Shown one piece after another: positions 1-64,000 of a stretch of 64,000 nt of DNA. A model generated the notes under the pieces. The model did not search any database and was not told the DNA's origin. It was given only the letters and a program-made list of their open reading frames with translations. The DNA lies in assembly GCA_963971285.1 (NCBI GenBank), contig OZ020246.1, positions 22,365,217 through 22,429,216 of the forward strand, read 5' to 3'. Both the position numbers and the translations under genes were made by a program. The DNA comes from Astropecten irregularis (taxonomy: Eukaryota; Echinodermata; Asteroidea; Paxillosida; Astropectinidae). Each line of letters begins with the position of its first letter. The stretch's first letter is position 1.

Positions 1-999
1 TCTTAGTTACAGCTCCAGACTAGGATCTATGCATCTTTCTTTGATGCTCTGTTATCCCTTAAATTTCAAGACTTTCCAGTTATTAGGAAAATTGATATAA
101 ATGTGTTGAATTGAAAAAATAACACTCCATGGCCTTCAGTGATACTTGTACTTAACTGAACACTGAGCTGCAATCAAGACGAGGATTTAGCTAAATAGCA
201 CTCTTGCGCAAATCTTCTTGTACACGTTCTGGCTTTATGATGGTACTGATAGTCTGGTTACAAGATGTTGCAATGGATGGAAGAACATTATTAACAGTCA
301 GATAACTTGTGAATTATGTATCTTTTTTTTGGGGGGGGGGGGTGGGTCCTAAGAATAAATCAATTTGAGTTTTTAATTAACCACCAAAAATCATTTGTTG
401 GGGTTTGTTTTTGCAATTTATGAAAGTTTATTTTTGACACTTTCCTGGTCCATGAAATACCTAAATCATTTTTAATTCAAACCTCATTTTCCAGTTCAAG
501 TACATTAGCCAGACATCGGACCTGTAGCACAAAGTCAATTGTCATACATGGTACCCCACTACCCTGTATCTCATTTCAAATCTAACTTCGAACCATTTTT
601 TTTTTTAGTAAGACCTAATCCTAGCTTGCTAGTTTCCTAGCTTGTAAAAGAGTTATTGTATGATAGTTATTTGAAGTAAATTTCAGAAAATGTGTGATAA
701 TTGAGTCTTCAGATTGTGACACAGTGCCAACAATACAAGTCTGCAAGTTGGAACCTGGACACACTATGCCTATAGGTCAGAATAACTACATAGAAATCTT
801 TAAATCCCGGACAATAAAAAACACATTGCCAGTGAAATTTAATAGAAACTACTTATCCAACACTACACCAGGTTTGCAGTTCAGTACTTTGTGAAGTTTT
901 TAGACGAAATTATGAGGAAGTGATTTACTATTTATAGAGTTGAGGTAGCCTTTTTTTGTAGGTTGGCTATGACCTTTTCTTCTTATAGGGCTTGAGGCT

Positions 1000-1174
1000 A
1001 GGCTTGGGACTTATTTCGCTGTATACCGCCATTTGAGGCCCACCAAAATGAAACGGAGAGATTGGGCCACGTGACGAAGCCGAAGAAAGGCTCCAGCTTG
1101 GCTATGTATCTCAAGCCCTTCGTTTCGTGTATGACACAAAATGGTGGTACCCTAGCAAAATAAACCCCAAGCCT
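1000..1174. repeat. Foldback (MITE-like) element
   Basis: The left end AGGCTTGGGACTTATTTCGC and the reverse complement of the right end (AGGCTTGGGGTTTATTTTGC) match over about 35 bases, continuing through CCGCCATTT against CCACCATTTTGT. The whole is about 175 bp, too short to encode anything. Family unknown. Confidence 0.6.
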
Positions 1175-4100
1175 ATACCTTCAATCAAATCTGGTTTCGT
1201 AAAGGCCCATAGTTCATAGTTCAGGAAAATCACGGCTGAAGCTTTGCTGTAAATGAAGGATGATGGAGTCCAATGACAGACTGGACTGAAATGTAACTGG
1301 GACAAAGGTTCAATGCATCAACTATGATTGAGATACAATGCTGTGTGCCCTGAAAAAAATGCCTCTAATTATGGCATGGGATGGGTGGGCGTGGTCATAG
1401 GGTGTGGCAGGCGAGTCCACACCCACAGACGTCTCGAGACGATTACCTGGGATACCATTCTTTTGTACATATATGTACGTGCTCTTGAAAGAAACTGCAA
1501 CATTAATACGGGAACCCCGAACCAACCAGTCAGAGCTTTGTAGGGTTTGCGTGTCATCTCTGACCTGCCCGCCGGCTCCCACTTGCCTGGTACAATAGCG
1601 CCAATATAGCATGATCGTCCTGTCTCACTACTCGACCCTCCTATTGTCTAGCAGGTGTTTTGCTAGTGAGGAGTCAAAAAATGCCGCGTGAGTCACGATA
1701 AGAATGTCTCAGTGTCCATCTTTCGGCTGACTGAACACTCCTTCCCTTCCCACCAGTTCCTATTCTTAACTTTCTTCCTTTTCCTCCCTCTCTCTCTCGT
1801 CTCTCATTCATGTCGGAGTTGTGGAAATTAAGTCAGAGTTATTTGAAGAACCCGGATGGGGGGAGACGAATGTAGTTGGGATGCATGCAGACTATGTATC
1901 CTGTTTGTGTTACATTGTAGCAGGCAGCCTTAGTAGTGCTAGCAATTACACAGAGGTCCATGTTTGCTCAAGGGTCACAATCTATACATGTTAGTCCAAT
2001 GATGAAGGACCTCATCCCTCCCTGGCTCCCCTCACCCCCTTCCGTGCTTCTTCTCTTTTTTGTTTGTTGCCGGCGGCTGCTATTTATCTGTTCTCAGTGG
2101 CATGATAGCCATTAGGGTATTGGGGAGGGGTGAGGGGGGGTGAGGAGGGGGGCTTACAATGGGAGCTGAGATTGGTCATTGTCTCTTGGCACGCAATGGG
2201 TGAAGTTGGGAAGAAGTGGAGCTCAGGGTGTGTTGCCTTATATGGCCCACTTGGCATCACACGGGATGTCATCCTTCATGTTCAATTGTAAATAAGCTGT
2301 CTTTCCATGTAACATACTGAACAATTGCCAAGCAGCATCATTTCTTGGCAGGGTCAAAGATGGTGGTGTAAAGGACACTTTTTTGTTTTATATCCAAAAT
2401 CCATCACAATCTTATTTCTAGTTCTTTTGGTTTTGGACAGAGTCAGAGTAATGGAGCACAGGCAATGCCTTACTTGCTCGTTTTGATCAAAGTATAAGGA
2501 TTTTGCCATTGAAAAATGCAAAGTGTTCGATTTTTGTGGCTTTAGAATTTGGCCAAAATGCATCTTAACTAGTTTGGGCTGTTATTTCAAGTTTATGCAG
2601 ACAACAATTTCGTGTCATTTTGTCCCAAGTGCCCTATTTATAACTTATTGTATATTTGGTCGTGGGTATGATTTTTTTCCCCACTTCCTGCAAGCATGCA
2701 TGTAAAACACATTCAAATGATGTTATCCAATTGGTCACAGTAATAATCAGTTACAGACTACAGAGCCAGTTCTATTTTATGGCAACAGTATTTTGGTTTT
2801 CCTTCCCACCGAAGTTTTATATCGCATCTCTCTGAATGCTTGTCCTAAGATGCTTTCTAACCATTCCTCTTTGAATACCATCCATGGGACTATGGGAGCT
2901 GATAATTTATCTCTCCAGCAACTCAGAATTCTTTTCTTTCTAAATTTCGGCAGTCCTATAATCAGCTTTGACGATATCTGTCGTCTTTGTGTGTTGGGAG
3001 CTTTGTATAATGTCCAAAGGCTGTAGTGATGGTGACCTGATTGTCCAAGGATTCAAGAATAATTCCAGTTAAGCTTGTCTTTTAAAGAGTGGCATGGATT
3101 TGTACGTAGGTGAAATGAATCCTGAGGGTCGTGTAGAATTCATATGAGACATGTATGTTGACCCAGAAATAAACTGGAATGTGAATATTTTGGCTATATG
3201 AAATTTATATCAGTGAAAAGTGATAATACCGGCACAGAAGCTGGTTACAATACAGAGCTGAAGGAATAGAGCAAATGTTTTTTAGACGTCAGCTGACAGG
3301 ACATTGGGCAACTTACAGTAGGGCATCACCCCATACAGTGCACAAACTGCACATGTATGACCACCAAACATTTTCCAAGGCTTTTCTATCCATCAACTGT
3401 AATTCAGTCATTTATGTCGTAAATTATTCAAGTAATAAAGTCAACAAAATTTTGTTTTTAACTACTATAAAGGAGGGAAAGAAAGTTTGAAAATGTTTTT
3501 TTTTCTGTAGCTCTAGGAGTTCATGGAGGCTATAAATGCCTCGGACCATGCTGATCACATAACAAACCTAAGCCACCACCCCATTCTAAAACGTTGGAGC
3601 CTGGTACCAGAGGAAATTACCAAGCACTACCATGGAGCTACTAGCTAGGAAAGTGGAGTGTGGAAAGTTTCTGAAGCATCTGATCTCGTATTCGTGGCCA
3701 TCTCCGATAAGTGCACATGATACTTATAGAGTGCAATGCGCATGCGTGACAGCCAATGGCGACAGCCAGATAGTGGTCATAAAACTGAGCTCTTTGTGTT
3801 GCGGGACAGTTTCGGCAGTGTTCATAAAACTTTGAAGTTGGGAAGTTCGATCTACTTCTCTTCCTACATGTCCTAGCAGCTCCTTGGTACTACGTTACAT
3901 ACAGTATTGTACATGCCATTCCAGTCTTGTTCAAAGTACAGTGTACTTAGATGACTAATATGTACAACGTACAATGTACGTCATACATGTTGCTCCATTC
4001 TGCTATTGCATGCAATGCCATAAATACCTCCATAACCACCAACTTGCATCATTGATCTTTGTATTGATGTGTAAATTAGTTCTTTGTGGTTTCACACACA

Positions 4101-4727
4101 TAACAATGGACCAGTTGTGTGTAAAGGTGTCATACACTTATATATTCTTTTTTTCTATTTCGGGCTGTTACCAAGAAATAGGCCTATAGATTATTCTCAG
4201 GTTCGCCCCAAGTGGCCGAAAATATTTCAGAAGTTTTCCTTCCAAAAAGGCCAACGGAAAAAGAAAATATTAGTCATAGATCATTGTTGGTCAGTTTGTA
4301 TTATGAGTGCCGGTGGCAGGGGATGTAAGAACAACACTCACGTTGGCATGTCCCTGCCCCTCCTTCAAAATCCAATTGTCCAAGCAGCATTGGGTGTTTT
4401 TGTGTGAATTCCCAATTTAAATTTAGGCCTATTGTTAAAATAGGCTGAGATACTCAGCTACCTGTCAGTCAGTACACAATACACATGTACAATATGGATA
4501 CATATTCGGTGTCCATAAATGTGTATTTCTCCTAAAATGTGAAATGGAATTTTAGAAGGTCTCACCGCACTCTTATTTGAATTATTAACTGAACCCCTTG
4601 GTATGGCAATCTCCATATGTAACAATACTAGTAGATGCTTAGTTTAGTATTGTGACATAAAGATACTTTAGTTAAACAAATTTGTGATATAGGGTCTACA
4701 AAGTACAATTAATGAAGCCTTTGATAC

Positions 4728-4785
4728 AGATCCTGCTAGGATTGAAACGTGTCAGGCGCTCCTAACTCCGAGCAAATTTAAGGTG
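4728..4785 (+). repeat. SINE fragment (B-box part)
   Basis: GATCCTGCTAGGATTGAAAC followed by GTGTCAGGC and CTAACTCC. The same string recurs near 8930, 10146 and 25262 and, complete with a tRNA-like head, in reverse at 36948-37075. GATTGAAAC fits an RNA polymerase III B-box (GWTCRANNC). Confidence 0.5.
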
Positions 4786-6918
4786 GGTCCAATACTCCAT
4801 TTAGAATGTTCGTGTCTTGAATTATGTTGTATAAACTGTACCTGTACGTTCTTCATGATTTTCCTTGCTTTAAAATGTTTACACATTCCGAATTACCAAC
4901 ATTGTAGCATGGAGCTATCAAACACACAGCTCCATGATTGTAGCTAGTAGCATGTGTTATGTGTGGTGTTCTTACTGTCTTATTTCTGACGCAAGCTACT
5001 GTACATGTACATAGAGAATTAAGTTCCATCAGTAAGATTTCACTCTTTGAAGTGTTTGCTGTTGTGGGTGCACACAATTATTCAACCAACAATCCCAAAC
5101 CCTTGATCCAACAAGAGTTGGATTGTTAATGCAGCAGAGTTCTCAAACCTCTCCCATTCAGGATTATTAATGCGGGAGAATTCACCTGCTTGCGTGACTG
5201 CTAGGCCTTGTGCAAACTTCCAGAAACACAACTATGTTTGTTCAGTATTTCAAATATTCCATGCTGAGTAACTCTTAAGTCGTAATACTAGTGGCAGGAT
5301 TTTAAGTTGTGCAAAGGAAAGTGAAAGTTCGATATTTATAGGAACTGTGTCTGAATTCTTCTTAGTGTATCCAAAATGACTGCATTTTTGGAGTCTGTGT
5401 GTTAATAGTAGGATTTCCATATTTTTTTTATACATTTGGTATAAAATGTCACCAAGGTAAAATATATTTTAATAAAAATTCAAGCCAGTAAATGTTATGG
5501 GCTTTCTGAAAGAGTTTCCATCAAACAGGTTTTGGGTTTGTGCTAAAAAGATGTTCCATGCATTCAGTCAACCAGTACAGTAATCATTTTAATTACTATG
5601 TACCATCTCTGAGGACTAATTGGCACTATAGCGTTAATAAGACGTCTTTTCGCTTTTCATCTTGCAATTTGTGAATGAACATGTAGAAAACATGCCTCAG
5701 TTTGAAAACTGGACTCGAGTCAACAACAGTTAACAATTGTGTATGGAAACAAAAAACCAAATTGATTTGTGCTTAAGGCCAACGATGCTTCTAAAATGAC
5801 ATGTTACTTTGGTTACCAGCCAAGATCCCATTGGATGTACAGCATTTGAATGGCTCCCCGTAAAACTCTTAAGCAGCAATTTAATCAGTTTCAGAGTAGA
5901 GATGAAATTTATCTAGGCTGTAAACAAATCCAAAGTAAGAAATCTTGGTAGTGAAGTTAATAGCAAACGTCATTGTTTTTTTCTCTTTGATGTACTGTCG
6001 TTTACTTTGTGCAGCAAAGGCTCTGTTTGGCCAGTTTATATGCATGTGTGGATTGGATTGCTTGCCAGATTGCAAGCATTAATTGACATAACCAACAGCA
6101 GAGTCGTTATTCCCATTGCCCTGATGTATGCTATAGGCACTGCTATGCTTTTAGTTCATTGTTCAGGCAGTATGTAGTAAATGTTGACTGACTTCTCTAT
6201 GTCTTGTGTATACAGTGTATAAGTTAAAAAACTTTCAGAGCCAGCAGTAAAAAGGTAATATTGTTTCAAATGCGAACTCAAGTCTCAAGATTAGACGTGG
6301 TATACTAGTCATTGTCATTGCTACCACATTTCTGAATATTCAATGAAAAAACAAACAAACGGGGGGGAAACATAAATACTGTGTATAATAGGCTTTTGTC
6401 CGTTTCTTCTTTCTTGTGGTTTCTGTGATAGAATGAAACAAAGAAAAAGGGTATTGTTGAATAATTGATGCTATGCATATAGAGTAGCCTGGCTACAGTT
6501 GTCATGCAGTTGGTTACCTGTACGTCACTTGCTAAGCTGTACAGCATGCACTGACCATTTTTAGAAATCAATAAGAGAAGGAATTCAATGTACATCTGGA
6601 TGTATGGCTAGGGATTGGTGTGGTACTTGGACTTAATAATCTATCATTTTCTGCCACTATGCACCATTAAAAAAAAAGTTATTCAGACAATTGAAAGAGC
6701 TAATCTGAAGTATTCTACACTGTAAAAACGCTGAACTTTAAAAAGTTGTAAACGAGTGAGGTTGCTCATGTGCTCTGCTTAAGTTAAACAAGTTTCTGTT
6801 GGTGGGGATGGATGGGGGCAAACGTTAGTATCGTCCCTATTTTTTCCATCTCCCCCTTTCTCTTCCATTGCTCCCTCTCAGGGAGTCGTCCGGGAGGGAA
6901 ATCTGCCCCACTGGCTAC

Positions 6919-7467
6919 CAGTGTTGTATGACTCGAGGCCGGCCTCGGCCTCGAGGCCGGACTCGAGGCCGAAAATTTGCTGCCTCGGCCTCGGCCTTGG
7001 CCTCGTGGGTCCATGACTCGGCCTTGGCCTCGGCCTTGAAGAATTTTGAGTGATGACTCGGTCCGAGGCCGGGAAGATTTTTTATTTCAAACTGGAATGT
7101 GTTTCCCAACATTTTAGGGGAACAATTAAAATTGTTTCATTAAATTAACACGTACAGAAAGAAAGTTAGTGTGTAATTCATCAAATGTAATGAATTGAGA
7201 GCATGGTGAACTGTGCTAGTGTGGTTATAAACCGCATTAGAAAGTTTGGGTACCGCATCTAGACTAGCAAACAGCCTCTTGCGTAGTGAAATGATATGCT
7301 CATGTGTGACTCGGCCTTGGCCTCGGCCTCGGAGACCCATGACTCGGACTCGGCCTTGGCCTCGGCTACTTGTGAGAAACTTGGCCTCGGCCTCGGCCTT
7401 GGCCTCGGAGACCCATGACTCGGACTCGGCCTTGGCCTCGGAGGTTGTGGACTCGGATACAACACTG
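6919..7467. mobile_element. hAT-type non-autonomous element carrying GGCCTC/GGCCTT arrays
   Basis: Ends are CAGTGTTGTATG on the left and GATACAACACTG on the right, inverted copies of each other. They are flanked by an exact 8-bp direct repeat CTGGCTAC (6911-6918 and 7468-7475), the size hAT transposases make. The interior is two blocks of degenerate hexamers (GGCCTC, GGCCTT, with ACTCGG spacers) around about 200 bp of plain AT-rich sequence. No transposase is encoded. The open frames here only translate the hexamers into Ala/Glu/Arg/Pro runs and are not genes. Confidence 0.85.
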
Positions 7468-7552
7468 CTGGCTACGCTACTGGACTATCAGAATTGAAAT
7501 TAATCATAAAATAACCACAAGGGAAACTTGCTGAATTATAAGTCATTAAAAG

Positions 7553-7700
7553 GTGAACAAAGAAAAATTGACTGGAGCGGGATTCAAACCGGTGACTTCA
7601 TGAATACCGTACAGTGTACAGATCCTCTACCAATTGAGCTGGTGGTGTCCCAAGTAGTCAATTATCTTCAAAGTTCGTTTGGCAGTCAGAAGCCATGAAA
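7553..7700 (-). repeat. tRNA-derived SINE copy
   Basis: Read on the - strand it has an A-box-like segment AGCTCAATTGGTAGAGGATC and a B-box GGTTTGAATCC. The flanks (CAAAGATAATTGACTA-like on one side, CCAGTCAATTTTTCTTTG-like on the other) match the copies at 17100 and 31654. Confidence 0.65.
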
Positions 7701-8932
7701 CCACGCACATACTGCACATACATATAGCAAAAGACTTGAAATTAGTTTATTAAATTATGGAAATCTGTAAAGAACACCTACTGTATAGGCCTACAAGTAA
7801 CAAACTACCGGGTACTCATTGTCCTGAAATCCTTAAAAAGGCTCAGAGTTCGACTCCTTAGAGAAAGAATAGAACTGCTAGGTCCAAAACGTCCGGCCCT
7901 CGTAACTACTAAGCAAGATTAGGGCCTACCATGGAAAAATAAGACATTCTCCATTGGCCTACATTACCTATCTACATGTAATAGTGCAACATTTTACATT
8001 TAAGGCAGTTTGGTAAAGGGCCGGCTGGTAAGAACAAACCACACAGGAAACTGGGTCTTACTCTATATGGTTTAACGCTGTCGAATTATATCGTGTTCAT
8101 CTTTTGAACAAACAGCCGAACCTGTCAACGTACTCTTGCATGACAATGGAGGCTATTGTTAGCTGACTCATTGTTACCGGCTCCCCATATACATCCTCCT
8201 TATTCAAATTTCAAAAAGGAAAACAGCAGTGGGAAGGTAAATCCTTTGTTACAAGGACAAAGAGGTTTAGGGAATCAGCCAGGTTACACCGCTTAGCTTT
8301 TCTCAGTCGCTAAGGATCCTGCGGTCCATCCAGTGTGAGGTTTGGGATGCTCAATTTTTACTCTCTGATTTTCATCGGTAATCTTCTTTTGCGGATAGAA
8401 AAAAAAAAGATTCGCTAATTCTATTTGAAGAGTGGAGACTTAAAGGCAGTCCTGATTCCTAGTGAGAGTTGGCCATGGTTTGGTCAAAATAGAATTTAGT
8501 AATTGACCCAGCTTGGTGACACAAGCACAATTGTTAAGGGAAATTTGAAAAAAAATACTGTAGGTAGAATCACCTTCATACAAAACCCTGGTAAACTAAT
8601 TCCATTTGCTGATTTTAGAAGTTTGAACTGAAGAAACGATTAGAATTCAGTTGATTGAGATTTTGATATAATGTGAAAAGGAATTTGAATTGTTCTTTTG
8701 ATTTGTTCATTCCAAAACTTGATGGTAAATTCCTGTTTCCATGCATTTAGGGGTCTATTCATTCACTTCTTGCTCGATGATAGAAAATAATTCCTTCTTT
8801 CACTCAATGCCAAATTTCATAGAGCTATAAAGCAGAAAAAATATGCTTTTAAATATTCCTTTATGCGAGGCATAGTTAATATTTTAAATGCTCAAAGTTA
8901 AGACGGTCTGATGTTTCAAAATTTCGAGAAAG

Positions 8933-8985
8933 ATCCTGCAAGGATCAAAATGTCAGGCCCTTCTAAGTAACTCCAAGCATTTTAG
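8933..8985 (+). repeat. SINE fragment (B-box part)
   Basis: GATCCTGCAAGGATCAAAAT followed by GTCAGGCCCTTCTAA, a diverged copy of the 4728 fragment. Confidence 0.45.
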
Positions 8986-9728
8986 AGATTTCAGGTCATT
9001 ATTTTGGCTAATGAGCAGTTTGCAGCAGTTTATTACTTTCAGTGATTTGATCTAAATAAATATGTTCCTTCCTTGAAAATGTGGATGCCACTGTCTTTCC
9101 ATTAGCCATTTTAGGACTGATGATTATAAACGTACCTATAGATGTTGTTTTCATGTTATCCAAGCCTACTTTTCAAAAAGAATGACATGATAGAATAGAG
9201 CTTTATTTCCCTCTCCTTGAGTTTGTTTCTCCCTTTCTCTTCGTGCCATCTTTAGTCTCTCAGTGTCTCTCTGTTTTCCTATTTAGTCTGATCATTTCTA
9301 GCAGTGCGTGATGTAAGCCGGCGATTTATCAAAACTTGTTCTAAAAGGACCCTGCCACGGTGAGGCTTCTGCGTGTTGGGTTGCGTGCAGAAGGCTAAAC
9401 ACAAGTTGTTCACAGACCAGTTTCTGCAAGAGTGCAAGCGGAAACGGAGCGGTCTGTGCAACAATGGACAATGATGTCATTTGGTGGGTTTCTCCCCCGT
9501 GATTTTGTTCTTTTTTAGTCCGGTGTACGGTCCTAGACCGCATGGGAATAACAAGCCCTGGCCACACATGTAGTCAGCTTGTACTGTGTAATTTGCTTAG
9601 TGCTAATGAGCACCCACAAGTGATTAAAGAGAGTCATTTGGAAATCTCTCGGGGAAACTTAAAAAAACTTGAATGATTTGGAAGGGAACCAGTGGGAACC
9701 AGTGTAAAAACCCATAGTAATCATGCCC

Positions 9729-9963
9729 AGGCCTTTCTCAAAGCTCGGCTCCGGCTCCGGCTCAGCCTCCATTTCGTGAATCCATTTTAAAATAACGGTT
9801 ATCAAAATATAGACTTTTGGCTGCAGTGCGGAAGTAGATTCTCTGGTTTGAAAAAGAAAACAGAGTTTCAGCTTCAATGAAAAATCACAACCTATGTTTT
9901 CAGAATATGGAATACAGAGACGAAGCCGGAGCCTGATCCGGAGCCGAGCTTTGAGAAAGACCT
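9729..9963. repeat. GGCTC-end foldback MITE, copy 1
   Basis: The left end AGGCCTTTCTCAAAGCTCGG is repeated inverted at the right end (GAGCTTTGAGAAAGACCT). Just inside are GGCTCCGGCTC units. The central part (TTCGTGAATCCATTTTAAAA and CAGCTTCAATGAAAAA) recurs at 29321, 33188, 35864 and 56220, defining a family of about 230 bp. Confidence 0.8.
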
Positions 9964-10145
9964 CATTTTATCGGAATGAAAGTGTTGGCTGGCATTAGCT
10001 GAAATAGTTTCACACACAGTGATTCATCGCTCTTATTTTATAGGTGTCTTGTACGTGTGTGTAAACTTTATCATAACCTTTTAAACATAAATCTTTAACA
10101 CCAAAATTTCAAAAGAAGACTTTTGATTTAGCCTTCCGTCGATAA

Positions 10146-10200
10146 AGATCCTGCTAGGATTGAAACGTGTTAGGCCCTTCTAACTCCAAACAAATTTCAA
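10146..10200 (+). repeat. SINE fragment (B-box part)
   Basis: GATCCTGCTAGGATTGAAAC, then GTGTTAGGCCCTTCTAACTC. Almost identical to the 4728 fragment. Confidence 0.5.
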
Positions 10201-10418
10201 AAAATGAGTACCAGTCACAGCTTGTACTACAAACCCCATGGACTTAAAACTGGTCATCTGGGTCAATGTGCAAACCATCCAACACTTCTTACCATTTTCC
10301 ACAATGAGCAACCTCTTTTCTATAGGCCTACATTATTTATTTGTTCAGCAAAGTGTTGTCATAATTATGTCTAAAATATAACTTATTGCATCACAGTGAG
10401 AGGAATCACTGTAACGTG

Positions 10419-10876
10419 TTAAGGGTGCACCTCAAGAAGAAAATGTACCATAGGCTCCCATGCTAAATGGCCATTTAAAAAAATTATTAAAAATACTCAG
10501 AATTTTCTCAGGCAATCAAGCTATACACCATAATGAAGCTGAAAACTTTCAAGTTTCTGTAGGGTGACCAATGACATTTTGAGAAAAGTCCATCCAATGG
10601 AAAATACCCTGAAAAATGCCATGTTGACAGGTGCCAGACTAAAAAAAAAGTACCCCTCCATTACAAGCCAAAGTAGAGCAACTTAGGCCTGATTTCATCC
10701 AAACAGCTTAAAGTGGAAAAACAAACTCTGGTGACCGAGTTCCTACCATTTTCTCAACAAGACTTCCCATGTACATTAGGGCCCAGCAAATGATTAAATA
10801 AAGTTTTTGAGGGTATACAAAATATTAATGAGCTCTGCGGACTGATTTGGACCTATTTACTGGGGTGCACCCTTAA
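10419..10876. repeat. MITE with TTAAGGGTGCACC ends
   Basis: Begins TTAAGGGTGCACC and ends GGGGTGCACCCTTAA, so the tips are inverted repeats with TTAA at both outer edges. The interior of about 430 bp has no coding potential. TTAA may be the target duplication. Confidence 0.7.
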
Positions 10877-11680
10877 TATCTTTATAATCTCTGTACCCAA
10901 TATGTCTTCAACTGAATCATTTGCTTAGCTATTTGCGATTGAGATATCGCCAAGAGTTTAGGAGTGCGGCTCAAATCTGACAGATCGTGTATGAATTATG
11001 GTATGACATGTTCACCTTACCCCAGACACCAGACGAAAACAAGAGAACAGAGACAGATGAAAGAAACAAACCCAGGTGTTTTGCCTGAGAGAGGTGTTTG
11101 AGATAAAAGACAATGTTTATTCTGACGTCCTCCCACCCCCCTCCCTTGCGTGACAAGAGAACTGTTCCAGAATCCAGTGTCTTCAAATCCAGCTTGGTAT
11201 TGCTGGTGTCAGCCTTAACATGAATTGTTCCCATTGTGGTAGGCCAAACACCAGCCCATTGTCGGCCGTACAATGGACCCACAGGATATTCTACTCTAAT
11301 TGATGCCCTGGAATAAAGCCATTGACAGTTTTTTGTCCAGTATTATTTGATTATTCCCTCCTTCTCCTTTTTTTCTCTCAGCTCTGTATTAAGTCTGAAT
11401 GGAAATGTGATCTGAGTATTTGTGGTATTTAATGAAAGACTGCATTATTACAGGCAATTCTAGTTTGTGCATAATGTCCTCCTTTTTACTGTTACTTCTC
11501 ACACCCCATTGTACTCCCATGTATGCCCACTCCATGTAAAGTTTATGTTATAGATCCTTTTTCGTAGTTTTTGATCGTCCACGATTAAAATTCTAACCAA
11601 TTGAATGAAATGGTATTTTGAACTATTTTGCCATGAAATGTAGTTGCACAGTTAAAGCAAACTCTGTGATGTGGGCAGAC

Positions 11681-11815
11681 TTAAAGGTACAGTACAGGAT
11701 TGGTAACATACCCAAACAGAAATGTCCACAGATTTACGTATAACTTTCAGGGTATGAAGATGGTGCTAGTAGAAACATACTGTTAAAATATCTCTGCCTG
11801 AAATGGTGTATCATA
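11681..11815 (+). repeat. TTAA-family MITE, truncated copy
   Basis: Starts TTAAAGGTACAGTACAGGAT and continues with ACATACCCAAACAGAAATGT and GCCTGAAATGGTGTAT, matching the left half of the full copies at 39490 and 51670. The right half is lost. Confidence 0.75.
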
Positions 11816-14800
11816 TTCTCCAACTTTGAAAATTAAAGGATGGTGCTGAGCGCGTAGCGCGAAGCACTAACGGCTTGGGGTTTGGGGCCCCGGGAAAATT
11901 TGGATTCTAGATGCTCTGTGATGCATTCTAAAGCCATTTCTGTCCACTTCACCCAAATGTTTTTGTGTGCAAAATTGTCAAGATTTGTATAAGACTTCCA
12001 TTTATTAAGAACAAAATTATTAAACAGAACATCAAATAAAAGATCAGTACCGACTCTTTTTTCCAAAATTTCATTTTTCAGTTATTGATGTAGGTAGTTA
12101 ACAATTTGTTCTTCAACAAAGGTTAGCCTTGTTTGCATCTTGTGCTGATGGCTTAATAAGTCAGAAAGTTAATACTTGACTGATTTGTCTTGTACTCTTC
12201 CTTTGTACAAGTATTAAGAATCAAAGGAAATTGGTCTTAAATGTCAGAGTTACAAATAGCCTGAGATTGATGTAGGCAAAAGATGGCCAAGCTGTCTGGT
12301 TTCCACCTCATTTCATTTGCTGTGGACATAACAAATCAACACATTCCCATGGATACGGGTGGCCAGTGGCTTGGGGCACCGTGCTGTTTTTCGGGGAAAA
12401 CCTGCCCTAACTTTGGCTTTTCTGTTGACCATTATTTTGACCATCTGACCATCGGTGGACCAATTAAGAGTCCACACCACTGTTCTTTATAAGGCCAGGG
12501 GGTCAATCTAAACAAAATGTGTTGCCATTAGTGATGGCCGGACTTCTGCAGATTAACTGCTTGTAGGCAGGAGTTTTGTTAACGAAGTCAAATTTTGCCT
12601 GTTGGACTTTGACGGATTGCGAATGTTGATGTAAGAATTTAGTTGTAGGATCAACACTTTCAATTGCCTGAGAGTGTAATGTGTTTTTACAGAAAGTGTT
12701 TGTTTGGTAATTGCTGGTCTAAAATTAGCCTGCTCTATCTTTATACAACAATATAGAAACACCAAATTAGACAAAATTAAGAATTAAGAAAATTGTTCTG
12801 ATTAGAAGATGAAAAACAACATTTGAAGAAGATTTGTGTTTTGACCATGGTATCTCAAACTAAATTCCTAGTATATCCTACCCTAGGTTAAAATGTGACC
12901 ACTGCACTTTAGATTTTTCTCCATTCTCTCCTGTCATTTCTTTTTTAGCAGGTTGACCTAATGAGTAATAGTATTGTGGTTTTATCATTATTTTCCATTC
13001 TCTTCCAATTTCATCAAAGAACATGGTTTTGCTACATTTTGTTAGAAACCTTTTTCATAAAATTCCAGAAGTTTCCAATTTGGCTTTTACCACATTTTCA
13101 AAATTTTGACATCTGAAATATATTAATGTGTCAAACTGGTAAAGGTGATCTTTTGGGAAGTTGAGTTTTGAGGAGGGTGCAAATAGCAACACGGTAATTG
13201 GCAGTTCCTCAGGGTTTCAAATATAACAGTTTCTAAATTTGGGTAAATTGGTAAATATACAGTGTAGGCATGGTGGCTATGACTCTGTAAGTTGTCAAAA
13301 GTAACTTGATAAGTTGATAAGTAACTTGTTTTATGCATGTATCATGATTCATTGTTCATTTTGTTAGTAGACTAACCACTACTCCATTGTTCTTCAGATC
13401 AGTATACTTGTTTTGCTGTTGTTTGTGTCACGGAGTGCCTTTTTTGACCTGGTTCTCAGCTGGATTCCAAAACAACAACACCCCTATCCCCTCTCTCTCT
13501 CTCTCTCGCGTGCTGTTGTAACAATACTTCTTCCCCCTACCCTGGGGTGTTAGTTGACGTCTGTTGCATGAACAATACTAATTTAATCCAGCCAGTGGCG
13601 TTTGAATCGTTTACTGGTTTGAAAGGCTCCTAAAACTCTCGCCGTTCCTTGCTCCTTATCCTTCCTCCCTTTTCCAGCCTCTACAAAAAAAAAGCAGCTC
13701 TGGCTGAGATTGCATGGCTCCATACCCCAGCTTGTGTGTACAGTATAATTTACCAAAGCACCTGTAAGTATGTTAGCTGCAAGAAACAGCCAGGGCCCCC
13801 ACAGCCACATTTGTCCCGCATTCCAGTCATTGTTCGGGCACAAAGGTCCAAGACAAAGCTGTAGTCTGTGTTTGTTGTTCTTTAGGTGCTTAAAGTTCTT
13901 GCTCCACACGCAACCCTCATCCTGCCTGATTGCACACCGGGTCTAAGACATAGCTACAATGTATGGCCTCCTACTACTACCGGACCCAGAGTTACCTCCT
14001 CCTTCTTTTCCCTACTCAAGGACAGCTCTTGACTGGAGTACCCAGAAATGCTAACCTAGCTAGGATGGGCCAAGCATTCAGGACTTTAATCCCAGTGAGC
14101 TGATTGAACAAGGAGAAACTGTATGGGAGCTGTATAGCACAGCGACTATACTACAGTCATCTATGATGACAGTACATGGAAGCCTTTTGCTAGCCAGATT
14201 GCTAAACATGAATGCAGATGAATCACTGTCATTGTTTGTTACGCAATGGCTGGTTGTTTGTTTGAAACGTATTGTTGTACTGCAGCTAGCTCTGAGCGCT
14301 GACAGTGTGTTTGTGATGGCGTGCGAATACCAATAGATTGGTCTGCCTGCAGTTTCTATGCAGAGTTTATTTTTTCAATGAATAAAAACAAAGGTGTTAC
14401 GAAAAACGTAATACCCTTGGTTTACCGGTACGTAGATGCAAATTTTATGTACGTCAGTATTGTGCATGTATGTTACTATGTGAATAACATAAACACATCT
14501 TGTAAAGTTGTATCACACACAGTGTCCACATTCAGTGTCCGATAATAGCACTGGAACATGTCTAGTAGTCTGGTGCCTTGTAAGTTTTGCAGAAGTAAGG
14601 GATACACAGGTTTCAGGGGACAAGGGCTAACTTTATGTTTATAAAGCACATGATACTATATAGCTACCATTGTCCATAAAATATGAATCTCGGAACAAAG
14701 GACTGAATTGAATTCAGAATGAGGAGCAAATGTTTTCCGGGACAATTTGGAAATTGTCAGCGTATTTCTACTGACGGAAGTTTGCCGGGTGTTTCCGCGT

Positions 14801-16181
14801 GTCTCCGGGTGTTTGTGGGTAGAGTGTCCAGTAGAAACACAATTGGGTGTTGAATTTTTCGATCGTCACCTGGCAACACAACGATCGCCAACAACCACCT
14901 CTTGAGGTGGATCTTGACGGGTGTCTTTGGGTCGCATTCATCTAGCACGTCCGGTCTACCATCGACGAAGCTCGATTGTGGGCAACACTCGCATTTTGGT
15001 ACTTGGTAGAAACAAGGCGTTTGTCTGTGATCCGGGATCACCAGCACCTAGAAAATAGCGAGTAAGAAAACCGGGTTTTAGCGTGTGCTGAGCAGAAACA
15101 GACTGTTTGAGGAGCAAGACTCTGTGTCCTCCATTTCTCCAACCTCTAACCCCTCTTCCACATGTCAGCGTTTCTCCTTTCAATTCCAGGAATCCTCTTG
15201 ACCTTTTGCCCAGTATTCCATGGCCTTTGTTTTTGGAGAGAGCTGTTTGTCGTCTGACTTTAAAGATCTTGATCCAGCCCAGGTTCCTGAGTATGCTGAA
15301 CATGTCCTCCGAGATTTGAACTCTTAAAAAGACTTGAATCCCCCAAGAGATCATACAGATTAGGCCAGCATGAACTGTATTCCAAACCAGGTCAGCTGTC
15401 TTCATCGTGCTTAAATCTGGCATATGATTTCTTTGTTTGATACTGCGCAGATGGGATGCATTTTCCTTGATCTGTGGATGAACAGCGAAACTTGCTGGAA
15501 TGTTCCGTGTTTGATCTGATATTCATGACCTTTCAGACATTGCATATCACGGAATTTTAAACTACTAGGGCAATTCCACGGTAACGTAGTTACCCCGTTA
15601 AGTGACTTTGACCTATTCCTTGATCAATCATTCTTGAAAGACACCAATTTAAAAAGGTTTTATTGGAATCAGCAAGTATAAGCCCTAGACCTACCACTTA
15701 TGATTCCTTGAAATGCATGCAAATACGCAAAAATTAGGTGAACCAGGGTAGTTTGCAGGTTGTTAAAACAACATGAACGTGTTGGACTGAAGACTGCTGG
15801 GCCTTCCTTATTTGTTTGGCCTCCTTAACATGGCCTCCCCTCAAATTCAAGATCAGGTGACCATCCTTTCACTTTCCGATGGATGTCTTGATCCCTTATT
15901 CCCTCATCAATCCCTCTCCTGGTCCCCTCCCCCCATGAGGGTTGAACTTGTGCCCTGACCTGACCCACATGCTATTTGTAAGTATTTGTGGTTGACCTGG
16001 CTTTTGTGATTGGGTCAAGGTTGGGACCATTATTAATCTCTCAGTGGAATAATGTCAGATGGCTGTTGTCCAGTTCCTTGACCATGGTTTAGCCGTTTAG
16101 ACCCTTTCCTTGTTGATAGCCGGCTTAACGGATTCTGTGTACAAAACTTGAGCGCAAAGTGTCTCACAATTCAATCCAACA

Positions 16182-16408
16182 GAGGCCAATTTCATGGAGC
16201 TGTTAAGCACAAAAAATTGCTTAGCACAAAATGTCTTGCTCAATAAAACAAACCAGCATTAAACATTTCATTTGATATTCGTGGTCAGTGAACAACAGCC
16301 ATTTAGAACAATCACAAGTGATACACAACACATGGAAATTTGGTTGCTAATCCTTTTTATTATTACACCAACATTTCATAGTAAGCAATTTGTTTGTTCT
16401 AAGCAGGG
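16182..16408. repeat. GGCCAATTTCAT foldback, diverged copy
   Basis: Matches the 23846-24086 element over GGCCAATTTCAT, TTAAGCACAAAAAATTGCTT and GATACACAACACAT. The right end has decayed. Confidence 0.65.
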
Positions 16409-17099
16409 CTCCTGCATGGTTGTTGTAGCTCACCCAAATAAGTCCAATGTGCACACTGCTGTATTCGTAGTGGTCTAAATAACCAGCCTGTCTCCATGAT
16501 GCAGGCCTAGTCAGACCTCCCAAGAATGTTATCTTGAAGAAGGGGGACGGGGTGCAATCACATTCACATGTATGACAACACGTTGGCACCATCATATTCC
16601 TGCTGAATGTTTCCTCTTGTCATCATTTATAAAAAATATATCTAAAAATAGTAGAGAAAGCTTACTTTCCCTCCAGTTTTGCTTTGACATGAATAACCTC
16701 AACCTGTAAGGTCACAAATGATTGCATGTACATGTACCGAGATACAGAATCAGACATGCCCCTTGCTATAAAGCCAGCACATTGTTTATTCATTCTAGCA
16801 ACATGGGCACCCCCTGGGGCTTCGAACTCATCAAAATAGTCCAACATGAACTAAAAATAAAAGGCCTTTTTCACACTTTAGTTTCTTTTAACGTGTCTAA
16901 AAAAAATTCAAATTTTAGCCCAGAACAATCATGTTCTGCATTAACACTTCTCAACACAAAATGCAGTTTTCATGTCGCACGTTTAAGTTTAAACAAGGAG
17001 ACAAGACCCACTCACGGTCACAGTGTGATGCCAATTGCCAAGACATAAAAGAAGTACGATGACATATACTGCCACTTTTAATATTTCATCAAATCTGAA

Positions 17100-17245
17100 A
17101 CTTTGCTTCTGACTGCCAAATGAACAAAGATAATTGACTATCAGGGACAGCACCTGCAACATCGTGCTGGATAGTTTATTTGGCAAGAGCGCCAGTACAG
17201 TATTCCGGAGGTCGCTGGTTCGAATCCTGCTACACTTTTCAATGA
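17100..17245 (+). repeat. tRNA-derived SINE copy
   Basis: TGAACAAAGATAATTGACTA, then GTACAGTATTCCGGAGGTCG and a B-box GGTTCGAATCC. The A-box is damaged (GGATAGTTTATTTGGCAAG). Same family as 7553 and 31654. Confidence 0.6.
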
Positions 17246-18559
17246 CTTTTAATATTTAACAAGGGGATATAGCACGGTCTGTGTTTTTCTTTTTGAAACT
17301 CATCTTTTAGATTTGGTAGAGCCCCACTTTATTAAGGGAACATTAGAACAAGGAGGCCAGAATTATGATTAGAAATATATCACCATAAAAAGTACCAATG
17401 TTGAGTTTGTTATAAATCTTGAAGCAGTGTGCATCTTTTTTTTTTTTAAGGAATAATTAGTCTGATATCCAAAAACGTAAATTTTGAATCCACGTGATGG
17501 TTTAAGGACATACTGTACATGAAATAATGTTGGAGATTTTTGTACAGTCAGGGGATGGGGAAAGGGTACAGACATTCCATTGGCCCATGTGATCTGGTTG
17601 CTAGGATACTGATCAGGCTAATCACATGTACATTGTATGTACATTCCTCGACCCATATTCCACCAGACAATTGTAATCTGGAGATTCTGGACAAAAAAAA
17701 AAACACTGGTTGGCCTACAGCCTTGTCAGAGTCGAAATGAGTAACGTTTCAGTCTGACGTGTATTCTCCGTGGGTGGGGGAATTTAAAGGGTTTGCTGAG
17801 GTAATATTACTGATGGAGTGAACTATGAATGCTTTAAACGCATTTTTATGTGGCAACAGAATGTGCATGGTTGCAATAAAACAATTGGAATGGCTTGGAT
17901 CAATTTCAGCCAGTCTGACCCAAATTCTGTAACCCTACCATCCAGCCATCTCTACTGGATTAGGTTTCACAAAAGAATGTCTGAATTGTAAATTCCGAAC
18001 CCCCCTCTTTTTTTTTTTATAGTTCGAGCCATAACCAGTCCTAATTTCTCTGTTGATTTTTGTTTTGCTTAGCATTGCAAAACAAGGGCTGAACCTATGG
18101 TATGCGTAACCCTTCATCGCCCAGCAAAATACTGACGCAAACAATTGTATGCAGTATGCGCCCCACAAATATATTTTGATCTAATTTAGTTGTTTTCATC
18201 TCAAATTCTGTTGTGTGTGGGTGTGCAGGGGGGTATTAGGCAGGGTCTTTGTCTGAAAATTTGTTAGACATGATTTTATTTATTGTCAGGATCTTATAAT
18301 AAAAGCCCTTTGTGGAATGTGTGTGATCCTACCCCCTGGCAGGACTAGCCAGACACGTCACATGAAGGAAACACCCCTCCTTGGTGGATGGTTACAGGTA
18401 AACTACATGTAGAGTGCACACGAGCTGCTAACTTTGCTACTACATGTAGTTCCAAAGTTAGCAGCACATAATTGTGCTTTAACTGACTTAACAGTGTAGT
18501 ATGGTATGTAAGCAGCAATATGTTCCCGTTGAATGGTGTGAGAACGCTATTGACTTGAA

Positions 18560-18843
18560 GGTGCGGTTCTAGGGTGGAGGGGGAGCTTGAGCCCCCCCAA
18601 AAAAATGTTGTCTAACTTCTCCCTCCCCACCCCCCCCCCAAAAAAAATGTATTTGTGTAGGCTATAGGTGCATGCTTTTCTTCTCCTAATAAGACATACA
18701 GAAGCTCTTCTAGACCCCCCCCACCCACCCACCCCCCTAAAAATTGCCTGTTCTAGCCCCCCCCCCCCCCCAAAAAAAAGGAATGGCTGTTCTAGCCCCC
18801 CCCCCCCCCCACCCCAACAAATATTGACTCTAGAACAGCGCCT
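18560..18843. repeat. Foldback with poly-C/poly-A tracts
   Basis: The outer ends GCGGTTCTAG and CTAGAACAGCGCC are inverted copies. The inside has repeated blocks of 8-16 C followed by 6-8 A. Frames here read as Gly or Pro runs and are not genes. Confidence 0.55.
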
Positions 18844-19958
18844 GCCGACTTGTGAGCATAAACTTAACTTCTGTTCCCTTTCTGCTCTAATGTTTATGGC
18901 CAACTTCTAACATGACATTATGGCACATGTAGGCCCTATACATTCATGTATACAATGTATATACATGTACTGGTACATGTTCAGTTCAGAATTGTATACG
19001 ATTACCCTTGATAGGCTGTCGTTTCGTTCCGTTTTTTTTTTTTTTCCCCATGGATATTATATCAATTGGCTGCTGCTTTTACTGCCGTAGTCTGTTTGTT
19101 TTGATCATTTACTTCATTCAACTTGGAGAAGTTGTTCAAGAACTCATCCAATGTGTCAGAGAAATAGATTAATTGAAATGAAATGAAATGCTATCATTCT
19201 GTACCAATGCACGGTTGAAGAGTGCAGTTGCGCACCTTAGCTGGAAATAGCCAGGACAGGTCAGCGATACATAGCCAATGATTTGTTTGACCTCTGCACA
19301 CCCGGACTGCATTTTGCGGTTGTGAACACTATCGGCGAACAGCTCCAATGATTTGAGCTACATGATCAAAGTCACTTTCTCAACCGAACTCCCACTGTGA
19401 CTTTTTAACAGCGAAAGATAGCAGCGAAGTGAACAGCTCGTGTGAACATACCCTATGGGCTTTTTCCACACTGCAGCACCTATTACACCTGTCAACATTT
19501 ACATGGGTCCACCCTGCGGCAATTTTTGAAATTTCAACATGGGCCAGCAATGCTCTGCATTCATAATTCCTAACACGAAATGCACTTACATTGGCCTACA
19601 TGTATATCATGGAGTATAATTATGTTCCATACTCACATGTAACACATGCGCACATGTAATTACCGGTACATGTTTTTGTTTCAACCTATGTCTTGTATTG
19701 ACCAGTTCTAACTTCTGACGTGCTTTCACGTTTGGTAAAAGCAAAAAATGATGGTGATGATTCAAAATTGACTGATTTTGTTTAAGTATGACTCATTGAT
19801 GGCACAAGATTGACTTTATTTTGTCTGTGAAGAACTCGGACAAAACCACCTTCAAGTTTCAACATTTCAACAGCTTAAGATCCACTTCACAAGTAGGTTT
19901 AGTTTGAACACAGATCAAGCGGTTCATTCTGTTCCACACCATGTTACAATATTGCAGT

Positions 19959-20294
19959 CAGGGTTCTAGCCACAGTGGGCGGCGCTGGGCGGGATAGCCC
20001 GGCACTGGAAATTTGCGCCCGGAACTTGGGTCTGAAATAAACTCTGCTACCCAGCACAAATTTCCGCAGAGTGAATTAAATGTATTGCCAATATTGTGAA
20101 TTTTGATCACATTCCTGAATAAAAGTTCACTCTTTTCTATGTTTTGAAATGTAAAGCACTGATTCTCAATGTTTACAAGACGATATAATTTCCAACTTTT
20201 AGCATAGGCCTACCGTATATCTGTACATGTAGCAAACTAGGGCTCAACTTCATTTCTAGAGCCCACCACAAAAATTTGTCTGGCTATAACCCTG
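19959..20294. mobile_element. hAT-type non-autonomous element
   Basis: Ends are CAGGGTTCTAGCCA and TGGCTATAACCCTG (inverted, one mismatch). They are flanked by an exact 8-bp duplication ATTGCAGT at 19951-19958 and 20295-20302. 336 bp, no transposase. Confidence 0.85.
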
Positions 20295-21598
20295 ATTGCA
20301 GTGTGAAAAGACCAGTCAGTTTTTACTAGTGTTAAACCTGTGTCCATCACAGAGATTTTTGACAGTGTGAACATGCCTTATCAGCAATCCTGAAATTACA
20401 TGCATCAGTGGCAATTATGGTATTTTTTCTCCGTCAACACCAGTTCTATTGAATGAAGTGTGTAACATATACAAAAGTTCACTGTTTAGATTTTAAAATT
20501 TGCTCAAGTTCAGACATAACAGTCATTGAATGGATCTTGTCTATTTGGTATACTTGAGCATTGTTGAACATTAGGAAACACCTACATGTACCTTATTTTT
20601 GTATTAAACCTACAATTTACAAGATTTATCTTCAAACGGAACCTCTTGCATGTTTCTTCATTGATTTTCAGGGACTCCCCGTTTTTCTGGCAAAACGGTC
20701 TTGATTTCTGAAGTTCATACCGGATGTTTTGTTGTAAAAGAAAGTGCCAGCCAAAGTGGTGTCTGGAAATGTACCCTGTGTTGTGCATGTTGGTTAATGG
20801 TTGGTTTGACAATGGCACATGCTCAGCACTTGTTCTTCTGTGGTACAACATGTAATCAATCATGAAGGCTGACCACATTGGGCTGCACTGTAGGAAACAT
20901 GCTCCTCTGGCGTGTCTGGTTATCCCACCCATTCCTATAACATCCTTATTCAAGAAACTACTACTGGGAGTCCATAGTTCATTGGGAGTGCATGGGGTGG
21001 CAGTACTTGTTTAATAAGTCATGTATTTGTTTATGGTACAGTTTCCTCTGTGAACAGACTTAATGCATAATTTGTCAAGAACTGAAGTGCAGCATCGGAA
21101 TATTTGTCATGTTCAGCTTGCTACATACAATTGTTTTATTCTACGTCAGCTTTTAAAATGTGTATCAACTATCGTGATCTTCAAACATTTATATAGTAGG
21201 CCTACATTTATGTCAAACATTTCTTTGTAAATCTGGTTGCACTTTGGAGGCACGATCAACCTGTTTGTGATTTTCCTACTTTTGATAGTTTAGGCACTGT
21301 CTGTACGTACATAGTGATTTATATTGGTGTTTGAATCAGAGTGAGAAGCTATTTAGGCCTATTGCATTTGAAATTTTGCAACTTTTGGACATAGATTTAT
21401 AATCTTCTCATACATTTAACATTTTTGAATGGATGGCAGTATAGTACCAAAAAATACTAATCTCAAAATTGGCAAATGGTTTCAACTGTCATAAACTCTT
21501 TTGTAGTTAGGCCCTATACTAGTTTTTCCTACGAGTGACATGAAGATCTTATCACTGGTGATGTCACTGAAGATTAAGAAGATTTGATATGTTTCATA

Positions 21599-21640
21599 TT
21601 GGTATGTAGATCGGTTTGCGGAAACACCATGTAATATTCG
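21599..21640 (+). repeat. Solo end of the 23399 foldback family
   Basis: ATTGGTATGTAGATCGGTTT followed by GCGGAAACACCA matches the tip of the element at 23399-23634. The other end was not found nearby. Confidence 0.5.
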
Positions 21641-23398
21641 TTTGTACTTTTGCACTTCTTATTTTGAAAGAAGTGCGAAAAACCAACTCTGCTTCACTGA
21701 GCATAGACATACAGGACTCCTTTCCCCCATCAAAACCCGAAATAATCACGAGAACCGAAAATGAAATGATAAAGTGGGTTTTCAAGCAAAAGATCTTCCT
21801 TAAAACTTGCATTTTGTTTTCAAGCGCTGCCGATATGGCTAGAAATCTGGCTGTTTAGTAATTAACATAAAACAAACGTTTCCCAAGCTGTTGTGCACCA
21901 ACAAAATTCACTCGCATTTTCATGGTCATCATTGCAACACAGAACATTAAAAAAGCATTAAAAAGCGGAGGTGTGCATGTTACCCCTCTCCCTCCTACTG
22001 TTTGTTGTCGTCCTCGGAAGATTAGACATAGAAAAAAATAATAAAACGGCTGAGATTGAGGAACAATAGGAACACTGCAGAGATGTTTGGTAAGATTGGC
22101 CCCTGTAGAACGTGACCTATGCCTGCTATGATTGATGCTGTGTGTGTCTAGCTGTTGGATAGGGGGCCTAGGTCAGTGGGAAAGGCCAGGTATGGAAGCT
22201 TCCTTGAGGGAGGGAGAGTGAGTGACTGGGAATTCTTGGTAGCTCAGTCTTGCTGGATTTATTATAAATAGCAGCCTGGGGATACAAGGATATTTGAAAA
22301 GATGTACCTAATAATTTCCAGGATTTGCAGAGATTTTAGAATAAAAATATACCAAAAATGTGAAAGTCACGAAGAGTACTTCCCTTTAACTCAAACTCAA
22401 AGAAAGTTTGACTTTGTTTGGCTTTAAATGTCTAAAAAGCTTCAATACACGTAGCACATTGTTTCTGATTGTCATGTAAATCAAACTTTGATGCAGATTG
22501 ATAATGGTTTAGGTGTTTTTTGATGAAAACCTTCAAAAGTCAGTTAAGATCTGATTCATTTAAGGGGACAGTAAAGCCCACTCATGTTTTTTGTCAGATG
22601 CCATTTTCAGTTAGCAAATTTGGGGATGCTTTCTTTTCTTAAACATTCCTCCCAAAATTGTTCTTCGTAGATTTAGTAAATTATTATTATTTTATTCACT
22701 AATTGACATAACACATTAACATACACTATGCAATTTCCATTCAGACATTGTCTTTTCAAAAGTTTGTCATTTCTTTTGCTGATCCACCATTTGGACAAAA
22801 AGTCAGACTTCATGAAAAAAATCTATTGCTGTGAACATAGAGCAAGGCGTGAATGACTACATTGGTATTTCCACTGTGAAGAAATGCATGAAGAATATCA
22901 GTCCATTCGGTCAATGGCCAGGAATGGCCAGAGTTTCACCTATCATCTGAGACTAGGGGGGGGGGGGGGGTTGTCGGAGGTTCTTGCTTGGGGCTGCGGA
23001 TATATTTTGCCAAGGTGGCAGTGACATGCTGTTTTCTTGGCCTTTCGCATGGAGAGCGGAAAATTACCACACAATGCAGGTGATGAAACAACAGGGCAAT
23101 GGAATCAATGTACAGTGCACCTTGTCTCCTGATTATGTAGTAGGCCTAATTGTGTTTGCCTATTTTGTCATTTTTTGTAATCCATTCACTGACGTGAATT
23201 GTGCTGGATGAAAAATGATAAAGGACTGTTAGAAATAGAAGCTTCATTCAGGCCAAATCTTAGCACAAAAGCTTCACTTTACTTTATTTATCTGTATGAC
23301 TTCTTAGGTACCGGTAGGTCATGTAGGTTTAAGAACAAAATCATTGAGGATTAATTAAACTTCTCGAAAGATTTGAGGTTTTGCATGGTAACAATATT

Positions 23399-23634
23399 AT
23401 TGGTATGTGGATTGGTTTCAGAAACAACACTTTCACACTTATTTCGTTCGAGCTTCTCGTAAGGTCTCAATGTTTTTTCGACTAGTCTGCTCTAGTCCTC
23501 ATCAGGAGACTGATGATGAGGACTAGTACCGTAGTCAAAACATTGAGACCTTATGAGAAGTGTGAACGAAATAGAAGTGCGATAGTACAAACAATTCTCA
23601 CTTGGTGTTTCCGCAAACCGATCCACATACCGAT
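23399..23634. repeat. Foldback element
   Basis: ATTGGTATGTGGATTGGTTT at the left and AAACCGATCCACATACCGAT at the right are inverted. The pairing resumes inside with GGTCTCAATGTTTT against AAAACATTGAGACC, around a short centre TCATCAGGAGACTGATGATGA. Confidence 0.8.
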
Positions 23635-23845
23635 TAAACTTTTGTTACTTTCTGTAAGCTAATCGGTATGGCCTATACATAATAGGCCTAAACATAAAAA
23701 GGTAGGTTTTTCATTGGGTGTAACTACAGTACATAGAGGCCGGAGGGATGGGTTTATTACATCGTTTTAATACATGTATTCAGTTCCTATTCATACATGT
23801 ACATCTACATGCCATCTACACAACTCATCCTCCTACATTCAACCA

Positions 23846-24086
23846 GGGGCCAATTTCATAAAACTGTTTAGCACAAAAAATTGCTAAGCACAAAAATGTC
23901 TCGCCCAATAAAACAAACCACCAGTGCAAATTCCATTTGATATCCATGGTCAGCGAACAACAGCCAAAGAACAATTACAAGCGATACACAACACATAGAA
24001 ATTTGGTTGTTAACCCTGTTTTTATTAAGACAGAAATGTCATGCTTAGCTAATTTTTGTGCTTAACAGTTTTATGAAATTGGCCCC
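23846..24086. repeat. Foldback element, GGGGCCAATTTCAT ends
   Basis: GGGGCCAATTTCATAAAACT and AGTTTTATGAAATTGGCCCC pair without mismatch, and the arms continue through TTAGCACAAAAAATTGCTAA. 241 bp. Confidence 0.85.
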
Positions 24087-24536
24087 AAGATTCCCACACC
24101 CACACCCCTGTGCCAAGTCCTGTGGCTTGCACCTTACCACAGGGCTACGTCTTGTATACATGCATCTATCTCCATACTATGACAAGGGAAACAAACCTGG
24201 ACCTGCACTTGCAGCCAATTGTTTGTCCCATGGATGTATGTGAATACCCAAGGAGGGCCTACATGTACATTCCACCCACTACCTGGCCTGACCTCTTTAC
24301 CCCCTTCTAAACATACTACTCCTCCAAACAACAGTGAGTGTCAAAACAGTTGGCATCCATCCAATTTTTGTCTTCATGGTGCCCAGCATGCAGTCCGAGT
24401 ATTACTTGTTTGACAATTGTCTCCTAAGTTCTTTTGTTCTCGTGGATCCGCTGTATTGTTTCAGTGTGGGATGTCTAATTGTGAGAATCAGATGAACTGT
24501 ATTTCATGGTTCAAGCTTTGACCAATATTTGGTTCT

Positions 24537-24688
24537 GGGGCCGATTTCACTAAACGCTTTGCGATCATCGCTAAAGCCCAAATCCATCGCTAAACGGAAA
24601 ATTGCTACACAAGTAACAAGCGTTTTTTGGTTAAAGGATGGATTTGGGGCTTCAACGATGATCGCAAATTATTAGTGAAATCGGCCCC
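24537..24688. repeat. Foldback element, GGGGCCGATTTCACT ends
   Basis: GGGGCCGATTTCACTAAACG and the right end TTAGTGAAATCGGCCCC are inverted, followed inside by TTTGCGATCATCG against CGATGATCGCAAA. 152 bp, a different family from 23846 despite similar tips. Confidence 0.8.
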
Positions 24689-25261
24689 TGACCTACTATG
24701 AAAGGCTATGTTTTATAAAAGACAAAAGGTCATTTGATATTTGTTTTTTGTCTGGTTTCTTCGATGCATTCCTTTTTGCATTTTTGGGTTGACCACTTTG
24801 GCTCAATTACTTCGTGTTTCTGCTGTTATTTCAGTTAAATACCACTGATAATAATGTCTCTTGGAATCTGGAATGTTGGTGTCTAGCCATTTGCCATTTT
24901 TTGTTGAACATGTATAGTGTTTTTTTCCTTCTTCTGGGAGCAATTGTTCCTGTTGTCATGGTGACCAACTGACCTTTGATCTCTCAAGGAATGTCCCAGC
25001 TTTGTGGAGTGATGACGTATGAAGCAAATTTATTATTGTTCTTTCACAGCTGTTCACAGTCCATTGTCTGAGTACATACACACTCAACGATAACAATAGA
25101 GAAATGTTAGTAGATGTGGTTTCTGTGCCGTATTTGTCGTGACAGTGGCAATGGATTAAATGATCGTTATGTTGACATGATTAGTCAAAAGGTCTAAATT
25201 GATTTTGAATTTCTTGAGTGGAACCTTAATCAAACTATCAAAGGCTATTGCCTTTGGGTAA

Positions 25262-25300
25262 AATCTTGCTAGGATCTAAATGTCAGGGCCTTGTAATTCC
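25262..25300 (+). repeat. SINE fragment (B-box part), decayed
   Basis: AATCTTGCTAGGATCTAAAT followed by GTCAGGGCCTTGTAA, a decayed copy of the 4728 string. Confidence 0.35.
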
Positions 25301-25907
25301 GTCGGCCATAGTACTTTTGTCTACAAAATAGTAATACCATACAAAGGCCAAAACAAATTACATAATAGACTTTGTTGGGTGAGTGCATTTCAGCTCCCAA
25401 AAAGGCAAGTCCTAGTCTTTGTGATGCACTCGCCATACAGCGAGAGAGCGTCTATCACATGTGTGCAGATTTCCTGATTAGTGATGAAAGCCAACCCAGC
25501 ACTGACTGCTCTAAGTTTTGACCAATCAGGGCGCATCTACTATCGTACCATTTGGCGAGTGCGTCTATCACTTAGACTAGCTAGCTGCTATGCGACGCGC
25601 GGAATTGACCAATCAACATCCTCAATCACGATTTAGACGGAAATGTTCTCAAAACAGATCTGATTGGCTGATGTGCCGCGTTGCATAAAATTTGCATGCA
25701 CGCATGTATCAGACATTCGTACGTAGTGGCATGGAGTAGAATGGGTGATACTCAAGACTAGGCAAGTCCTATTATTACTATTTATTCTTTTTTCTTCAGA
25801 TTTGTCTGTACTTTGCCCATTGAACTTCAAGAGTCTTGCTCTGCCTGTGCATCTTTCAAGTGAATTTTCTTTGATTTTAATCCCTTGATCTTGTCCACCC
25901 TATGCAG

Positions 25908-26243
25908 CCTTGGAAGGATATCACAGCATCTGGGAAGGACTTCATAGCCAAGCTCCTGGTCATCTCTCCAGGTGAGCGTATGCTGGCATCGGAGGCCCTG
26001 AAGCATCCCTGGATCATCACCAACGCTGCCCAGTCCAGCCTGAAGAACCTCCACCGGTCAATCAGCCACAACTGGCTCAAGCGGACGTCCACCAAGAGCC
26101 GGTCCACCAAGTCTGCCCGCTCCACCAGATCAGCTCGCTCCGTCAAGTCCAACAGATCCAATAGATCCAACAGGTCGAACAAGTCTGACAGGAACAAAGT
26201 GCAGTTCAATGAATTAACAGATCTGACCAAAGAGTACAAGAAG
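25908..26243 (+). CDS. PSKH1: PSKH1-like serine/threonine kinase, C-terminal exon (partial gene)
   Basis: The acceptor TTGTCCACCCTATGCAG ends at 25907 and the donor AAG|GTACAGT starts at 26244, giving 336 bp, 112 codons, phase 0 on both sides. The exon opens with PWKDITASGKDF, goes on with the end of the kinase domain (PGERM with the conserved subdomain XI arginine, then LKHPW), then NLHRSISHNWLKR and a basic Ser/Arg tail (STKSARSTRSARS, then SNRSNRSNRSNKS) and ELTDLTKEYKK. From memory, vertebrate PSKH1 has the same order: LRHPWVV, MKNLHRSISQNLLKR, then STKSAQSTRSSRSTRSNKS. That tail is specific enough to name the family with good confidence. PSKH1 belongs to the CaM-kinase group and in vertebrates sits on Golgi and nuclear-speckle compartments; location here is inference. 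The catalytic motifs must be encoded upstream and were not found in this window. If the donor is not used, the frame ends at TAA 26283-26285. Confidence 0.88.
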
Positions 26244-26318
26244 GTACAGTATTTAATTCTCTCTCGCTCTCTTTGGTTGCATTAATCCACAATCAAATAC
26301 TATATGTGTACCTCCACC

Positions 26319-26529
26319 TTTAAACATAATGCTCCAAGAGATTGGTAACATACCCAAACAGAAATGTTCAAAGATTTACGCATAATAAACATTCAGGATA
26401 TGAAGATGGTGCTGGTAGAAACATACCGTTAAAATATTTCACAGATGACTGTCACTGTATCTTTCTTGATATTTTTGCTCTTGAATCTGCATTTCTTTGA
26501 CAAAAACCAAAGTATGGAATTACCTTTAA
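26319..26529. repeat. TTAA-family MITE, internally rearranged copy
   Basis: The left part (GATTGGTAACATACCCAAAC, then GGTGCTGGTAGAAACATACC) matches the 51670 copy. The right part (TTTGACAAAAACCAAAGTAT ending ATTACCTTTAA) matches the inverted tip of the 43466 type. The middle is missing. Confidence 0.65.
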
Positions 26530-28175
26530 TGGAGGGTTAGGGGCCTATTCAAGTATTCAATCATAACTCATGGTTAGTGTAAACGGAAATATTAAAAAAA
26601 AACATCAACAAATTTTATTCTCTTCACTTTTGAGAAGTTTCACATTATTTTGATGGGCAAGGCATCAATCAGAGTGCCAGTCGCCGTGGTTAGTGTGGAA
26701 GTAATACTCGTTTAACATCTAATAAGGAAAACTTATCAATGCCAAAACTATGTCTGTATTTTCAGAAACAACCCTTGCAAGGTTTCCTAAAAAAACTTCA
26801 TTGTGTTTATCTTTAGAGAAATGAAAGGTTCGATGTTTCAGGTTTCTGCTTTTGGAGTATAGCAAATTTCCAAATGGATTTTCTGTCATATAAACGTAAT
26901 TTTGTCTCTGTAATAGTCAGTTGTGGTACTTGTCCGCCAAAATGATTTAATTCATAGGCCCTATTGTCCTTGTTCTATCCTGATACAAGATGTTTTTCTG
27001 GAAGTTTGTTTTCATTGTTGAATTTGCGCATGTCTGCAAATTTAAAGAATAATGTAAACAAAACTTCAGTCTCCATTGTTCCTTCCACCCTCCCCTTCTG
27101 ACTTTCCAATTTTGAAGATTCTTATTTCCTATAGTTTTTTGCATTTCCATTGTGGCATTGTTGCAGTTTTCTTTTCCTTATATATATACCTCAGTCCAAC
27201 TATTAAGTAGCCTCATTTCCTGCCAACAAGTTTTTGCAAGTTTTCTTTTCTTTCTTCATTGCTACATGCCCTTAGTCATTCATAAGTGCCAGCGCACTTT
27301 GCCTATTGTTCACCCATGGGTCTATTTTCAAATTGGGAGATCAGAACTTGATTAAAATCCACCTGAATAAGGGTCAGGGGAGGTCGATTCCAGCATTGGC
27401 CCGCTGCGCCCCAGGCACACCAATCCAACACTGCTTCTACACCTAGATGGGCACCAGCCAAAAAAAGATCTTTTTAGGGGGTGTTTTAAGAAGAATATGC
27501 CATTTTTAGTTTCCAGAGGATTATGGCTTACAGCACGTTTCCTAAAATTGTTTAGGAGAGGGTGGTTGCAGAAGCATAATTTGTTTGGAGGGGACAGAAC
27601 CCCCCTGAATACATTCACAGCTTAAACGCTCAAGCTTGCTTGACATTGGTCCAGAAAGCACAAAAGATATGCCAGGTTTTATTAAAAACGATCACAAAAG
27701 ACTTGCAGGCCTGCTACATAGTACATCCACATCTACCTTATTGCACACATCACACATACTGAAAGTAAAAACTGAAAGCAAAAGTGTTTATGATTGTAAA
27801 AAGTAATTGATTTGCGGTATTAACACCATGAGACATAAATTATATTATTTTTTGTTAGTTTGGGTCTGGCTCTGAAAAGATCCTGTTAACTCGACGTTCT
27901 GGCCAGTATACTCTGGCCGTCTTCAGCTCAGGAGAAATGATTACTGGTATCTGAAGACGTTTTTTTCAGAGCCACTCAAACTCATAAAAGAGTATGTCCC
28001 ATGGAGTTACTGCAAATAAATTATTTCCACCAAGCATAGCCTTAAATGTAACCTACTCATGATTGTGTTGCTATTGAAAAGCTACTGATGTGAATACTTT
28101 TGGAAGAAAGAAAACTGTGCGTCATTTTTGTATCTCTTTAAATTGTTCTGCTGCCTTAATTACTGACAAGGTTTT

Positions 28176-28319
28176 AATGGGAGACTTTGGAGAACCAGTC
28201 TTCAAATCGACAGCGCACGCGCACGCAATTGTGAGCATGCGCGCGTTGTTTTGTGCCTGCGCTGTTGTGTGTGCGCGTGCGCTGTTGACTTGAAGACCGG
28301 TTCTCCAAAGTCTCCCATT
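28176..28319. repeat. TGGGAGACTTT foldback, copy 1
   Basis: AATGGGAGACTTTGGAGAAC at the left and GTTCTCCAAAGTCTCCCATT at the right pair exactly. Inside are alternating GCGCACGCGC-rich arms. Two more copies at 48889 and 49117. Confidence 0.85.
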
Positions 28320-28421
28320 GGGAAAACCTCTGAAATAGGCCATATGTTAGTATCAATACCACAATGGGATAATTAAGTATTAGACGGTCTCTCTTTCTCT
28401 TTTGTTTCTGCAAACTTTCAT

Positions 28422-28761
28422 TTAAAGGTAATGGTATAATTCATGATTGGTAAAGATCACATTCACACTTTGTCTAATCCAACATGTGCATGAAATAATA
28501 AATAATTTATGTGAACATTTTAGCTCAATCCGACATCTGAGTCACGAAAAAATAGTGAAAAACCAACTCAGTTTTTCTTTTAAAACATAAAGAATGGTTT
28601 TGATCGTACCCCAAGATCAAAACTGTTTTCCGTCTCTGTTTAACTAATTTCAGGAGAAATACAGCATTTCAGGCGGAAATATTTTAACGGTATGTTTCTA
28701 TCAGCACTACCCTCATACCCTGGGGTTTGGGTATGTTACCAATCCTGTACTGTACCTTTAA
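28422..28761 (-). repeat. TTAA-family MITE, full copy in reverse
   Basis: Starts TTAAAGGTAATGGTATAATT and ends GTACTGTACCTTTAA. Internal landmarks are GATCAAAACTG, ATTTCAGGCGGAAATATTTT and GGTATGTTTCTA. It reads opposite to the copies at 39490 and 51670. Confidence 0.8.
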
Positions 28762-28961
28762 GAAGTCTTTGTTGGTTAAGGATTTAATACAGAGTATGCT
28801 CAATATTGAGGCAGATGCAGTTTGCATATTGAGTGTATACTGGCAATATTTGTCAGCTTGGATTGTTTGTCAGTTTTTGATTATTTGTATGATGGAGAGA
28901 TTGTTTGGAGGTGTTTTTAATATAATTTTTTATGTTCTTCTCAATTGATTCTTCTGTGCAG

Positions 28962-28979
28962 GTCCCGGAAGCAAGGTAG
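28962..28979 (+). CDS. Proposed terminal exon of the PSKH1-like gene
   Basis: After a good acceptor (ATTCTTCTGTGCAG, ending 28961) the phase-0 frame reads GTC CCG GAA GCA AGG TAG, giving Val-Pro-Glu-Ala-Arg-stop directly after the ...EYKK end of the 25908 exon. Vertebrate PSKH1 also stops within about ten residues of the corresponding place, so a very short last coding piece is reasonable. The match is only splice-site and phase logic: five codons cannot be recognised by similarity. The alternative is reading through the donor at 26244 to stop at 26285. Sequence after 28979 would be 3' UTR and contains a foldback at 29069. Confidence 0.4.
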   Translation, partial: VPEAR

Positions 28980-29068
28980 CCTCTTTGTTTGACTTCCCAG
29001 AATGCACCCTCGACCTTCCCATCATGCATTGCTGGTGCGATGACATCTGGGGACAACGAATCGCCTAC

Positions 29069-29189
29069 GGGCCTGTTTGTTTTCAGGCATGTGATCAGTG
29101 ATCCTGCTGATCTGGATCCCATTTTGAGGTATCCTGCATGGGACGTGGATCTGCAAGATCACTGATCACGTGCTGAAACAAACAGGCCC
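29069..29189. repeat. Foldback, GGGCCTGTTTG ends
   Basis: GGGCCTGTTTGTTTTCAGGC and the right end GCTGAAACAAACAGGCCC are inverted, followed by ATGTGATCAGTGATC against GATCACTGATCACGT. It would lie in the 3' UTR of the PSKH1-like gene if the 28962 exon is correct. Confidence 0.8.
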
Positions 29190-29320
29190 TTAGTCTCATC
29201 AGGGATTTGGTTCTTCTGCTTGGTTGCGTATTTTTGTTAAGTTTTATTTAAAGCCAATGACATTGTACTGGTTGGTGACTTTGAAATTATACAAATACTA
29301 ATGAGAGACTTTCTTGTCAC

Positions 29321-29535
29321 TTGGGCCCTTTTCCAAACCCTGACTCCGGCGCTGTCATCGATATGCTGAAAATATAGATTGTGGCTTTTGACTGAAGCTG
29401 AATCTTTGTTTTCTTGTTCAAAATAGAGTATCTACTTCCAAACCATAGCCAAAAGCCTCTATTTTGATACCCGTTATTTTAGGATGGATTCACGAAATGG
29501 AACTGGAGCCGGAGCCGAGGTTTGGAATAGGGCCA
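29321..29535. repeat. GGCTC-end foldback MITE, copy 2
   Basis: GGGCCCTTTTCCAAACCCTG at the left, GGAGCCGGAGCCGAGGTTTG and GGGCC at the right. The centre shares GGATTCACGAAATGGA with the other copies. Confidence 0.75.
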
Positions 29536-31653
29536 TAGGAAGCAGTTGATCAAGACATTTTCTCTTATCATTCTTCTGAAAATGGGCACCGAAGCTGAAA
29601 TTGTCAAGTACCACGGAACCATAGTGTGACTGTTGACAATTTTAGTCACCAAAATATTCCATGAAATACTCATGCCTATAGATTGTTATTGCTGTTAAAT
29701 GTGACATTGACTGTTTGATTTAGTAATGAGTTGCATGTCCCCACAATTATGATTACTACAAATTGAACATGATTGGTTGGGCTAGAGTAGTCTTCAAATT
29801 CCAAATCAGATATTAGGAACTATTGTTTGTGTGAACGAATGAATGGGCTTGGTGCAGTTTTGCACGCGGCCTGCAACACAAATGGTTTAAATATATCGCA
29901 AGTTGGATGCGCTGAATATCTGATTTGGGTTTGATGAGTTCGCGAAGGCTGAAAATAGTCCAGATAGAAATTCTTTAATGCTTGGTTCAAACCAAAGATC
30001 CTATAGCTGCGCATGATAGCCTACTCTTTCAATATTACGCGCAACCAGATGAAGTACGCACAGGCGGCCATATTTAGTAAGCCAAATTTACTGTTTTCAT
30101 TTGGTGTGTGATTCTGGCCGAATAAATAATAATAATAGGCCTTAAATTAATAATGATTATAAAAATTATTTGTGTGAAAGTTTTGTCTCACAACAGTTGA
30201 ATTTGATGTTAATTGTCGTGTCCACACAGGCAAAAAAACGCGACCCAAAACGCACTGGTATGATTTCTATCAAACTGCACGTACCCATTGAAGCGTGGAG
30301 TTGGCATGCATCCTGTGCTATTACTCGCAGGCCCGCCTTGCATGATGGGAAAACCGGTATTTTTTGGGTGCACCGTTCACACAGCAAATAATCGCGACTA
30401 TTTGCAATCGCGACCCAAATAGTCACGCTTTTTTGTGTGTGTGAACGTGCCTACCAACATCAAAAAGCTCTGTTGCTTACTAAAATGGCGGTCAAATGAT
30501 ACTTCAATTTTTGGGGGCTGATTAGGTCGCAAGCAGCGCTATACTATCTTTGGTTCAAGCAACACTTTGACAAGGTGAAAGGGGAATTAGGGGTATCCTA
30601 TTGAGGACAATGACAAGATATTTGCAAGTGATCTATTATCTTGATTACACTAGGTTTAATATGAACAAGAACTGTAGGACTATAAAATTTGAATGGACAA
30701 AGTACAAAGGTATCTGAGGCTTCTTTGTAACCCTTAAAAGTTGGTGTCCCTGATTATTTGCTGTACAACTGCATTCCTTGTTTGCCAAGTTGTTGTAAGG
30801 AACATTTTTATCTCGGTCTTGTTGTCAAAATTATGTATTTTGAATGTGTACTAATTAGCAAGCTGGAGCTTGGGAGTTATATGAAATGACAACATCATAG
30901 GGCATTTGTTTCAAACCCTTAAGTGCTCAATTTCATGAACCTGCTCATCGTAAAAAAAAGAGAGAAGAAAACTATACATTAGACTTGTGTTAATTTTACC
31001 CGCAACTTCGCTTTGCTGAGTGAAACTTTGGTGTGCTTTTAGCAAATGTGTGCTAAGCGAATTCATGAAACTGACTTCAGATTTAGAGTTGTCACAAATG
31101 TAACCGTTTTGTTACCAAAGAAAGATGAAATGGGTGGTAAAACCTGTGGAGTGGTATATATGGGCTACGTGGTCAGAAAGCTAAGCACCTAGACAAGATT
31201 TCAGAGAACTGCTTAGCAAAATATAGCCTAAGAATCAGCCACACCATGTAATGTTGAAATTTGGTTGGCCACTTGCTTAGCAAATGTTCTCTGTGCTAAG
31301 AATGAAAAGCTCTTTAGGCTTACCCTCCGCCATGTAGATAAGCACTACATACTCAGCTTTCAGCAGATTAGACACTGATGCTGCTGGTTTGCAGCGTGGA
31401 AGACTAGAGTAGGCTTCCTATGAAACATGTGGTGTGTTCAGATGGAAGATTAGTTTATCCGGGGGTAAGTGTTCCTTAAGGAATAACAATGTTAGTACAA
31501 AACAGGCTTCCATTCACACAGCACTCTCACCTCTGACTCTGCTTAATACTTAGTTTGGGAATCATTCTGTAGAGGTTAGAGGTCATAGAATTAAAAGCTC
31601 CTCTTCGCTGTCTGGTGTCATGTGATGCAGGGTTAAATAAGAAAATGTCAAAC

Positions 31654-31785
31654 GAACAAAGATAATTGACTATTGGGGTCACCACCAACGTAGAGCTGGA
31701 TTGCTCAGTTGGTAGAGCGCCTGTACAGTATTCAGGAGGTCGCTGGTTCAAATCCGGCTCCAGTCAATTTTTCTTTGGTCACTTT
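31654..31785 (+). repeat. tRNA-derived SINE, best-preserved head
   Basis: After GAACAAAGATAATTGACTAT comes a tRNA-like stretch at 31693-31765: A-box TTGCTCAGTTGGTAGAGCGC and B-box GGTTCAAATCC, closed by GAGCTGG/CCAGTC-like ends. It continues with TTTTTCTTTGGTCAC. It is not scored as a tRNA gene because the anticodon arm is irregular and the sequence recurs with the same non-tRNA flanks at 7553 and 17100. Confidence 0.7.
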
Positions 31786-33187
31786 TCAATGAAGAAAATA
31801 TGATGTTTCATTGACAATATTCAGTGAATTGAAAGTAGGCCTGACCAAATTCATGATATCCAAATGTGAAAAATACCCACAGCAACCAAAAACCACAACA
31901 ACGACTTCAGGTTAGGACTGTAATTGTCCAAAGTTACATGATCATTCACAGTTATCTGACGCTCTAGGAGTCTAGGAGGGAGCAATATCCTGGTGATTTT
32001 TATTTCATTGTATGGAATCCATGAGGGACGTGTATGAGGGACATTGGCGACAACCTGTTGGGTTTGTGATGAGACAAACAAACCTGTGCAAAGCCATGGC
32101 AAACACGGCAGAGAGTATGTGGATGCTAGATCATTCCTTCCACAGGTCGGCAGGAACTGATGTGAATTAGTATAGAGAATACAGATCAGTTGTGAAAACA
32201 GATCAGTTATAAAACCTTGGAGTCCTTTGCTCTATTATCTAAAAGTGGGGTTCAAAAGTTGGGCTTAAAGTGAATATTGGTTTGTGACACAGCAAACAGT
32301 ACGAGAAGTTTTTCCCTTTTAGCAACACAAGAAAAATTGCTTCATTTTTGTTTTTATTTGCATGAAGTATTAACCGGACTTCTCTCCCCTGGGATCGGTT
32401 TCACCAAACTCATGGAAACTTACTATCAATCGTAGGACTTATGATGCATTGCAGCCCTGCGATGGGTTATCCTTCATAACTTGAGTTGCGATCTATCATA
32501 GGGTTTTGTGGAATCGACCTCTGGAGGAATAGAACAGTCCAGAATCTAGATTCTTGCATTCCAATGCAGGAAGCTTATTCTGATTGCATGCATTGAGGAT
32601 AATTTGCATGATCTTCAGCTGAATTTACCCCATATTCATAAAAACCTTTCTATTTAAACAGCCAAAAATATAGTCCATATAGATTATGTGTATAGGTAAA
32701 TCGTTATTAAAGAAACCGCTCACTGACACCACCTCAATGCACTTATAACAGACACTCATTTGTACACCAAAGATTCAACTTAATGAGATATATTCTTATG
32801 CATATACAAACAAAATGATTAAGTTATAAACACCAAATCTACCATACAGCTGTGTATATTGTAAATAGAGTACAATATAGATTGTAAATACAATATTTTA
32901 ATGTATGTCTTATCCTCATAGAAACTTTAGAATCATTATTTTTGCAGGCTAATTATCATTGTAAATTTTATGTTGATATAATCATTGGCCCAAGTTATAA
33001 GTAATTGTCGGAGAGTTATAACCCCCAAAGTAATTGCTCACATTGGACATTGTATATCTGGGAAGTTGTCACAACTTGACAGAAATCTTTCATTGTTGCT
33101 TTCAAAAAAAGATTTCTTTAATGTTATTTGCACAATTTGAAATATATTAATGAAGAAGAAACAGCAGGAATTAATGTTGAGTCTATG

Positions 33188-33424
33188 GGCATTTATGAAA
33201 CTAAGGCCCTGGCTCAGGCTCCAGCACTGACATCCATATGCTGAAAATATAGGTTGTGGTTTTTCATTGAAGCTGAAGCTCTGTTTTCCTTTTCAAACCA
33301 GAGAATCTACTTCAGAACCGCAGACAAAAGTCTCTATTTTGATATACGTTATTTTAGAATGGATTCACGAAATGGAGTTGGAGCCTGAGACGGAGCCCGA
33401 GCCTCCATTTCGTAAACGCCCATA
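33188..33424. repeat. GGCTC-end foldback MITE, copy 3
   Basis: GGGCATTTATGAAACTAAGG at the left with CTGGCTCAGGCTCCAG. At the right GGAGCCTGAGACGGAGCCC and TTTCGTAAACGCCCA. Same centre as the 9729 element. Confidence 0.8.
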
Positions 33425-34779
33425 AATGATGTTACACCATTCCAAGACACACCAAATGACCATTTTCTTTGAATTGAATAATCACCTAAATTTAAGCCAT
33501 TTGATCAGAAAAGTTTTTTCCATGATTATTCGCAGATCTTGTTTTGTTTATGCTATTTGCAATGTTTTATCCAATGGAAACACGCATTGTGATAGGAAGT
33601 TCTTGTATCAGAAATGTTACCTTTGTTTAAAAGATAGTCACTTTTTATCTCCAGTTTCAAACAATAGATGTATTATATAGAACATGATTGACCAAAAATA
33701 AAATTAAGAGATTATTCCTGAAAAGAAATTAGTTCATATGCTTATTTCTTGTGTAGTTGGGTTTTTTTTCTCCTGCACCTTGAGGAAAATTACTAGAAAA
33801 AGGGTTGACTGGCGACGTTGGTTTGGTTAAATTGAACACTAACAAAATAGGGACTGGGAACGAGTCTACGCCTAAAATGGGAATGTTCGTGATGTGATCG
33901 CGTTTTGAGTAGTGTGTCTGCCGCCCTCTATTGGCGTTTTGGTGGTTAACAACGCTCGACATCTCCACAAATCTTTTCCCCATATCTCCCCGCATTTTCC
34001 CTCCCCCTTTCAACTCCCATTTCGCATTTTCTCCAATGGGCAGTACGTGTGTAGCTTGGGCGATGAACGTAATCTTTAAGAAGTTTATGATGAAGTTTCC
34101 GGAGTTTTTGATATTACAGGAAGGCCTATTCAAATCATAGGACAACTGCCAATTGCCTTAGACCAATTCATCTATCGGTTCAAAATCAGTTCAATTATGC
34201 ATAATTTTATATGATTTTGCTGCCTGACATGGAGTTTTCAACTTGTGCTAGGCTAGCTATTGTCTATTGCGTTAAATTACATACTTCCCGGGCCGTTGCG
34301 TGCCTATCGGTAAATTCACGAAAGGATATGACGTACCCACGGTACCCTGCAGAAAGTATTGAAGGCTTGCCACGAAAATCTCCCAACAGTCATTCAAACA
34401 ACATACATGTACACAGGTACATGTACATGTATTATGACGTACAACGTAGGATACTGTGTAGTCTTGTTCAAGACGGTATTACGTAGTTGTACCTGGCCAA
34501 CAGATCGCACGTACGTGTACGTGTCAACAAAACAAACGACCCGAAATAACGTCTACGCTACACACACAAGCCTGTAATACCGTCTTGTCCATTTACTCCA
34601 AACTGCCCGGAAAATTCCGGGCAATAACCCCCCGCGAAGTCGGCGCATCATGACGTAGCCTTATTTGCATTAATATATTTAGAAAATTTGCATAGGGATG
34701 AAGTCTAGTACCGCAACGACGTCGCAAGCATTATATACAGTACGCATACACACGTGTATTTACAGTACTTGTAGATTAC

Positions 34780-34990
34780 ATGTGCCGTATAGATATCGTA
34801 CCATGGCTGCTGACGGATATCGTATTGAAATTGGAGGCCTTGGATTTTGCAACACAAATGTCGGGGATTCGAGAGTTTTCCGGAGAACAACAAAGGCTCT
34901 TAGACAACTTTGGGAATGGAATAAATTTACTAACCGTGCCCCTCGAAATCATCCCGTGCCTTCATGGAGCCCGGGAACAGACTCCATGGT
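34780..34990 (+). other. Unassigned open frame in a CpG-richer stretch, possible exon
   Basis: The frame starting MCRIDIVPWLLTDIV and continuing LEALDFATQMSGIREF and GEQQRLLDNFGNG has a protein-like composition, unlike the repeat-derived frames around it. It sits beside a CpG-richer segment (34480-35850) that could be a promoter. I do not recognise a family, no clear splice sites frame it, and a second frame (MAADGYRIEIGGLG) overlaps. It may be a first exon, a pseudogene piece or chance. Confidence 0.2.
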
Positions 34991-35863
34991 ATCATAATTC
35001 AGTGAAATTATTTCATTCATCCCTTCATTCATTCATTTATTTTGGCAACATACAAAAGTACTGTACACATGAAATACACAATAAATAACGAATAACAAAA
35101 GCCCGAGGATAACCCAAAAAGCTGTAAAATACGGCTTATTCATATCCTACAATTTCTCGAATCTGTTTGTGCCGCATGACAGTTGATCGAAGTATAATCA
35201 AGCCATGGCTTTGGTAATGACCATGGAGCTATATCTGTTGTTATTGCTCCATGGCAATAACGGTTGCGGCTGAGTTTCAAACGACCGTCATTACGTGATA
35301 TGCACACGGTATATCACGCCATACCACGTGCGTGGATTGGACGCTGACCAAAACAGCGCATTGCACCCCGTTGTTGACCTCAATGAATATGCAATTTCTA
35401 CACACAGAGGTCACGCTCAGTCTTCGTCACATGACACCAGAGTAAACCAACAAGACGTTGATATTTCGTAGGGCGGTGGAATGGTCCACTTTGTTCACGT
35501 GGGGTGGGTAATTGTTTGGAGGGACTAGCGCATAATCAACGTCTTGGACAAGACTAGATACTGTGCTGTGATTGGACATTGCACACACAATGGCCGCCCC
35601 CATATTTCATATTCGCATACGCTGGAAATCCGGCGAAAAAGTAAAGAAACACATAAGCTTTCGTCGACGAGTGGTACAAGGCGTGATAACCAGTACACCT
35701 AATTTGCATATTTCACACGACCGCTAGAGGTCGCTGTTTGCCTAATGTGCATTATTATTGTACGTGCAAACGATCGTGACGGGATCATGCGTGCGGGGGA
35801 TGGGATCGGGAGCGCTGTGAACAATAATGCACATGGTATGAATACGATACCGCCTTGACCTAG

Positions 35864-36050
35864 GCTACTCAGGCTCCGGCTCAGGCTCCGTTTCGTAAAT
35901 CTATTCTAAAATAACGCATATCAGAATTAGAGGCTTTTGGCTATGGTTTGGAAATACTCAGAGATTCAGCTTCAATGAAAAGCCACAACCTATATTTGCA
36001 GCAGATGAATGACAGAGCCAGAGCCTGAGCCGAGATTTGGAACAGGGCCC
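35864..36050. repeat. GGCTC-end foldback MITE, copy 4
   Basis: GGCTCCGGCTCAGGCTCCG at the left and CAGAGCCTGAGCCGAGATTT with GGGCCC at the right. TTTCGTAAATCTATTCTAAA and CAGCTTCAATGAAAAGCCAC match the other copies. Confidence 0.75.
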
Positions 36051-36479
36051 AAGTTTATACACAAATTGGCTACGTTCACTTAGAACAAACTGAACAAAAA
36101 AATGCATAAAGGGCAAGATACTGGGAGAAAGAGGCAGATAATGATGAATAATAATACATTTTGTAAGGTGCCAAATTCATTTATTACTAAAAATGATGCT
36201 TAAGGTGCACTTGTGCCAAAAAGAAAGAAAGACAAATTTACCATACCACTTATTTACGTGACAATAAATTAAGACACATTAAAGTTATCATTAATACAAT
36301 CATAATGCGATTTAAAGTTTTTTTTTTTTTTTTACAAATTAACAGAAGTTAGTGATGTAATGTCAAGAGGCAACTTGTTGCACAGAGATGGCCCTGCATG
36401 AGAGAATCAGAAAGCTCTGTCCCGCCCATTTATTGTGAAATTTAGGTTCTTCTTTATTAGCAATTATGAGTTTTGCGAA

Positions 36480-36724
36480 TTGATTTCCGCCTGAAATGGT
36501 GTATTTATCCAGAAATTAATTAGTCAAACAAAGACCGAAAACAGTTTTGATCTCGGGGTAAGATCAAAACCATTCTTTATGTTTTATAAGAAAACTTTTC
36601 TTGTGACTCGGATGACCGATTAAGCTCAAAGTTTTACAGCTGTGTTATTTTATGTATTATATTGGATTAGACAAAGCGTGAGCGCTGTTCTGTGAACTTT
36701 CCCAATCATGTATTATACCTGTAA
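36480..36724 (+). repeat. TTAA-family MITE, right half
   Basis: Begins inside the element (TTCCGCCTGAAATGGTGTAT), then GATCTCGGGGTAAGATCAAA, and ends CCAATCATGTATTATACC. The left tip is missing. Confidence 0.7.
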
Positions 36725-36947
36725 TTAATGACAAATTGTATTGTGGGGATGAGCCATGAATACAATGAAATAGCATAAATAGTTTAAACATTGGTCATGG
36801 TAACCAGTGGAGTGACTCTATGGTATGACCATGTTTTATCACAGACCTGGATGAACAGAAAACAAGCCTCCATGGTCTATGGTTTTATCGAGAGTATAAT
36901 AAACTGCTGTAAACTGCTCATCGGCCATGGCATTTTATAAAATGGTT

Positions 36948-37075
36948 GGAGTTACGAGGGCCTGACGTTTCGATCATATAGCAGGATCTTTATGGAAGGC
37001 TGTAGCCTTCATTGACGCTAGTGCCAACTGAGCTATCCAGCCCCATGTTGATGGTGTCCCTAAATAAATCATTAG
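36948..37075 (-). repeat. tRNA-derived SINE, head plus body
   Basis: On the - strand: GGGGCTGGATAGCTCAGTTG (A-box), then about 50 bp later GATCCTGCTATATGATCGAA with B-box GATCGAAAC and GTCAGGCCCTCGTAACTCC. This joins the head to the string seen alone at 4728, 8933, 10146 and 25262 and shows those are pieces of one SINE. Confidence 0.65.
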
Positions 37076-37717
37076 TTAGGTATAAGTGCATTTCACTTAT
37101 AATATTCATTAATACATTTAGTGAGCGCGATATTGCAACGATTTTTTAAATTAAATCTAAATGAAATTTTAATTTATTTAAATAAAACCAAAGGTTATTG
37201 GAAATTCTTCTTCCACTAAGCCTATTCTGTTTTTCCTTTAAAAAAAAACAATAAAAACTAAATTTTTTGTCCTTTAATTTAAAACATGATTAATGCCAAG
37301 TGATTTAAATCGAGCGATTTAATCAAATAACCTTGCTCATTGCTATTTGAATCATTTAAATAATTTAAATAGCCCATAAATGCTAAAAAACAGGTGTAAT
37401 CATCAAAATACATTTCAACTTGATTACCAATCAGTCTCTAAAACGCAGTAAATAATTTGATATTAGGCATACGTCATTACACTAGGAAATTTTAATGAAA
37501 TTTGAATTTATTAAAATGTTAATTAACACATTTAACGCAATTAACAACAGATCTAAAAATACAACAAACATAAGTACAACCATCACTGAAAATAACGGGC
37601 AAATGCCCAAGGTCATGAAAGTGCATCGATCCATTAAGCCTCGTCATATTGAGATACTGACCGATCAGAAAAATACGATTGGTCTATGTCTGGTTGCCAA
37701 AGTGACATTGTCTTAAC

Positions 37718-38085
37718 TTAAAGGGATGGTACAGAATTGGTAAGCGAAATACATTTCAAGATCACATATTCACATAAAACTTACACAATATAATGGTGAT
37801 GATAGGAGAAAACATGAAATGTTTTTGTCTGAAATGCCATATTCGTTGAGAAATAAATGAAACTATTTTCCGATTGGAATAAATCGCTTCGACGCGTTTT
37901 ATTATTCAAACGACTGTGTTGAAATGTGTAAACGGGTTTTCATTAGTTTCTCGTGACCCAGATGGCTGATTGACCTCAAACTTCTACAGGTTTGTCAGTT
38001 AAGGTATTATGATGCATCAGTACAATGTGCTTTCACTGTCAGCAACAGTTTTGTCGCAAAAACCAGTTCAGTACCATCCCTTTAA
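37718..38085. repeat. TTAA MITE, second subfamily, full copy
   Basis: TTAAAGGGATGGTACAGAAT at the left and GTTCAGTACCATCCCTTTAA at the right are inverted over about 26 bp. It has TTAA at both edges. Near-identical to 57946-58320. Confidence 0.9.
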
Positions 38086-38086
38086 C

Positions 38087-38388
38087 TTAGGCCTATGTAC
38101 GCCAGTGACTGCCGTGCCGAACTTAAATAATTTATTTTCAAGTTTGGCACGGGCAATAGCACGGCATTAAGCGTGAATTTGGCGCGATAAATTGAGTTCG
38201 GCAGGGCAAGCTCTTTGGCTCGACTGGGTTTGCCACGCTATTGGTATTCGGAACGGCAGTCGGCACGACAATTAGGGGATCTGAGCTCGGCGTTTAGAAC
38301 AACTGCCGCGCCACTGCCTAACTATTGCTGCACTCATTCGATTTAAGTTCGGCACAGCAGTAGCACGACGTATAGTCTTGGCCTTAGT
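38087..38388. repeat. Foldback rich in CGGCAC/GGCACG motifs
   Basis: CTGCCGTGCCGAACTTAAAT at 38108 pairs with ATTTAAGTTCGGCACAGCAG near 38340. The inside repeats variants of TTCGGCACG and GGCACGGCA. It abuts the MITE ending at 38085. Confidence 0.6.
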
Positions 38389-39179
38389 CTTGATCTTAAT
38401 TTGGCACACTTAAGCTAATCGATTAGGCGGTAACAATCATGTATTCTGCAAGGAACAATTAATCTTATAATTATACAAATCACTAAAAGAATTGCATGGA
38501 TGCTGGAATCCTATTCTAATGTAACCAGTGCGGATTAAATAAGTAAATGTGCCTTCTCATTCATGTCGTTTTTGTTTTACCAACTTCCCGACTGAATTAA
38601 TTTGGTAAGATTCGCACATAAACAATTGGATGGAATTGTTTAATAACTTTCCACTTGTTCTGCTAATGTGTACAATGAATGATCCCATTCCTTCTGCCAT
38701 TCCCTCCTTCTATACTTGCATCGAATAATACCATCTTACCGTGCTACAAAGGAAAGTTTTTTTTTATGCTCCATATATTTGAATGTGAAAGGAATGCTTA
38801 AGAAATAAAAAAAAAATCAATTATACATACTGAGTTAAGACCAAGTTCTAACAGCTATTGTGTGGTAAATATTTCTTAGTAATAAACAAACATTCACAAT
38901 AAAATACATTTGATTAATATATATAAACACGTTTTTGTGCATTACGAATTGTAATTAAGAGGTGCGCGAAATATATAGCTTCGATTTTAAATTCCGAATT
39001 TCTACTAACTCTTTTGAAGCTCAATACGTCCCCATGTTTTTGAAAGAAAGTTCAAACCAGTTGGTGCGCAAAAAGATTTGCCAGTTACCAGTTTCATTAT
39101 AATTATCAGTATGATTTTGTAATGTATGATATGAACACAGATAATTATTAAGGAATACTATTTGGTAAAGAATAATTAC

Positions 39180-39309
39180 CTTAAAATTCAGCCAACGTGT
39201 GAATAGTCCAGCTGTCAAGTTGAAGAAGTGATGCTGAATAATGTCATTGGATCTTTGTGCCAGTGTGCCTGTCTCCACTTGTGTAGTTTTGATGCATTCC
39301 GAGGTAGGC
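39180..39309 (-). CDS. Possible 15th exon of the secreted protein gene
   Basis: On the - strand a TAG acceptor ends at 39310 and an AAG|GTAATT donor follows 39180. The incoming phase of 2 fits exon 40841-41030. The frame reads PTSECIKTTQVETG, then NDIIQHHFFNLTAG and LFTRWLNFK. The composition is protein-like and one cysteine is present. Against it: the acceptor lies in TAGGCCTAC, a string common all over this non-coding DNA, and unit 1 has no visible equivalent. Confidence 0.4.
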
Positions 39310-39489
39310 CTACTTGTATATGAAAATCAGATCTTGACCCATGAATACCTCTTGTCGTTCTTACTGTGCATGATTGTGAAGAAATGAAAGAGAGAAAAAA
39401 AAATTGCTTTCAAATTAGACACAACGGGACCGGGTATACCCAATGAATACAAACGTGGGATCTGAGACAATGCATGGATGGTGATCTGT

Positions 39490-39855
39490 TAGTACAGGAT
39501 TGGTAACATTATATCCAAACAATTCACAGATTTACGTATAACTTTCAGGTGGTGCTGGTAGAAACATGGTGTTGGTAGAAACATACCGTTAAAATATTTC
39601 CGCCTGAAATGGTGTATTTATCCAGAAATTAGTAAAACAAAGATCTAGAACAGTTTTGATCTCGGGGTAAGATCAAAACTATTCTATATATGTTTATAAG
39701 AAAAAAGTAGTCGGATTTTCGCTGTTTTCTCGTGACTCAGATGTCTGATTGAGCTCAAATATTTACAGGTTTAATATTTCATGCATATGATTGATCAAAC
39801 AAAGTGTGACGGGTGTTGTTCAGTGAACTTCACCAATCGTGTATTATGCCTTTAA
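39490..39855 (+). repeat. TTAA-family MITE, nearly full copy
   Basis: AGTACAGGATTGGTAACATT to CCAATCGTGTATTATGCCTT-TAA. It contains a short internal repeat of GGTGCTGGTAGAAACAT / GGTGTTGGTAGAAACAT. Located just before the LINE piece at 40125. Confidence 0.8.
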
Positions 39856-40124
39856 ATCCATACAAACTGACTTCAAATTTGGGATTCGTTTCATTATTGG
39901 AAACTCTGCAAAACAGGGCTGTAAATATATAACGGTTTTGGCTGTCTGCCACATTAAATGATTCACCCATTTGCCATGAAACGATCATTATAGGAAATTA
40001 CATGAATGTTGATTAATTTTGTAGAGTAGAAATAATCATGCATGGTGAAATTTCAAGCATGCAGAATATCATAATGGACGTGGATGGGAACGTGATATTG
40101 ATGGGCCTTTTCTTTGCTCAGCAC

Positions 40125-40763
40125 TCGCCAACTAATTCCAAAAAGTTTGGTCTTACAATTGAAGACCTTTTGACAGTTTATGTTGGTTACATACGCCCAT
40201 TAGCTGAGTATGCAACTCCTGTTTGGCACCCAGGTCTCAATGACAAGCAGTCTGCCTCGTTGGAAAGAATCCAGAAACGTGCACTTCGGGTTGTCTTAGG
40301 CAATAATTATAACAGTTATGATGATGCTTTAAAATTGTGCAATATTCAAACCCTCCAGACTCGTAGGAATGCATTATGTTGTACATTTGCTACCTCACTT
40401 TATCATTCCAATCAGTTCTGTCATTGGCTTCCAGCAATTAGGGGTGATCAACACAATCGGGATCTGAGAAACTCAAACAAACTCACTACCCCTAAATGGG
40501 TCACAAAACGGTACTTTAAAAGTCAGATTCCTTTTTATGTTAAATGGTGATTTATTTAACTAACGTTTAAGTGTTTATGCAATTGTATATTTTTTTTTAC
40601 TTTCCAATGGAGTGAATACTGTCTCTTTGTTGTTATCTATTTTTATGATGTTATTTGTTTAGTGTTTTTTACCATTTCTTGTAATCACTCAATTCACCTC
40701 TTATGTTGCAGCGTGACTTTTAAAAAACCTTTAATGAATGAATTAATGAATGCATGAATGAAA
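40125..40763 (+). mobile_element. LINE 3' fragment (end of reverse transcriptase ORF, 3' UTR and tail)
   Basis: An open frame to TGA/TAA near 40550 reads IEDLLTVYVGYIRPLAEYA, TPVWHPGL, LERIQKRALRVVLG, then TLQTRRNALC and SQIPFYVKW. This is the typical C-terminus after the RT domain in Jockey/CR1-like non-LTR retrotransposons. About 200 bp of 3' UTR follow and end in a degenerate tail of TGAATGAA repeats (40730-40763). It is 5'-truncated: no YADD core or endonuclease is present. The frame itself is unbroken, so the copy may be fairly young. Confidence 0.85.
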
Positions 40764-40840
40764 TTCTGTTTGGGCGTGGGTATTTCAACGGTAATATTCC
40801 GAAAACCTATAAATATTTGTAATGGTATCTGAATACTCAC

Positions 40841-41030
40841 TTTTCTCCAAGTTTAATCCAGTCTCCGCTGATAGCATTGTAGCAAGACATGACATGTACA
40901 CCTTGGCTGTCTATGGTTAAGTTGAAGTGGACCGATATACTGACGTTGACTTGCACTGCATCACCGCAGGTCTCAGGGGGGACTCCCCAGTCATCGGTAT
41001 TGATTGAGCATACGCCCTCTACCAACACAC
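40841..41030 (-). CDS. Secreted protein gene, unit 2, VLVEGVCS exon
   Basis: Acceptor TATTTTTCAG (ends 41031), donor AAAA|GTGAGT after 40841, phase 1 in and 2 out, 190 bp. It reads GVLVEGVCSINTDDWG, then PPETCGDAVQVNVSISVHF and MSCYNAISGDWIKLGEK. Its three cysteines and the VLVEGVCS start match exon 45674-45851, as do both phases. Without splicing the frame would stop at TGA 40837-40839, so it could instead be terminal. It carries NVS and NLT glycosylation sequons, as expected for a secreted domain. Confidence 0.8.
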
Positions 41031-41337
41031 CTGAAAAATAAACAACATGAATGCAACTGGATGGACCGCGATGACATTTATTTTATTTATTTGTTCCAAT
41101 ACTGCGTGCGTGTAATGGCCATACCGGCACTACCACGGTTTGAGGGCCTATACTGTCACATACTGTGAAACATACATAATGATAAAGAGATTTAAGTGTG
41201 TACGTTGTATGTGGCAAAATGGAGTGGAATGGTTGATATTATTCGAAATCTTGTTAGTGGGACACGGGACGGCTTCATAGCTAAAACGAAATACCCAATT
41301 GTATTTGACAAAAGTTAATTTCCAGTTTAGTCCTTAC

Positions 41338-41582
41338 CTTGATTACCCCATGGCCAGTTGGGATCACTTGGCGTCCGGCAGGCCATGATGTCAGTCAAGA
41401 AGTCTGGGTTTGGTACACTCACAGAGTTACACAGGCTATCGCTAAGATGCCACTCGTGGCCTAAGTGCACTGGGTCATCGCTGATAGAAAACCCGATGAC
41501 ATCTGTATCTTGACACATAATCGCCTCCTTGCTCACGATGGTTGACAATATAGTGCAACTACCGGAAAGTATTTTGTTCAGC
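41338..41582 (-). CDS. Secreted protein gene, unit 2, main ~80-codon exon
   Basis: Acceptor AATCATTTTAG (ends 41583), donor CAAG|GTAAGG, phase 2 in and 1 out, 245 bp. Contents: LNKILSGSC, AIMCQDTDVIGFSISDD, WHLSDSLC, FLTDIMACRTPSDPNWPWG and NQG. Cysteine positions and the motifs CQ-D-VIGFS-DD, W-L-D-C, FL-D---C and PNW-WG-QG line up with exon 46425-46666. Confidence 0.85.
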
Positions 41583-41914
41583 CTAAAATGATTTATGAAA
41601 AACATGGTCTCCCGTGGTGTTAATGTAATTATTAGTTAACGCACTATGTAAACTGTCAAATTCAATTTCTCAATTCAACTATTTGAAGTAGCTTATAGGC
41701 CTACAACAAATTTTCCGCCCACTATATATTGTGTCAGCAGTAGTACATTCAACATCATGTAAAAGCCTTTGGTATTTGGAAACATTGCACGTTGTAGAGT
41801 GGGGACATCATATTGGTATGAACGACTTTTAGAAGCATTAGAAGAGATTGTGATGACAATAATTAGTGAACCAGACCGAATGATTAATGTCTTAATACAA
41901 ATACAGTGCTCCTC

Positions 41915-42090
41915 TTAATATGTCAAACGGAGTGAGAGATCTCTCTGACTGACATCTCTCCATCTAGTTTTAGGCCGGCCACGTCTGCGCTTCCCATGAG
42001 TTGGTTTCCATAGGTATAGCAGTTTTGGCGTTCTCTCATTGCCTATGCGTTGCACATGACCAAACCACTTTAGCCTACGTTTTATTAAAG
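41915..42090 (-). mobile_element. LINE C-terminal tail fragment (RTE/CR1-like)
   Basis: On the - strand the frame reads RRLKWFGHVQRIGNERTPK, LLYLWKPTHGKRRRGRPKTR, WRDVSQRD and ends with TAA at 41915-41917. The pattern LKWFGHV...GRPKTRWRD is the well-known end of ORF2 in many RTE-type and related LINEs. Only this tail is present and it lies in the intron between exons 41338 and 42205, in the gene's own orientation. Confidence 0.75.
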
Positions 42091-42204
42091 GTGTTTGTCA
42101 GTTGACAAACGCGCGCTTAAAAATAAATAAGGAATTTAACTGATATCAATGATTTTGTCCGCAATACATGTATAGTTATTCAGAAACGAATGAAATGAAA
42201 TCAC

Positions 42205-42241
42205 CTCATCCACCCACCGCCATCTTCGATCTGGATGCAAG
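42205..42241 (-). CDS. Secreted protein gene, unit 2, GGGWM micro-exon
   Basis: Acceptor TTCTCTCCAG (ends 42242), donor GATGAG|GTGATT, 37 bp, phase 1 in and 2 out. It reads (S)CIQIEDGGGWM and then joins R. Length, phases and the DGGGWMR end are the same as in the micro-exon 47596-47632. At 37 bp it is too short for ordinary gene finders. Confidence 0.82.
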
Positions 42242-42411
42242 CTGGAGAGAATAATGTATATAAAATAAAAAATAATTAAGTTAATATGGACAGGCAAATA
42301 TCTCAAATTCGTATTCTTAAAATGAACAGGGGTATTTATATATTATTTTATAAATATTCGTGTGTTAGGTTATTGTAACATGCCCTTATGCAATACCCTC
42401 CCCCTGCGCCT

Positions 42412-42516
42412 CCCCCGCCTCGCCTCCCCTCCCCTCCCCCTCGCCTCGCCTCGCCTCGCCTTGCCTTGCCTTGCCTTGCCTTGCCTTGCCTCGCCTTGCC
42501 TCGCCTTGCCTTGCCT
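42412..42516. repeat. Pentanucleotide microsatellite (CCTCG/CCTTG)n
   Basis: About 20 tandem five-base units, mostly GCCTC then GCCTT. The - strand frame gives KARRGKARQ repeats, which is not a gene. Confidence 0.9.
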
Positions 42517-42666
42517 TTAGAGATGAGTTGTCTTGCTTGATTGTTTACTCGCCTGATTGGCCCCTGCTTGCATGCTTGCTTGTTTGCTTCTTTCATTCTT
42601 TATTTGTTAGTGTTTAATAATTCCCTCAATTATTTGTACATTATTTATGATGAGGGTTGTACGTAC

Positions 42667-42765
42667 AGACACCGGTTGGATAGGTAGATGGACCACACAC
42701 CCGTTTGATATAATAATAAGCATCCCCTACAGAAGTACCAGCATCGATGACCGCTTGGCATGACT
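42667..42765 (-). CDS. Secreted protein gene, unit 2, CQAVIDAG exon
   Basis: Acceptor TTAATTATGCAG (ends 42766), donor GTCT|GTACGT after 42667, phase 1 in and 1 out, 99 bp. It reads (E)SCQAVIDAGTSVGDA, YYYIKRVCGPSTYPTGV. CQA-IDAG, YIK-VC and PST-P match exon 48670-48774. A second possible donor (CCAACCG|GTGTCT) would remove three codons and keep the phase. Confidence 0.8.
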
Positions 42766-42988
42766 CTGCATAATTAAAAAAAAGTAACAAATATGAATAT
42801 AACGATGGGCAAAGTGAAACTGATAACAATGTCATCGCAAATATTCTTACAATCTCGGTGCTTTTCAGAACCACTCAACTCGCGAGTTCTGTAGGCGTCA
42901 ATAAATATTCACTCTGTTTGCTATCTCCATTACATTATTTGAAGTAAATCCAGTGAATCAAAAAACGGAAATGAACGTTGTTCTTTAC

Positions 42989-43069
42989 CGTAATATTCAC
43001 AGGAGTAGGTTGTACCATTGCCGGGATGACACATGCCTCCACGTTTACAAGGATTAGGGTTACATGGAC
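42989..43069 (-). CDS. Secreted protein gene, unit 2, half-EGF exon
   Basis: Acceptor TTAACGACAG (ends 43070), donor TTACG|GTAAAG, phase 1-1, 81 bp. GPCNPNPCKRGGMC, HPGNGTTYSCEYYG. It has the first four cysteines of an EGF domain (PC-P-NPC start), but where EGF would have C5 two residues after C4 there is tyrosine. Same form as exon 49531-49614. Confidence 0.85.
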
Positions 43070-43465
43070 CTGTCGTTAACAAGTGTATGCAAACATGTTT
43101 TAATTGAATTGAATTTGTAAAGAAAAAAGGTCACACTGTACGCACATGACCTGTAACATGCGATTTTTGTTGTTACAATTTATCATCCGACGGTTTTTAA
43201 GAATTATCGTTTTCGTCAATAATAAACAATTAGATGTGTTTTATTTTCAATATCTACGCTAAATTATTTTGCGGACAAGGCAATTATAATGTTGCCATTT
43301 GGTGACGAAATGTACTAATTAAAACTACTGCTGCTACTCACATCAAAATATAAAATTCATCCTAAGTGTGGAATTTAACGTGCATACATTGAATAAAGAT
43401 ATCTTATTATATGCCAATCCTCTGGACAAAATCTTGAATGTATAATTGGTGTGCATTACAGGTCT

Positions 43466-43829
43466 TTAAAGGTAGTATCATACTTTGGTTTTTAACAAAG
43501 AAATACATATTCATGTGCAAAAATATCAAGAAAGATACAATAACAGTCACCTGTGAAAATTTCAGTCCAATATGGTGCCCACTTTTTGAGAAAACAGTGA
43601 AAACAGCCACAGTATTTCTTGAGTCTTTTCTCTTTTATTTTTGATCTTTTAAAAGATCAAACAGATTTTCGGTCGTTGTTCTACTAATTTCTGGATAAAT
43701 ACACCATTTCAGGCGGTACAATTTTAACGGTATGTTTCTACCACCACCATCTTCATACCCTGTAAGTTATACGTAAATCTGTGTACATTTCTGTTTTGGT
43801 CTCTTACCAAAGTATGATACTACCTTTAA
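43466..43829. repeat. TTAA MITE, third subfamily, full copy
   Basis: TTAAAGGTAGTATCATACTT at the left and AAGTATGATACTACCTTTAA at the right pair perfectly. One half of the inside (GGCGGTACAATTTTAACGG, TATGTTTCTACCACC) matches the other TTAA MITEs; the other half is specific. It lies in an intron of the secreted-protein gene. Confidence 0.92.
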
Positions 43830-43938
43830 GAAGGATGGGGTAGAAATTTAACTGCGTTTTATGCCGCCGTGTTCCAATTTTCTTCCACAAGTGAAATTGG
43901 AATCATTCAAACAAATTTAAGTAAGTGTCTTTGAATAC

Positions 43939-44028
43939 CGTTATATTGACAGGTGTATGTTTCTTGAGTTCCGTTAATGACAGGGCGGCAGGTATGTCCA
44001 AGCTGACATGGTGAGGACAGACATGGAC
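43939..44028 (-). CDS. Secreted protein gene, half-EGF exon between the units
   Basis: Acceptor AGATACGACAG (ends 44029), donor AACG|GTATTC, phase 1-1, 90 bp. GPCLSSPCQLGHTC, RPVINGTQETYTCQYNG. Four cysteines with the C1-C4 EGF spacing, C5 and C6 absent. It has a sequon (NGT). It takes the place that the full EGF exon (50152) has before unit 1. Its incoming phase (1) does not fit the outgoing phase (2) of exon 45674-45851. Confidence 0.8.
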
Positions 44029-44304
44029 CTGTCGTATCTACTTTGACCCAAACAAATCGTCTAAAATCGTCCCTGCAAAGAGCGGAGAGTGAAATATTAC
44101 TTACTATGGAGGGGGTGTCTTTTTCTAGTAGAGGAAAAGTAGAAATGTTGAAGAATGCATTTTACAAAATTGCTCGACCTGCTAGTTTGATAGGAGAAAA
44201 ACCTACTCTTACATTTACATCAAACCGGACAAACACCAATTTTGGTCTTTAAGAAGAATTTCAATTTTAGGTACAAAACGGTTTGTAATGATTTATAGCA
44301 CGCA

Positions 44305-44940
44305 CAGGGCTCGACACTTACTATACGGTGGCCCGGTAGTAAAAGTTTCGGTGGCCCGATCGGGACCCTCCCCTTAAAAAAAAGGCCCGATTAACCAAAA
44401 ACCAAAACCATGCCCCTTTCACAAAACTTAACTTGCTGGCCTGCGAAATTTTGGCAGGCATCGAGGCAGTGAGTCTAGGACGCACAAAGTATGGTTTTGA
44501 TGTTCAGCACGACGTTGTGGTCGACGTGAACGACAATGTAAAGCTCAATTACCCGCACTGGCCTGCATGCACGGACATGTAATTAAAGTGCATGTTAAAT
44601 GGCTGTGTCTGACTTCAAAAGTAACGCATGCGCAGTGTGTTTTCCCTCGTTATCGGGGGGGGGGATTTTACAGGATTGCCAAGACGTAACAGACAGGTCA
44701 GTGCGTACGTCCATGTACTGTCCATGTAATGGTACTGTACGTGCGTGCGGGTCAGTGAGGGTAATCGGTTCGAACACACCAACAACGTCGTGAACCACTA
44801 CTACTTGACTGCACACGTTGTACGTACGGTGTACGTGTGTACAAGCACACTCATGTACGGTCTCTTAATGTGCTTAACATGTACAGTACTTGGTTCAAGA
44901 CGTTACAGTAACTGCTTGAAAAAGTTAGTGTCGAGCCCTG
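44305..44940. mobile_element. hAT-like non-autonomous element
   Basis: CAGGGCTCGACACTTACTAT at the left, AGTTAGTGTCGAGCCCTG at the right. The CAGGGCTCGACA tip is typical of hAT elements. The interior of about 600 bp has no transposase. A clear 8-bp target duplication was not seen (AGCACGCA against CCAAGCGA), so the edges have decayed or the class is wrong. Confidence 0.65.
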
Positions 44941-45673
44941 CCAAGCGATTATAAATGAGAAGCGAAGTATATACATATCCGGATAAAAGTTTATTTGATG
45001 GAATAATTCTCACAAAAATAGCTTGAGATATAAATTTGCGGATAACGATTTTCAGTACACTACTGGGCATGAGAGATCATAATGGTTAAAGGGTTCATGC
45101 AGTGTTTTTTCAGTCAGGTTATTTGATTGCCTTCATACAGAGAATATACTGACAGATAATGAATGGCAAGTCTTATTTTGGTTTCAAACCCGCTTTTGGT
45201 TTCCCTTTGAATGGCTTTGCAAAATGGGGGATGTTTATGCATACTCATGTAGGGAACCAACAGCCAAAATATAATGAAAAAACCTAAACAAAATTAATGA
45301 AGAGGCAAACATGACCCACAGAAATGGTTGGTCAAACAAATTACAACACCAGTTGAGTGAAAGGAACATATTCAGCACAATAAAACTCATTGAGGGGGAA
45401 AAGGTCTGTCAGAAAACCTATTAAACAACCCTAACTTTTTGTGCACAAAGCAATTGGATTACTGCTCTCAGTTACCCAGATGACATCACAGTTTTGCTCA
45501 TGTATATGGAAATTCTAATTAGCATACAAACCAAAAACCTGTTGTTAACCTTGAAACAGTGTGAGGAAGTGGGTAAAATCAAAGGCCCATGTAACAATTT
45601 ATTTTTGGCACATGTTCAAGCCATAATATACCTATTGCATAGACCCTTTAACTAATAATCACTCACTACGTAC

Positions 45674-45851
45674 CACTGACTAAGCTGGATCCATTCTCCA
45701 CTGACATTGAGACAGTACAGCACATATGTGCCGTAGTCGTTACTGAAGTGGAGTGATATGTTGACGTGGACATTCGCTGCACTCCCACATGCATCAGGCG
45801 ATATTTCACCCCAATTGACATCGGTTGAACATACGCCCTCTACCAATACCT
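45674..45851 (-). CDS. Secreted protein gene, unit 1, VLVEGVCS exon
   Basis: Acceptor CTTATGTTTAG (ends 45852), donor CAGTG|GTACGT after 45674, phase 1 in and 2 out, 178 bp. (E)VLVEGVCSTDVNWGE, SPDACGSAANVHVNISLHF, YVLYCLNVSGEWIQLSQ. Three cysteines at the same places as exon 40841-41030, and the same phases. Two sequons (NIS, NVS). If the donor is ignored the frame adds WYVVSDY and stops at TAG 45652-45654, which would end a first gene here. No exon with the needed phase (2 to 1) was found between this and 44028. Confidence 0.8.
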
Positions 45852-46424
45852 CTAAACATAAGATGATTGATAACATTTTGGTCACATGAGGCCTAAGATT
45901 TATTCTTTGGGCCTATTTATAAATCATTGAGATAAGATGTACATATCACAATAGGGCAGTGTCACGGTACGTACAGAAGAACGTTTGGCAAACGAATAGC
46001 AAACGGAAATCTATTGTTTCCAGTAACTACGGAGCTCCACGAGTGCTTTTTATCAAGACAATAACATAATTATTTCTTACCGCCAATTCGATTTAATATG
46101 GAGCGATGTATTATGAGGCCAAAGACGATTTCTCACTTCGCTTAGTAGTCTTGTTGAGATAATAATCGAGACGTACTTGAATAATACACTGCATAGTTAT
46201 CATGCACTTGCTTCGATCGTCTGTCAAGTCGTTATCAATGAATTGTATAGTTTTATTAAATTGAGGACAAGTAGGCCATAATTGGTTTACCCGTTATTTC
46301 AAAAACGTCTCGATAATCTAGAATGTCCGATGATACCCAAGCCTATACCTATTTTGTTTACTACCATGATCATAGAAGTTATACTTTTTACGGTCTCTTG
46401 TGAAAAAACAGATGCAGATCTCAC

Positions 46425-46666
46425 CTTGAATACCCCATGACCAATTGGGCAAACCTGGTCTCTGGCAGTTGGCAAGGTCCACGAGGAAGTCTAGCTTGGT
46501 AGTCAGAGAGCCACACACTCCGTCATGCAGAACCCACTGTTTTATAGGCTTTGTACTTCCAAAATCATCTTGCAGTGAAAAACCGACTATATCTTTTTCC
46601 TGACAGGCAATCTTCTCTCTACTCCAGGCTGATGATAAGTGTTTGTAGCATGCTCGACGATACAAC
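46425..46666 (-). CDS. Secreted protein gene, unit 1, main ~80-codon exon
   Basis: Acceptor GTACCACTTTAG (ends 46667), donor CAAG|GTGAGA, phase 2 in and 1 out, 242 bp. (R)LYRRACYKHLSSAWSRE, IACQEKDIVGFSLQDDF, WVLHDGVCGSL, FLVDLANCQRPGLPNWSWG, IQG. Four cysteines matching exon 41338-41582. Joined to the micro-exon it gives GGGWMRLYR, which looks like the GGGWT--QR start of fibrinogen-related domains, but the rest does not show the usual fibrinogen signature. Confidence 0.85.
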
Positions 46667-46789
46667 CTAAAGTGGTACAAAGGTACAACTTATGATTTTT
46701 GTCTATTCCATCGTTTGTGTTTATTACTACATAATGCACGATTTTCAAATGCAACCTTTGCTTCGGTTAAAACCCCTTTCACAACAGGC

Positions 46790-47456
46790 CTACGTAGAGT
46801 TGCGTAGTGTTGCGTATGTATCGTGTACGCCGAAATAAGGCTGCGTACTCAAGGTGGGCCTACGTAAATGCGAGTAGTGCGATGACGTATGGTTGCGTGC
46901 CTCGTGCAGATGCACGAATAATATAATTGGCGTACAGGCGCGTAGGATTGCGTATAACAGACGTAGGGTAGCGTACTATTGCGTGGGCATTGCGTATTAG
47001 TAGCGTAGCGTTGCGTAAAGACTGCGTACGTCCGGTGTCCAGTGCTCTACGCAAAGAGTACGCGAAAAAATTAAACATGATCAATTGTTTGCGTACATCT
47101 CGCGTACTCCTTGAGTTGCGGAACCTTTTTGAGGGGTTTATAATGTTATTCATGTTATCTATTCAAATACTTTATTTATTATTAATTAATGTTGTTATTT
47201 ATATTTATTTATATTTATGTATTATTTATATTTAATTAATTCAATTAGTTTGGAGAGCCCCTTTGGCAAATTTAATTTCTTTTGGGCAATCCTTCGGGAG
47301 CTTATTGGATTCTTATGTAGTTATTGTATTTGTTTTTTCCTGTTCTGCTGAGAGTGTTAATTGTTTGTCCTAGACTAGCGTAGGAACAGCGTAAAAACAG
47401 CGTAGGACAGCGTATAATTCCCTACGCACGCTACGCAACTGCTCCGCAACTGCTCA
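46790..47456. repeat. Region dense in TGCGTA/TACGCA motifs
   Basis: At both ends (46790-47110 and 47380-47456) GCGTA or its complement recurs every 6-12 bases, mostly GCGTA on the + strand, with TACGC near the right edge, suggesting an inverted-end element with a plain AT-rich middle. CpG is far above the local level. No family recognised. Confidence 0.5.
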
Positions 47457-47595
47457 TAAGGATTGCCTATAAGTTTTCATATCTGAATCATAAAACGTGT
47501 GCCAATATTTATAAGAAAGGGGTAACTATTAATACTTAGAACGCCAATGGAATTTCCAGTCATATGTTCACAGAAATACATTGAAAGACAATCAC

Positions 47596-47632
47596 CTCAT
47601 CCAGCCGCCACCATCACTGCCCAGGCGACAAT
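47596..47632 (-). CDS. Secreted protein gene, unit 1, GGGWM micro-exon
   Basis: Acceptor TTTTTGTTCAG (ends 47633), donor GATGAG|GTGATT, 37 bp, phase 1 in and 2 out. (D)CRLGSDGGGWM, joining R. Same length, phases and last nine bases as 42205-42241. It is held between two introns loaded with mobile DNA. Confidence 0.82.
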
Positions 47633-47721
47633 CTGAACAAAAAGCAACAAATAGGGATGGTTAACATGAAGAGCTTAGTTTCAGAAACTTGCAAAACACC
47701 CATGTGGCGAAAACAGTTCAC

Positions 47722-48115
47722 TAAAGGTAATATCATACTTTTGTTTTTGTCAAAGAAATGCAGATTCATGAGCAAAAATATCAAGACAGATACAGTGGCG
47801 TCGCCAAGGGGGGGGCCAGGGGGGGGGGGGGGGCACGTGCCCCCTGGAAAACCTCGTGCCCCCCCGCGTGCCCCCCCATTTGAGATTTGGGTTGGTGAAA
47901 AAAAATATAATATATATTATTGTAGTGCCCCCCAACAATTGCTAGTGCCCCCCTTGTGCCCCCCAGACTCAAAAGTCTGGTGACGCCACTGGACAGATAA
48001 AGTAAAAGCCATCTGTGAAATTCCCAGTCCTATACGGTTCAGACTTTTTGAGAAAACAGTGACAAACGCCAACGAAATGTGACTTAATCTTTTAACCTTT
48101 ATTTTTGATCTTTTA
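47722..48115. repeat. TTAA MITE (43466 type), interrupted by a hAT element
   Basis: TAAAGGTAATATCATACTTT followed by GTCAAAGAAATGCAGATTCA and AAAATATCAAGACAGATA, then, after the hAT insert, TTTTTGAGAAAACAGTGACA and TTGATCTTTTAAAGATCAA. This matches 43466-43829 up to about its centre. The rest is gone. Confidence 0.8.
47793..47991. mobile_element. hAT-type non-autonomous element nested in a MITE
   Basis: CAGTGGCGTCGCCA at the left, TGGTGACGCCACTG at the right. Exact 8-bp duplication GACAGATA at 47785-47792 and 47992-47999. The interior has G runs and GTGCCCCCC repeats. The host MITE is continuous once the insert and one duplication are removed. Confidence 0.93.
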
Positions 48116-48669
48116 AAGATCAACCAACCAAACTCAACCCAGTCAACTCAACTACTTTGACTTCGGGCGCGTGCGTGCCATCATAATTATACAAAATGGG
48201 TCGTGTTTTCGTTTAAGCGGCGCGTCTCATAATTTCTAATATAGACAGAATTGTGTAACTTGCAAATCATAATTCAATTGCAAATCATCAGTGTGAGTGC
48301 AAAATAATGTTCTCCACTTGAAATGTAATGATTTATTAGATTTTACAGACGTATCTCTTTTTATATTTTGTATATGCATTACCTGTAGATGTAATATTCC
48401 ACCACGGTTATCTTGTTATTGATTAATTTATGCCAAATTAAACGGCATGTATGTCAGGTATGCATGTTTACAGTGTACTCCAAAAATACAAATTAATTTA
48501 ATATCTTAGAAATACCAGTTGTTCAAAATCATTGTAAATGCTGTTTTAATGACTACTGGTACTGCAACATGCATTGCATTCCTCAATGCGAGGTCTGTAT
48601 CTCGTTTCTGCGTTTCACTTCACTTCTCAACCAATCCTCATCAACGAAAACAAAAGAGGTTTCACTCAC

Positions 48670-48774
48670 CGACTTCGATAGGATCTGTAGAGGGATCACA
48701 CACTGGTTTGATGTATGCAGATTGTATTCCAGTAAAAGTGGCAGCTCCAGCATCGATGATTGCTTGACATGTCC
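48670..48774 (-). CDS. Secreted protein gene, unit 1, CQAIIDAG exon
   Basis: Acceptor TTTATCTCATGCAG (ends 48775), donor GTCG|GTGAGT, phase 1-1, 105 bp. (G)TCQAIIDAGAATFTG, IQSAYIKPVCDPSTDP, IEVG. It has two cysteines. CQA-IDAG, AYIK-VC and PST-P match exon 42667-42765. Confidence 0.85.
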
Positions 48775-48888
48775 CTGCATGAGATAAAAATCAAATGTAC
48801 ATTGCTTGCCATTGTCTGTTTATAACATACAATGATTCAGTGTGGAAGAGGCTCTGTTGTCACAGTATGCAGTTGATGTGATTTGTCT

Positions 48889-49022
48889 AATGGGAGACTT
48901 TTGGAGAGTCGGTCTTGAGTAAACAGCGCACGCGCAAACCATGCTAGCGCAAAAATAATTTGTGAACATGCGCGCGTGCGTGCGCTGTTGACTCAAGACC
49001 GACTCTCCAAAAGTCTCCCATT
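48889..49022. repeat. TGGGAGACTTT foldback, copy 2
   Basis: AATGGGAGACTTTTGGAGAG and CTCTCCAAAAGTCTCCCATT are exact inverted ends. The arms continue with TCGGTCTTGAG/CTCAAGACCGA and GCGCACGCGC-rich sequence. Confidence 0.88.
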
Positions 49023-49116
49023 GGCCATATTGTACCGTTGCTATCTGATAATGCCTTGAGTTTTGAAGCCCGAGAAGTTCAAACTCCTTCTCATCTTTCC
49101 TCGTAAGCTCCATGTC

Positions 49117-49256
49117 AATGGGAGACTTTTGTCTTTAAGTCAACAGCGCACGCGCACCGTGCACAACAGCGCAAGCGCAAAACAACGCGCGCATGCTCAC
49201 AATTAGCGTGCGCGTGCGCTGTTGACTTGAAGACCGGTTCTCAAAAGTCTCCCATT
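49117..49256. repeat. TGGGAGACTTT foldback, copy 3
   Basis: AATGGGAGACTTTTGTCTTT at the left, GTTCTCAAAAGTCTCCCATT at the right. The left arm has lost a few bases. Only 94 bp from copy 2. Confidence 0.82.
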
Positions 49257-49530
49257 GGTTCTTACATAGAAACACGTGTGATGTCTTTTTGTTTTAATTC
49301 TTTGGCCTTTATTACTAACAACATCTCCGACTAACTTTATAATCATAAAGATTGCAGGAGGAATGTGATTCCAGACGCGGTATAGACCAAGTTGAAAACA
49401 TATCTGAAATCTGCTCCTGACAAAGTGAGCTGTTGTTTTACATGGAATTGATAAATCCCGATCATTAAAAAAGACAGAACTCTGCATGACGCTAACAGAA
49501 AGAAGGAGAAATGATGAATATCGTTCTTAC

Positions 49531-49614
49531 CGTAATATTTGCAGTAATATGTCCCAGTTCCATTGTCGGGGCGACATGATGCTCCAGTATCACAAGGGTT
49601 GGGGTTACACGGAC
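49531..49614 (-). CDS. Secreted protein gene, unit 1, half-EGF exon
   Basis: Acceptor GTTTATTCCACAG (ends 49615), donor TTACG|GTAAGA, phase 1-1, 84 bp. GPCNPNPCDTGASC, RPDNGTGTYYCKYYG. Cysteines C1-C4 of an EGF with tyrosine in place of C5. Very like exon 42989-43069 (PCNPNPC, then YYG end). Confidence 0.87.
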
Positions 49615-49875
49615 CTGTGGAATAAACACATTTTGTTCGCCTATGCGCCAATGCATGCAACCAACACGTAAGATGTTATGGGGGCCTCCAACTATAGGCC
49701 TAATGGATATTTATGAGCTGAATGGTAAGAATCATTTCATGAGATTAACCTGCATTAATCGTTCCATACAATAACCGCATAATATACATCTTCTGTTTCC
49801 TCTTCTGTTAGCGCAACAAATAGTCCTCGCGTATTTATCCTTCCGCCATTTTACAAATTCGTGCTACCCACCCAT

Positions 49876-49947
49876 AGTTACCATAATAACCAAAGTTACT
49901 ATTGTTACCATAGTTACTATAGTTACCATAGTTACTGGTTGTCGGCC
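49876..49947. repeat. Degenerate tandem repeat, GTTACCATA units
   Basis: About seven units of GTTACCATA/GTTACTATA with small gaps. Confidence 0.7.
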
Positions 49948-50151
49948 CTACATTTTATTCCTCTTGTTCACCATGGAATGGAAGGGGAGGGACCATGATT
50001 TTATTCAAAGGAACCAGTTGAATAGAACTTGGAACGAATACTTAAGTGACATGTGATCCAGATCCACCAATCCGATGACGGGGATTTATGCGGGTATTAT
50101 ATAAAGAGGATAAATGGAAATGAAACATATTAAGTGAATTCAATACGTTAC

Positions 50152-50274
50152 CGTATACATCACAATGTTGTCCAGAGAACTCTGTCCTACATTGACAGGT
50201 GTAGTTGGTGTTGGATCCATTCACGGGATGGCAGGTGCCTCCGTACTGACACGGATTGGGAATACACGGCTCAC
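50152..50274 (-). CDS. Secreted protein gene, complete EGF exon
   Basis: Acceptor TCTTCACAACAG (ends 50275), donor ATACG|GTAACG, phase 1-1, 123 bp. GEPCIPNPCQYGGTC, HPVNGSNTNYTCQC, RTEFSGQHCDVYG. All six EGF cysteines and the GG-C and FSG-C signatures are there, so this is a whole EGF-like domain coded by one exon, the normal arrangement for shuffled EGF modules. There is no D-x-D/N calcium-binding start. It follows the proline-rich exon with matching phase. Confidence 0.93.
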
Positions 50275-51008
50275 CTGTTGTGAAGATATAGAAGATTGCA
50301 ATGCATGAATGTCAATGTTTACAACAAAGCTGGACTTGGACTCAGACTCGATCTGTATATGGTGTCGGTTTTTTCAACTAGGACTCGGACCTAGTCCGAA
50401 CTCCCAAAACTCACTCTTTATTTTACCGCATATTTCATTGTATGAATAATAATGGTCTTGAATGGTCTAAAGTCATGCAGTAACCCTGGCCTTGAATCAT
50501 GTATCACTGGCACAGAGCTAAAGTATACAGTGCTTGGTATATACCCAGCAACAAGGGTCTGCCAATATGCAATCGGGAGATGGCAAAATGATGCCATTTA
50601 ATTTTTGGCAATATAACACTTGGTGACCTACATACATACATACCAAGTTTCAACCGTATCAAACATAGGGTTTGGTCATTGATGACGTCATGATGACGTT
50701 TCATTGAAGTATAATAACAAGAATCGAGGATGGGTACTTAGGGAGACTTTCCCATATGGTCGTGCAAAGATTTTATTTACCTATTTCTAAACATCCTCCA
50801 AACCAATGAACTCGAAATTGACATATGTTCATATTGAGAGCATTCTCTGCCTCCTATTCAAATACGGACAGCAAAATATGTCTTTAAACGGTAGCTAATA
50901 CCTTTGGGAGATATCAAAATGTCAAATCATTTCCCGATGTCTCCCAAATATGTTCAATTTCAGACGCTAACGTGTCTCCCTAATACCCTATTTTTTAATT
51001 ATAGGCGA

Positions 51009-52105
51009 ATTATAATTATTTGGTGAAGATGATTCAAATATTTTATTTTCAACACTTTTTTCTATAAAATGCCACTTCACTCACAGTCACGGTGGTGCCA
51101 TGCACGGCACGCGGGATCAATAAACACCATTATCAATAAACATATGATATACAAATGTATAAATAAACACTGACTCGACAGAATGCCGCTCCCAGCTTGT
51201 TTTCCGCCTTTCTTTTATCATTTTATCGAATCCAAACGAAGCCATCATCAGGTTTTCGTTGGACGTGTGCTTCGGGTGTATACGTGGCGATGCACAATTG
51301 TGACCTTCCTCAAGCATACCCTTTAAATATTTTGCTTTTAATAGTATTTCATCGACGTAACTGATTTCAGTTTTGCTTTGTGCTCAACTGTTGCATATGA
51401 TGCGCTGGTTTACGGTCAAGCGACTTCTTGAATTTTAGATTCGGATTTCGGTTCGGGGTTTTGAGGTTTGGGATATTTGTTTGCTAATTTTCGGGTTTGT
51501 TTGCTTTTTTGTTTATGTAATTTATCGGGGTCGTTAAACATGCATACACATAACATGAATGTACAAGATAATTTACAAGTAATGAATCAAGTGTGACAAT
51601 CAGATTCTTTTCATGAATAATGCATATCGGCAGAGGCACGTCACTTATTGAATCCTGACAATAACCACTTTAAAGTTACAGTACAGGATTGGTACATACC
51701 CAAACAGAAATGTTCACAGATTTACGTTTAACTTCCAGATGGTGCTGGTAGAAACATATTGTTAAACTTTTTCCGCCGGAAATGGTGTTTTGATCCAGAA
51801 ATGAGTAAAACAAAGACCGAAAACAGTTTTGATCTCGGGGTAAGATCAAAATCAATCTTTATGTTATATAAGAAAAAAATTAGTCGGATTTTTGCTATTC
51901 TCTCGTAACTCAGATTGAGCTCAAATGTTTATCATTTCATGTACACGTTGGATTAGGCAAAGTGTGAGTGCTGTTCTGTAACCTTTACCAATCATGTATT
52001 ATTATACCTTAAATGGTTTTTATGGAGGATTTTCAAGCAGTATAGCTCAAAATAAATAAAAGCTAAAATAGACCCACAGTGTGGCCCCCCCCCCCCAAAA
52101 AAAAA
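51009..52105. repeat. Tandem duplicated intron segment, copy 1 (with MITE inserted)
   Basis: Shares long blocks with 52699-53537, for example TCTTTTATCATTTTATCGAA, GGTTTTCGTTGGACGTGTGC, TTCGGGTGTATACGTGGC and ATGAATAATGCATATCGGC, in the same order and orientation. It ends in a C run then an A run, as copy 2 does. Confidence 0.9.
51670..52012 (+). repeat. TTAA-family MITE with paralogous empty site
   Basis: TTAAAGTTACAGTACAGGAT to CATGTATTATTATACCTTAA. In copy 2 of the duplication the corresponding place (near 53441) reads AACTTTAAGGGTTTTTATGG without the element, so the insertion followed the duplication and used a TTAA target. Confidence 0.9.
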
Positions 52106-52698
52106 AAACAATACCAATTAAAAAAATATATATGAAAAGAAATTGTATATAACGTGATAGGATCACACATTTTGATTCTTTTATTTAAATATTAGGACCA
52201 TGAGTTTATAGTAGAAAAATAAGGATTTCGTAAAATGTGAAGAAAAGTGGAGCATCTGCCTCTTTATAGAGAGCATAGACCACGATGACGAGTCATTTTT
52301 TTATATGATAATTCACGTGGGACTGAAGACATCCATTAGTGTGAGACTCCAGACCAGTCTCGATTCCGATATCGGTCTGGAGAGCAGAGACCATGTTTGC
52401 TGGACTTGGACTCAGGATTCAAACTCGGACTCTGAGGGTCTTGACTCGGGCTATGTGACCAGTAGTGTATAGACATGTCCTCAGACCTGTGGGGTATGAT
52501 CCTGTAGCTGGGTCGTATTTCCATATACGTTTGTGCACAAATACATAGATACATAATATATAACAAATGAAAACCTGGGGGGTGTACAATCCCCCCCCCC
52601 CACGTGATCCACGCCCCTGTATATGATTCGATGACTCGGGCCCGAGTCCGGCTACAGACCGATAAATCAGCACTTATCTAACTTACTATTTTACTATC

Positions 52699-53537
52699 AT
52701 TATAATTATTATTTAGTGAAAAGGATTCAAACATTTTAATTTCAACACTATCATTCTGGCAGACTGAGGGCTGATGCCGCACCATGCACCCCGCTGCCGC
52801 GGAGGAGCCACATAAATATAGAGTGTAATCAATGGGCACCATCATCAATAAACACTGGTATTAATAAACCCTGACTCGACAAAAAGCCACACTAGTTATT
52901 ATTTCCTCTTCTTTGCGCTTTATCTATTTCCCCTTTCTTTTATCATTTTATCGAATCCAAACGGAGCCACCGTCAGGTTTTCGTTGGACGTGTGCTTCGG
53001 GTGTATACGTGGCTATGCGCAATTGTGACCTTCCTCAAGCATACCCTTTTAATATTTTGCTTTTCATAGTATTTCATCGACGTAACTGATTTCAGTTTTG
53101 CTTTGTGTTCAACTGTTGCATTATGATGCGTTGGTTTACGGTCAAGCGACTTCTACCGTGTAGTGTCTTAAATTTTAGATTCGTGTTTCGGTTCAGGGTT
53201 TTGAGGTTTGGGATATGTTTGCTAAAATTCGGGTGTGTCCGCTTTTTTGTTTATGAATTATCTATTGCGGTCGCTATACATGCATGCACACAGTGTAATT
53301 AGCGACTTGCATGTGCAGTATAACATTCTCATTGGATACAATAGGACTGAATCATAATTTATGTGGGACAATCAGATTTTTCTTATGAATAATGCATATC
53401 GGCCGCGGCACGTCACTTTATGAATCCTGACAATGTCAACTTTAAGGGTTTTTATGGAGAATTTGTAAGCAGTAGCTCAAAATAAATGAAAGCTATAGGC
53501 CAGCAGTGGTAACCCCCCCCCCAAAAAAAAAAAAAAA
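52699..53537. repeat. Tandem duplicated intron segment, copy 2 (empty site)
   Basis: Same blocks as 51009-52105 without the 343-bp MITE. The open frames in it mirror those in copy 1 and have no recognised domain. Confidence 0.9.
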
Positions 53538-53548
53538 AACCCCCCAAA

Positions 53549-53586
<38 letters not shown>

Positions 53587-53597
53587 TCAACAACACG
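53511..53597. repeat. Poly-C/poly-A followed by (CAA)n microsatellite
   Basis: C run, A run, C run, A run and then about fourteen CAA units. Confidence 0.95.
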
Positions 53598-53970
53598 GTG
53601 GCGCCACGGTCTTGAATTTTGGATTAACACAATTCTTCTTGATTATGGTATTTATAAAATACCGAAAAGAGACCGTTATGCAGTGATGAAGTGGTAGAGA
53701 AATTGCTGAGAATCTTTTCAGCACATTTTAGATTTTCACACTATGCTGTTGGCCGGGTATAAATCTCAAACTTTTCGAAAAAATAAAGAATAATAACCTC
53801 GAGATTACCCGGGTAAATCAGAGTGTAGTGTGAACGCAAAGCATGCCGTACCCGTGAGGAAATTTGGTAGATTTTAAACCGGTTGGACCTATGGGGAATA
53901 TTTTGACTCCAGTGTGAAAAGGTCTAAAGATTATGAGCTAGGATTATCAAAGCAAGGTATATGTACTTAC

Positions 53971-54138
53971 CAGGTGGTGCTGGTGGTGTCTGACACTTTC
54001 TTGGACAATTCTTCTGTATTTGGTCCGCGGCTTGTTTCATCCAGTGATAGGGGTTAGTGTTACCAGGATCAGGCGGAGGTGGTGGACCGAAGTAACATGA
54101 CCTCATCGCGCCCTCCACGGGGTCATTCATCATAAAGA
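53971..54138 (-). CDS. Secreted protein gene, proline-rich exon 2
   Basis: Acceptor ATTCCAATAG (ends 54139), donor CCTG|GTAAGT, phase 1-1, 168 bp. VFMMNDPVEGAMRSCYFG, PPPPPDPGNTNPYHWMKQ, AADQIQKNCPRKCQT, PPAPPG. The first residues complete the hydrophobic signal segment begun in exon 1. Then follow a proline stretch, a short amphipathic part and a second proline stretch that may act as a linker to the EGF. Three cysteines. The + strand copy at 57497 has serine for the third cysteine and two more residues (Ala-Pro) before the end. Confidence 0.92.
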
Positions 54139-54514
54139 CTATTGGAATATAAAAAAGAAATAGAAATATAGAAAGTCACTAAAAGGATCAATATCATTGT
54201 CAATAAAAAATCATGTCTGACTTTGCTTTTTGCTCCTGTGTCACAGGAGAAGTTTGTTACGATTGCACTGACAACAAAATATCAATGAAACTTGTCCGAC
54301 ATTAAATGCAATCCATTGTCCGAAATAGAACTTTCCGTTAACGTACAAATATATCAATATATACAGCGAGGGTGATTCATTAGTTTTTCTCAACTGGATT
54401 TTTGTGGTCAATGTGATATAAATGCCAACAACAACAAAATAAGCCGACAAATCCTTTTTTTTTTTAAGATTGGGTTTGGACAAATTCTGCAATTATGACA
54501 AATAGGTCACTTAC

Positions 54515-54578
54515 CAATAACGGCCATGACAATTGACGACACAGCCCAATGCTGTGACACCTTGGCAATCCAGTACAT
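54515..54578 (-). CDS. Secreted protein gene, exon 1 (start and signal peptide)
   Basis: ATG at 54578, donor ATTG|GTAAGT after 54515, 64 bp, phase 1 out. MYWIAKVSQHWAVSSIVMAV-I, a short basic start and then a hydrophobic run that continues into exon 2 (VFMM). It fits a signal peptide. The ATG choice is supported by the identical arrangement in the inverted copy at 56814. The 5' flank up to about 54880 is conserved with the copy, so the 5' UTR and promoter lie there. Confidence 0.88.
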
Positions 54579-54880
54579 TGCTACCAGCCGACCCTGCCCA
54601 GTCTCCTGTTCCTTCCCTTCAAGTTGTTTGACCAAAGTCAATTAATCACTTAGCGAAAAGAAGATACAGACAAAAGACTCCACACTAGCCTTTGGTCCGA
54701 TTAGTGCCTCGGGTTTGATGATTTCCTGGTGAGATTTGTACAGAATACTGGTGCTCTTCAGTCTGTTCGTCAGCTCGCGTCTGATGCAGATCACCCCACT
54801 GCTGAGCTGCAGGCGCACATCACCGCCTCAGTATCAGAGACTGCATGGGCTGTGGCGCATTGTACATTTTAACCAATGAA
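54579..54880 (-). promoter_or_regulatory. Conserved 5' flank of the secreted protein gene (left arm)
   Basis: Reverse complement matches 56500-56813 almost throughout, for example TTAATTGACTTTGGTCAAAC, GCATCAGACGCGAGCTGACG and AGAGCACCAGTATTCTG. No TATA box was recognised. It is taken as the 5' UTR plus core promoter because similarity stops at about 54880, well upstream of the ATG. Confidence 0.6.
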
Positions 54881-55492
54881 AATCACGCGTTGCATGTATT
54901 ATAATTATACGTTGAACGGGGAACAAATTCTATTTCGATCGGAAAACGATTAAAAGTGCATCTTGAAATTGCTAAGTAAAAAAGACTATTAAATGATTAT
55001 AATCATTTTTGATTGCTTGTAAAATTATATTGAAAATGCGAATCGAGATGAGCCTTAAATATATCTCTTAAAGGAAACAAGCTGCGTGAACTGGGCGTAT
55101 CGCATTTTATTTCATAAATAAATTCATTTACATATATTAAATGTGAATTAAAAGCCAAATTGGTGCAAGTGAACTTTTCATTTGATTTTTTGCCGCTCAA
55201 AAATTGCCTCCCCATTTTGGGAATTTGCCGCGACTCAAATTGAGGGCGCTGTTCGTGACGCAGTCGAGGAACGGAAATTTATCGAAGGTCTAGAAAACAT
55301 CTTAACTTGCACGGTCCATGGAGCGGTCACAAACCCCCGGCAAGCTGATCCGTCTCGCACACAGATCAACGTAAAAACCGTCAGTCAGCACAACGACACG
55401 CGGTGTGTGTAAAATCTTTGAAGCCTTTTTTTCTCGAAAAGTATTTTTGATGAACGATTTTAGGCTTCGTGGACATGCATGTATACAACGTG

Positions 55493-55587
55493 ACCGGCCG
55501 GTTAGACTGGTTCCCGTTCCCTACAGTAGTCTCCTGACGTCTATCGTCACTCAATGTATTGGGACGGGAACCAGTCTACCGGCCGGT
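55493..55587. repeat. Hairpin-forming inverted repeat
   Basis: ACCGGCCGGTTAGACTGGTT then CCCGTTCC, and at the right GGGACGGGAACCAGTCTACC then GGCCGGT. About 26 of 28 bases pair around a ~40-base loop. Confidence 0.85.
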
Positions 55588-56219
55588 GAATGGGGCGCCG
55601 GCTCGCGCGCGCGCACGGCTGCAGCTTCCTCGATTTACGTCACACATTCGGGAAGATTTATGTTAATGAGGGTCCCACTCAAGGGGCGGAGTAGCTTGGA
55701 CAAACATTTTCAATATTTTTTTTCTCATATTTAATCCAGCAAATAATTAGCTCGAGACACAAAATATCATTGTAGATATAGTACTTTATTGTTTTAAGCA
55801 GGAATAATGCAATTTAAATCCTATATCGTGGTCCCTTTAAGATAAATACTATCCCAAAATTGAATGAAATGTCCTCATTGATTTCCATTATGGGTCATCT
55901 CATAATCATGCCCACGTATATTCCGACCTAAGAATTCCCGATTTTTACCAAAATAGTATGCAAAATGATTAATGAATGTATATAATTTTTTAGTTGAATC
56001 CCTTCATCCATGTGGTCGGTAAGCATGTCACCAAAATATGGGCATTTTCATCATGTGACACTACGTATACCTTTTCACATGATTTAACCATAACTCGGTC
56101 ACATATCCACAAATTGTATGTACACTTGGTTTCAAAATTACCAGGATTGGATGTTCTAAGAGACACCACTGTAAACAAATTTGCCAACGCGTTGCAAACT
56201 AATGGTGGCGCACTATTGT

Positions 56220-56492
56220 GAAACGCCCGTATTATGGGGAATACGAAACGGAGGCGCAAACTCGGGCTCAGGCTCAGGCTTCACCTTTGACATCCATAAT
56301 TATTTTGCTGAAAATCATAGGTTGTGGTTTTTCATTGAAGGTGAAGCTCTGTTTCCTGATTCTCAAATCAGAGAATCTACTTCCGAATCGCAGCCAAAAG
56401 TCTCTTTTTTGATGCCTGTTATTTAAAAATGGATTCACGAAATGGAGCCGAAGCCTGAGACGGAGCCTGAGCCTCCGTTTCGTAAAAGCCCT
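56220..56492. repeat. GGCTC-end foldback MITE, copy 5
   Basis: Left ACGCCCGTATTATGGGGAAT with GGGCTCAGGCTCAGGCT, right GGAGCCTGAGCCTCCGTTTC and GTAAAAGCCC. The centre matches 33188-33424. It adjoins the right arm of the inverted gene duplication. Confidence 0.78.
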
Positions 56493-56499
56493 AAAACAT

Positions 56500-56813
56500 G
56501 CAATGAGTGGTTTTCATTGGTCACATGCACATTACGCCACAGCCCAGTCTCTGATACATACTGAGGTGCTGATGTACGCCTGTAGCAGTGAGCAATCTGC
56601 ATCAGACGCGAGCTGACGAACAGACTGAAGACTGAAGAGCACCAGTATTCTGAACAAATCTCCCCAGGAAATCATCAAACTCAAGGCACTAATCGGACCA
56701 AAGGCTAGTTTGGAGTCTTTTGTCTGTTTCTTCCTTTGCTAAGTGATTAATTGACTTTGGTCAAACAATTTGAAAGGAAGGAACAGGAGGCTAGGCAGGG
56801 TCGGCTGTCAGCG
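56500..56813 (+). promoter_or_regulatory. Conserved 5' flank of the inverted gene copy (right arm)
   Basis: Mirror of 54579-54880, with small indels (for instance a repeated AGACTGAAG). Conservation beyond the coding sequence shows the promoter was duplicated too. Confidence 0.6.
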
Positions 56814-56877
56814 ATGTACTGGATTGCCAAGATGTCACAGCATTTAGCTGTGTCGTCAATGTTCATGGCCGTTATTG
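56814..56877 (+). CDS. Inverted paralog, exon 1 (start and signal peptide)
   Basis: ATG at 56814, donor ATTG|GTAAGT after 56877, 64 bp, phase 1. MYWIAKMSQHLAVSSMFMAV-I. It differs from the - strand copy at four residues, all hydrophobic exchanges within the signal segment. Intron 1 begins with the same bases (AATTTGTCCAAACCCAATCT) in both copies. Confidence 0.88.
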
Positions 56878-57135
56878 GTAAGTGACTTAATTTGTGCAGA
56901 ATTTGTCCAAACCCAATCTTTTAATAAAGTTTTTGTCGGCTAAATTTGGCTTTTCGCATTTACCACATTACTCAAACAAACTAATGAATCACCCTCGATG
57001 TATTTGTTTTTTGTTGTGTGTATGTTAACGGAGTTAGTACTAGGTTCGAATTTCTGACATCGGATTGTATTTTAGTATAGGACAAGTTTCATTGACATTT
57101 GCCACAGTACAATCGTAACCATGCTGTTGATCCTG

Positions 57136-57202
57136 AGGGGGGGGGGGGGGGGGGGTGGGGGGGGTATACCCCCAATATTTGAGGTGGGGGGGGGGGGGGG
57201 TG
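57136..57202 (+). repeat. Long G runs in intron 1 of the inverted paralog
   Basis: Two G-rich tracts (about 57136-57164 and 57183-57202), each of over 17 G with single T breaks, separated by TATACCCCCAATATTTGAGG. The corresponding intron in the other copy lacks them. They could form G-quadruplexes on the coding strand. Confidence 0.9.
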
Positions 57203-57496
57203 GCGTGTATTATCATCCCCCAAATATTTAGAGGTTGAATGTCATTCAAGTTTATTGTATAAATATATTACATGATCCTTGATTTTCTTTTTTAGTCTTC
57301 GCAGTGAATTTATACTATGTTTAATTCTTCTGAATATCGTTTTTAAATGTGACTTTTGACTCAAAAGTTTTATTCAAAAGTCCCTGGTTTGGGAGGGGGG
57401 TAAACGCAAAACGCAAAGTGAGATATGACTTCCTTTTATGACATTGACTTCCTTCTAAGTGACTGTCTATTTCCATTTCTTCTTATTTTCCAATAG

Positions 57497-57670
57497 TCTT
57501 TATGACTACTGACCCCGTGGAGGGCGCTATGAGGTCATGCTACTTCGGTCCACCACCGCCGCCTGATCCTGGTAACACTAACCCCTATCACTGGATGAAA
57601 CAAGCCGCGGACCAAATACAGAAGAATTGTCCAAGAAAGAGCCAGACACCACCGGCACCAGCACCACCTG
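57497..57670 (+). CDS. Inverted paralog, proline-rich exon 2
   Basis: Acceptor TTTTCCAATAG (ends 57496), donor CCTG|GTAAGT, phase 1-1, 174 bp. VFMTTDPVEGAMRSCYFG, PPPPPDPGNTNPYHWMKQ, AADQIQKNCPRKSQT, PPAPAPPG. The frame is intact and near-identical to 53971-54138 at the protein level (MN to TT, C to S, plus Ala-Pro). No EGF or unit exons for this copy were found in 57671-64000. It may be a gene running off the window or a copy limited to the first two exons. Confidence 0.88.
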
Positions 57671-57945
57671 GTAAGTCCCTGCTTTTATAAACTGCGAATA
57701 TCCAATAAATGTACTGTGGTCATAGATACTGAAAGCGACTAACCAAAAACCAGGATAAATCAAAAATGTATAACCGCCTACACAACACCCACAAATCTAG
57801 AATCCAAAACCATAAGGGTGCAGATGCAAAAAAGACCCCGCTCAAATACTCACAACTTTCTGAGGTGATCACGCCTTAGGCCTATATACAGCAAAATAAA
57901 GCTTGAATCCTCATTTTTCAAATTTTTGTCTCCGTTTTGTTTAGG

Positions 57946-58320
57946 TTAAAGGGAGGGTACAGAATTGGTAAGACAAAATACACTTCATGATCACAGATTC
58001 ACATAAAACTTACACAGTATAATGGTGATGATAGGAGAAAACATCCCATGAAATGTTTTTGTCTGAAATGCCGTATTCGTTGAGAAATAAATGAAACTAT
58101 TTTCCGACTGGAATAAATCGCTTCAAAGCGTTTTAATCATTCGTTGAAATGTGTACAGTTCTCTGTACACGGGTTTTCACTATTTTCTCGTGACCAAGAT
58201 GGCTGATTGACCTCAAACTTATACAGGTTTGTCAGCTAAGGTATATGATGGATTACATAATGTGCTTTCACTGTCAGCAACGGTTTTGTCGCAAACACCA
58301 GTTCTGTACCATACCTTTAA
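57946..58320. repeat. TTAA MITE, second subfamily, full copy
   Basis: TTAAAGGGAGGGTACAGAAT to GTTCTGTACCATACCTTTAA, with TTAA at both edges. Body as in 37718-38085 (TGATGATAGGAGAAAACAT, AAATGTTTTTGTCTGAAATG). Confidence 0.9.
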
Positions 58321-58789
58321 CCGATAACTTTTTTTTTTTTTTATGAAAAGTCCGTTCAAAGACAAATAACCCTGAAACTGCCACATTGACTGGTGCCAAA
58401 TTTGTTCCTCTGATATTATTGTACCACATCAATAGATAATGGAATTTCATTGGCCAAAACCCGATCACGTCCTTGCTTACAAAGACCGATGTACACAAAT
58501 GAACGCGACGCACAACTCCGTCAACAATAAGGGATGTGCAATGACACCTCGCATTAATTTTTACCAAGTTTTAACCCGTTATAGGACGTACGGGCTTTTT
58601 AACGTACCGGCGCGGTATATGGTGTTTTAATGTGCTAGGCACTTAAAACGAACTTACTGATTTGGGTTTTCGCTGGTACTACGCAACGATGCATTCATTT
58701 TGCACTGTGGGTTGTAGGCATGGACAACCCTTCCCGAAGATTTCTTCGGAAACCGAAATAAGCAAGACGGTACGTGGAATAACAAAACG

Positions 58790-58906
58790 GGGTAATTGTG
58801 TACAAGTGGTTCATAGTCAATATAACTACTTTTATGTACTATTACTATAGGCTTAACATGACTAGGGAAGTTTAAGTGTATATATGAACCACGTATACAC
58901 AATTAC
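58790..58906. repeat. Inverted repeat
   Basis: GGGGTAATTGTGTACAAGTG and GTGTATACACAATTACCC-like ends with GGTTCATA / TATGAACC inside. About 25 bases pair with gaps. Confidence 0.6.
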
Positions 58907-58979
58907 CCAAAACAGTTATTGATTGTAGTGCCATGGTATATGGGTTTTGGACACACGCTTAAACGTAGTTTTTTTACTA

Positions 58980-59090
58980 TTAATGTATCACCAACTGATA
59001 ATGTATCATGTTGACGGATAATGTCAAAGATCTCGAACTGATAATGTATCACCACAGAACAGAAATTGTATCAACCGATAATGTATTTTA
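58980..59090. repeat. Degenerate repeat, ACTGATAATGTATCA units
   Basis: Five spaced copies of (A)ACTGATAATGTATCA or close variants. Confidence 0.6.
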
Positions 59091-60563
59091 TAATGTTCTC
59101 TGTAAAACCCTCGAAAAAGACTGGAAGTTGCTGAAGGGACAATTTTTAAACATTCGTTTCTGTCATGCCGATCGTGTTGTATGAACATCTGTTTTGGTGA
59201 AATCTGTTACATCTTCCTCAGATCAATGTTTGAAACTGTGACGTCATCAAAACCAAAGTTTTGGTGCATTCAAAAGAATGTTGTCACTGCTATCATGGAG
59301 CTAGGAAGAGAGCTCCATGCTGCTATTCAGACAAGAATAGACAGACAATTGTACCTTTTTTCAAGTTGTCCTAACTAGCCAGCTAGAAATACCTGTATTT
59401 CACTGCTACTGAGTACTGACAAACATGTATTGATGATATCACAGCCTGGTTGTTGTAAAAGAGCTAAATTTAAATGATAGAAAAACCGAACTGAATGGTC
59501 ATTTTGAAGGTAAGTTCAAAATACTTAGAAACATAATCGGGATTGGTAAAGGTGACAGAACAGCTGCAGACTGTTCATAATTGGATTTGTCATGAAATAA
59601 AAGCAAACCTGTGAAATGTTCACCTCATGGCATCATCGGAAACTGTAGAAAACTGAAAACCGCTCATGGTATTTTTAAAATCTATTCACTGTTTTCGGTC
59701 GTTGTTTTACTGGATATGCACTATTCCTCACAAGAGTCTATTGACTTGACTTGACTGATTCATTATTTGCATCCCCTTTAAATCTGAAGAGTTAGAGACT
59801 GTAAATATCAAAGATAATTATCTTGAAAATTTTGGCCATGGTCAAAAAAATTGATTTTCTTTAAACTCTTATATTTGATTGACCTTAACCCAAAAATAAC
59901 AAATATGGATATATTTTTTGAAAAATTACTTCGTTGCCATAGCAACAGCCAAATTACCATTTAAAGCACTTTTCGAAATTTTCCCATTTTTTTAAAGGTG
60001 AAATTTAGCCATTTTCAAGGTCAGATTTCTACTATGCAATGTACATCAAATACATTTTTTCTTAAAGGATGTGGATAGGTTGGCCCTTAAAGCTTATAAT
60101 GTGTAAATATTATAACTAGGTATGTGACTCGGTTATACCATTTATTTGAAATAAGGGTGTTTTTTTTTTTACTTTTTCATAGTGTGAAAAAATACCGCCC
60201 CTTTTACCAGCTCATAACCCATATGGCAGTGCTCCAATTTTCACAAAGACCACGTTTATTGTTGGGAATAGACATGGTCTTGTAGAAAATAAAAAAATTA
60301 GCTAGGGAAAAATTATTCCTTCTTCACAATATCGCTGCACATTTGACCATTTTTCACAAATTACCTTAAGGCTGTCCTTGAGTTATATGCTAAGAAAATA
60401 GATTTTAAATTGCGTAAATTATTTTTTGATACATTTGAAAGCAATCCATACCAAACTGGATCATCTATAATGGTCATAGTTACAAATAAACCACTGGAGT
60501 TTGTACTTTTAGAGCTTAAACACTTTTTTTGGGGGGGGGGGACTACAGTATGTGTCCCAGAAA

Positions 60564-60974
60564 GAAACGCAACACTGTGTCGGGACCCATTATGTTAAAA
60601 CTGAACTGTTTATCACTTCAAGATTCAGCTATATGATACAACCATGTCTTGGCTATCACCATGTCGAATTGAAGCATATTGGGGCTGAAATTAGCAAAAA
60701 TATTACCTATTGAAAGATTACTCCATAAAAACTAATTTGCAAGGATAACACGCATATAGTGGTCAATACGCACATAATGTGTATGAAAGAAAGATAAACA
60801 TCGGGTTTTGAGGTTGAGTAATTAAGTCTTAGTTTTTTCACTAAATTTTAGTCCAATTTTACTCAAATTCAAAATAGTGATAGCCAAGACATGGTTGTAT
60901 CACATATCTGAATCTTGAAGTGGTAAACAGTTTAATTTTTATATAATAGTTCTTGACACATGTGTTGCGTTTTT
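60564..60974. repeat. Foldback element, AAACGCAACAC ends
   Basis: GAAACGCAACACTGTGTCGG at the left, TGACACATGTGTTGCGTTTT at the right. The arms go on with AAACTGTTTATCACTTCAAG / CTTGAAGTGGTAAACAGTTT and CCATGTCTTGGCTATCAC / GTGATAGCCAAGACATGG. Flanked on both sides by T runs joined to G runs. Confidence 0.85.
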
Positions 60975-61006
60975 TTTTTTTTTTTTTGGGGGGGGGACAC
61001 CCTGTA

Positions 61007-62011
61007 CAGGGTGTCTCAAAAAATAAACAAATATTTGATTCTGTGGGGAAATATGGATATGTATGGAAAGCTCATACACTCAATTTTCATATGACACCAA
61101 AAAGATCCGAAAATAATACATGCTTGGGTGAGCTCGGTCCATTTTTGTAATTGCTATGCAAATTAGGTTGCGCAGGAATTGGCCCTCCAATTGTGAGTTG
61201 TAGGTCCTTTGAGCTTACGGAATTGAGAGTGATATGATAAATTCATGATCAATTGCGACCACTTTGGGTTTGTTGAGTGAATTTTTTGTTTTCTAGTTAA
61301 TCAAAATTGTATGCATGAGTGAATACAAATTGCATTTATAATAGTAGCATTGTAACTTTCCCGGTTACTCATGTGGTATGGTGTATTCATGGGAGTCATG
61401 GTGGGGTGATGCTACATGTTGCAGGGGAGTTGAGATAGGCTAGGACTTTGTTGGGTGGATGAGAGCCAAGAGAACATTTTGCCAAATTGGACTGGTTGGT
61501 ATAATCCATTGACACCTGAAGTCAATCACAATCTCTCACTGAGTCAATCAATCAATACCATAAATCAGACATAAGTCCTACTCTATCTCAACTCCCCTGC
61601 AACATGTAGCATCCGTCACCCTATCCTGACTCCCATGAACACATCACATGAGTACCAGTGAAATTAACAATGTTACGATAATAAATGTAACTTTTATTCA
61701 CTCATGCATCAAATATTAATCCCATATAAACCACATTTTCACGGCGGCAAACCCAAGCTAAAATTCCGTAAGCTCCAAAGGACTCACCTCAAATGGAGGG
61801 CCAATTCCTGCGCAACCTAATTTACATAACCTTTACAAAAGTGAGCAGTGCTCAGCCAAGCATGACTTCTTTTTTTTCGGAATTGTTGGTGTCATATGAA
61901 AGTTGAGTGTATGAGCTTTCCATACATATCAACATTTCTCCCCAAAATCATGTATTTTTTTATTATTTTACAGCCATTTCAAAAGTGTACAGTTTTTTTG
62001 GAGACACCCTG
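61007..62011. repeat. Long foldback element of about 1 kb
   Basis: CAGGGTGTCTCAAAAAA at the left, TTTTTTTGGAGACACCCTG at the right. Further pairs inside: GGAAAGCTCATACACTCAAT / TGAGTGTATGAGCTTTCC-like, GCGCAGGAATTGGCCCTCCA / GAGGGCCAATTCCTGCGC, and ACATGTTGCAGGGGAGTTGA / TCAACTCCCCTGCAACATGT. It is palindromic nearly to its centre near 61510. Confidence 0.88.
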
Positions 62012-62258
62012 AATATTCATTATTTTTTACTGTCATTTTAAATCTTGGGTTTCTTTGCCTGGATACTTGCTGAATTTGTATTGTTTATTATCATTTAAGT
62101 TCCCAAGGGTCAATGTGTTTAAGAAAGAGTTTTATAAAATTTCTGTTGCCATGGAAACGGTTAATCATAGTAACCAAATATACATGTATTATGTGTATTC
62201 TTTGTGACTTTTGTGAATTTTGTTGAATATGTTTTAAAGGGTAGTTTATTCAAGTGAT

Positions 62259-63914
62259 ATTGAGGATGCATGGAAATTATGGAGTTGCAGTTTTTATCAG
62301 GGAATCACTTAAGCATAGAATACTCTTCGCTGACAGTATGAACAAAGTTGAATCGCTCTGGTTGGAAGTTAAGCTGCCATCAACGAGACCCCTTGTCATC
62401 GGTTGTGTATATCGGCCGCCAGACATTGAGACTTTCTTTGAGGACTTTTCTGTTGTTCTTGATGATGTCATGAATATGTATAATTCCAGATTCATGCTAG
62501 TATTGACCTGTATGGGCGATTTTAATGTTGATTATTTAAAGTCCAGTTCAAAGTATTGGTCAAAATTAAAGCAGCTTTTTAACAATTTTGCAATGAATCA
62601 ATTAATCACTTGTCCTACAAGAATAACTCAACTGAGTTCTACTTGCATAGATCATATATGGACCAATCGTCCTTCTATGTACACTCAATCCGGAACTAAC
62701 GACAACAATCTTAGCGATCATACTTATTTTTACTGTCCGTAAGTCTGCAAAAATCCTAAAAGAGCACAATATATCCAGGCTCGTTCATTCCGGAAATTTA
62801 ATAAACACATTTTTAATTTTGACCTTAAACAGCAATCACTATTGAAGCTCCTGAAGAAATTGCCAGTTGGGAAAGCTTTTGGCATGGATGGGATTAATGG
62901 TCGTTTCTTAAAATCTGGTGCCAGCATTCTTGCCAAACCGCTAGCTGTAATTTTTCAACTAAGCTTAATGACTGGTATTGTTCCTAACGATTGGAAATTG
63001 GCCAAGGTTACCCCAATTCATAAAGGGGGAGATGTTCATGATCCTAATCAATATAGGCCCATTTCTGTAATCTCAATTGTTATGAGAATCTTTGAGCGTA
63101 TCATCTACCAACAATTATTCCATTTCTTAACAGAGAATAATTGCCTTGCCCAGGAGCAGTCGGGTTTCAGACCTCTTCACTCCACATATACGGCTTTACT
63201 TGATGTTTCTGATTATTTGCTCAAACAGCTGGATATTGGTAAAATTGTTGGAGTAACATTTTTGGATCTTCGCAAAGCATTTGACATATTAATCACAATA
63301 TTTTGATTCGGAAATTACATACCTTGGGTGTTAGAGGTCTGGAGGTCGACTGGTTCCGGTCTTATCTTAATGGGAGGATCCAAATGACTAAAATAGGAAA
63401 TTCTTTATCTAGCAAAACCTACATCAACTTTGGAGTTCCTCAGGGAACTATACTGGGCCCTTTATTATTTACCATTTTTATCAAATATATTACGACTGTG
63501 ATTGATCATACTAAAATTGTACTTTATGCTGACGATACTGCATTGTTTTATCCTAGTAAAGATGTTCAGCAGATAAATCTCTTTTTAAATCATGAATTGC
63601 AGAAAAACAGACTTCAACTAAACATTTCCAAGTCAAAAAGCATGTTAATTGGTTCTGCCCAGAAGCTTGCTAGGTGCTTACATCCTAATATTGATATTTT
63701 TGTTGACGGTAACTGCCTGGATCAAATCACCACTTATAAATATCTTGGTGTACATATTGACAGTAAAATGAAATGGACTGAGCATATTGAGCATATTGAA
63801 AAAGCTGTTTCTAAGAGAAAAGGTGTCCTGAATAGACTAACAAATATTTTACCTGTGTCTACCCTTAACTTTCTCGTCAAAAGCCTTGTTCTGCCATGTT
63901 ATAATTTGCATTAA
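62259..63914 (+). mobile_element. LINE copy (Jockey/CR1-like), endonuclease and reverse transcriptase pieces
   Basis: First part (62259-62742) is the second half of an AP-type endonuclease: GVAVFIRESL, VYRPPD, MGDFNVDYL and the catalytic SDH near its end. After an in-frame stop at 62740 the same frame runs on (RSFRKFNKHIFNFDL) and meets the start of the RT (GKAFGMDGINGRFLKSG), so the usual linker is lost by deletion. RT then shows YRPISVISIVMRIFERII, EQSGFRPLHST and LDLRKAF. A frameshift at about 63285-63295 moves it to a second frame (NFGVPQGTILGPLLF, YADD at 63525-63536, TTYKYLGVHID). It breaks off near 63914 before the C-terminal tail of the type seen at 40125. Dead copy, 5'- and 3'-truncated. 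Confidence 0.9.
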
Positions 63915-64000
63915 GGTTAACAGAACACCGGCGTATTGAGCAAAATAATGCCGATTTCCCGCCGCTTTGATGTCAATTGCAATGTCTGAATTAGACACTG
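63915..64000. other. Window end, unassigned
   Basis: The LINE similarity ends near 63912. The remaining bases show no recognised feature. Confidence 0.5.

Follow-up and report, generated by a model that had tools for sequence, protein, structure and literature searches.

The closest described relatives of the gene reported here are proteins with the fibrinogen-related domain (PF00147), among them FREPs, ficolins and tenascins. Intelectins (X-type lectins) join a fibrinogen-like GGGW start to a different C-terminal part, and EGF together with fibrinogen-like parts is also found in matrix proteins such as tenascins. Echinoderm fibrinogen-related proteins are reported to occur in coelomic fluid (PMC12119288), and one such protein is reported to rise after LPS (PMC2702171).

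We analyzed a stretch of 64,000 nt from Astropecten irregularis (GCA_963971285.1, contig OZ020246.1, 22,365,217-22,429,216), hereafter the window; coordinates below are positions within it. The mitochondrial code of this genome is that of an echinoderm, and its mitochondrial gene order that of a sea star. The window holds a gene with two domains whose N-terminal quarter is like that of the fibrinogen-related domain (E 3.4e-7 with three members from the same genome). Unlike FREPs, ficolins and tenascins, the module has more cysteines and is split over several exons, and central and C-terminal fibrinogen subdomains are undetectable in it by sequence.

Anatomy of the two-domain gene

A splice model built from splice sites, phase, open frame and paralogs comprises 15 exons on the minus strand. 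They encode a 607-residue protein with an intact reading frame and consistent phases, and the model contains no stop codon or broken splice site. The protein is ordered as hydrophobic leader, linker, six-cysteine EGF domain, four-cysteine EGF stub, domain 1, two stubs, domain 2 and stop:

54515..54578, minus strand: exon 1, predicted start codon ATG and putative hydrophobic leader MYWIAKVSQHWAVSSIVMAVI; donor GTAAGTGA
53971..54138, minus strand: exon 2, linker with a proline run and three cysteines, NDPVEGAMRSCYFGPPPPP...CPRKC; from splice sites
50152..50274, minus strand: exon 3, complete six-cysteine EGF domain; splice model and Pfam EGF match
49531..49614, minus strand: exon A1, four-cysteine EGF stub ahead of domain 1; splice borders, also in paralogs L039-L043
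48670..48774, minus strand: exon B1, domain 1, where the fibrinogen-like YCDxxxxGGGW part begins; NF040941 and own-genome fibrinogen comparison
47596..47632, minus strand: exon C1, domain 1, DCRLGSDGGGWM(R); NF040941 and own-genome fibrinogen comparison
46425..46666, minus strand: exon D1, domain 1, unassigned cysteine-rich part; splice borders and genome matches
45674..45851, minus strand: exon E1, domain 1, VLVEGVCS...GEWIQL; splice borders
43939..44072, minus strand: exon F1, domain 1 tail WDDFRRFVWVKVD and four-cysteine EGF stub; splice borders and paralogs
42989..43069, minus strand: exon A2, four-cysteine EGF stub ahead of domain 2; splice borders
42667..42765, minus strand: exon B2, domain 2; splice borders and NF040941 scan
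42205..42241, minus strand: exon C2, domain 2, SCIQIEDGGGWM; splice borders and NF040941 scan
41338..41582, minus strand: exon D2, domain 2; splice borders
40841..41030, minus strand: exon E2, domain 2; splice borders
39327..39363, minus strand: terminal exon, domain 2 tail KNDKRYSWVKI and stop codon (39329-39327); acceptor ATGCACAG, in frame

An earlier note on this DNA had described exons A to E as two sets in the same order, and all ten were found in place on the minus strand, each preceded by AG and followed by GT. As it had also claimed, intron phases (1-1, 1-1, 1-2, 2-1, 1-2 from A to E) and cysteines per exon, counted on the translation (4+2+1+4+3), are equal in both sets, and lengths are closely similar (A 84/81, B 105/99, C 37/37, D 242/245, E 178/190). 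Its duplicated module was confirmed as well: domains 1 and 2 (199 and 201 residues) are 44% identical (92 of 209 columns; E 2e-52 in a single comparison). The five-exon extent proved incomplete, since the domain tails, the stop codon and the 5' exons had been missed. The model starts ~5 kb upstream of the exons first noted, with three further 5' exons there; at the other end, the stop falls where domain 2 ends, and the tail in the terminal exon aligns with that of domain 1. The proposed 14-cysteine domain of ~215 residues is better split into a four-cysteine EGF stub and a ~200-residue, 10-cysteine domain. What holds of the suggested folded extracellular domain is a cysteine-rich module that is probably extracellular.

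The protein's four most hydrophobic 15-residue segments fall within residues 10-27, and secretion is predicted. The model contains ten sequons and 41 cysteines, an odd number, and disulphides are predicted.

When exons 1-3 and A1 were scanned together, the best stretch for Pfam EGF (PF00008) was residues 81-114 in exon 3, which covered profile positions 1-32 of 32 and scored 26.9 bits against a cut-off of 21.5. In contrast, stubs A1, F1 and A2 keep four cysteines each, without the last two, and the F1/A2 pair, the piece that was scored, matched only positions 1-23 of 32 and stayed below the same cut-off (14.5 bits; E 0.043). Since a similar A1-like stub is present in paralogs L039-L043, the stubs do not reflect decay of one copy. 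An F1-like exon was found in L039, L040, L041 and L016, and a search for it in L042 and L043 gave none. Exon 2 had 134 genome matches at E<=0.01 (150 of 161 candidates scored). The shared leader exon was set aside as a guide to function: around one C20 copy of it (L060), no module exon was detected within 9.8 kb.

A fibrinogen-like start and a cysteine-rich remainder

The earlier note had assigned the module to no named family. Indeed, no match of the whole module to a defined domain was found in Pfam, NCBIfam or PDB sequences, but the first 45-47 residues match NF040941. Residues 1-47 of the domain (exons B and C) correspond to the known fibrinogen-like YCDxxxxGGGW motif of this model, which belongs to a library built for proteins of bacteria and archaea. 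Of 16 candidates (the two window domains, 12 region loci, L016 and L027), 13 were aligned; L040, which has a stop in exon B, and L057 and L058, in which no exon B was detected, were omitted. NF040941 was matched at E<=1 by 11 of the 13 members, with a best E of 1.6e-10 in a paralog. Its curated cut-off is 30 bits; the window domains scored 14.1 and 19.8, both below it, and among six members scanned singly, L027 (36.3) and L056 (40.8) were over it and the other four below. In five of these six and in the first window domain, the first 43-47 residues correspond to model positions 1-45 of 46, while L053 matches at positions 25-44 only. The starfish domain then continues for ~150 residues that NF040941 does not match.

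Comparison with fibrinogen-related domains, which the earlier note had suggested, proved apt. Among six own-genome fibrinogen loci (L044-L049), sequences were taken from five (L047 carries a stop), three of which went into an alignment. In a profile-profile comparison by hhalign, the match of the module to these three was confined to columns 1-51 (E 3.4e-7; probability 93), and its start corresponds to their first 48 residues, the N-terminal subdomain with C...V-C-D...GGGW. Pfam Fibrinogen_C gave weak matches: four of the 13 members reached E<=1, the strongest with E 0.0085, and no scored member reached its curated cut-off of 22 bits: five members rescanned gave 15.9 bits, 12.9 bits and three times no match, and the two-module protein gave 13.3 bits. 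In a profile search of PDB sequences, fibrinogen beta/gamma, techylectin, ficolin, an angiopoietin-related protein and tenascin gave weak matches (E 0.11-1.1) confined to positions 1-52; unrelated proteins of three kinds appeared in the same search (E 0.38-0.74). With domain 1 alone, the best match was an unrelated chromatin protein, a SMARCB1 chain (E 0.084), which we took as chance, with tenascin behind it (0.13). Matches to INI1, GH115_C and IsdC (one member each; E 0.083-0.25) were likewise taken as chance. No intelectin was among the matches listed by the module-profile search of PDB sequences (33) or by the exon D-to-tail search (0).

The remaining ~150 residues had no match in the Pfam, NCBIfam and PDB sequence libraries searched, and exons D to tail gave none in PDB sequences even at E<=10. 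Central and C-terminal fibrinogen subdomains were not detected at the sequence level by hhalign or the PDB search. Least conserved is the start of exon D, with a mean identity of 27% compared to 44-53% elsewhere and a length of 17-28 residues. Each row of the 13-member alignment has 10 or 11 cysteines.

The whole domain could be a complete but very divergent fibrinogen-related domain, with the other subdomains encoded by exons D to F and beyond sequence recognition. We consider this unlikely. The shared start (C..I..G...Y.I.P...V-C-D...GGGW), the similar total length (~200 and ~213), the short strand-like end WVKVD, placed like MKIREVL of the own-genome fibrinogen domains, and the 150 or more canonical fibrinogen domains that the genome contains speak for it. 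However, the hhalign probability for exons D to tail was 0.03 percent (E 0.94, against a weak profile of 3 close sequences only), compared to 93 percent for the first 48 residues; the three aligned fibrinogen domains have 5 or 6 cysteines, not 10 or 11; and the module is split over six exons, whereas most canonical copies are matched over almost their whole length in a single frame. We favor a domain that opens with the N-terminal part of the fibrinogen-related domain (C...IKP...V-C-D...GGGWM), the rest of the fold being replaced by a cysteine-rich C-terminal part.

Family and selection

A genome search with exon D yielded 51 matches at E<=1 on 11 contigs (D1 itself and D2 counted), 36 of them at E<=0.001. 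Ten groups of 2-3 modules, spaced by less than 13 kb, lie on one strand each, and the exon order of the window gene was found again in paralogs. In a tree of 31 rows from the 51 matches (the 30 that came with loci, and L054), eight rows formed a first-domain type (support 100/99) and four a second-domain type (98/93). Three loci hold one domain of each type; thus, the internal duplication came first there. Elsewhere, modules duplicated separately (L017 with L018, 100/99; L019 with L021, 99/97). A symmetric phase 1-1 exon block (A to F) may have been duplicated to give the two domains, after which whole two-domain genes would have multiplied.

A query of 201 residues gave 79 matches at E<=0.001, and no intronless copy of the whole domain was found among them: not one spans the domain, and the matches crossing an exon border contain stops or overrun it by only a few residues. 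In bacterial and archaeal genomes, a single scan gave 15 pattern matches and no confirmed relative. The module was not recognized in the titles and abstract openings of the literature searched.

In both domain-type clades, dN/dS of exons D and E was below 1 (first type, 0.57 and 0.50, from 8 and 6 rows; second type, 0.47 and 0.25, from 4 and 3 rows), which indicates purifying selection in the two clades. The C11 25-Mb cluster contributed 9 and 8 rows (one on C29); rows in which exon E had no score were omitted. Pairwise values exceeded 1 for L029 with L028 (1.13) and with L031 (2.00), but for the group as a whole the ratio was 1.00 (bootstrap interval, 0.59-1.67). With values of 0.57, 0.47 and 1.00, exon D does not show dN above dS, so that there is no more than a hint of the diversifying selection that a recognition surface would be expected to undergo.

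Possible role in extracellular recognition

With middling confidence, we propose that this gene is functional and encodes a secreted modular glycoprotein belonging to an expanded family, the most likely function, by analogy with fibrinogen-related proteins, being extracellular recognition. The GGGW part would serve as the constant base of such a protein, exon D, whose variability peaks directly behind GGGWMR, as the putative binding surface, and two domains per chain would provide avidity; ligand binding may thus serve an immune or surface role. More tentatively, the module may be an undescribed chimeric domain in which the fibrinogen N-terminal subdomain is the base and the ligand-binding remainder a new cysteine-rich fold, present twice per chain and in ~50 modules as a second recognition repertoire beside the canonical fibrinogen domains. 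The fibrinogen-related world would then gain a family of extracellular domains not yet catalogued, and an example of how phase-1 exon blocks allow a fibrinogen domain to be taken apart and refitted. A recognition repertoire would also make this a defined two-domain echinoderm system whose variable loop, the exon D start, is directly testable.

A structural extracellular-matrix, mucus, adhesive or egg-coat protein, with modules for assembly rather than recognition, would also fit the many cysteines, the sequons, the purifying selection in two clades and the tenascin-like combination of EGF and fibrinogen-like parts. We judge it rather improbable, as ~50 modules, many of them clustered, and a fast-changing loop suit recognition families better. 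Decay of the window copy into a pseudogene, for which a stop in exon B of at least one paralog (L040) could speak, is very improbable and was rejected, given the intact 15-exon frame and dN/dS values below 1, with 0.40 over exons D and E in comparison with paralog L010.

Gene model and module duplication

All ten exons proposed in the earlier note (10/10) were found on the minus strand, in sequence and translation, each flanked by AG and GT; intron phases and cysteine counts per exon were as described for both sets. Domains 1 and 2 are alignable over their full length with 44% identity (92/209 aligned columns). We conclude that the five-exon module duplication is genuine and that chance does not explain it. 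The reading frame extends beyond the ten exons, both upstream and downstream, giving a 15-exon model of a 607-residue protein that has 41 cysteines and ten N-glycosylation sequons.

Exons of the gene model outside the two five-exon sets
54578-54515, minus strand: exon 1, hydrophobic leader
54138-53971, minus strand: exon 2, Pro-rich linker with three Cys
50274-50152, minus strand: exon 3, full EGF domain
44072-43939, minus strand: exon F1, between the modules; final residues of domain 1 plus a further EGF stub
39363-39327, minus strand: last exon, 37 bases; tail KNDKRYSWVKI, then a stop at the domain end

When the piece made up of exons 1 to 3 and A1 was scanned, EGF scored 26.9 bits versus a cut-off of 21.5. 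Residues 10 to 27 hold the four most hydrophobic 15-residue windows of the predicted protein, and this N-terminal stretch fits a product predicted to be secreted.

On the plus strand, copies of the leader exons lie inverted, head to head with the gene (56814-56876, 81% identity to exon 1 over 21 residues; 57493-57660, 95% to exon 2 over 56); a search of that strand of the window for module exons gave zero matches. Genome-wide, exon 2 (DPVEGAMRSCYFGPPPPP...HWMKQAADQIQKNCPRKC) matched at least 134 places at E<=0.01, e.g., at C20:9.86-10.32 Mb and L060 (150 of 161 candidates scored). These matches are often distant from any module match, and therefore exon 2 may be a leader common to a larger secreted family.

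Composition of the module domain

The module was previously described as a 14-Cys domain. It is indeed a Cys-rich repeated unit, but not a single domain: exon A is a 4-Cys EGF stub, while exons B to E and a short tail form a domain of ~200 residues with ten Cys. In an alignment of 13 such domains (the two of the window and 11 paralogs; tail present in only 5 of 13 rows), all rows agree at 19 columns, nine of which are Cys.

The NCBIfam fibrinogen-like YCDxxxxGGGW model NF040941 matched the first 45 to 47 residues in 11 of the 13 members when E<=1 was allowed, the best match having E 1.6e-10; its 30-bit cut-off was passed by two of six members scanned singly, the window domains scoring below it (14.1 and 19.8 bits). 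The profile-profile alignment against three of the genome's own fibrinogen domains spanned only columns 1 to 51 (probability 93, E 3.4e-7). The PDB profile search gave weak matches (E >=0.11), with the fibrinogen-related ones confined to positions 1 to 52 and three kinds of unrelated protein among the 33 PDB sequences matched. Domain 1 as a single PDB query retrieved the unrelated SMARCB1 as its top hit (E 0.084), followed by tenascin (E 0.13). For Pfam Fibrinogen_C, the best E was 0.0085; among the members with a bit score, matches stayed below the cut-off (at most 15.9 versus 22). Exons D and E and the tail had zero matches to PDB sequences at E<=10 and no profile-profile match to the own-genome fibrinogen domain (probability 0.03). 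By sequence comparison, the domain is part known, with fibrinogen-like homology in its first quarter, and part unrecognised. The earlier view of an unrecognised domain stands for exons D and E, but not for the first 45 to 47 residues.

Module family, constraint and possible function

The genome search covered 475.7 Mb in 168 contigs. Exon D matched 51 times at E<=1, the window's two counted in; 39 of these matches remain at E<=0.01, of which 36 also satisfy E<=0.001. These counts are lower bounds, a divergent query finding more, e.g., C18:12576812. At the sequence level, the family is expanded, with matches spread over 11 contigs (23 of the 51 on C11). Grouping of exon D matches lying <13 kb apart on one strand yielded eight groups with two modules and two with three. 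When the best 36 of the 134 leader matches were considered, 22 of the 51 exon D matches were preceded by a match to leader exon 2 within 60 kb and in the same orientation; 12 distinct leader exons are involved.

The paralog loci L039, L040 (with a stop inside exon B) and L041 repeat the exon order A to F; L042 and L043 have the order A to E, and an F exon looked for at both was not found. At C11:867 kb (L016), two F exons, each a domain tail with an EGF stub, stand in tandem at positions 2989-3114 and 3128-3217 of L016.

A 31-row tree separated a first-domain type (8 rows, 100/99) from a second-domain type (4 rows, 98/93). At each of C9:22.41 Mb, C22:14.21 Mb and C11:2.55 Mb the two types are neighbours, so the internal duplication predates these gene duplications. 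Elsewhere, the closest rows are neighbouring modules (L017 with L018, L019 with L021), and thus module duplication occurred more than once.

Mean pairwise dN/dS for exons D and E was 0.57 (8 rows) and 0.50 (6 rows) in the first type and 0.47 (4 rows) and 0.25 (3 rows) in the second. In the C11 25-Mb cluster, a set that takes in one row on C29, the values were 1.00 for D (9 rows, interval 0.59-1.67) and 0.44 for E (8 rows). Both window domain types are under constraint. It is weaker in exon D than in exon E in every group, with overlapping intervals, and pairwise dN/dS in the three groups gave no support for positive selection on exon D. Least conserved (27%) is the stretch after GGGWMR, which varies from 17 to 28 residues.

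In our best reading, the protein would be a secreted two-domain recognition molecule, the fibrinogen-like N-terminal part providing the base of each domain and exon D its variable face. Alternatively, it may be a matrix or adhesive protein. The sequence shows the gene's anatomy, the homology of the first quarter, the expansion of the family and constraint; that the protein is secreted, forms disulphides, binds a ligand and acts in immunity is inferred.

Genomic background

At least 150 canonical fibrinogen domains in the same genome exceed the Pfam cut-off, a count based on scoring 150 of 313 candidates; they are located on C1, C15, C25, C30 and other contigs (L044-L049). Most match over almost their whole length in a single frame; about seven contain stops, and the others are stop-free. 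An expansion of fibrinogen-related proteins is reported in a sea cucumber (PMC13228809), and echinoderms are known to have expanded extracellular families with fibrinogen-like parts.

COX1 on contig C168 translates normally under the echinoderm mitochondrial code (AAA=N, ATA=I, AGR=S, TGA=W). The adjoining tRNA block is in the sea star order. At C131:32162-33484 (L050), a COX1 reads through with no in-frame stop, and close by lies a COX2-like frame that has a CNACH motif; this sequence looks bacterial, with C131 a contig of a contaminant or symbiont. Part of a COX1, interrupted by 7 in-frame TGA codons, lies within a large contig at C25:9951047-9952018 (L052) and is probably mitochondrial DNA copied into the nuclear genome.

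Other features of the window
62245-63914, plus strand: retroelement reverse transcriptase frames (RVT_1 E 6.9e-19 for 63285-63914)
25881-26285, plus strand: exon-like frame, end of a protein kinase domain (19.8 bits, under the Pfam cut-off)
31694-31766, plus strand: tRNA-Thr (AGT) gene
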